A stretch of DNA of 39,966 bases from positions 1 to 39,966 of the forward strand of contig JACPMV010000054.1 in assembly GCA_016185845.1 (NCBI GenBank), read 5' to 3'. Origin of the DNA: Candidatus Woesearchaeota archaeon. Lineage in GTDB: Archaea; Nanobdellota; Nanobdellia; Woesearchaeales; GW2011-AR4. The notes below the pieces were generated by a model. The model worked only from the letters and a program-made list of their open reading frames with translations. It was not told the origin of the DNA and searched no databases. This document shows positions 1 to 39,966 of the stretch, piece by piece (within the stretch, counting starts at the first letter, position 1; every line of letters starts with the position of its first letter). The position numbers were made by a program, and so were the translations under genes.

Positions 1-2
1 AT

Positions 3-164
3 GATACTTTGAAAGAAATCTGCATGAAGCTGCACAAGGATTTCATCAATAAGTTCAAGTTTGCAAGGATATGGGGGAAATCCGTCAAATTTCCGGGTAT
101 GAAACTGCGCAGGCTTGACCACATTGTTGAAGACAATGACATTGTTGAAATCCATACAGGATGA
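3..164 (+). CDS. C-terminal fragment of a DRG/Obg-type GTP-binding protein (TGS domain), 5'-truncated by the window
   Basis: Frame 3 reads ...DTLKEICMKLHKDFINKFKFARIWGKSVKFPGMKLRRLDHIVEDNDIVEIHTG*; TGS-domain-like tail of archaeal DRG GTPases. Confidence 0.7.
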   Translation, partial: DTLKEICMKLHKDFINKFKFARIWGKSVKFPGMKLRRLDHIVEDNDIVEIHTG

Positions 165-385
165 CATAACATTTATAAATCTCAAATGATTGCCAATTTT
201 AATGAAGAAATTATATAACATCATGGCCCATATCGGGTTTGCTTTCTACAGGATATTTTCAGGCTTCAGGTATTTTTTCTTTTATTTTATGCTTTGATTG
301 TGCGTTTACGCCTGATAAATTTTTTATGCACCTGGCAAGGCTGCAAACAAAAATAATATATACCCTTGAAAGTTATCTGGCAAAG

Positions 386-898
386 ATGAACATTACAGTA
401 ACCGGATTCAGCGGCACTGGCAAAACGACAATCTCCATGCTGTTAGCTAGAAGCATGAGCAAGAAGCTGATTTCCACTGACGAGGAAATAAGAAAATCCA
501 TGAAGCTCAGCCCTGAGAGAATAGTTAAGAGATACGGCTGGGAGAGGCTAAGGGAGGCTGAAGCCAGCATTATAGAAAACATAAGTGAGCTGGACAATTA
601 TGTATTGGATGCCGGGTGCGGTGTTTTGCTGAGAAATGAAAACGTTGTCAACTTAAAAAAGAGCGGAATCATAGTATTTCTTACAGCCGATGCAAGAGCT
701 ATAGCCTCCAGGCTAAAAAGGAAAGAGGAAAAAACAGATTTTACAAAAAGCAACTACATAGACAAGGTAAAGGGCGCCTTGGACGAGTTTGAGACGAGGC
801 ACAAAAAGGCTGCAGATTATGCAATTGACACGTCTGACATGAGTCCGGAAGAGGCCTGCAGCCTGATAATTCATTATGTGCAGCTGGAGTTGCATTAA
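386..898 (+). CDS. Shikimate-kinase-like P-loop kinase
   Basis: MNITVTGFSGTGKTTISMLLARS (Walker A), VLDAGCGVLLRNENVVNL resembling the shikimate kinase GGG region; TATA-like ataatatata about 26 bp before ATG 386, so the longer ORF start at 239 is unlikely. Confidence 0.7.
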   Translation: MNITVTGFSGTGKTTISMLLARSMSKKLISTDEEIRKSMKLSPERIVKRYGWERLREAEASIIENISELDNYVLDAGCGVLLRNENVVNLKKSGIIVFLTADARAIASRLKRKEEKTDFTKSNYIDKVKGALDEFETRHKKAADYAIDTSDMSPEEACSLIIHYVQLELH

Positions 899-907
899 GC
901 CGGCTTT

Positions 908-2428
908 ATGGAAATAAAAAAATTGGCGGAAAGCCTGAACCCTGCGGAAAGAAAAGTCGCCAGGGTCCTGGATGATATCAATTCATTTGATGAGATAATC
1001 AAAGCAACCGGGCTGAAGGATGTGGAAGTCATGAGGGCCCTGCAGTGGCTTCAGAACAAAAATATCGTCAGGATAAAAGAATCGCAGAAAGAGGTTGTCT
1101 CTCTTGACGAAAACGGCATTAAATACCTGAAATACGGGCTGCCGGAGGCAATTTTTCTTGAAAATGTTGAAAAGACAGTTTCCATGGGCGAACTTGGGAA
1201 AAAAACAAATCTCAGCAGCGAGGAGCTTGCTATTTCACTTGGAGTCCTGAAATCAAAAGCTGCCATCGAGATAAGGAAAGACAAGGATATCATTGTTTCC
1301 ATAACAGAGCATGGGAGGCAGATTCTGAAAAACGGGTTTGCCGAGCAACAGTTTCTGAAAGAGAGCTTCCCGAAAGAAATTAACATGCTCAGGGGCGAGG
1401 AAAAGCTGGCTCTTGAAAACCTGAAAAAAAGAAAAAAAATTGTAAAGGTCGAGCTGAAGAAAACTATTGCTGCAGAGCTGACAGAGACCGGAAAAAAACT
1501 GCTGAAGGAAAAGTTTGATGATGATATGATTGAAAGGCTTTCGCCTTCTATGCTCAAATCAGGCTCTTGGAAGGGAAAAAGATTCAGGAGGTTTGACGTA
1601 AAAGTAAATGTCCCGGGCATTTTTGCCGGAAGAAAGCAGCATTACAGGAGATTCTTGGATGAGATAAGGCAGAAGTTTGTCGCCCTTGGATTCCGGGAGA
1701 TGTCCGGCCCGATAGTAGAGACTTACTTCTGGGACATGGATGCGCTGTTCATGCCGCAGTTTCATTCCGCAAGGGACATCCATCAGGGGTACTACATAAA
1801 AGAGCCCAAATATGCAAAAGACCTGCCCGAAGACAAAATTAAAAATGTCAAATCCGCGCATGAAAGCGGATTCGGCACAGGTTCAAAAGGATGGAGATAT
1901 GAGTTTGATGCTAAAAGGACCCACAGGCATATTTTAAGGACGCATGACACATCAATTTCTGCAAGAACCCTTGCCTCCAAGGACCTTAAAATCCCAGGAA
2001 AATATTTCCAGATATCAAGATGCTTCAGGTATGACATTGTTGACGCAACGCATCTGTCTGATTTCAACCAGGTCGGGGGATTTGTAATAGAGGAAGGAAT
2101 CAATTTCGGCCACCTGAAGTCATTATTAAGGATGTTCGCGGAAGAGTTTGCAGACGCAAAAGAAATCAGGATAGTTCCGAGCTATTTTCCATTTACAGAG
2201 CCTTCAGCTCAGCTCATGGTCAGGCATCCGGACATTGGGTGGATTGAGCTTGGCGGCTCGGGAATATTCAGGCCTGAGATGGTCAAGCCCCTGATAGGAA
2301 AGGAAGTCCCGGTCATTGCGTGGGGAGTCGGATTAGACAGATTGGCGATGTTCAAGCTCGGAATCAAGGATATAAGGCAGTTATTCTCTCATGATCTGGA
2401 GTTTTTAAGGAATGCAAAAGTGATTTGA
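908..2428 (+). CDS. pheS: Phenylalanyl-tRNA synthetase alpha subunit
   Basis: 506 aa; class II aaRS motifs (FREMSGPIVETYFWDMDALFMPQFHSARD, FRYDIVDATHLSDFNQVGGFV, GVGLDRLAMFKLGIKDIRQLF). Confidence 0.95.
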   Translation: MEIKKLAESLNPAERKVARVLDDINSFDEIIKATGLKDVEVMRALQWLQNKNIVRIKESQKEVVSLDENGIKYLKYGLPEAIFLENVEKTVSMGELGKKTNLSSEELAISLGVLKSKAAIEIRKDKDIIVSITEHGRQILKNGFAEQQFLKESFPKEINMLRGEEKLALENLKKRKKIVKVELKKTIAAELTETGKKLLKEKFDDDMIERLSPSMLKSGSWKGKRFRRFDVKVNVPGIFAGRKQHYRRFLDEIRQKFVALGFREMSGPIVETYFWDMDALFMPQFHSARDIHQGYYIKEPKYAKDLPEDKIKNVKSAHESGFGTGSKGWRYEFDAKRTHRHILRTHDTSISARTLASKDLKIPGKYFQISRCFRYDIVDATHLSDFNQVGGFVIEEGINFGHLKSLLRMFAEEFADAKEIRIVPSYFPFTEPSAQLMVRHPDIGWIELGGSGIFRPEMVKPLIGKEVPVIAWGVGLDRLAMFKLGIKDIRQLFSHDLEFLRNAKVI

Positions 2429-4087
2429 ATGCCGACAATAACATTTTCATTAAAGGATCTGCAGAACCTCGCAGGGAAAAAGCTGAAAATAGAGGAAGTT
2501 CATGACTTTGCCATTTATGGAAAGGCAGAGGTTGAAGCTTACGACGGGGAAACAGACGAGATTAAAATAAATTTTGAGGACACGAATCTGCCTTATTTGT
2601 GGTCAGTTGAGGGGTTTGCAAGGCTGCTGAAAGGAATCCTTAGATTGCATAAGGGGATTCCTGAGATTAAGATCAGTAAGGGAGATTATCAGGTAGTTGT
2701 CGACAAGTCAATAATGAAAGACAGGCCTTTCATCACATGCTTTGCCGCAAAAGGAAGAAAGATTGATGATTACCTGCTGAAGCAGATTATCCAGCTGCAG
2801 GAAAAATTCTGCGAAGGCTACGGAAGAAAAAGGCAGAAAGTCTCAATCGGATTATATTCTTATAAAAAAATAAAATTCCCGCTGCATTACAAGGCTGCCG
2901 AGCCGGAAAGCGTTGAATTTGTGCCGCTGGAATTCAAGGCAAAAATGAATTTAAGGGAAATTCTTGCAGACCATCCAAAAGGAAAGGAATATGCATGGAT
3001 TTTAGACGGATGGCAAAAATACCCCATTTTGATGGATGACAAGAATGAAGTCCTGAGCTTTATTCCGATAATAAACTCGGATTTCACCGGCAGGCTCGAG
3101 ATTGGCGATGAAAATATTTTTTTCGAGGCCACTGGAACTGATGAAAGTGCAGTTAATCTGGCGGCAAATATTTTTGCCTATGCGCTGTCTGACAGGGGGT
3201 TCCAGATTTATTCTGTTGAGGTAAAATACCCGAATAAAAAAATTGAAACTCCGCATTTGGAGAATGAAAAAATCCTGATTAAAAATGAGCATATAAAACA
3301 GCTGTTTGGGCTGGAATTAAAAGAAAATGAAGTAAAGACTCTTCTTGAGAAGGCAGGGTATAATTTCCATAATTACAAAGTCGAGATTCCTGCTTACAGG
3401 CATGATGTGATTCATCCTTATGATGTTGTCGAGGATATAGGGATAATGTACGGCTTTGACAAAATAGAGGAAAGGCCTCTGAAAACATTTACGGCAGGCT
3501 CTGTGCTCAGGATGAATGATTTCACCTGCAAAATAAGGGAGATTCTTGCAGGGCTTGGCTATCAGGAGATAATGAGCGGCGTTTTGACTAATAAACCATA
3601 TCTTTACGAAAAAATGAATATTGATGATTTTGGAACAATTGAGATAGAGGATTACATGTCAGAGACGTATTCTGCTGTCAGGAGCTGGATTTTGCCCAGC
3701 CTGATGGAAGTTTTCTCAAAAAACAAGCACGTTGACTTTCCCCAGATGATTTTTGAGGAGGGCGTTGCCAATTCGAGAAAAGGCGAAAAAATTGAGGAGT
3801 TTGAAAGGATTGCTGCCGCTGTCTCTCATGAAAAGGCAAATTATACTGATGTCCGGCAGGTGCTTGACTGCATTATGAGATTATTGGGGCTGCATTACGA
3901 TATCGAGGAAGCAGAGCACGGCTCTTTCATCGAAGGAAGAGCTGGAAGGGCAATAGTGAAAGGAAGGAAGATTGCTTATCTTGGCGAAATAAGCCCCAAA
4001 GTGCTTGAAAACTGGAATTTGGAAATGCCTGTTGCTGCCTTGGAATTAAACATGACAGAATTGTTTGAGATAGTGGAGAAGAGATAG
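2429..4087 (+). CDS. pheT: Phenylalanyl-tRNA synthetase beta subunit
   Basis: 552 aa; directly follows pheS; B5-like and core-like regions (YRHDVIHPYDVVEDIGIMYGFDKI). Confidence 0.95.
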   Translation: MPTITFSLKDLQNLAGKKLKIEEVHDFAIYGKAEVEAYDGETDEIKINFEDTNLPYLWSVEGFARLLKGILRLHKGIPEIKISKGDYQVVVDKSIMKDRPFITCFAAKGRKIDDYLLKQIIQLQEKFCEGYGRKRQKVSIGLYSYKKIKFPLHYKAAEPESVEFVPLEFKAKMNLREILADHPKGKEYAWILDGWQKYPILMDDKNEVLSFIPIINSDFTGRLEIGDENIFFEATGTDESAVNLAANIFAYALSDRGFQIYSVEVKYPNKKIETPHLENEKILIKNEHIKQLFGLELKENEVKTLLEKAGYNFHNYKVEIPAYRHDVIHPYDVVEDIGIMYGFDKIEERPLKTFTAGSVLRMNDFTCKIREILAGLGYQEIMSGVLTNKPYLYEKMNIDDFGTIEIEDYMSETYSAVRSWILPSLMEVFSKNKHVDFPQMIFEEGVANSRKGEKIEEFERIAAAVSHEKANYTDVRQVLDCIMRLLGLHYDIEEAEHGSFIEGRAGRAIVKGRKIAYLGEISPKVLENWNLEMPVAALELNMTELFEIVEKR

Positions 4088-5236
4088 ATGGCTAATAAAG
4101 GTCATAAGAAAACGTGGATAGCAGTTTTGCTTAATTTCTTTATTTATGGTTTAGGCTATATTTATTTAAGAAAGAAAATTGGTTTGGGTATATTATTACT
4201 TATTTTAGATATGGTTTCATTTGGATTCATAAGTAATTCTTTTTCTAATTTAGGTGCAGATGAAGTGTTTTTTTGGGTATTAGTTGGAGTATGGTTAGCC
4301 CTAGACGCTTATAGATTATCAACAGGACATAGAATTACAGCTCTCAGTGAATCCTCACAAAAAATTGGAGAAAAAATCTTAGATACTTTAATAGTATTAC
4401 TTGTTATTAGTTTATTGCTACACTCAATAGTATCAACTTTAAATCCTAAAGAAGCAAAATCTTTATCACTCCTACAAACAGATGTAAAAACTAAAACAAC
4501 TCAAGAATTACAATCCCAAACAAAAGTAGTTAAAATTTATATTAATACATTTCCTTCTGGCGTAGATAAAAAATATGAAAATTCAATAAGGGAAGCTATG
4601 TCTTTTTACGAAAGGATTTCATCAAATTTAAGTGTAAGTTTAAGTTTTATAGAAGTTTCAAAATTCTCAGAAGCGGATGTTTATATAAATTGGTTTAAAG
4701 AATTTGGAACGGGTTCGCTTGGTCATACTATAAATCAAAAAGGCATTGATATAGGATTAGGGGATAGTAATTGTTTAGAAAGATGGAGACCTTATACTTA
4801 TGATACAGTTTTACATATAGCCAAGCACGAACTTGGGCATGCTTTAGGGGCTGATGATGACTATGAGCATCCTGATACATTAATGTATTATAAGTTTTTA
4901 ACAAAATATGAAATAGATATTGAAGAAAGCGATGTTCTCTCAGATGGTTGGAGTACATTCTATCCCGTTTGCACAAAAAATGATGTAGCAATTTATTCAT
5001 TTGAAGTAACATCTACAGAACCACTGGATATATACATAGTTCCTTCTAGACAAGATTATGAACTGTTTCGTAAAGGATTGAAATTCACACACTATCCTCC
5101 ATGTCAAGAAGAAAAAGTTAAATTTTATGAAAAAAAATGTCCTGTTCTTAGAGATTTCGGCATAATTTTGAAAAATCCGAGTGAATTACTTGGTGGAAAC
5201 ACTGCACAATTTAAAATTAAAGTAAAAGAAAGTTAA
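4088..5236 (+). CDS. Membrane-anchored putative metzincin-type zinc metalloprotease
   Basis: Several N-terminal TM segments; HELGHALGADDDYEHPDTLMY fits HExxHxxGxxD followed by a possible Met-turn; clearly lower GC than neighbours. Confidence 0.65.
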   Translation: MANKGHKKTWIAVLLNFFIYGLGYIYLRKKIGLGILLLILDMVSFGFISNSFSNLGADEVFFWVLVGVWLALDAYRLSTGHRITALSESSQKIGEKILDTLIVLLVISLLLHSIVSTLNPKEAKSLSLLQTDVKTKTTQELQSQTKVVKIYINTFPSGVDKKYENSIREAMSFYERISSNLSVSLSFIEVSKFSEADVYINWFKEFGTGSLGHTINQKGIDIGLGDSNCLERWRPYTYDTVLHIAKHELGHALGADDDYEHPDTLMYYKFLTKYEIDIEESDVLSDGWSTFYPVCTKNDVAIYSFEVTSTEPLDIYIVPSRQDYELFRKGLKFTHYPPCQEEKVKFYEKKCPVLRDFGIILKNPSELLGGNTAQFKIKVKES

Positions 5237-5238
5237 AT

Positions 5239-5754
5239 TTATTCTTTCTTCTCTTCATTCTTTGGAGTTTTCTTCGGCTTCTCACTCTTAGGCTTTGTTT
5301 CCTTTTTGTCAGGCTTGTGTTCGTGCTTATGCTCATCTTTTTTCTCTTCAACCAATCCAGCCTTCTCTTCCAAAGTTACTGCTTTTGCCTCTGGCTTTTC
5401 CTCTTTTTTCTTCGGCCTGAAGATGTCCCTCAGCTTCTTCTTCTCTTCTTTTTGAGAGCGGATCTGCTCCGGCGTTTTTCTTTTTGCCTTTGGCTTCTGT
5501 GTTTTTGGCTTTGGCTTTGTTTCCCTGGTTCCTATGCCTAATTCTTTCAGTGCCTTGGAAACTTCATCGTGAGGTGCATTTTTCTTAATATCAATTTTCT
5601 GCTCCAGAGGCTCAACATGCAGGATATTGCACTTTCTTCTTCTGGTCTCTCCGTCAAGCAGGACATAGTTGTTATCCAGCACATCTATTATCACTGCCTT
5701 TTTTCCGGCGTCCCTTCCCGCAATTTTTATGACGATTCTTCCTATATCTATCAT
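5239..5754 (-). CDS. rpl14e: Ribosomal protein L14e (eL14) with long charged C-terminal tail
   Basis: MIDIGRIVIKIAGRDAGKKAVIIDVLDNNYVLLDGETRRRKCNILHVEPL is eL14-like; Lys/Glu/Pro-rich tail; position at the distal end of the superoperon. Confidence 0.9.
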   Translation of the reverse strand: MIDIGRIVIKIAGRDAGKKAVIIDVLDNNYVLLDGETRRRKCNILHVEPLEQKIDIKKNAPHDEVSKALKELGIGTRETKPKPKTQKPKAKRKTPEQIRSQKEEKKKLRDIFRPKKKEEKPEAKAVTLEEKAGLVEEKKDEHKHEHKPDKKETKPKSEKPKKTPKNEEKKE

Positions 5755-5887
5755 TTTGTTCCTCCAAATCACCAGTGATCAAGAAATCAGCAAATCAGCA
5801 TTTGCCATGTCTCCCACCACTTAACTAGAGGTAATGTCGCCATTTACCCAAGTGATTTTTTTGTTATTTTTGATTGATTTAAAAAAA

Positions 5888-6154
5888 TTATTTTATTGCC
5901 CTTTTTATCATTTCAAGCCTCATGCACCTGCTGCAAAGCATTCCGCCGTAGGGCCTTTCAGGCCTTTTTTTTGTCTTTGCCATGCTCCTCATTTTGTACG
6001 GGCGCTCTCTTGGAATTCCCTTCAAAACAGCTCCGCAGCCGGAGCAGTGCGCTGGCTTGGGCTTTCTTCTTTTATAATGAATATGGGTGCTTCCTCCTGG
6101 AACTTTTCTGAACAGTTTTCTCAGGCTTCTTGACCTTAATCTTGGCGCTGGCAT
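5888..6154 (-). CDS. rpl34e: Ribosomal protein L34e (eL34)
   Basis: MPAPRLRSRSLRKLFRKVPGGSTHIHYKRRKPKPAHCSGCGAVLKGIPRERP...; Zn-binding cysteine pairs. Confidence 0.93.
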   Translation of the reverse strand: MPAPRLRSRSLRKLFRKVPGGSTHIHYKRRKPKPAHCSGCGAVLKGIPRERPYKMRSMAKTKKRPERPYGGMLCSRCMRLEMIKRAIK

Positions 6155-6177
6155 AGTTTTGCGGAAAGAAGTTTGGT

Positions 6178-6185
6178 TTATAAAG
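6178..6185 (-). promoter_or_regulatory. TATA-box candidate for L34e
   Basis: tttataaag centred about 27 bp upstream of L34e ATG (6154). Confidence 0.55.
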
Positions 6186-6199
6186 GTTATTATGGCAAT

Positions 6200-6209
6200 C
6201 TTTAAATAT
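6200..6209 (+). promoter_or_regulatory. TATA-box candidate for the pilin-like gene
   Basis: ctttaaatat about 27-30 bp upstream of ATG 6236. Confidence 0.55.
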
Positions 6210-6235
6210 CTGTGATTAAAACAAATATTCACAAC

Positions 6236-6724
6236 ATGGCGCTTATTTTCAGCTCAAAAAAAGGAGTATCTCCGCTGATTGCTACTATTCTTCTGATAGC
6301 TTTTGCTGTTGCGCTCGGCTCTGTAGTAATGAACTGGGGCCTGAACCTGAATTTAGGCAAGCCAGATGACAAATGCGGCAATGTCGCTGTAAAAATAAGG
6401 GAAAGCGGCAATTTTGAAGCATGTTACGGGGATTTTGGGCAGAATGCCTACATCAACTTCATTTTGGACAATGTCGGAGCTGCCGACATAAGCGGGCTTA
6501 CCATATTAATCGTAGGGGAGAAAGGAACCAAGCTTTCCGAGCTGCAAAAAGCAATCAAAAAAGAGTCTTTGCTGGATGAAAAAAGCAAGGAAGTCAGCTA
6601 TAATTTTGATGTTTACGGAAGCATAAAACAGGTCCAGTTCATACCGAAAGTTGTGGTTAACCAGGAAACGGTTGTCTGCGCCAAGAATTTGGCGGAAGCC
6701 AACAAAATCGGGATATGCGGCTAA
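6236..6724 (+). CDS. Archaeal type IV pilin-like / archaellin-N-terminal-like secreted protein
   Basis: MALIFSSKKGVSPLIATILLIAFAVALGSVVMNWG: class III signal peptide (KKG|VSP) plus hydrophobic H-domain. Confidence 0.85.
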   Translation: MALIFSSKKGVSPLIATILLIAFAVALGSVVMNWGLNLNLGKPDDKCGNVAVKIRESGNFEACYGDFGQNAYINFILDNVGAADISGLTILIVGEKGTKLSELQKAIKKESLLDEKSKEVSYNFDVYGSIKQVQFIPKVVVNQETVVCAKNLAEANKIGICG

Positions 6725-7497
6725 TAAACCTTTAATATTTTTCTCAGGGCCATGGTGAATATTATCGAGCACCATATGTAGACCCCGAGCCATCCAAGCC
6801 AGTCCCTGAAGCCGATAGGTATAAGGACTTTTTTCTTGTAATCTATTGAAATTGATTTTATGCTGCCCTTGGCCTGCTTCAAAGCCGGCAGATATTTGTT
6901 TTCATCAGTTATCAAAACGCTGTGCTGCTGATTCTCTTCATTGTAGGATATTTCTATGACGTGCTCGCCTTCTTTTCCTTTTAATTTCCACGAAGCTGTT
7001 TTCTCGTATGTTTTTTTATTGACTGTTCCAGCGGCTATTTCTGCCTTGGCATTTCCAATGATTGTTATTTCTTCAGGCACAATTATTTGCGCTTCGCCGC
7101 CTGCAGTTTTATCAAAAACCGCATAAACACTGAATTCCTGCATGGGGTGTATGCTGTCGTAGGCGAATGTAGCGTTCATCCACCCGAATATGAAAAAAAT
7201 AGGTATTAGCGTGATTAAAGTAGGCTTGAGGGAATGCGACATGTATTTCATGTTTGATTCCATGGCTTTTTTCTGCATCTCCATCATTTTTGCAGGGTTG
7301 CCCTTCAGCTCTTTCATCTGTTTTTGATATGATTTCATCTCGTACTTGAGATTTTTCATCGTCTCCTGGTTTGTCATGTATTTTGTTATCAGGATTATCA
7401 GGAGAGAGATTAAAAATGACAGGATTATAATAGCCAAGAGAGTAGGGAGCTTGAGCAAAGGGGCAAATGCAATATTTAAAAAATCATAATATGCCAT
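6721..7497 (-). CDS. DUF106 / EMC3-like membrane protein (archaeal YidC-like insertase family)
   Basis: TM segments and coiled-coil YMTNQETMKNLKYEMKSYQKQMKELKGNPAKMMEMQKKAMESNMKYM; located after secY as in other archaea; ATG 7497 preferred to GTG 7506. Confidence 0.85.
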   Translation of the reverse strand: MAYYDFLNIAFAPLLKLPTLLAIIILSFLISLLIILITKYMTNQETMKNLKYEMKSYQKQMKELKGNPAKMMEMQKKAMESNMKYMSHSLKPTLITLIPIFFIFGWMNATFAYDSIHPMQEFSVYAVFDKTAGGEAQIIVPEEITIIGNAKAEIAAGTVNKKTYEKTASWKLKGKEGEHVIEISYNEENQQHSVLITDENKYLPALKQAKGSIKSISIDYKKKVLIPIGFRDWLGWLGVYIWCSIIFTMALRKILKVY

Positions 7498-7500
7498 CTC

Positions 7501-7528
7501 AGCCACCCATGAGTTTTCTCATAATCGG
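7501..7528 (-). pseudogene. Diverged duplicate of the secY 3' end
   Basis: Minus strand encodes PIMRKLMGG* versus the true SecY tail PMMRKFMGG*; agccacccatgagttttctcataatcgg vs agccacccatgaacttacgcatcattgg, 22/28 identical. Confidence 0.6.
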
Positions 7529-7544
7529 CAGCCTTTTAGCAAAA

Positions 7545-7635
7545 TGTCGAAAATCTACAGATTTTCGAGCACACGCAAACCTTTGGTTTGCTTTGGCTTG
7601 ACCAAAACTATGCAATGTGGAATTTTCAATTCCAC
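7545..7635. repeat. Hairpin block C: three consecutive perfect inverted repeats
   Basis: TCGAAAATCT/AGATTTTCGA (7547-7556, 7559-7568), GCAAACC/GGTTTGC (7575-7581, 7585-7591), GTGGAATT/AATTCCAC (7617-7624, 7628-7635); first hairpin set as TGTC...GAGCA. Confidence 0.8.
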
Positions 7636-7653
7636 GAAACGATTGAAACATTT

Positions 7654-9057
7654 TTAGCCACCCATGAACTTACGCATCATTGGATTCATGTCCATCATGT
7701 GCTGCCTTGCTATGTCCTCATAAAGCCTGTAAACAATCATGACTGTAAGCAGCAGTCCTGTCCCGCTTGTCAATGCGCCGGTCAGGTCTGCAAGGGCCGC
7801 CAAAAATCCCACTGCAATCCCTCCCATTATTGTCAATGGCCAGATATACCTGTTGAGCAATCTTTCCAAAACTCTTTCATCTTTCCTGAATCCCGGAATC
7901 TGCAGGCCGCTTGAAATCATCTGCCTGGCCTGCGATTTTGCGTCCATGCCTGCAGTCTGCACCCAGAAAATGCTGAATATAACGCTGCCGACGATAAAAA
8001 ATAGGATGTATACCAATGCCTGCAGATATTGAGTTGAGCCTATCAATAAGGTATGCTGCTGTATGATACTTCTTATGATGCTTGGGCCCTGCAGCCAGTA
8101 TACAAAACCCGAAATCGGCTGGCCTGTTGATGCGCTGAAAGTCCCAAGCCACGCATGGCCTGCGTTTTGCAGCAGCCTCCCCCACAGCTGGAAATTTGCA
8201 ATCAATGCTGCTACCAATATAACGGGGATGTTTGAAGTGTAGATGAAAGCCAACGGCCATCTTATACCGTGCCCCCTAACCATGCCGAATGACAAAGGAA
8301 TTTCAACTTTCATGGCCTGGGCATATACTGCAATGACAAAAACAAGTATAGTGGCTATGACTGCAGACAGCATTATAGTTGCTGTAGTTATTTCCCCGTT
8401 TACCAGGCTTATCACAAAAGTAGGTATCGCGCCTGGCGGATAAATCGAGCCAGGAGGCACTATCCAGTTGAATGCCTGCAAAAACAGGCTTTTGCTTACG
8501 CCTGCCGCAATAAAAAGGCTGATACCGGAGCCGAATCCCCATTTGCTCACTACCTCATCTAAAAACAGTATCAATATTCCGCCTAAAATAAGCTGGAACA
8601 CAAGCATCAGCTGCAACTGCAAGTAAAATCCGGTGCCTGCAAAATTCTCCGGCGGGGCCAATCCCCCCAAAAAAACATAGATAGCTCCTTCAAATATTAT
8701 GAAAAAGAAAGCCATCATTTTTTGGGTGCCCTGGAATGATTTTTTGCCTTCCGGATTTGTAAGGTCAAATTTCCATATTCCCGAGCCGTTGAGCAGCTGC
8801 AATACTATAGAGGCAGTTACTATGGGTCCTATTCCCAGCGAGATTATTGATCCGAATTCAGCGCCAAGCAGGATAGACAAAGTCTCAAAATTCTGCAATG
8901 CGTTGACTCCCAAGCCAAACAAGGGCATTAAGCCCAATATGAAAAAGATAGCAAGCACTATCCCTGTCCACTTAAGTTTTTCCCTGAAAGAAAGGGTCTT
9001 TTGAGTAGGCCCCTCAACTTCCGGAAGATTTGAGATTATGGTGTGCCAAAGAGACAT
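7654..9057 (-). CDS. secY: Preprotein translocase subunit SecY
   Basis: 467 aa polytopic protein; GLMPLFGLGVNALQNFETLSILLGAEFGSIISLGIGPIVTASIVLQLL; position after L15. Confidence 0.95.
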   Translation of the reverse strand: MSLWHTIISNLPEVEGPTQKTLSFREKLKWTGIVLAIFFILGLMPLFGLGVNALQNFETLSILLGAEFGSIISLGIGPIVTASIVLQLLNGSGIWKFDLTNPEGKKSFQGTQKMMAFFFIIFEGAIYVFLGGLAPPENFAGTGFYLQLQLMLVFQLILGGILILFLDEVVSKWGFGSGISLFIAAGVSKSLFLQAFNWIVPPGSIYPPGAIPTFVISLVNGEITTATIMLSAVIATILVFVIAVYAQAMKVEIPLSFGMVRGHGIRWPLAFIYTSNIPVILVAALIANFQLWGRLLQNAGHAWLGTFSASTGQPISGFVYWLQGPSIIRSIIQQHTLLIGSTQYLQALVYILFFIVGSVIFSIFWVQTAGMDAKSQARQMISSGLQIPGFRKDERVLERLLNRYIWPLTIMGGIAVGFLAALADLTGALTSGTGLLLTVMIVYRLYEDIARQHMMDMNPMMRKFMGG

Positions 9058-9094
9058 TTTTTTTTGTAAATTTTAATTATGTATTAATTTTGTT

Positions 9095-9189
9095 TGTCGG
9101 AAATTTCTATTATTTATTGGATATTGTAAAAATTTCCGAGCATGCTCAAAAATCGTAACAATTTATATGAATGATTGCGATTTTTGACA
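9095..9189. repeat. 95-nt two-hairpin repeat element A
   Basis: TCGGAAATTT/AAATTTCCGA (9097-9106, 9130-9139), central GAGCATGCTC, TCAAAAATCG/CGATTTTTGA (9146-9155, 9178-9187); flanked by TGTC...GACA. Confidence 0.85.
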
Positions 9190-9309
9190 TATTGCCTTCA
9201 AAATGCTTAATGTTTTTGCTCTGCTTGCGCTGGACAATGGGCGCGCGGACATTAACTAACAATTCAATAACGAATTTAAACAATAATAATTAATTTAAAA
9301 ATGATTGAA

Positions 9310-9786
9310 TTATTTCTTTTGCTCTTCTTTTGATTTTATTTCGACAAGCCCTGTAACTTCGCCGCCGGCTTCTTTTACTTTTTCAACCGCGGATTTTGAA
9401 GCGTAAGGTGTCTTGATTTTGAATTTAGACGTAACTTTACCGTCGCCAAGCAATTTGTTGTATCCCAATTTTTCGAGCTCTACGGAATAAACTCCGTTTT
9501 CCTTCTTTGCAAGATTTGCTGAAATAAACTTGTTGATGTGCTCTTCTATATATCTTGCATTGACTGGATTGATCTTTATTTTTGGAGTCTTGCTTACAAA
9601 GCCGTGCTTCCCGAAATAATCCTTGTCTTTCCAGATGCTCGGCTTTTTAGAGTCGGCTCTTTTGCCGGTGCCGGCCATTCCGGCTCCTCCCTGATGGCCT
9701 TTTCCCCTGTGCTTTTTCTTTGCACCCCAGCCATGGGTCTTGTGGCCGCGCTGCCTTACATTTTTCTTTCTTTTGTTGACTGTCAT
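9310..9786 (-). CDS. rpl15: Ribosomal protein L15 (uL15)
   Basis: MTVNKRKKNVRQRGHKTHGWGAKKKHRGKGHQGGAGMAGTGKR. Confidence 0.95.
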   Translation of the reverse strand: MTVNKRKKNVRQRGHKTHGWGAKKKHRGKGHQGGAGMAGTGKRADSKKPSIWKDKDYFGKHGFVSKTPKIKINPVNARYIEEHINKFISANLAKKENGVYSVELEKLGYNKLLGDGKVTSKFKIKTPYASKSAVEKVKEAGGEVTGLVEIKSKEEQKK

Positions 9787-10229
9787 TATAGCATCCTCTT
9801 TATCAATTCATTTATTGCGGCGCCCCTGTATCCCAGCGCTCCCCCTTCCTTAAATGAGCGCTTTATTCCCTTCCTGCCCATCCCTTTTCTTGGGGAATTA
9901 AGCCTGAAAAATTTCTTGTATTTTTTATTGTCATGCACAAAATAATCATCATATTTAATCTTGTTCTTGGAGTCTGCTTCCCTGCCTTTAAATTCCTCAC
10001 CCCTTTTGTCCAAAAGCTGCCTGAATGTATCTTCATCAATCTCTCCCCAGGTAAGGTAGTCCTTTGCCATCCTGAGCATTCCAAGATAGACCGGATTATT
10101 CGGAAGTATTGCGCAGTAATTGTTTTTGTAGAGCCTCATCATTTTCATGGTGTCCTCTACAGTTATCTTTATTTTAGTTTTTCCCCTTATCCTCACTGCA
10201 GCTATCCTGGCTTGATTTTTGCTTTCCAC
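9786..10229 (-). CDS. rpl30: Ribosomal protein L30 (uL30)
   Basis: AAVRIRGKTKIKITVEDTMKMMRLYKNNYCAILPNNPVYLGMLRMAKDYLTWGEI. Confidence 0.95.
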   Translation of the reverse strand: MESKNQARIAAVRIRGKTKIKITVEDTMKMMRLYKNNYCAILPNNPVYLGMLRMAKDYLTWGEIDEDTFRQLLDKRGEEFKGREADSKNKIKYDDYFVHDNKKYKKFFRLNSPRKGMGRKGIKRSFKEGGALGYRGAAINELIKRML

Positions 10230-10236
10230 ATCACAC

Positions 10237-11121
10237 CTAAATTTTTAAATTTCCTTCAACTATCCTTAGCCTTTCAGCTGTTTTTTCCTGCAGTTTAACC
10301 TGCAATAGCTTTTGGAGGGCCTCAAAGCACGCGAACAGCACATTCAGCTTGCTCCTTGTCTGCCCTTCTGTTCTTGACCAAACATCCTTTATCCCCGCCA
10401 TCTTCAGTATTTTCTGGCATTCTTTTTCTATCTTCAGGCCGGTGCCCTTCGGAGCAGGTATCAAGGTAACTTCAACAGATCCTACTTTTCCTTTTACTTT
10501 GAAAGGCACAGTATGCGCTTCGCCGCAGTCGCATCCCCAGTCGCCGCAGCCTCTCCTTATTTTTATAACATTGAGCTTCGCCTGCCTTATCGCTTTTTCC
10601 CTTGCAGGGACTGTCTCCTTTGACTTGCCGTAGCCTATGCCTATGTATCCGTCTTCATTTCCTACAATTGCGAAAGTCGCGAATTTTGGCTTGTTGCCTT
10701 CCTGGGTTTTCTTTTGAGTCTGCTTGAATATCCTTTTTTGCCCGCCGCCGAATTTTCCTTTTGCCTGCCCTACCATCAGCAGATCAGTGGCCATGTTTGG
10801 CAGCAGTGTGTCAACAATCTCAGGCTCCAGTATCCTTATTCTCCTGTCAAGAGCATAATCTATGCTTGTTACCTCGCCGCTTTTCACTTTCATTCCAAGG
10901 GATGTCTTTGGAGTCCACAGCTCTTTCTCGAATACTCCTTTTCTCTTCACTTCTTCAACTATTACTTCCTCTATCTCTTTCACTTCGCCGAGCTCTGTAG
11001 CCAGCCCCTCTTTTGGAGTTTCAAGCTGAGGCTCCTCTTCTATAACAGCCGTTACAGATGTTATTTTTTCCTCTGCTTCTTCCGGCTTTTCCTTTGCTTT
11101 CGCTTCTTTTTCCTTAGCCAT
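10237..11121 (-). CDS. rps5: Ribosomal protein S5 (uS5) with charged N-terminal extension
   Basis: VGNEDGYIGIGYGKSKETVPAREKAIRQAKLNVIKIRRGCGDWGCDCGEAHTVPFKVKGKVGSVEVTLIPAPKGTGL. Confidence 0.95.
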   Translation of the reverse strand: MAKEKEAKAKEKPEEAEEKITSVTAVIEEEPQLETPKEGLATELGEVKEIEEVIVEEVKRKGVFEKELWTPKTSLGMKVKSGEVTSIDYALDRRIRILEPEIVDTLLPNMATDLLMVGQAKGKFGGGQKRIFKQTQKKTQEGNKPKFATFAIVGNEDGYIGIGYGKSKETVPAREKAIRQAKLNVIKIRRGCGDWGCDCGEAHTVPFKVKGKVGSVEVTLIPAPKGTGLKIEKECQKILKMAGIKDVWSRTEGQTRSKLNVLFACFEALQKLLQVKLQEKTAERLRIVEGNLKI

Positions 11122-11136
11122 TTATCTTACCTTTTG

Positions 11137-11200
11137 TGTCAAAAATCGCTAGCTTACCTTGATATAAAACACTATGGGTTGCGCCCTGCGATTTTTGAGA
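11137..11200. repeat. Single hairpin unit E at the L18/S5 junction
   Basis: TCAAAAATCGC (11139-11149) / GCGATTTTTGA (11188-11198), 11-bp perfect stem, preceded by TG and followed by GA; right arm overlaps the L18 C-terminal codons. Confidence 0.7.
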
Positions 11201-11756
11201 TTTCCGTGAAGTGCTTGACAAAATCCTCAGGCATAAGCCCTTTTTTGAGGTAGTCTGAAAATTGCGTTTCGTATTTTGCCCTGTCTGATTTCAGCGACAG
11301 CGCGTATTTTGCGATGTGTGTTCCGGATATCCTTTCTTTTGACGGCAAAATTTCCGTATTTGCCGGTATTTCCAATCCTGAATCCAAAGCTCCTGCAAGC
11401 GCTGCATAAAGCCTTGAGCCCTTTACCGAGTTGTTGAATCCTATATCCAAAACAGCCTTCTTGACTCCCTTTTCAGCAGATTTTTTTCCTGCAAGGAATC
11501 CTGTCAGGTATGCGCTTGGCAGGTTTCCGGTGCCTCCCTTCCATCCCATCTTAGCCAGCGAGCTTGAGCTTACTGTAACCAGGACCTTGTCGCCCTCTGG
11601 GCTGTATTTTACAATAGATGCGTGAATGTTCCTCAGGGACTTTCTTACAACGAACCTGTATCTGCCCGATACAAGAATCTTTAATCTTTTCTTGTAGTAA
11701 GTCCTGCCTTCCCTTTTTCTTCTAAAGGGCAATGAAAATGTTTTGCTGTTTATCAT
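11172..11756 (-). CDS. rpl18: Ribosomal protein L18 (uL18)
   Basis: PFRRKREGRTYYKKRLKILVSGRYRFVVRKSLRNIHASIVKYSPEGDKVLVTVSS. Confidence 0.94.
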   Translation of the reverse strand: MINSKTFSLPFRRKREGRTYYKKRLKILVSGRYRFVVRKSLRNIHASIVKYSPEGDKVLVTVSSSSLAKMGWKGGTGNLPSAYLTGFLAGKKSAEKGVKKAVLDIGFNNSVKGSRLYAALAGALDSGLEIPANTEILPSKERISGTHIAKYALSLKSDRAKYETQFSDYLKKGLMPEDFVKHFTEISKIAGRNP

Positions 11757-11765
11757 TTTTTAATA

Positions 11766-11860
11766 TGTCGGAAATCATAATTATTTATTTTTATTGTTGT
11801 GATTTCCGAGCATGCTCAAAAATCACAACAATTTATTATTTATCTTGGCGATTTTTGACA
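11766..11860. repeat. 95-nt two-hairpin repeat element B
   Basis: TCGGAAATCA/TGATTTCCGA, central GAGCATGCTC, TCAAAAATC/GATTTTTGA; same length and layout as element A; right end overlaps the L19e stop region. Confidence 0.85.
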
Positions 11861-12294
11861 AATCCCTTTTCTTCTATATACAGCTTCAGGTGCCTCAGGC
11901 TCCTGAAAAAGCCGCCTTTGCTTTTCATGTAAAGGTCATGATAATTGTCCGGCAGCAGCGAGTTGCTGTCTCTCAAGCTTTTTATGTAGGATCTCTGCAG
12001 CCTTATCTTATTGATCCATGCCCTTTTGGGAGGTGTTCTTGCTGTCTTCTTTCCTTTCCTTGAGCCGTGGCCTTTCTGCTTTCCAAGGCCTTTCTGGGCT
12101 TTTCTTTTTCTTGCCCAAAATCTTGATGTGTTTAGCAGCCTTTTTCTCGATATTATCCCTTTGCCGATAAGCCCCCTGATGTCTGCTTTAGTGATAGCCT
12201 CTTTTATCTCTTCGAGGCTGTCCGGGTCAAACCTAATCCTGTTTATTCCGCATTTCAGCACTTGCGCTGCCAGCCTTTTTTGAACATCAAGCAT
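11836..12294 (-). CDS. rpl19e: Ribosomal protein L19e (eL19)
   Basis: LDVQKRLAAQVLKCGINRIRFDPDSLEEIKEAITKADIRGLI...RKGKKTARTPPKRAWINKIRLQR. Confidence 0.95.
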   Translation of the reverse strand: MLDVQKRLAAQVLKCGINRIRFDPDSLEEIKEAITKADIRGLIGKGIISRKRLLNTSRFWARKRKAQKGLGKQKGHGSRKGKKTARTPPKRAWINKIRLQRSYIKSLRDSNSLLPDNYHDLYMKSKGGFFRSLRHLKLYIEEKGFVKNRQDK

Positions 12295-12295
12295 T

Positions 12296-12865
12296 TTACG
12301 TCCTCTTTGTCAGAACCCTGTCCTTTTCCTGCTTTTCCGCTTTCTTTTTCTGCTCATCTGTTGCATTTTCAGGCTCTTTTGCTTCTTCAGCTTTTTTGTG
12401 TTCAGATGCAGGCTCTTTTTTTATTTCCTTGTGCTCTTTTTTCTTTTTTGAATTCATGAAATCCTCGATTTTTTTGATTGATTCCTCGGTGTTGAGGTTC
12501 AGTACAATGATTTTCATTTCACTTGCTTTTTTTAAAATCTCAAGCCTTTTTCTTGAGCCTACGCTCCCGGCAATTATTACTCCTTCATTGGCTTTGCTTA
12601 TTTTTCCCAGATCAGCCGGTGAAGATACTATAATCATCTTCAATCCTGTTGCGTGAAGCCCCTTGACTGCAGCAGGCGACTTGTACCCCGGCGACGGCAT
12701 TTTTCTCCTGCCCTTGAACCTATGCCTGATTTTGGAGTGTATTCCTTTTGGCTTTCTCCATTTATAGTTAAGCTTCATTCTTTTTGGATTGTCCTGCCTG
12801 ATAAACTCCGGCTTTTTTCCTTTAATCCTGCTTCTTAATTCCAATAGCGCGTTTAGCTGAGTCAT
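12296..12865 (-). CDS. rpl32e: Ribosomal protein L32e (eL32) with charged C-terminal tail
   Basis: KPEFIRQDNPKRMKLNYKWRKPKGIHSKIRHRFKGRRKMPSPGYKSPAAVKGLH. Confidence 0.93.
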   Translation of the reverse strand: MTQLNALLELRSRIKGKKPEFIRQDNPKRMKLNYKWRKPKGIHSKIRHRFKGRRKMPSPGYKSPAAVKGLHATGLKMIIVSSPADLGKISKANEGVIIAGSVGSRKRLEILKKASEMKIIVLNLNTEESIKKIEDFMNSKKKKEHKEIKKEPASEHKKAEEAKEPENATDEQKKKAEKQEKDRVLTKRT

Positions 12866-12871
12866 TTTTGT

Positions 12872-13435
12872 TTATTTTAGCTCTTTTCCGTCTTTATTGA
12901 TTATGTATATCCCGTCCTGGAAAACTCTCGAGTCAAAGCCAGGCCTTCTTGTAAGCTGCTCGATATCTGCCGCCACCTGCCCGGCAGTTTCCTTGCTTGT
13001 GCTTATGACATGAATGAGCTGGCCGTCAACTTTTACTGCCGCGCCTTCCTTGAGCTGCAAAACCCTCGGGACTTTTTCTCCCAGGAAATTTTTGATTGTA
13101 AGATTATTGTCTGCCACGGCCACGGTCATAGGGAAATGGCCGGCGCATATTTTCAGCGTGTAGTTATGCTGGTGAATGCTGCCCTTTATCATATTATTGA
13201 CGTGGGCCTTCAGAGAGCCCAGCAGCTTCTTGTCTCTTTTTGTCGATTTTTCTGTCTCAAAAATTACCTTGCTGTTTTCCAGCATTATTTTAACATTATG
13301 CTGCCTGATTTTTCTTTTGGATTCTCCTTTCGGCCCTGTGATTGCCAAAGACTGGCCGGACAGGCTGGCTGTCACGCCGCTTGGCAGGCTTATTTCAGCA
13401 TTTAGCTTTGTTTTTCCGGTTTTTTGTTTTTTCAT
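12872..13435 (-). CDS. rpl6: Ribosomal protein L6 (uL6)
   Basis: SLSGQSLAITGPKGESKRKI...INNMIKGS-like VNNMIKGSIHQHNYTLKICAGHFPM; position between S8 and L32e. Confidence 0.93.
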   Translation of the reverse strand: MKKQKTGKTKLNAEISLPSGVTASLSGQSLAITGPKGESKRKIRQHNVKIMLENSKVIFETEKSTKRDKKLLGSLKAHVNNMIKGSIHQHNYTLKICAGHFPMTVAVADNNLTIKNFLGEKVPRVLQLKEGAAVKVDGQLIHVISTSKETAGQVAADIEQLTRRPGFDSRVFQDGIYIINKDGKELK

Positions 13436-13436
13436 A

Positions 13437-13826
13437 TCAGTAGCAGTAAGCGAGCAGCTTTCCTCCCATATTCTTTGATTTTGCGTCGTAATGCGTCATT
13501 ATCCCTTTTGGAGTTGAGACAATAAGTATCCCGAGGCCCTTTGCCGGCAGGTATCTCCTTTCAAATTTCTCAAACTCCTTGTTTTTGACGCTGTATCTCG
13601 GCTTTATAACGCCGCATTTGTTTATGCTGCCATTAAGCCTGAGATGGATGTAATTTCCCCTGCTGTCTTCCACTTCGTTAAATTCAGACAGGTATCCCTG
13701 CTCTTTCATGACTTTCAGCAGATGCCTTATGATTTTTGAAACTGGCTTTAGCGCGCACTCCTGCCTTCCGATTGCCTCGTTGTTCAAAATCAGGGACATT
13801 ACATCCGCCAATGGGTCGTTCAGCAT
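13437..13826 (-). CDS. rps8: Ribosomal protein S8 (uS8)
   Basis: NDPLADVMSLILNNEAIGRQECALKPVSKIIRHLLKVMKEQGYL...RYLPAKGLGILIVSTPKGIMTHYDA. Confidence 0.95.
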   Translation of the reverse strand: MLNDPLADVMSLILNNEAIGRQECALKPVSKIIRHLLKVMKEQGYLSEFNEVEDSRGNYIHLRLNGSINKCGVIKPRYSVKNKEFEKFERRYLPAKGLGILIVSTPKGIMTHYDAKSKNMGGKLLAYCY

Positions 13827-13836
13827 GTTTTTTCAC

Positions 13837-14067
13837 CTAACTGTATTTTTTGAATCCTAATGAAGTTGCAATTTCCCTGAAGCAGTTCCTGCATAGCTCC
13901 AGCCCGTACTTGCCTATGTGGCCTCCGGGGTTGCCGCACCTGCGGCATTTTTTTGTGGACCTGCCGTATTTTCTCTGCTTTGGGGAATTGTGCTTGATAT
14001 ATTTCTGAAGTTTGGGGGGCTTTACTTTCAGCTGCTTGAATGCTTTCCTGTAATCGCTGTAAGTCAT
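13837..14067 (-). CDS. rps14: Ribosomal protein S14 (uS14)
   Basis: [43 protein letters not shown]; internal Met chosen as start. Confidence 0.92.
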
Positions 14068-14068
14068 C

Positions 14069-14578
14069 TTATTCCTCCACCATGGTGCTAAAACTTTTTG
14101 ACATGAATTCAATTGCCTCCTGCCTGGATATCCTGTGCCTTGCCGGTATCTTTCTCGGCATTATCTTTCTTCGCTTTATCCTGAAACCGGGCCTTTCCAA
14201 GGTTACGCAGACCTGAAGCCCCATTATTCCTATTTTTGGATCGTACTTGATGCCCGGAATCTCAATATATTCATGTATTCCAAATGCTATGTTCCCGTTA
14301 TCATCAAACTGCCGTGGGTTTAACTTATTGTCAACAGATTCCAGCAGCCTTGGCAGCAGGCTTGCAGCTTTTCCTTTCCTCAAAGTAATCTTGCATCCTA
14401 TCGGCAGACCCGGTCTCAGTCCCCATTCCTGCACCCTCTTGTTTGTGACTGTCTTTACAGGCGTGCCGTTTCCGATTGAATTTAGCAGGACTATCCCTTT
14501 TTCCAGCCTGGACTGGTCTTTGCCTGCGCCGATATTCAGCGTTATTTTTTCTATTTTTATTATTTTCATTGTTCCCAT
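14069..14578 (-). CDS. rpl5: Ribosomal protein L5 (uL5)
   Basis: [63 protein letters not shown]. Confidence 0.95.
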
Positions 14579-14579
14579 T

Positions 14580-15269
14580 TTACTCTAGTGTAACCAGCGG
14601 CTTTGCGTCGCCGACTACAAATGCGTATTTTTTTGATGTTTCTACCATATTTCCGCCGGAATCTTTGTAGATTAGCTTATCCTGAACTATATCTTCAATG
14701 GTGCCGGTTTCGCCTATATGCTTCCCCCCTATTAAGAATATGGTTGATTTTTTATCTAGCTTTAGGTGCTTGACTATTTTCTGCCCGGGCAATGATATAA
14801 GCAGAGTGTCCCCCACCTTATAGGTGCCGGTGCCTGCCAATATGTTTTTGCCGTCGTATAAGTTGAGCTGCAGCTTTCCCCTGACCATGCTCTTGCCTAT
14901 AATTTTTGCAGGCTTCAGCGAAGACTCTTCTTTTTTTATCCTGACCAGGCTTATTTTGCCTTTTTTGCTTAAAGACACCCTGAAACATTCATTTATATTT
15001 GAAAACTGCAGCGTGTCAAAAATGCCTACAGGAAATCTTACATCTTTCCTTTGCCTGCAGTCTATTGCCACTTCGTTTGAGGCGAGCAGCTTCTTGGCTT
15101 CCCTTGTATTTTTAGTGATTGCCATGACTTCTTTCAGCAATATGTTCAGAGGTATGCTTACAGCCAGGCTGTGCGGCCCGGCATTCTGCTTTGTTATGAA
15201 CATGCTGCCTCTTCTCTTTATGGGCCATGTTTTAGGCGCTGCCAGCCTTGCCATATGATTTTTTGCCAT
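14580..15269 (-). CDS. rps4e: Ribosomal protein S4e (eS4)
   Basis: MAKNHMARLAAPKTWPIKRRGSMFITKQNAGPHSLAVSIPLNILLKEVMAITKNTREAKKLL; GGAG upstream of ATG 15269. Confidence 0.95.
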   Translation of the reverse strand: MAKNHMARLAAPKTWPIKRRGSMFITKQNAGPHSLAVSIPLNILLKEVMAITKNTREAKKLLASNEVAIDCRQRKDVRFPVGIFDTLQFSNINECFRVSLSKKGKISLVRIKKEESSLKPAKIIGKSMVRGKLQLNLYDGKNILAGTGTYKVGDTLLISLPGQKIVKHLKLDKKSTIFLIGGKHIGETGTIEDIVQDKLIYKDSGGNMVETSKKYAFVVGDAKPLVTLE

Positions 15270-15270
15270 T

Positions 15271-15648
15271 TTATTTCTCCAAAAGCTTCTGCCTAAATTT
15301 ATCATCCATGTTGAGTTCCGTTATCATCAGGTTTGATGGGTTTATAGGTATCATTTTTTTTGTGCCGTCTTTTTTTGTGTATTCTATGCCGCTTACAAAA
15401 ACCCTGGTCCTTCCAAGCTCTACTCTTTCGACCTTACCTTCATGTTTTTTGAAATTGCCGTGTATAACTTTAACCTTGTCCCCTTTTTTCAGGGCAATAC
15501 TCCTTTTTTTGTATTTATTCCTCAATTCTTTTGACAGGTGCGAGCCTGCCAGCTTCTGCTTTATGTGAAGAGGCGCATTGAACCTGTACTTTCTCTGCTT
15601 GCTCTGCTTCCTGCTCGATTTCCATGAAATTGAAAACTTTTTTTTCAT
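15271..15648 (-). CDS. rpl24: Ribosomal protein L24 (uL24)
   Basis: KKGDKVKVIHGNFKKHEGKVERVELGRTRVFVSGIEYTKKDGTKKMIPINPSNLMI (KOW). Confidence 0.95.
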   Translation of the reverse strand: MKKKFSISWKSSRKQSKQRKYRFNAPLHIKQKLAGSHLSKELRNKYKKRSIALKKGDKVKVIHGNFKKHEGKVERVELGRTRVFVSGIEYTKKDGTKKMIPINPSNLMITELNMDDKFRQKLLEK

Positions 15649-15649
15649 T

Positions 15650-16051
15650 TTATACCACTATGCTTGCGATTTTTGCGATACCCGGCCATCTTTCACATGC
15701 CTCCTTGGCTATCGCTCCCTTGAAGATTGTGCCTTTTGGGTTTCCCTTATCATCTTTCAGGACAACGGCTGCATTGTCCTCGAATTTTATCCTTGTCCCG
15801 TCAGGCCTCCTGTATTCTTTTTTCTGCCTGACAATGACTGCAAAGACAACCTGCTTCCGCATGTCCGGCTTTCCCCTCTTGACAGCAGCCTGGACCAAAT
15901 CGCCGACTCCGCAGCTTGCAATCCTGCCCTTGACTGTTTTTAATCCAACCACTGTGAAAATCTTGATTGCTTTTGCGCCAGAGTTGTCGCAGGTTTCAAC
16001 TATGCTGTATACCGGCAGCGCCCTTGTGACTCTTGATTTTAACGGCTGCAT
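15650..16051 (-). CDS. rpl14: Ribosomal protein L14 (uL14)
   Basis: TRALPVYSIVETCDNSGAKAIKIFTVVGLKTVKGRIASCGVGDLVQAAVKRGKPDMRKQVVFAVIVRQKKEYRRPDGTRIKFEDNAAV. Confidence 0.96.
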   Translation of the reverse strand: MQPLKSRVTRALPVYSIVETCDNSGAKAIKIFTVVGLKTVKGRIASCGVGDLVQAAVKRGKPDMRKQVVFAVIVRQKKEYRRPDGTRIKFEDNAAVVLKDDKGNPKGTIFKGAIAKEACERWPGIAKIASIVV

Positions 16052-16053
16052 TT

Positions 16054-16482
16054 TTATGCCTCTTTGTCCTGCTCCTTTGCAGGCTCTTTTTCTTTCTCAG
16101 CTACCTTTGCAGCTTCCCGTGCTTCCATCTTTTCCCTGAATCCTTTTTCATGCCCAAATTTCTGGATTATGACGAAGTTTTTTGTCTTGCTCAGGGGCCT
16201 GCATTCGACGACTTTGACTATGTCGCCTTCTTTTACGCTGAGGCATTCCGGGCTGTGGACTTTGAGCTTTGTCCTTCTTTTTTCATATCTTTCATATTTT
16301 GTAATGAAGTGCAGCCTTTGAAATTCTATTACTGCTGTTTTTCTCATTTTTGTAGAGATTACCGTGCCTGTAAGCTGCCTTCCCCTCAAATTCAGCCTGC
16401 CGTGGAATGGGCAGTTTGAGTCGCTGCATTTTTGCTGCGGCGCCTCGTTTGCATACCCCGGATTTCTTGTTGCGCTTTTCAT
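16054..16482 (-). CDS. rps17: Ribosomal protein S17 (uS17)
   Basis: CSDSNCPFHGRLNLRGRQLTGTVISTKMRKTAVIEFQRLHFITKYERYEKRRTKLKVHSPECLSVKEGDIVKV. Confidence 0.95.
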   Translation of the reverse strand: MKSATRNPGYANEAPQQKCSDSNCPFHGRLNLRGRQLTGTVISTKMRKTAVIEFQRLHFITKYERYEKRRTKLKVHSPECLSVKEGDIVKVVECRPLSKTKNFVIIQKFGHEKGFREKMEAREAAKVAEKEKEPAKEQDKEA

Positions 16483-16529
16483 TTTATTTTTATTATACTG
16501 CTTGATTGTGCTTTGATTTGATTATATTA

Positions 16530-16838
16530 TTATCTTACCTCTATTGTGCCGGGTGCAAATCCATGATCTATCAGTATTTTTTTGGCTTTTTGCTTGTGCT
16601 CGCCCTGAAGCTCTATCTTGCCTTCTTTCAGTGTGCCGCCGCAGGCCAGCGCCGACTTCAGCCGCCTTGTGAGATCCTTAAGGTCAATCTCTTTTGAATC
16701 TATACCCTCTATAATAGTATAATTCTTGTTGAATTTTTTCCGCTCTATATATACCATTATTTTTTGGCTTTCCTTGGCTATGGTCTCACAAACACACAGC
16801 TCCTTCACCAAGCCGCAAATCTGGCAAATTTTATCCAT
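16530..16838 (-). CDS. Translation initiation factor SUI1 / aIF1
   Basis: CQICGLVKELCVCETIAKE...DLKDLTRRLKSALACGGTLKEGKIELQGEHKQKAKKILIDHGF. Confidence 0.93.
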   Translation of the reverse strand: MDKICQICGLVKELCVCETIAKESQKIMVYIERKKFNKNYTIIEGIDSKEIDLKDLTRRLKSALACGGTLKEGKIELQGEHKQKAKKILIDHGFAPGTIEVR

Positions 16839-17073
16839 TCCTTTTTTCTACCTCTTTGCCTTTTATGCTGTTATTTTCTGCGGATTTTTGCTTGTTGTTT
16901 TTTATTGTAAGTATCCTGGCAATAGTCCTTTTCATCTCCCCGATTTTGCCGGGGCTTTTTGGAAGCGTGCCTATCGCTATCTGGGAGTTGATCTTCATCA
17001 GCTCTTTCTTCAGCTCGGCTGACTTACTTTCAAGATCCAGCTCATTCATTATTTTCAGTTCCTTGAATTTCAT
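16831..17073 (-). CDS. rpl29: Ribosomal protein L29 (uL29)
   Basis: MKFKELKIMNELDLESKSAELKKELMKINSQIAIGTLPKSPGKIGEMKRTIARILTI; start inside the S3 3' end. Confidence 0.9.
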   Translation of the reverse strand: MKFKELKIMNELDLESKSAELKKELMKINSQIAIGTLPKSPGKIGEMKRTIARILTIKNNKQKSAENNSIKGKEVEKRNG

Positions 17074-17866
17074 CTTTCTTTTTCCTCTGGGAGATATTTT
17101 CCGTTTCCTTCTCCACAGAAATCTTTGATTTCCGCAGACTTCTCCGTTTTGGCTTGGCTTTTTTTGGCCCGCCTGCACCCTCAGGAGATATTTCTTTTTG
17201 ATCTTGGCCTGACTTGTTGTTTTTTGAAGATTCCGCTTCTCCTGGCTTTATTTCCTCTATGATTGTTTCTTTCCTGTCAATAATCTCAATATCATCAGGC
17301 AGCTTAATGTCCGGGGGCATTATGCTTACTTTAATCCCGATTACCCCTGTCTTCAAATGCGCCTGGGCGTTTGTCTTCCTGACGCTGTTAGCTATGTCGC
17401 CGCATTTCTTCAGATATCCCTGATAAAATCTCCATGACTTTGCCCTGGCGCTTGGCACCTTGCCGCTTACCACTATTTCAATTCCTAAAGCCCCAGCTCT
17501 CATAACTTCAGTCATTATCTTATGGCCTATTGCCTTGAACTTTTGCGAGCCGAATTTTTCAAGCGCATCAACTATTTTTTCCGTGATTATGTTTGAGTCA
17601 AGGCTTGGATTTTCCACTTCGCTTATCTCTACCTGCGGATTTTCCAGCCCAAATCTTTTCTTCAGCGTTTTGGTAAGCTGCTTTATGTTCTGCCCTTTCC
17701 TGCCGACAATCAGCCCGGGCCTTGAAGTAAAGATTATTATTTTTTCTCCAAGGGGGGTCTTGACCATCTTTGTGTGGCTGTGCCCGACATTTTTGAGCGT
17801 CTGTGTTATGTATTCCTCTATCTGGAATTCCTTGATTTTCTGCGCCACGAATTTTCTTTCTATCAT
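17042..17866 (-). CDS. rps3: Ribosomal protein S3 (uS3)
   Basis: GHSHTKMVKTPLGEKIIIFTSRPGLIVGRKGQNIKQLTKTLKKRFGLENPQVEI (KH domain). Confidence 0.95.
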   Translation of the reverse strand: MIERKFVAQKIKEFQIEEYITQTLKNVGHSHTKMVKTPLGEKIIIFTSRPGLIVGRKGQNIKQLTKTLKKRFGLENPQVEISEVENPSLDSNIITEKIVDALEKFGSQKFKAIGHKIMTEVMRAGALGIEIVVSGKVPSARAKSWRFYQGYLKKCGDIANSVRKTNAQAHLKTGVIGIKVSIMPPDIKLPDDIEIIDRKETIIEEIKPGEAESSKNNKSGQDQKEISPEGAGGPKKAKPKRRSLRKSKISVEKETENISQRKKKDEIQGTENNE

Positions 17867-18333
17867 TTGCCCTGCTTTTGCTTCTTTGCCTGATCGTCTG
17901 TTTTTTTCTCTTCAACAAATATCTCTACGTTTGTCCTTTTCATCTTTCTTCTGGTTTTCCTCCCGTAGTGCCATGCCTTGCCGGCATTGTGGGCGCTTAT
18001 ATGGGATATAATCAAATTTGAAGTGTTAAGCCCCTTGAACTGGGCATTTGCCTCGACAGTCTCTATCAATTGTATAAAATGTTTTGATGCCTTTTCCGGG
18101 TACCTTCCGGGCCCCACTTTCCTTTTGTGCGCCAGGTCAAAATCGTAGCGCCTGAACGGCACTGCCCTTTTTTTGTCTATGACATCCTGAAGCATTTTTT
18201 TTGCAAGGCCTACTTTCTTGTTTTTTATAAACCTGCATATCTCCACGCTGAATTTAAGGGATATCGGCAATGCCATTCCCGCTGCCCTTGCCATATGCTC
18301 CTTTTCATAATTCCTAAAAGTGTATCCTTTCAT
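17863..18333 (-). CDS. rpl22: Ribosomal protein L22 (uL22)
   Basis: LPISLKFSVEICRFIKNKKVGLAKKMLQDVIDKKRAVPFRRYDFDLAHKRKVGPGRYPEKAS. Confidence 0.95.
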   Translation of the reverse strand: MKGYTFRNYEKEHMARAAGMALPISLKFSVEICRFIKNKKVGLAKKMLQDVIDKKRAVPFRRYDFDLAHKRKVGPGRYPEKASKHFIQLIETVEANAQFKGLNTSNLIISHISAHNAGKAWHYGRKTRRKMKRTNVEIFVEEKKTDDQAKKQKQGK

Positions 18334-18335
18334 GT

Positions 18336-18719
18336 TTATTTCACCGATAGGCTTGCGCTTGATCTTGTAGCCCCTATGCCCGGAGCGCTGTGCTGCACTT
18401 TCTTTCTTGTTGAAACGAACTCTCCAAGGCGGTGCCCTATCATGTCGGGCTCTATTAAAACCTGCACAAACTCCCTTCCGCTGTAAATTTTGATCATTAT
18501 TCCGGTCATTTCAGGTACAATTATGGCATCCCTGCAGTGGGTCTTGATGATTTTTTTTCCTGATTTTAGTTTTTTGAGCAGGATTTTTTGCTGGTCTGTG
18601 AATCCCCGCTTTAATGACCTTCTCTCCCTGGAAGTCAGCAGCTGCGACAGCTCGCTCATGCTCATTTTTTTGAGCTCTTCAGTTGTTTTTCCCTTGTATG
18701 TAAATTCCTTCTTTGCCAT
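18336..18719 (-). CDS. rps19: Ribosomal protein S19 (uS19)
   Basis: KIIKTHCRDAIIVPEMTGIMIKIYSGREFVQVLIEPDMIGHRLGEFVSTRKKVQHSAPGIGATRS. Confidence 0.95.
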   Translation of the reverse strand: MAKKEFTYKGKTTEELKKMSMSELSQLLTSRERRSLKRGFTDQQKILLKKLKSGKKIIKTHCRDAIIVPEMTGIMIKIYSGREFVQVLIEPDMIGHRLGEFVSTRKKVQHSAPGIGATRSSASLSVK

Positions 18720-18721
18720 TT

Positions 18722-19441
18722 CTACCTCTTGCGCCTGCCTGTCCTTTTTGGAGCTATCTTGCCGACCTTTCTTCCAGGAGGCGAGTTTCTCGCTGATTGT
18801 GTGGGTATTCCCTTAGCATGCGAACTCCTGCCGCCGAACGGATGGCTGACTGAGTTCATTGAAGTTCCGCTTACATGGGGCCACATCTTGTTCTTTGCTG
18901 TCATTGCAAACCATCTTGTGCCTGCCTTGAGGAATGGCTTTTCTGTCCTTCCGGAACCAGCCAGTACTCCGACAGCTGCCATGCACTCAGGCATGAATGT
19001 CCTTCTCTTGCTGGATGGCAGCTCCACTACTATCCCGTCGTCTGCTTTTGTGATTATTCTTGCGAATACCCCTGATGTCCTCACAAATTTCCCGCCGTCG
19101 CCGGGGTTTGATTCTATGTTATAGATTGATGTTCCTTCAGGGATGCTTTTCAGCGGCAAAATGTTTCCTGATTTTAGCTCGGAATTTTCGCCAATCTCAA
19201 TCTGATCCCCTGCCCTTATTCCTTCAGGCGCCTGAAGCAGGCCAGATTCCCCGCTGCTGTACTTCAGCTCCATCAATGGCGCGCTGTGGCCGCTGCTGTG
19301 AACAATGTCCAAGACTTGGGCTGTTATCTGCTTGCCTGATTCATATCTGCCGAAGCCTGCCTTTCCCCTGTACTTGAAGCTTGGCGCCCTATACCTTGGG
19401 CTTCCTTTTCCCCTCTTCTGCTGTATTAAGCTTTTTCCCAT
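18722..19441 (-). CDS. rpl2: Ribosomal protein L2 (uL2)
   Basis: IYNIESNPGDGGKFVRTSGVFARII...MNSVSHPFGGRSSHAKGIPTQSARNSPPGRKVGKIAPKRTGRRKR. Confidence 0.96.
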   Translation of the reverse strand: MGKSLIQQKRGKGSPRYRAPSFKYRGKAGFGRYESGKQITAQVLDIVHSSGHSAPLMELKYSSGESGLLQAPEGIRAGDQIEIGENSELKSGNILPLKSIPEGTSIYNIESNPGDGGKFVRTSGVFARIITKADDGIVVELPSSKRRTFMPECMAAVGVLAGSGRTEKPFLKAGTRWFAMTAKNKMWPHVSGTSMNSVSHPFGGRSSHAKGIPTQSARNSPPGRKVGKIAPKRTGRRKR

Positions 19442-19454
19442 AGTTTATCACTCT

Positions 19455-19715
19455 TTACATCAAACCCATTTGGGTTGCAATATCTATTGCGGGATTTTTT
19501 GCTGAAAATTTGATATAAGCCCTCTTCTCGCCGTCCTGGCTGACAAAAGTGTTTACGCTTGTGACTTCTACTTTGAACATCTGCTCTATTGCCTTCTTGA
19601 TTTCTTTTTTTGCTGCTTTTTTATTCACAACAAATATGAGCTTGTTCTCTGATTCCATCAGCCTTATTGATTTTTCGGTCGACAGCGGATATTTTATAAT
19701 ATCGTATTGGTCCAT
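19455..19715 (-). CDS. rpl23: Ribosomal protein L23 (uL23)
   Basis: IIKYPLSTEKSIRLMESENKLIFVVNKKAAKKEIKKAIEQMFKVEVTSVNTF. Confidence 0.95.
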   Translation of the reverse strand: MDQYDIIKYPLSTEKSIRLMESENKLIFVVNKKAAKKEIKKAIEQMFKVEVTSVNTFVSQDGEKRAYIKFSAKNPAIDIATQMGLM

Positions 19716-19716
19716 T

Positions 19717-20523
19717 TTATTTGAACATTCCCTCTTTTTCCAATGCGCTGATTGCTGCGCTTGTCCATAAAGTCAGCCTTCCAGGCCTGCCTCCCGGCGC
19801 GAGCAACTCGGCGTTTAGGTTTTTAACTTCAATTATATCTATCCCAGGTATGTTTGCGACTGCTTTCCCGAGCCCGCTGTTTTTTGAAACCACTATCAGC
19901 GGACCTTTGCTTGATTTATATTTTCTGCCGCGGGACTTCCCTTTTCCTGCCCGTATATGCTTATTGTCAATTCTCTGCAGCTCTTCATTCAACCCCATCT
20001 TCTCAAATGACTGCAGTACTTTTTTTGTTTTGTCAAGTGATTCAAATTTTTCATCAAGCACAAACGGGTAGCTGTCCGGCGCAAGGTGGCCCCTTTCTGC
20101 AACAGCTTCCTTCAGCATGGTTGCCGATATTGCGCTCCTTATTGCCTTTAAGTTTTCTTTGCTGTTTATCTTTTTCCACCATATTTTCTGCGGCTTTGGC
20201 GGGTGAGCCCTTCTGCCGCCGACCATTCCAGGAGCAAATGCGCCTACCCAGTTCATTCTTGTTCCCCTTCTTGTCATGATTTTTCTCGGAACTCTTGAAA
20301 TCCCTATTCCATAAGATCCCCTGTAATTTTTTCTTCTTCTTGAAAGCTTGGCAGATGCCCTTTTGCCTGCTGTTTTTGCCGCAGCATACGGCTGCCTCTT
20401 GTGGCTTTGGATTGTTAATACTGCCCGGTGTATGATGTCGGGCCTGATTTCTTCTTGAAATTGGTTTGGCAAAACCAATTCCCCAGCCTTATTGCCCGAC
20501 ATATCTAAAATTGCGACTTTCAT
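19717..20523 (-). CDS. rpl4: Ribosomal protein L4 (uL4)
   Basis: EIRPDIIHRAVLTIQSHKRQPYAAAKTAGKRASAKLSRRRKNYRGSYGIGISRVPRKIM. Confidence 0.95.
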   Translation of the reverse strand: MKVAILDMSGNKAGELVLPNQFQEEIRPDIIHRAVLTIQSHKRQPYAAAKTAGKRASAKLSRRRKNYRGSYGIGISRVPRKIMTRRGTRMNWVGAFAPGMVGGRRAHPPKPQKIWWKKINSKENLKAIRSAISATMLKEAVAERGHLAPDSYPFVLDEKFESLDKTKKVLQSFEKMGLNEELQRIDNKHIRAGKGKSRGRKYKSSKGPLIVVSKNSGLGKAVANIPGIDIIEVKNLNAELLAPGGRPGRLTLWTSAAISALEKEGMFK

Positions 20524-20524
20524 T

Positions 20525-21499
20525 TTATCTTCCCTGCTTTGATTCCAGGCTGGTGTATGTTATTTGAGGCGCTTCTAAAATTCCTTTTTTTGGCCTGGTT
20601 GGCTCTGTTAATTTTATCAACCTTTTTGACGTGCCACCCAATGATCCTTTAATCAGAAGGTATGTGTTTTTAACAGCGCCGTAATTCAATGATCCGCCTT
20701 TAACGTTTATTTCTTCGGGCTTGCTGCCAATTTTTATAATCTGCTTGTTGTATTCTGTCCTTAAGTGATATCCCATTTTGCCGGCGTGGGCTGTTCTCCA
20801 CATTATATGCCCCTGGGCGCGCCATGCACCCAATGAGCCCGGGTTTCTTCTGCTTTTTTCTGACTTGTGGTGCCTTAAAGTAACTCCAAATCTCCTTACC
20901 GGCCCCTGAAATCCCTTGCCGGTTGTGATGGAGTGAGCATCAAACTTCTGCCCTTCCTTGAATACTTCGCTTACGCTTATCTCCTTTCCGAGCTTTTCTT
21001 TTGCATACGCAAGCTGCTGCTCTTTTGCCCCACCCAATGCAATTTCAAATGTGTCCGGTATTTTCTTGCCGATTGCAGTAAGCTTTGGCTGGGTGCAGCA
21101 TAAAATTCTTATAAAATCAAAATCAGATGGTTCTTTGCCTCTGCTTTTTTTCGGCGGTGTAATTTTTTTTTCCAGTTCCTTGTCCGGGCTGTCGGAAGTT
21201 ATTTGAGAAATGAGCTTTGATCCGTTCATTATTTTTTTGTAAAACATTATAGAATAAATTTTTATTGGGGGGCATTCAACAACAGTTACCGGACAAAAAA
21301 TATCCGTGCCTTTTGTCAGCGAATTCTGGCGGTTGTCCGTTACCAGCAGATGTGTCATGCCTACCTTATATCCTGCAAACCCAAGCGGCTTTATGTTTTT
21401 GCTTGGTTGCCATTTCCTTATGCGGACGCGGCTATCCCTGGCCCTGACTCTAGGCCAAAACTGCATACTTCCTGCTCTCGGGCTTCTTGTTCTTGGCAT
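20525..21499 (-). CDS. rpl3: Ribosomal protein L3 (uL3)
   Basis: PRTRSPRAGSMQFWPRVRARDSRVRIRKW...GKGFQGPVRRFGVTLRHHKSEKSRRNPGSLGAW. Confidence 0.95.
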   Translation of the reverse strand: MPRTRSPRAGSMQFWPRVRARDSRVRIRKWQPSKNIKPLGFAGYKVGMTHLLVTDNRQNSLTKGTDIFCPVTVVECPPIKIYSIMFYKKIMNGSKLISQITSDSPDKELEKKITPPKKSRGKEPSDFDFIRILCCTQPKLTAIGKKIPDTFEIALGGAKEQQLAYAKEKLGKEISVSEVFKEGQKFDAHSITTGKGFQGPVRRFGVTLRHHKSEKSRRNPGSLGAWRAQGHIMWRTAHAGKMGYHLRTEYNKQIIKIGSKPEEINVKGGSLNYGAVKNTYLLIKGSLGGTSKRLIKLTEPTRPKKGILEAPQITYTSLESKQGR

Positions 21500-21652
21500 T
21501 TTTTATTTTATTTTTGTTGTTTAGCAAACGAACAGCGATTGCTGTCTCTGTATTTGTTTAGCATGTAAAAAAACCTTTTTATGACGCCTTTTATAGAAAA
21601 CAGTTTGGAACTGTACTGAAAAGGCAGTCTTTTCAGGCTTTGAACACTTATT

Positions 21653-21662
21653 ATTATATAAA
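21653..21662 (-). promoter_or_regulatory. TATA-box candidate for the ribosomal superoperon
   Basis: Minus strand TTTATATAAT about 155 bp upstream of the L3 ATG. Confidence 0.4.
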
Positions 21663-21883
21663 CCTAATTTTTCAGGGATGATTGTATATTTATAAAGGTT
21701 GTGGTAAAAATTTGGCGTGTTTGGGTAAAATTTCCATTGTGATTGGGCGTCTGTTGTGCATAAATTGATTGTTTGTTTTTTTTGTGTTTCGTTTTTTTAT
21801 TTTAATAAAAATGATTATTATGTTTTTGGAGTGGTGTTGTGTTTTTATGGTTCGTTTGTTTTTTTGATATTAAATGTGTGGAT

Positions 21884-22025
21884 GCGTCCTTGGTTTCCTT
21901 TGGAGGTTTTTTGTTTTTTTGTGGTTGTTTTTTATTATATATAATATATTTACTATATAGAAAATATATATATAATATACTAACAACAACATAACTACAA
22001 AGTTCCATAGGAAATGGTGGGGTGG
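21884..22025. other. Candidate replication origin core: inverted ORB-like sites flanking an AT-rich region
   Basis: Minus-oriented CCTCCAAAGGAAACCAAGGACGC (21884-21906) and plus-oriented GTTCCATAGGAAATGGTGGGGTGG (22002-22025) flank an AT-rich tract; immediately upstream of orc1/cdc6. Confidence 0.6.
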
Positions 22026-22040
22026 GTTAAATAAAGAAAA

Positions 22041-22050
22041 TATTTAAATA
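22041..22050 (+). promoter_or_regulatory. TATA-box candidate for orc1/cdc6
   Basis: tatttaaata about 25-30 bp upstream of ATG 22074. Confidence 0.6.
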
Positions 22051-22073
22051 CCTCCACTTCATCTGGAAAAATC

Positions 22074-23279
22074 ATGGAAAAGGGGTTGGGTGTGTTTTTT
22101 GAGGCGTTTCTGAATAAAGAGAGTGTATTTTTTGATAAAAAAGCTCTGCAGTCTTCTTATATCCCTGAAACAATACTCCATAGGGAAGACCAGGTAAAAC
22201 AGATTGCTAATATTCTTGCCCCAGCTTTGCGCGGCGACAAGCCATCAAATCTTTTTGTTTATGGAAAAACCGGCGCCGGAAAAACGCTAGCTATAAGATA
22301 CACAACACAAAAATTGACAGAAATTGCTGAAAGGGAATCAATACCCCTAAAAACAATATATGTAAATTGCAAGCTAAAGCGAAGCGCAGACACAGAATAC
22401 AGGCTCATCGCGCAGCTTGCCAGAGAGCTTGGAAAATCAATACCGCCGACGGGGCTTCCGACAGAGGAAGTTTATAAATCATTCTTCAAGGCTCTGAACA
22501 GGCAAAACCAAAATTATATCCTGATTCTTGACGAGATTGACCAGCTCGTTGACAAGACCGGAGACAACGCGCTTTATAATTTAACAAGGATAAACGAGGA
22601 GCAGACAGAATCGCAGATCAGCATCATAGGGATATCCAACAATTTGATGTTTGTTGACGGATTGGATCCGAGAGTCAGGTCCTCTTTATCAGAAGAAGAA
22701 ATATTATTTCCGCCTTACAACGCGCTGCAATTACAGGCAATACTCAAGCAAAGGGCAGAAACGTCTTTCAAAAAAGACGCGATTGAGCAGGGAGTTATTG
22801 AAAAATGCGCAGCATACGCAGCCAGGGACCATGGAGATGCAAGGAGGGCTTTGGAACTATTGCGAGTTGCTGGCGAGATTGCCGACAGGAAAAACTCAGA
22901 TAAAATCACAATAGAGCACATAGACCTTGCGGAGCAGAAAATTGACAGGGACAGGATAATAGACATAACATCGACGCAGCCAAAACAATACCAACTGGTG
23001 CTTTACTCAATTATTTCCTCGCAGACGCAAAAAAACACCAACATCTTCACAGGAGAGGTGTATGAACTATACAAGTCTTTATGCAGCAAAACAAACATAA
23101 ATATACTCACTCAAAGAAGGGTGTCGGATATTATTTCTGAATTTGATATGCTCGGCATGGTTAACGCAAAAGTAATCTCAAAAGGGAGATATGGCAGGAC
23201 AAGAAACATCTCAATAGAAATTCCGGAAAATCTGCTTCCAAGGATAAAAAGCATGCTGGAAGACAGCATAAGGGTGTAG
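22074..23279 (+). CDS. cdc6: Orc1/Cdc6 replication initiator AAA+ ATPase
   Basis: 401 aa; ILHREDQVKQIANILAPALRGDKPSNLFVYGKTGAGKTLAIRY; ILDEIDQLV; C-terminal winged helix. Confidence 0.96.
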   Translation: MEKGLGVFFEAFLNKESVFFDKKALQSSYIPETILHREDQVKQIANILAPALRGDKPSNLFVYGKTGAGKTLAIRYTTQKLTEIAERESIPLKTIYVNCKLKRSADTEYRLIAQLARELGKSIPPTGLPTEEVYKSFFKALNRQNQNYILILDEIDQLVDKTGDNALYNLTRINEEQTESQISIIGISNNLMFVDGLDPRVRSSLSEEEILFPPYNALQLQAILKQRAETSFKKDAIEQGVIEKCAAYAARDHGDARRALELLRVAGEIADRKNSDKITIEHIDLAEQKIDRDRIIDITSTQPKQYQLVLYSIISSQTQKNTNIFTGEVYELYKSLCSKTNINILTQRRVSDIISEFDMLGMVNAKVISKGRYGRTRNISIEIPENLLPRIKSMLEDSIRV

Positions 23280-23282
23280 CAA

Positions 23283-24797
23283 TTGGAGCAGGAAATTATC
23301 AGCAAAAAGCGCGAGATTATAGAGCTCTGCCTCAAGAACGGGATACTCATCAGCTCAGATTCGCTAAAAAAAATAGAAGATGGGCGGCAAATATCTGGAA
23401 TTTTTGAAATCCTCAAGGCAAAAAACCAGGGAGCTGCCGCGGACATTGACTCTGAAATAGAAAAATATATTGAGAACCTGGCCAGAGGAAACGAAGCAAA
23501 ACCAACGGAAAATATACAAACTGAAGTTCACGCAAAAGAAAAAATCAGGATAATATATTCTAATAAAGACGAGCCGAAAAAGAGGGAGCCGCAGGATTTT
23601 GTAGACTATTTTAATGCAAGGTACAGGGCAATAGAGAAAATACTGAAGCCAAGGCAGGAGCTCAGGAACCTGGTTTCAATAAACAAGCTCCTGAACAAAA
23701 AACAGAAAGAGGAGATATCAATAATAGGGATTGTCAACAGCAAGCAGGCCACAAAAAACGGCAACATCATGCTCGTTCTCGAAGATTTGACAGGAATCAA
23801 AAAAGTGATAGTAAACAAAAACAAGCCTGCGCTTTTCAGGGAAGCAAATGATATCGTGCTTGATGAAGTCATCGGGGTTGTCGGGGTGAATGTGGAATCT
23901 GTGATATTTGCAAACAACATACTATGGCCTGACGTGCCGACAAACAGGGAGCTCAAGAAATCAGACGAGGAAAAATATGCAATATTCCTGTCAGATATGC
24001 ATGTAGGCTCGTCAAAATTCCTGCCTGAGGATTTTGACAAGTTTTTGAAATGGATAAATGGGGAGATGGGAAACGAGCAGCAGAGAGCAATATCCAAAAA
24101 TGTAGAATATATATTTATTGCGGGAGATTTGGTTGACGGATGCGGCATTTATCCCGAGCAGGACAAGGAACTGATAACCAAAGATGTTTACCAGCAGTAC
24201 AGGGAATGTGCCAAGCTGCTTGAGCAGATACCCAAGCACATACCATTGATAATCTGCCCTGGAAACCACGACGCTCTGAGGATTTCAGAGCCGCAGCCCC
24301 AATTATCCAAAGATTATGCAAAGCCGCTGCACGACATGAATAATGTAGTGATGGTGTCCAACCCGTCAATTGTCAACATAGGATCAACGGCAAATTTTTC
24401 AGGATTTGATGTCATGATGTATCACGGATATTCTTTTGATTATTATGTGGCTCATGTTGACTCATTAAGAAACCATGGCGGCTACGACAGGGTGGATTTA
24501 ATCATGAAATTCCTGATGAAAAGGAGGCACCTGGCGCCGACGCATTCTTCAACGTTATACGTGCCGGACAACAAAAAAGACCCTTTGGTCATAGAAAGAA
24601 TTCCTGATTTTTTCCTCAGCGGCCACATACACAAGTCTTCAACGGCAAATTACAGGAACACGACTTTGATCTGCGGCAGCTGCTGGCAGGCCAAGACATC
24701 ATTCCAGGAAAAAGTGGGGCATAACCCGGAGCCGAGCAGAGTGCCGATAGTCAACCTGAAAACAAGGGACGTAAAAATACTGAAATTCGGGCAGTAA
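23283..24797 (+). CDS. polB: DNA polymerase D small subunit DP1 (TTG start)
   Basis: 504 aa; OB region plus calcineurin-like motifs SDMHVGS, GDLVDGCG, CPGNHD, SGHIHK. Confidence 0.93.
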   Translation: MEQEIISKKREIIELCLKNGILISSDSLKKIEDGRQISGIFEILKAKNQGAAADIDSEIEKYIENLARGNEAKPTENIQTEVHAKEKIRIIYSNKDEPKKREPQDFVDYFNARYRAIEKILKPRQELRNLVSINKLLNKKQKEEISIIGIVNSKQATKNGNIMLVLEDLTGIKKVIVNKNKPALFREANDIVLDEVIGVVGVNVESVIFANNILWPDVPTNRELKKSDEEKYAIFLSDMHVGSSKFLPEDFDKFLKWINGEMGNEQQRAISKNVEYIFIAGDLVDGCGIYPEQDKELITKDVYQQYRECAKLLEQIPKHIPLIICPGNHDALRISEPQPQLSKDYAKPLHDMNNVVMVSNPSIVNIGSTANFSGFDVMMYHGYSFDYYVAHVDSLRNHGGYDRVDLIMKFLMKRRHLAPTHSSTLYVPDNKKDPLVIERIPDFFLSGHIHKSSTANYRNTTLICGSCWQAKTSFQEKVGHNPEPSRVPIVNLKTRDVKILKFGQ

Positions 24798-24799
24798 AA

Positions 24800-27700
24800 A
24801 TGGCAGAAGAAAACCATTCAAAAATTTTGGCGGCGGAAATTGATAACGCATATGCGATTGCGAATTCCGCGAGATCAAAAGGCTACGACCCGGAAGACAC
24901 GGTCGGAATGCCTCTTGCCAAAAACATGGCTGAAAGGGTCGAAAGCCTAGTCAGCGTGGCGATGCCTCAAATCATAAACAAAGGAATCCCAAAAAGAATA
25001 AATGAGCTTGAAGACAAATACGGCAAGCTGGACTGGAGGGTTGCCTTGACCATCTCTTTGGAAGCTGCCGAGGAAAAATTCTGCGCTTTCAGCACAAAAA
25101 AAGAGGCATTCGAGACAGGAATAAGGATTGGACTTGCATATCTGACGCTTGGCGTTGTGGCTTCCCCCCTTGAAGGATTTGTTGAATTAAAAATCAAAAA
25201 AAGAAATGACGGAAAAGAATATTTTGCGCTGATGTTTGCCGGGCCCATAAGAAGCGCAGGGGGAACAGCCGGGGCAGTAAGCGTTGTCCTGGCAGATTAT
25301 ATCAGGAAAAAGACGGGATATGACGTTTACGATCCTTCAGAAAAAGAAATCAGGAGGATGGTGACTGAGCTTTATGATTATCATGAAAGAGTGACCAATC
25401 TGCAGTATCTCCCAAGCGAAAAGGAGATAAGATTTTTAGTAAGCAACCTTCCTGTCGAAATTGACGGAGACCCTTCTGAAGATATTGAAGTGTCAAATTA
25501 CAAAGATATTCCCAGGATAGAGACAAATCGTATAAGAAGCGGGCCGTGCCTTGTCATGGGAGAGTGCGTTGCGCAGAAAGCGGCAAAGCTGTGGTCCCAG
25601 CTTAGGAAATGGAAATCTGACTTTGACCTTGAGCAATGGAGCTTCCTCCAGGATTTTGTCAGCCTGCAGAGGGAAATAAAATCAAAAGAAAAATTCTCGG
25701 CGCAAAAAATAACTCCAATTTTTACTTACATACAAGATCTTGTCGCAGGCAGGCCTGTTTTGGGGCATCCGTCAGTAGTGGGGGGGTTTAGATTAAGATA
25801 CGGGAGATGCAGGACTTCTGGATATTCTGCAACTGCGATACATCCTGCAACAATGCACATACTGAACAAGTATCTTGCCATAGGGACTCAGTTAAAAGTT
25901 GAAAGGCCGGGAAAGGCAACAGCAATCACATCATGCGATTATATAGAAGGGCCCATTGTAAAATTAAATAATAATAATGTGATGATGATAGACAGCGAGC
26001 AAAAGGCAAAGCAATATACAAATTCCATAAAGGAAATATTATTTTTGGGCGACATCCTTGTCAGCTACGGGGACTTTTACAACAGGGCGCACACTTTGGC
26101 GCCTGCAGGATACTGCGAGGAATGGTGGGCGCTTGAGGCAGAGAAATCGATAATAGGGATGTTCGGGGCTTTGGACTATCACAAGCTCTCGCAACTGGCA
26201 GGCATAGACGCGGCTTATCTGGAGAATATTATTAAAAATTATTTTTTTGAAAAGCCCGATGCAAAAACAGCCGTTGCCTTAAGCAGGACACTGAACCTAC
26301 CATTGCATCCTTGCTACACTTATCATTGGAAAACAATACAGAAAGAAGAGTGTATTGCAATGCTCAGATGGCTTTCTGCTGCAAAAATAGAATCTGAAAG
26401 GGGCATAGCAACAAAAATAATACTGGAGAAGAATGAAGTCGGAAAAAGGGTCCTGGAGCTTATAGGGATGCCTCATCTGTTTGTAAGCAATGAATTCACC
26501 ATAATAGAGAAAGAAGAGGCAGAGATATTATCTGCAGTTTTTAACCTGAACGAAGCGGATTTCAGCAAAAAATACATTGAATCGCCGGCTGAAGATGTTT
26601 TGGATATGATCAACTCTTTTTCCGGTGTGAAATTAAGGGACAAGTCAGGGACTTTCATAGGCGCAAGGATGGGCAGGCCTGAAAAAGCAAAAGTCAGGAA
26701 GATGGACGGCGACCCCCACACATTATTTCCTGTGGGAAAAGAAGGCGGCAAAACAAGGGCATTCCAAAGCGCATTGGAAGCAGGATTTGTAGTCGCGGAA
26801 TTCCCGACTTACGTATGCAAGGCCTGCAGCAAGGAAACAATATTTGCAAAATGCGAGCAATGCGACTCAAAAACAACGAAGACAAGCTACTGTGAGCTTT
26901 GCGGAACAGTTGAAGGTGATAAGTGCAGGCACGGCAAAAATCCGCAGTTCAGGAAGCAAAGGATAGATATAAATCATTATTTCAGCAAGATCATTAAAAA
27001 AATAAACATGAAGCAGTACCCGGACCTGATAAAAGGGGTAAGGGGAACCTCAAACAAGAACCATATACCTGAGCATTTTGCCAAGGGGATATTAAGGGCA
27101 AAGTACAGCATACCTGTGAACAAGGACGGCACTACAAGGTATGACATGACCCAGCTGCCAATAACTCATTTCACTCCAAAAGAGATAGGGACTTCTGCTG
27201 AAGAACTGATAAGTTTTGGATATGAAAAAGACATCCATGGAAATGACTTAACAGATGATTCTCAAGTTGTTGAGCTGAATCCCCAGGACATAATACTGCC
27301 GAAATGCGAAGACGCTCCGGAACTTGGGGCTGACAAGATATTATACAACGTTGCCCAGTTTATAGACGAGCTTTTGGTTTTATTGTATGGCGAGGAAAAA
27401 TTTTATAATCTAAAATCTGAAAAGGACTTGACAGGGCAGCTTGTCCTTGCTCTTGCTCCGCACACATCGGCAGCGATTGTCGGCAGGATAATAGGATTTT
27501 CCAAAACCCAGGGATTTTTTGCGCATCCATTATTTCATGCGGCTACCAGAAGAGACTGCTTAGGCTATAATAATTATGTTTCTGTTAATGATAACGGGAG
27601 CTGGAAGGTCGAAAAGATAGGCAAGGTAATAGAAGAAATAAATCCCTCAGAGAAAGTAGATAATTTCGGAACCCTGGGCAAAAAAACACAAAACACTTAC

Positions 27701-29671
27701 ACATGGAGCAATCCGGGCCAATGCCAGGTGGTAGAAGCAACCAAACATCAGCCCAGAGAAATCTTAAAGCTGCATTTGGAAGACGGCAGGCGAATAGAGC
27801 TGACAGAAAACCACAAAGTCTATCTAAAAGGCAAAAAAGAAAAAAGGGCTTATGAGCTTAAAAAAGGAGACCAGCCGATGGTTTGCTATAACAGAAATAT
27901 GGAGGAAAAAGACATTGAAGAAATATTTTTACCGGAAATTTTTTCCGGCAGGGAAGATGTAATGGTCAGAGGTATAAGGGATTTTCTTTGTAAATTTGAA
28001 AATATAAGCAAACACGAAAACTACTGCTTTAGGGACAGCTTTCCTGTTAAATTTGTTGAAGAAATTTTAATAAAAAACAACAAAACATTAAACGATTTGC
28101 CTACTGAAGCTAGAATATCCATAAAAAGAGACAGCGTTCTGCTGCCTGTCAGGATAAAACTCGATAAGGAACTATTTGAAGTTATAGGGCTGTACATTGC
28201 TGAAGGGTACGTAAGAAAGAATACTTCCAAAAAAGGATTTTATCAGATATCAGTTGCCGGCAACACTGAAATAAAGAATTTTGTCAAAAAAGTATTTTAC
28301 TCCCACTTTAATTTAAAGGCATCTTACGAAAATCCGGACCAGGTAGTTTTTTCTTCCAGAATAGTTTACGAATTATTTAAAGATTATCTGATGATTGGAG
28401 GACGTGCGCACGAGAAACGGATACCCTCAAAATTTTTAAACTTGAAAAAAGAAAAGATGGCGGCATTATTGAGGGGATATTTTGAAGGAGACGGAAGCGT
28501 CAGCATCACAGACACCAGAGTTACATGCGACACAGTCAGCGAAGGATTAAAGCACGATTTAAGCTTTGTCTTGTCACGCTTCGGCATATTCACAAAGTTT
28601 TATGAATATGAGAAAGAGCCAGGGCAAATAGTCAGGGATTTTTATATCAGAAAAAACAGGAAGGTTCCAAAATTCAGGATAACCAAGATAATCATATTGT
28701 CTAATTTTGTCAAGAAATTCAGGCAAATAGGATTTTTATCAGACAGGAAAAACGGCATTTTAGATAAGCTCTGCCAAAAAAACCCGCGCGGGACTTACAT
28801 AGATATTGATGAGCAATATGCGTATCCCAAAATTACAAAAATAGAAAAAATCGGAGAAGACTTAAGCTATTGCTTTAACGTTTCTTCGCAGCATAACTTT
28901 TTTGCCAACGACATACTAGTCCACAATTGCGACGGCGATGAAGCGTCAGTTACGCTTCTTATGGATGCCCTGCTCAATTTTTCTCGGCAATTTTTGCCCG
29001 ACACAAGAGGGGCAACGCAGGATGCGCCATTGGTTTTGACAACACTGCTGAATCCAAATGAAGTTGATGACATGGCATTTGACCTTGATGTTGCGCAAAG
29101 GTATACTCTGGAGTTTTACGAAGCAGCCTTAAAATATGAGATGCCGTCTAACGTCAAGATCGAAAAATTAGGAGACATGCTCAAGACAGGCAAAATAAAA
29201 ATCGGATACACCCATCCTGTAAGCAACATAAACAACGGAGTCAAATGCTCTGCGTACAAGACAATACCCTCCATGGAGGACAAATTAAAGGGGCAGATGG
29301 ACCTTGCAGACAGGATACGGGCTGTTGATGCGGAAGACGTTGCAAGGCTTGTCATTGAGAAGCACCTGCTTAGGGATATAAAAGGGAATCTAAGAAGATT
29401 CTCGACCCAGGAATTCAGGTGCAGCAAGTGCACTGAAAAATACAGAAGGCCGCCATTGGCTGGCAAGTGCCTCGCGTGCGGAAGCCGGCTGATATTCACA
29501 GTTTCAGAAGGCTCTATTGTAAAATACATGGAGCCTGCAATCTCTTTATCTGAAAAATATAATTTAAAGCCTTACCTGAAGCAGGTTCTGCAATTAACCA
29601 AGGACAGGGTTGAAGGCGTCTTCGGCAGAGACAAAGACAGGCAGGAAGGGCTGGGAAGATGGTTTGGGTAG
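24800..29671 (+). CDS. polC: DNA polymerase D large subunit DP2, containing an intein
   Basis: [58 protein letters not shown]; Zn-finger cysteines; C-terminal PIP-like QEGLGRWF. Confidence 0.96.
   Translation: [1623 protein letters not shown]
27557..28927 (+). mobile_element. Intein (457 aa) with LAGLIDADG endonuclease domain in DP2
   Basis: Cys1 after HAATRRD; HINT N-terminal region [21 protein letters not shown]-like GLYIAEGYV and [11 protein letters not shown]; ends [11 protein letters not shown]; splicing would give [11 protein letters not shown]. Confidence 0.93.
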
Positions 29672-29719
29672 ATGTTTAGTCAATGTTACACTATTTTTCC
29701 ATACGTAGTGTGAAAAAAT

Positions 29720-30820
29720 ATGAGCAAAATGAATAGGAAATTATACATCACCATATTGTTATTATTATTTTTATTTATTCAAGTAGCATACGCTGCACCC
29801 GCCTCTTTTATAGATATAAAGGTCGACAAAAACCTTGATAAATTTTTTATTAGAGCAATTACTTTTGGCCCTGAATCACAGGATGATACTTGTGGTACTA
29901 AAGATAATCAAAGATTTAATTGTTCATTATTTTTGTATTATAAATCTCCAGTTTGGGCAGATATAGAAAATACAGATATATTTCTTAATACTCAAAGATT
30001 TTATGTCCTGACACATCCAGATACAAAAGCTGAATATATCAAGGATTGTAGTAAATTAGCTGGAGCTTTTGAGGTAAGTACTCCAATTACAATATCAAGA
30101 GAAAAAGATAAATTAAAAATGCAACCGGGAAAGCCAGATGAGTTAATTCTTTCATTCTCTTTGTACGATAATTATTCTTATCCTTGCATATACATACAAT
30201 ATCCATATTTAAATCCCTACCTGATTAAAAAATATCAAAAATTTTACCCTTATGATTATTATAGATTAGATTTGGCTTTTTACATACCTAAAGTATCCCT
30301 AGTAAATTTTGAAGTAAATCTACCAGACGAGTTTAAATTATCAATCATAAACACCACCCCAATAACAAAAACTTTTACTCAACCTAACTCAAATACTATT
30401 TTTTTTGAATTTAAAGATTTGGATAAAATCAATAACAACCCTTTTGGTGCGACTATAACATTTGAAAGATATCCAACATTTAATTATAGGATATTCCCGT
30501 TCTTTATGTTAATATTACTTCCATTAGCCACAATTTTATATTTTGGATTTTCACCCAATATAAATTCTGATGGTAGGAAAATGATAGCCACAAATGCATT
30601 TTATCTATCCCTTTTTCCATTATTTATTACATTTTTAGGATATTTTCAACAAATACCTAGTATTTATTCAATTGCACATGCCAGCTTCATGTTTAGTATT
30701 TTTTTATTAGTACTTTCATTAATAAAAGATTTTACAAAGTACGAGTTTAAAAGAGGTTGGTATAGATTTGGATTTATTGTACTAGCTCTTATGGTATCAA
30801 TAATCCCTTTATTTTTTTAA
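29720..30820 (+). CDS. Predicted exported/membrane protein: signal peptide, ectodomain, four C-terminal TM segments
   Basis: MSKMNRKLYITILLLLFLFIQVAYAAPASF signal; hydrophobic C-terminal third; unusually AT-rich. Confidence 0.6.
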   Translation: MSKMNRKLYITILLLLFLFIQVAYAAPASFIDIKVDKNLDKFFIRAITFGPESQDDTCGTKDNQRFNCSLFLYYKSPVWADIENTDIFLNTQRFYVLTHPDTKAEYIKDCSKLAGAFEVSTPITISREKDKLKMQPGKPDELILSFSLYDNYSYPCIYIQYPYLNPYLIKKYQKFYPYDYYRLDLAFYIPKVSLVNFEVNLPDEFKLSIINTTPITKTFTQPNSNTIFFEFKDLDKINNNPFGATITFERYPTFNYRIFPFFMLILLPLATILYFGFSPNINSDGRKMIATNAFYLSLFPLFITFLGYFQQIPSIYSIAHASFMFSIFLLVLSLIKDFTKYEFKRGWYRFGFIVLALMVSIIPLFF

Positions 30821-30910
30821 GTTTTCTCACACTTATATTTTTGCTCAAAAAATTATTAAGTTCAATAACTATTGATTTTTTTGTATCAGTTAATATAATA
30901 ATCTAACTAC

Positions 30911-31330
30911 CTATATCTTCGCCTTGACAAAATTCTTCGCACCGCATGCAGTGCATTTCAGGTAATTAAGCTCGCCTTCCCTTACTATCTGGGTGTCGGG
31001 CTTGCCGCACTCTAAACAAAGAACAAACTCGTTTGCGTACTGCCTTATTTTCTCATTTATTCTTGAGGCAGGCACTTTAGTTCCCAAAATCAAAGCGCCT
31101 GATTTCTTTATCTCTCCCGGTGTAGCCAATTCTTTCAGGACATACTTCAGAAGATGCTCGACATCCCTCCGCAAGGAAGAGGCTATCTGGAGAAAATTGG
31201 AGACAATAGTCCGGTTTCCCTGCATGTGGCCGAGGACTTTCGGGATCTCGAACCTTTCCTTTATGAAGACGACTTCGGGAAGGCTTTTTCGGGCTTCCTC
31301 AAGCATTTTTTTGTAATCATCCATAATCAT
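30911..31330 (-). CDS. Translation initiation factor aIF2 beta subunit
   Basis: RFEIPKVLGHMQGNRTIVSNFLQIASSLRRDVEHLLKYVLKELATPG... C-terminal CLEC...CTAC zinc ribbon; start could be the Met at 31324. Confidence 0.93.
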   Translation of the reverse strand: MIMDDYKKMLEEARKSLPEVVFIKERFEIPKVLGHMQGNRTIVSNFLQIASSLRRDVEHLLKYVLKELATPGEIKKSGALILGTKVPASRINEKIRQYANEFVLCLECGKPDTQIVREGELNYLKCTACGAKNFVKAKI

Positions 31331-31397
31331 TCAGAAAGCACGATTGTTTATAAATTTAATCAAAAACTATATAAATAAAACACCCAAGTTAAAACTT

Positions 31398-32249
31398 ATG
31401 GTAGTTGAAGCATTGTTGCTGCCCCTGAAGGCGGAAAAAAAGCCGTGGCAGATGTTCTTCATAGGGTTTCTGTACACTTCAATCGGAATATTCCTCTCAT
31501 TATGGATATTCAGGGACCAGGCTTCTTTGATCATGGTGTTCATGATAACAATGGCAGCCCTTCCTGTATTCTACAACACAATGAGGCTTGAGGAAAGCAA
31601 GGATATGATCATAGACAAAGAATCGGCTCTGCTCAAAGAGCATAACAAGGCAATCACATTCTTCATGTACCTGTTTGTAGGCATAACAATAGCGTGCGCA
31701 GTCTGGTATGTTGTCCTGCCGACGCAGACAATAAACCAGCTTTTTGACAAGCAGATAGGGACAATACAGGCAATAAACAACCAGGTTTCAGGAAATGTAA
31801 TCATCAATCTAAGCATATTCTGGAAGATATTCTTCAACAACTTAAAAGTCCTGGCTTTCTCAGTATTGTTTGCGCTGATCTACGGCGCAGGGGCAATATT
31901 TATACTTGCATGGAATGCAACTGTGATAGGCGCCGCAATTGGAAATTTCATAAGGTCAAACATAAGCAGCTATACAAGCTCGCTTGGGATGCTTGAAGCG
32001 GGAAATTATTTTCATGTTGTTTCCCTCGGGCTGCTGAAATACTCAGTGCACGGCATACCTGAAATAGCGGCATATTTTTACGGAGGATTGGCCGGAGGAA
32101 TACTTTCAGTTGCCATCATAAGACAACACTTCAGGACAGAAAAATTCCAGACTGTCCTTATGGACTTCTCAGAGCTTGTGATGATAGCAATAGGATTTTT
32201 GGTTGCAGCGGCATTTCTGGAAGTTTACGTTACTCCGGCTTTGTTCTAG
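31398..32249 (+). CDS. SpoIIM/DUF95-like integral membrane protein
   Basis: Multiple TM segments; FFNNLKVLAFSVLFALIYGAGAIFILAWNATVIGAAIG; TATA-like actatataaa about 25 bp upstream of ATG. Confidence 0.75.
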   Translation: MVVEALLLPLKAEKKPWQMFFIGFLYTSIGIFLSLWIFRDQASLIMVFMITMAALPVFYNTMRLEESKDMIIDKESALLKEHNKAITFFMYLFVGITIACAVWYVVLPTQTINQLFDKQIGTIQAINNQVSGNVIINLSIFWKIFFNNLKVLAFSVLFALIYGAGAIFILAWNATVIGAAIGNFIRSNISSYTSSLGMLEAGNYFHVVSLGLLKYSVHGIPEIAAYFYGGLAGGILSVAIIRQHFRTEKFQTVLMDFSELVMIAIGFLVAAAFLEVYVTPALF

Positions 32250-32653
32250 TCTTTTATTCCTAAACTCTCAACAAATCTTAACAAATATCCTTCAGGATCT
32301 TTAACAAGAAACTGTTTTAACCCATATAACCTATTTTTGACTTTATACCATCTTTCAAAAGGTTTGACATAAATTGGATAATGTGATTTCTTTAATGAAC
32401 CCAATAACGGATTGATACTCTCGACTGTAATCTGTAAATGAATTCCACGGCCATAAGGGTGATTTAATCCTCCAGTGTTCCATTCTGGATTGTTTTGCTC
32501 AATCATAATCTGGGTTTTTCCTAAAGAAAGAAATGCAAATTGAGATTCCTTTCTTTCGTATTCTACTTTAAATCCAAGAATTTTTGTATAAAAATCCAGA
32601 CTTTTTGCAAAATCAGACGTTCTCAACTCAGGAATTAACGAATTAAATATCAT
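32246..32653 (-). CDS. VOC (glyoxalase/bleomycin-resistance-like) superfamily protein
   Basis: PELRTSDFAKSLDFYTKILGFKVEYERKESQFAFLSLG ... FLVKDPEGYLLRFVE. Confidence 0.85.
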   Translation of the reverse strand: MIFNSLIPELRTSDFAKSLDFYTKILGFKVEYERKESQFAFLSLGKTQIMIEQNNPEWNTGGLNHPYGRGIHLQITVESINPLLGSLKKSHYPIYVKPFERWYKVKNRLYGLKQFLVKDPEGYLLRFVESLGIKD

Positions 32654-32685
32654 AATCAGAAATAAATCTGATTTAATTTAAATAA

Positions 32686-33309
32686 TTATTCTAAAACCTT
32701 CAGTTTGCCGGGCTTGACCTCAAAAACATCGCCGCTTTCAAGCAGCCGGTTTATCATCTGCTCCGCATCATTATTTTTGGAATTTTTTATAACCGAATCA
32801 AAATCAGCACCTTCCCCATTGTCGAGGCTTTTTATCAGCAGATAAACCTCTTCGCTTGCAGCCTGAGGTAATTCAGCAGCAGGTGCTTCATCTTTAATCT
32901 TAACTGTTTCAAAATTGATATTTTTCAGCTCAAGCTTCCTTAAATTGACCCATGAAACATCATCTATCTTTTTGACTATCTCCGGCATTATGTACCTCTC
33001 ATTACCGAATTCCCGTATCCTGCCGATCACCAATACAAAATCCCCGATATCTATATTTGAAAAAATATTCTTGTTTTCAAATGCCCTTAACGATATCTTT
33101 CCGGTGCCGTCGTCTATAACTGCATTTGAGGAATTTGACTGCTCGGACTTGTAAACAAAATTCGCAAGAATATTCACCCTGTAAACATTACTATTTCCAA
33201 TTATTACATAGCCCGCAGAAGCATCATCTTTGGCAAACCTGCCGCTTAAAATATCAGAAATCCTGGCTTTGCAGGCGACATTCCTTTTCTGAAATATTTG
33301 TTCCGGCAT
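32686..33309 (-). CDS. OB-fold RPA-like single-strand-binding / RPA-associated protein
   Basis: NAVIDDGTGKISLRAFENKNIFSNIDIGDFVLVIGRIREFGNERYIMPEIVKKI (OB fold) plus possible C-terminal wHTH; next to MCM. Confidence 0.75.
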   Translation of the reverse strand: MPEQIFQKRNVACKARISDILSGRFAKDDASAGYVIIGNSNVYRVNILANFVYKSEQSNSSNAVIDDGTGKISLRAFENKNIFSNIDIGDFVLVIGRIREFGNERYIMPEIVKKIDDVSWVNLRKLELKNINFETVKIKDEAPAAELPQAASEEVYLLIKSLDNGEGADFDSVIKNSKNNDAEQMINRLLESGDVFEVKPGKLKVLE

Positions 33310-33313
33310 TTTA

Positions 33314-36300
33314 TCATAATTTTCCTATGAATCCCCTTTTTGGTTCGTACACATCACCAGAACGCTTCAGTCTTTCCAAGGCCTCTTCAACCTTGTTCTC
33401 GTCAAGCCCCCTGTTTTTTGCTTCGGCAACAACATCTTCTATCGGAATTGCTTTTCCAAGCTTTGACTCAAGCTCGGTTATGACATCCTTCAAAATCATG
33501 ATATGGCTTCTCTGGCTTGCCCCAACTCCTGTTGCAATCCTGTCAATGTCTATCTTTCCGGTTTCCCTGTCAAACCCAACCTGCATCAGGCAGTACTCAA
33601 TCAGTTCAATCGCTTTTTTCGAATCTTTTCTTGTGACCCTGCTGTCAAGCCTGGACCTCGCAGATGCCTCGCTCAGCCTTACCAAAGCTTCCAGCTGCCT
33701 TGCAGATATCGGTATTGCCTTTATGCCGCCTTCTGAGCCGCCGCTTTTTCTCATGGTAAGGTAAAAATTTTTTATCTCTTCAAGAGCGCCGTCTGTCAGG
33801 GTAGGAACAATCTTTTGCCTGGCATAAGCTATATATTTTCTTAAAATTTCTGTTGAAATTTCCGGCTCGTTAACTTCAGGATTCTGGTGCAGTGTCAAAA
33901 TATGCTTGGCCATCTTCTCATCCCTTATCTCTTCCGGCAGGTCCTTGATGGGAAATATCAGGTCAAACCTGTTTATCAGCGTAGGCGGCAGATCAATCTG
34001 GTCAGCAATTATTCCGTAAGGATCGAACCTGCCGAATTTCGGATTGGCAGCAGCCAAAACAGTTGTTCTCGCAATCAAAGTAGCCTGTATGTTTGCTTTT
34101 GATATACTTACGGTCTGGTTTTCAAGGGCCTCGTGCATTGCTGCCCTGTCCTCATTGCTCATCTTGTCAAGCTCGTCAACACAGACAAGCCCGTCGCTGC
34201 TTAGCACCATTGCTCCTGCTTCCAAAGCCCAGCCTCTCAGAAATTCGTCTCGGACAACAGCAGCAGTAAGGCCTGCGCCTGAAACTCCCTTGCCGCTTAC
34301 ATACCTTCCTTTTGGGGCGAATGTAGTGATTCTTTTAAGCAGGGCAGATTTTCCGGAATTGTGGCAGACAATCCCATTAGCAATAAACATATGGCTTACA
34401 GGAACTTCAAAATCATAGACATCCCTAATTCCAGCAGGCAAAATCTTCACAACTTTTTCGTATCTTTGAGGTCGTTTTCTTTTTTGAATACCACTCTTAT
34501 TTTTTATTACTTCCAAAACATGCTGCAGCGCCTTCTTTTTCTTTTCAGAATTAAATCCAATATGCTTAGCAAATAGTTCCATATCTCTAGACCGCCTTAT
34601 GCATAAATTATCTTCTATAACCCTTGACTGGATTCCAAAATAAAGAAGCAATAATTGGACGTCAAGCAATAAATCATGTGCTGCAGATTTTAATTGTATG
34701 GAAGTTCTTCCCCTTCCATTTCCGAAAGCGCACCCGTCAGCTTCAAAAAGCCAGCTGACAAATTTAGCTACAACATGATTCGGGCTTCTGAATATTTGCT
34801 GCGGAACCCTTTTATTTGATAAGAAAGATAGCGACTGAGCTATTTGCCTGCTGTTTGTTTCCAATAAGTATAACCTTTGTTTAGCTATAATTTGCCTTAA
34901 AAGTCCAGTCCCATCATCAATAGTCTTAATACTTCCATCAGCTTCTTTTATATGTACAGAAGGAGTTACGTTGAATGTTGTTTTCCAAAGCCCCGAAATA
35001 TTTTCAACAAGATCTTTTTCTTCATTATTAACATAACAGGCTATAGTATACCCTTTTTTATAAACATGCCCATCACCGATGATATACCCGCACAAAGAAG
35101 CCAATTCAGGCGTAAATTTATCCGGAAGTGAAATATTTTTTAAATGCCCTGATTTTTTCGGAACTTTAGTAAAGCTTGTCGGTACAAGATTTTTGACTTT
35201 ATTCGGAACCTTTGGCATGACTCTTATCTCGGTTCCCATTAGAAGTTCATCTGCCCTTTGCCAGCCATTTTTTGTCAGCAGCGGCTGATTATAAGTGCAT
35301 ACTAATTCCTTGCCCGTTTCAGTCACTACCCTAAGAACAGGCTGACCCCTATAATGATGAAAAAGAGTCGCAAAATCATAGAACTTGTCTTTACTGTGCT
35401 TTCTGATTTTTGTAACAATCTCCTTTATAGGCTGTAAATGTTCTTTTCCAAGGCTCTTAATCTGTTCCATTCCCTTGTATACTAAAGAGACTTGGGAATC
35501 GCCAGCAATGCATCCGGGGTCGCCAACAAGCAAAATATGGAAGTCGCCCCTGCTCACGACATTGTCGCTCCTGACTTTCCTGACGCCGCCCATCAGCTGA
35601 AGAAGCAATGCTTCCTTTATCTTTTCATAGCCATAAATTGAAGGGGCAATCGAGTTTACAAGCTTTTCATAGCCATTGGGGTCATTGGCAATCTCAAGAA
35701 TCTGCTTTTCCTCCTCGTCTGTTATTTTTATGTCGTGGAAATTATCCTGCATGGGCTTTATGTAATTTGACTCCATCATAAGGTCAAATCTTGTTGATTT
35801 GCCGCCTGTTTTTGATATGATCGGGACTTCTTTTACTATTCCGATGACTTCCACTTTGCTGCCGGGAGCCATCCTTTTTTCGCTTATCGGGCTGACCAGG
35901 TCATTCGTAAGCAGGACATTGAAGCGCTTTGGCTGCTCTCCGCCCTCAAGATTTTCAGAAGCTTCCTCAAGAACTATTCCCTGGGCATCAACCAAGTCTT
36001 TGTCAAGCATGACAAACTTGCCTTTCCTGCCGCAGCCGCATCTTGTAGGCTCCTTGAAAGTGCCTTCAAGCTGCAAAACATTCATTATGTTGCCGCACAT
36101 CGGGCACTCGAACCTTGCAGAAGTGACCTGCGGCCTTACATCTGATTTCTGCCTTACAAGGCCCTGGATGCATAACAGCTTGTTTATGTGCTCGCTTCTT
36201 ATGTTTCTTATCATAATATTTTGAGTACTCGGAAGATTATGGAAGCGAATCTTGAAATTTGCCAGGCCGTCAATGTCAAACTGCTCAACTGATTTTTCTA

Positions 36301-36490
36301 TGGCCTTTACAGTTTCTTCAGGAGCATCAAGAAGCTCTGTTGCCAGGTCAGGGTCAAATTTGGAAAGCTCGGAGAAGTCCATAAGGAGGAATCTTTCGCC
36401 TCTCCTGGACTTGTCAAGCAAAGAATTGTAGTAATTAACCTCGATGAACTCCTGAAACCTCTTTATCTGGTCAATAACATTAAGCTCCAT
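33314..36490 (-). CDS. mcm: Replicative helicase MCM, containing an intein
   Basis: FECPMCGNIMNVLQLEGTFKEPTRCGCGRKG Zn region; HILLVGDPG...SGKSALLKRI; VCVDELDKM; ANPKFGRFDPY arginine-finger region; C-terminal wHTH. Confidence 0.96.
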   Translation of the reverse strand: MELNVIDQIKRFQEFIEVNYYNSLLDKSRRGERFLLMDFSELSKFDPDLATELLDAPEETVKAIEKSVEQFDIDGLANFKIRFHNLPSTQNIMIRNIRSEHINKLLCIQGLVRQKSDVRPQVTSARFECPMCGNIMNVLQLEGTFKEPTRCGCGRKGKFVMLDKDLVDAQGIVLEEASENLEGGEQPKRFNVLLTNDLVSPISEKRMAPGSKVEVIGIVKEVPIISKTGGKSTRFDLMMESNYIKPMQDNFHDIKITDEEEKQILEIANDPNGYEKLVNSIAPSIYGYEKIKEALLLQLMGGVRKVRSDNVVSRGDFHILLVGDPGCIAGDSQVSLVYKGMEQIKSLGKEHLQPIKEIVTKIRKHSKDKFYDFATLFHHYRGQPVLRVVTETGKELVCTYNQPLLTKNGWQRADELLMGTEIRVMPKVPNKVKNLVPTSFTKVPKKSGHLKNISLPDKFTPELASLCGYIIGDGHVYKKGYTIACYVNNEEKDLVENISGLWKTTFNVTPSVHIKEADGSIKTIDDGTGLLRQIIAKQRLYLLETNSRQIAQSLSFLSNKRVPQQIFRSPNHVVAKFVSWLFEADGCAFGNGRGRTSIQLKSAAHDLLLDVQLLLLYFGIQSRVIEDNLCIRRSRDMELFAKHIGFNSEKKKKALQHVLEVIKNKSGIQKRKRPQRYEKVVKILPAGIRDVYDFEVPVSHMFIANGIVCHNSGKSALLKRITTFAPKGRYVSGKGVSGAGLTAAVVRDEFLRGWALEAGAMVLSSDGLVCVDELDKMSNEDRAAMHEALENQTVSISKANIQATLIARTTVLAAANPKFGRFDPYGIIADQIDLPPTLINRFDLIFPIKDLPEEIRDEKMAKHILTLHQNPEVNEPEISTEILRKYIAYARQKIVPTLTDGALEEIKNFYLTMRKSGGSEGGIKAIPISARQLEALVRLSEASARSRLDSRVTRKDSKKAIELIEYCLMQVGFDRETGKIDIDRIATGVGASQRSHIMILKDVITELESKLGKAIPIEDVVAEAKNRGLDENKVEEALERLKRSGDVYEPKRGFIGKL
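34358..35512 (-). mobile_element. Intein (385 aa) with LAGLIDADG endonuclease domain in MCM Walker A
   Basis: GDPG|CIAGDSQVSLVYKG ... LCGYIIGDGHV and WLFEADGCAFG ... HMFIANGIVCHN|SGKSALL; excision restores GDPGSGKS. Confidence 0.94.
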
Positions 36491-36565
36491 AATTGCACCA
36501 TATCTTTTTTAGTTTATATATCCTGCGTGAGGAAATGTCCAGTGGTATTACAAGAAAATAAAAAA

Positions 36566-37120
36566 TCAGGCTTTGACCCTTTTTAAGTTCTCAATCAGCT
36601 TGTCAAGCGCCGCATGGACTTCCTTCTCGCTTTTTGTCCCAGTGCAAACAACCTTTCCGTTGCTGAACAAAAGGAATGTTGCCTTTGCAGCAGCTAATTT
36701 GTAGACCAGGCCCGGAAACTGCTCAGGCTCGTACTCTGTATTCTCAAGCTTCATAGCCAGAGTGTTAAGGTTTAGGTCCATCCCGACGCTGCCTGAAGCA
36801 ACTATGTTCTGGATCTTTATTTCCGGCTTTACTGTTATCTTGACATTTATCTTTTCCAGGCTCTTTATTATCTTCTTGATGGACTCTTCTACCTTGTCCA
36901 TTGACCTTGCCCCTGTGCATACTACTTTGCCTGAACTGAATATCAAAGCAGATGTTTTTGGCTCTTTTATCCTTATTACAAGCCCCGGAAACTGCTCCGG
37001 ATTGTATTCCGTATTGCTTAATGTCGCTGCCATCTTTTCAAGCGGTATAGCATGCATTAAAGATGTAGAAACAACTATATTAACTACTTTTATGTCTCTT
37101 TTTGGTTCTTTCTTAGCCAT
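36566..37120 (-). CDS. tbp: TATA-box-binding protein
   Basis: Two TBP half-repeats: NTEYNPEQFPGLVIRIKEPKTSALIFSSGKVVCTGARS and NTEYEPEQFPGLVYKLAAAKATFLLFSNGKVVCTGTKS. Confidence 0.97.
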   Translation of the reverse strand: MAKKEPKRDIKVVNIVVSTSLMHAIPLEKMAATLSNTEYNPEQFPGLVIRIKEPKTSALIFSSGKVVCTGARSMDKVEESIKKIIKSLEKINVKITVKPEIKIQNIVASGSVGMDLNLNTLAMKLENTEYEPEQFPGLVYKLAAAKATFLLFSNGKVVCTGTKSEKEVHAALDKLIENLKRVKA

Positions 37121-37222
37121 TTTAGATTCCTCCGATTAAAACAACATGTTTTAGCTGAATAAGCCCTAAAACACCCCCTTTTTGATATTTAAGGCTTGAA
37201 TCAAATTCGGTTAGCTTATTTA

Positions 37223-37257
37223 TTTATAAATCTTTATAAAGCAGCTTCATTTATAAA
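37223..37257. promoter_or_regulatory. Three TTTATAAA motifs upstream of tbp
   Basis: TTTATAAA at 37223-37230, 37233-37240 and 37250-37257. Confidence 0.6.
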
Positions 37258-37362
37258 TACTTTTGTTTTTAAATGGGATTATTATGAAATAGGTTTTGAA
37301 GAGAGTATGCCTCCTTAATTTCAAGTGGAAAAATAACATTTTAATGTGCTGAAACCACATAT

Positions 37363-37500
37363 AAAAATTCCAACAACAACAATGGGCTCAAACACGGATT
37401 TTTGAGCACAGCGAAAAAATCCTATTTCGAAAGGAGAAATTCACACTACGCATGGATTTTTCCTCTCCAGTCAGTTTTCGCCCTTGTTGTTGGAATTTTT
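37363..37500. repeat. 138-nt long stem-loop element D with internal hairpins
   Basis: AAAAATTCCAACAACAACAATGGGC (37363-37387) pairs with GCCCTTGTTGTTGGAATTTTT (37480-37500): 17 bp perfect, 4-nt bulge, 4 bp; internal GCTCAAA/TTTGAGC and AAAAATCC/GGATTTTT. Confidence 0.8.
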
Positions 37501-37568
37501 AATTCAGAAAAGAAATAATGACGTTGAACATCAATAGTTTTATAAAATAATAACGGATATTAGTAATT

Positions 37569-38144
37569 ATGTCCAGCGATGTAGTAATCCCAAAAAACAA
37601 CGAAGCGGAGTTTATTGAAATAGCTGCAAAACTTGGCATTAAAAAAATGCATTTCTTATATGATTTTGACGGTTATAACGAAGAAAAGGCCAAAAAAAAG
37701 CTAGATTCAATAGATAATAAAAAAATAAGCATTGAAATCGGATTTTTGATAAATCAAAAAAATCTGAACAAAGCTGCAAAAATTTCAAGATTTCTCACAG
37801 CAAAAAGCTCTGACAAAGACAGGTTTTTCATCGAAAGCAAAAAAGTAAAAATCATCTACGGCTTTGAGGAATCCGGCAGAAATGACTTCATGCACCAGAG
37901 GGCTTCTGGATTAAACCATATATTGTGCGAACTGGCAAGGAAAAACAATGTTTCTATAGGATTTTCATACAGCTCAATCATCAATAACAAAACCCCGGCA
38001 GTAATTATCGGAAGAATGATGCAGAATATTATCTTATGCAAGAAATACAAGGTTAACACAATATTTGCTTCCTTTTCTTCAAATCCATTCGAGCTAAGGC
38101 AGCCTCATGACATCTTAAGCCTGTTCAGGCTGCTTGGATACTAA
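37569..38144 (+). CDS. rnp3: RNase P protein component 3 (Rpp30)
   Basis: RNDFMHQRASGLNHILCELARKNNVSIGFSYSSIINN...IIGRMMQNIILCKKYKV...ELRQPHDILSLFRLLGY. Confidence 0.92.
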   Translation: MSSDVVIPKNNEAEFIEIAAKLGIKKMHFLYDFDGYNEEKAKKKLDSIDNKKISIEIGFLINQKNLNKAAKISRFLTAKSSDKDRFFIESKKVKIIYGFEESGRNDFMHQRASGLNHILCELARKNNVSIGFSYSSIINNKTPAVIIGRMMQNIILCKKYKVNTIFASFSSNPFELRQPHDILSLFRLLGY

Positions 38145-38238
38145 AAATTCTAGCTTTGTAAAACAAAAGATTTTAATAGTGGTATTTAAATAAAATTCTT
38201 TGCGATAGATACAGCTATAAAATATAATAAAGAGGCAG

Positions 38239-39966
38239 ATGAATATCAAAAAAAATTCTAAATCAAATATTTTGCATATTGCCTTTGCCATCATTCTAAT
38301 AGCTTCAACATTCTTATCTTTGGCTTATCAGGCAAATGCTGTAGCATGTAAGGTAGACTCGCCAAAATGCTGTGAAGATGGACAATGCGGAGTAAATCAA
38401 GGAACAATAAATCCAAGCAAATTTATTAGAGGTGAAGCTTACTACAAGGGTGAAGAATGCCGTGAAGGCGTACCTGAAAATTGTAATGAAGACGACCCTG
38501 ATGACCCCAGATGCTCTGTAAGCTGTGATTGCCCGCCAAATACAAAGCCTGCTCGAGAAATCAGATACCCTCAGGCAGATTCAGTACAGGATGCCTGCAA
38601 ATGCATCAAGAGCACAAGCGAAGAATACTATGGTCAAATAAACTGCTGCGGAAATGAAGATGATGACTGCGGCAGAAGCAACAATGGCAGGTACTTGTGC
38701 GTGATGCAGCGCTCAATTTCACAGAAGGCGCGCATTTCCGATGCCATTTCAAACATTGGGGATTCTGTAGATGCGCCATGTGATGGCACAACTTATCTTG
38801 GCACAGGCGATCGATGGCTGGAATGCGAAAATGGTTTTTTCACCCCCCTACCTGAAAACAGAGGCCCTAATGAATTTATTTCTCCAGGCAATCCAAAAGT
38901 AGTCAGGGTAAAGGAGCATGAATATCTGTGCAGGGGATTTGGACCAAAGTCAATTGTAGAGTGCTGCGGAACCAGCCTGGCAAACTGCCAGTCTAAAGAC
39001 AGCTCGATAGTAAGACTAATAGCAGGACAAAGCGTGATTCCTTCGGCATTTCAAAGCAGGCCGAGACCAACCCCTCCATTTACTTTGGCGGTCTACGAGG
39101 ATACAACAAATCAACAAACTCCTCCAACACCTACGCCAACCCCAACCCCTGCTCCAACTCCAACACCATCAGGCAGTTGTAATGATGGAAACCTCGATCC
39201 AAGTGAAGATTGCGATATGCCTAATTACCCTTGTGGCGACCCAGATACTGAAAGATGCAGCAGCTGCAGATGCGTACCAAGAAGAGGCAGCCAAGTAAAT
39301 CAAGAGGTTGATTATCAAGTCATCACAGTCAACCCAATAACAGGATTAGCGACGGGCATAACAGGAGATGTCACAAGCATAACCGGAATGCAGACGGCAA
39401 CGACACTGACGATAAGAGTAGGTGAAACAAAAGAACTAGGGGAATGGGCAATTACTACTACTGCAGTTGTTGAAGATACACTAAAAATAACGTTTTTTTA
39501 CCAAGATAGTGCTCCTTTGACTCAAAGAAAAATTTACATAATCGGAATAAGGGCAGGACAAACTACAATAACGATTAGAAGTGGAAGCGGAAGCACGATC
39601 AGAACATATTCTGTGACAGTTCAAGAGCCTTTAAGCTGCACTCCAGGGCAACAACCTTTACAATGTACAGGACCAAACAACTGCCAAGGCACTCAAACAT
39701 GCCAGTCAGGAATTTGGGGAACTTGCGTATGCACCGCCACAAACCCCACTACAACGTCTTCAACCCCTTCCACGACACCTCCGCCATCAAATATAGGAAA
39801 TAGAATCTTTGTAGCTATGGACTTGCCTAACAAGCTTAATGATTTTTATCTTGATAATAGTGGCAGAGATTGTCAAATATATGCTAAAGAAGAAGACAGA
39901 ATTAATAGGGATGACAAGTGCGGAGCAAATGCCAACTATGGAAAGATAATAAGTCGTAATGGTAGA
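38239..39966 (+). CDS. Cys-rich secreted/surface protein, 3'-truncated by the window
   Basis: Open frame of 576 codons to the window edge (absent from the ORF track); signal peptide SNILHIAFAIILIASTFLSLAYQANA; many Cys; TPTPTPTPAPTPTP and TTTSSTPSTTPPP linkers; CNDGNLDPSEDCD motif. Confidence 0.8.
   Translation, partial: MNIKKNSKSNILHIAFAIILIASTFLSLAYQANAVACKVDSPKCCEDGQCGVNQGTINPSKFIRGEAYYKGEECREGVPENCNEDDPDDPRCSVSCDCPPNTKPAREIRYPQADSVQDACKCIKSTSEEYYGQINCCGNEDDDCGRSNNGRYLCVMQRSISQKARISDAISNIGDSVDAPCDGTTYLGTGDRWLECENGFFTPLPENRGPNEFISPGNPKVVRVKEHEYLCRGFGPKSIVECCGTSLANCQSKDSSIVRLIAGQSVIPSAFQSRPRPTPPFTLAVYEDTTNQQTPPTPTPTPTPAPTPTPSGSCNDGNLDPSEDCDMPNYPCGDPDTERCSSCRCVPRRGSQVNQEVDYQVITVNPITGLATGITGDVTSITGMQTATTLTIRVGETKELGEWAITTTAVVEDTLKITFFYQDSAPLTQRKIYIIGIRAGQTTITIRSGSGSTIRTYSVTVQEPLSCTPGQQPLQCTGPNNCQGTQTCQSGIWGTCVCTATNPTTTSSTPSTTPPPSNIGNRIFVAMDLPNKLNDFYLDNSGRDCQIYAKEEDRINRDDKCGANANYGKIISRNGR

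Follow-up and report, generated by a model that had tools for sequence, protein, structure and literature searches.

The window analysed here, a contig of 39,966 nt from a Candidatus Woesearchaeota archaeon, raises the question of why secY is followed by a second copy of its own 3' end, which of the two ends is the older, and how the other was acquired. The junction comprises the following features:

7654-9057, minus strand: secY, 467 aa, in which the final ten codons (7654-7683) make up the new, restored end of the gene
7529-7653, minus strand: inserted element of 125 bp, separating the new secY end from the old and missing in 13 of 18 congeners
7575-7644, minus strand: match to covariance model R1 (E 8e-10), with the left hairpin CGTTTCGTGGAATTGAAAATTCCACATTGCAT and the 5' arm of the right hairpin GGTCAAGCC
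7617-7635, no strand: perfect hairpin 1, the left hairpin of the element
7543-7597, no strand: nested palindrome module in the loop of the right hairpin, with perfect hairpins at 7548-7567 and 7575-7591
7530-7545, minus strand: 3' arm of the right hairpin TTTTGCTAAAAGGCTG, a degenerate version of the family's right edge AAAAGGTTG
7499-7528, minus strand: remnant of the old (ancestral) secY 3' end, PIMRKLMGG and stop, with a TGA-G-ATG junction to DUF106
6721-7497, minus strand: DUF106 membrane-protein gene, start ATG at 7497

The minus strand reads CCGATTATGAGAAAACTCATGGGTGGCTGA-G-ATG ahead of DUF106, the true secY end being CCAATGATGCGTAAGTTCATGGGTGGCTAA and the old end ATGAGAAAGTTCATGGG. A repeat search aligned 7501-7528 with 7656-7683 at 79% identity, and the best match of the secY tail to the next 170 nt was 22/28, a value reached by none of 20,000 Markov resamplings, which rules out a chance origin of the second end. 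Four of the six codon differences between the ends are synonymous (CCA/CCG, CGT/AGA, AAG/AAA and TAA/TGA). The preliminary description had claimed this duplicated end with its 22/28 match, the four synonymous differences and a separating stretch of about 125 bp with three perfect hairpins, all of which held. The insert has a single-strand fold z of -4.3, contains no ORF and encodes no homing endonuclease. It is a composite, as a second palindrome pair occupies the loop of its right hairpin, and an 83% related copy of this palindrome module was found elsewhere in the same genome, in an intergenic position (G000:C29:3944-3995).

Comparison with the 18 congeners in which the secY-DUF106 junction could be read shows which end is ancestral. 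The secY stop directly adjoins the DUF106 start (0-5 nt) in 13 of them, and because the two genes abut there the outer copy represents the ancestral junction and the copy attached to secY is the new one; the insertion, the empty site and the ancestral origin of the outer copy are thus shown. The remaining congeners have related inserts (G007, G010 and G004), a 46-nt insert (G009) or an AT-rich spacer (G018). G007 has the same layout as the window, each end in its own version, the new one reading CGC AAA TTT ATG GGT GGC TGA and the old one AGA AAG TTT ATG GGA GGA TAA. A secY remnant with an insert at the same place was also observed in other genera (G030, G023, L069, L058 and L109). The earlier proposal that the TGA-G-ATG spacing preserves an ancestral secY/DUF106 junction therefore held, and the empty site it called for in related genomes was found in most congeners; it would have been refuted by relatives with the same spacing and no secY-like remnant, while relatives are either empty or carry a secY remnant of their own. 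The reading favoured below is weakened by g5 and L069, where both secY ends agree with their own genome over the first 27-30 nt, because target duplication or gene conversion predicts the same. A 1.1-kb insertion between secY and DUF106 at L111 holds a nucleotidyltransferase/HEPN-like gene pair; large cargo at the secY site was considered and rejected, L111 lacking a secY remnant.

The insert is a member of a dispersed family of elements whose core is about 62 nt long. Searching with 101 nt of G007 gave matches at many places in congeners, and a 62-nt core, AATCGTTCCGTGGCATTGAAAATGCCACATTGCATGCTTTTGGTCAAGCTTTTTGCAAAAGGTTG, could be aligned from twelve copies, the pairs of its left stem covarying. 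Covariance model R1 gave matches in 21 of 36 genomes of the family, including nearly all congeners, and detected the element in two other genera. The right-hairpin pattern alone had 61 exact matches in 17 of 20 congeners, with none for the reversed control, and the right-hand hairpin is present in further families of the order. The element lies either way round relative to genes. A covariance-model search against Rfam 15 returned no match to it, so that it does not meet the description of a known structured RNA family.

Copies of the element occur in three kinds of place. Intron copies occur in many tRNAs, in anticodon, D and T loops and in both orientations, and at the 16S rRNA site near position 781 (position assigned by eye); ARAGORN reads the element as a canonical intron in tRNA-Pro, tRNA-His and tRNA-Thr. 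The right hairpin was also observed in the 16S rRNA GATTAGATACCC region at L270 (G019:C7) and L295 (G016:C3), apparently as an intron. At gene ends, a complete gene reaches the left side of the element and a second copy of the gene end lies on its right. This succession of new end, element and old end is carried by several tRNA 3' ends, where the duplication always begins in the T loop, by the 3' ends of secY and of an AlaX-like gene, and, on the 5' side, by spt5 and rpl37e; it was also found in other families of the order, at tRNA-Leu (L400), tRNA-Arg (L403) and one protein gene (L402). The duplication ranges across loci from 11 to 46 nt, and the end copies are identical at L109 (34/34), L122 (26/26) and L400 (26/26). 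At one tRNA (L187, G004:C23) tail and element alternate in tandem as tail-element-tail-element-tail, and in another tRNA G001 (L120) has the element as an intron of the T loop, whereas G008 (L115) has it behind a restored 3' end, the right edge being the same in both. Copies of the third group stand shortly before start codons and lack a duplication. At L273, L282, L283, L285, L287, L303 and L306 the right hairpin directly precedes the start codon in the arrangement AGAGGCTTTATGCCTCTYCAAGCTTGACGAG..TTTTTGGTCAAGC..GGTTG(TA)ATG; copies of this kind could serve otherwise, for example as a leader.

Are the two ends of a gene merely duplicates of each other? Over 13 protein cases the codon differences between them amount to 35 synonymous and 9 non-synonymous, and free decay of the outer copy, for which about 30% synonymous changes are expected, would give this with p ~1e-11, a value to be used only as a guide because the 13 cases are not all independent. 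The clearest cases are the AlaX-like gene of G006 (eight synonymous differences and one K/R) and rpl37e of G004 (5/5 synonymous). In five cases (two secY, two spt5 and L402) an arginine codon AGR in the old end is CGN in the new one, and the reverse was never observed. For the AlaX-like gene, the old remnant and its flank agree with the empty site of G012, and the new end, TAC TAC ACA, differs from all congeners (TAT TAT ACT or close). Synonymous divergence of new from old ends is thus shown, and the 35:9 excess together with the AlaX pattern leads us to conclude that a divergent version has taken the place of the gene end, rather than the end being duplicated on the spot. The debranching-enzyme gene ends, excluded from the 13-case test, are mixed (13 synonymous vs. 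22 non-synonymous); their carriers (G016, G003, G014, G015 and G012) are scattered on the genus tree, whose backbone support is weak, and the element may have spread among them by descent or by transfer. Splicing of the debranching-enzyme copy from mRNA was considered and rejected: CAACC in the gene can pair with GGTTG on the element's edge, and the two change together in one genome, but the pairing fails in another.

The preliminary description had offered two models, one in which an insertion in the last secY codons restored the end of the gene and one in which secY recombined with a divergent allele, and each was partly right: insertion and restored end held, and the restored end is a divergent version, not a plain duplication. 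The evidence supports combining both into one reading, to which the present analysis adds the dispersed family of the insert and its habit of replacing gene ends at many genes.

The same layout is found around genuine homing endonuclease genes. LAGLIDADG_3 genes occur in all 20 congeners, with 3-17 matches each, some of them inteins, and a duplicated gene end flanks six of the approximately 55 endonuclease genes inspected, the other ~49 having no clear flanking duplication. At the 5S rRNA gene a complete 5S is followed by the endonuclease and then by a repeat of the last 69 nt of 5S (65/69 in G010, where Rfam confirmed the 5S identity, 68/68 in G004 and at least 33 nt in G011), and duplicated tRNA 5' ends lie beside an endonuclease in G019 (18 nt, and 21/22 nt at another) and G003 (22 nt). 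That hairpin elements and real LAGLIDADG genes share the order of new end, insert and old end is therefore shown. They also share positions: the old tRNA remnant breaks after GGTGGTCTAATGGCT at endonuclease locus L448, where hairpin elements sit in L114 and L201, and after ATAGCTCAGCCTG at endonuclease locus L466, where one sits in L308, so that break and hairpin insertion point coincide to within a base in orthologous tRNAs of congeners. The restored tRNA beside the endonuclease has a small intron at the place of the remnant break (judged by eye). Several points weigh against the reading favoured below: no endonuclease gene was found at the secY site in any genome examined, nor at a protein-gene end among the sampled genes, no obvious sequence is shared by hairpin elements and endonuclease genes, most of the sampled endonuclease genes lack a clear flanking duplication, and the debranching-enzyme counts are mixed.

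Separately, a conserved stretch, GAAAAAGAGAA..ACGCAAAACTGC..CGCAGTTTCGCTTAACATTCTCTTTTTC, lies upstream of the LAGLIDADG gene at L418, L419, L428, L431, L433, L436 and L440, possibly a structured leader common to a mobile endonuclease family, and a second type, CACTGGACAT...CATTTACGCAGTTTC, was also seen ahead of the endonuclease gene. The window itself contains two inteins, within 24800-29671 on the plus strand (LAGLIDADG match 28454-28630) and within 33314-36490 on the minus strand (LAGLIDADG match 34556-35107), in what we take to be, from sequence, the DNA polymerase D large subunit and the MCM helicase.

We favour, with moderate confidence only (probability about 0.55), gene-end replacement driven by homing endonucleases, of which the secY insert would be the endonuclease-less form, either non-autonomous or a homing element that lost its enzyme. 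A LAGLIDADG endonuclease encoded elsewhere would cut a conserved site in the last secY codons, and repair from a donor bearing a divergent or recoded secY end plus the hairpin element would paste both in, so that the recipient's original end is left behind downstream. The pasted end would keep the protein and change the codons, or in RNA genes often carry a small intron, and we propose that it can no longer be cut because of these changes. The cutting, the cut site, the donor and the mobilisation in trans are all inferred; the hairpin elements may move in trans or may be leftovers, and neither is shown. The data are metagenome-assembled genomes throughout, some of them incomplete, the cases partly share ancestry, and there are no cleavage data. 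A bolder reading, to which we would give well below even odds, sees the hairpin elements as natural cleave-and-rescue elements: homing endonucleases would cut essential genes at their conserved ends, and hairpin riders without coding content would spread with a synonymously recoded end, or with an intron in RNA genes, that both repairs the gene and renders it uncuttable.

The most serious competitor, which remains possible, is that the hairpin element transposed and duplicated a long target site (~18-46 bp), only insertions that rebuild a gene end surviving and the two copies diverging afterwards. It accounts for elements flanked by duplications at many genes, for the identical copies at L109, L122 and L400, and for g5 and L069, where both secY copies agree with the host's own codons. 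However, the wide variation in duplication length (11 to 46 nt), the 35:9 synonymous excess and the AlaX-like gene, whose new end is unlike all congeners while its old end matches the empty site, speak against it, as does the practical absence of Cas1/casposase from the genus (a Cas1-family integrase, the mark of a casposon, exceeds the family cut-off in only 1 of 20 congeners). Ordinary homologous recombination, the donor being a divergent secY allele with the palindrome already downstream, would need no special enzyme and fits the synonymously diverged new end, but the recurrence of the same element at many unrelated genes makes it very unlikely.

A tyrosine recombinase may instead have integrated elements site-specifically, with the gene end on their attP, and later deletions may have left only the hairpins. 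This finds support in att sites at gene ends and tandem arrays such as L187, which are typical of archaeal integrases (PMC6563490). Nonetheless, the integrases found are mainly XerA-like and unlinked to the elements (two XerA-like genes near elements are taken as coincidence), no large intact element was found at any hotspot, and random deletion would not leave a constant 62-nt core, so that we regard this explanation as unlikely. Little more can be said for a first entry close to the gene end in the form of a bulge-helix-bulge intron, with the end later re-acquired upstream and the old exon stranded by this bypass. The same core does form tRNA and 16S introns, and L120 and L115 show intron and restored end with a common right edge; against it, an intron that its host gene still requires was not observed in any protein gene, and elements are found both ways round with respect to genes.

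Most known examples of mobile elements that replace gene ends come from fungal mitochondria. If endonuclease-driven replacement is correct, the process spans an archaeal order, acts at tRNA, 5S rRNA and essential protein genes, exists in both endonuclease-bearing and tiny non-coding forms, and joins the origin of archaeal introns, the spread of LAGLIDADG genes and insertion at gene ends; it also makes a testable prediction, namely that a specific endonuclease should be unable to cut the recoded end. Were the cleave-and-rescue reading true, the same elements would supply new archaeal tRNA and rRNA introns. In the open-access literature on LAGLIDADG or introns with tRNA genes, Woesearchaeota and DPANN, no title or abstract describes this system, subscription papers not being covered.

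Among known systems, REP/MITE-like palindromic repeats and mitochondrial double-hairpin elements are likewise short, non-coding, dispersed hairpins, although to our knowledge neither brings a replacement gene end. Casposons and integrase-borne elements (PMC6563490) also insert with duplication at tRNA and protein 3' ends and can re-supply a stop, yet here there is no Cas1 or linked integrase and no large element, and the ends are synonymously diverged. Archaeal bulge-helix-bulge introns of tRNA and rRNA, and their transposition, are resembled by the 62-nt core as a tRNA and 16S intron, and the requirement of removal is met by the copies inside tRNA-Pro, -His and -Thr. The secY insert, in contrast, does not interrupt a needed exon: secY has its full end upstream of the insert, and no removal is needed for the product. 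The closest described process is that of the mobile-ORF endonuclease elements of fungal mitochondria (Allomyces atp6; Glomus atp6, atp9, cox2 and nad3; PMC3630166), where a foreign gene end replaces the resident one, the native end stays downstream, and the inserted end specifies the same protein in different DNA (protein 94-100% and DNA 64-81% against relatives, native end DNA 91-98%; PMC3630166). A new end upstream of the displaced native end, and the same protein in different DNA, are both met here. An encoded endonuclease is present at the 5S and tRNA loci of congeners but not in the secY insert, whose 125 bp of hairpins contain no ORF, and the archaeal family differs further from the fungal one in also targeting tRNA genes, 5S genes and 5' gene ends.
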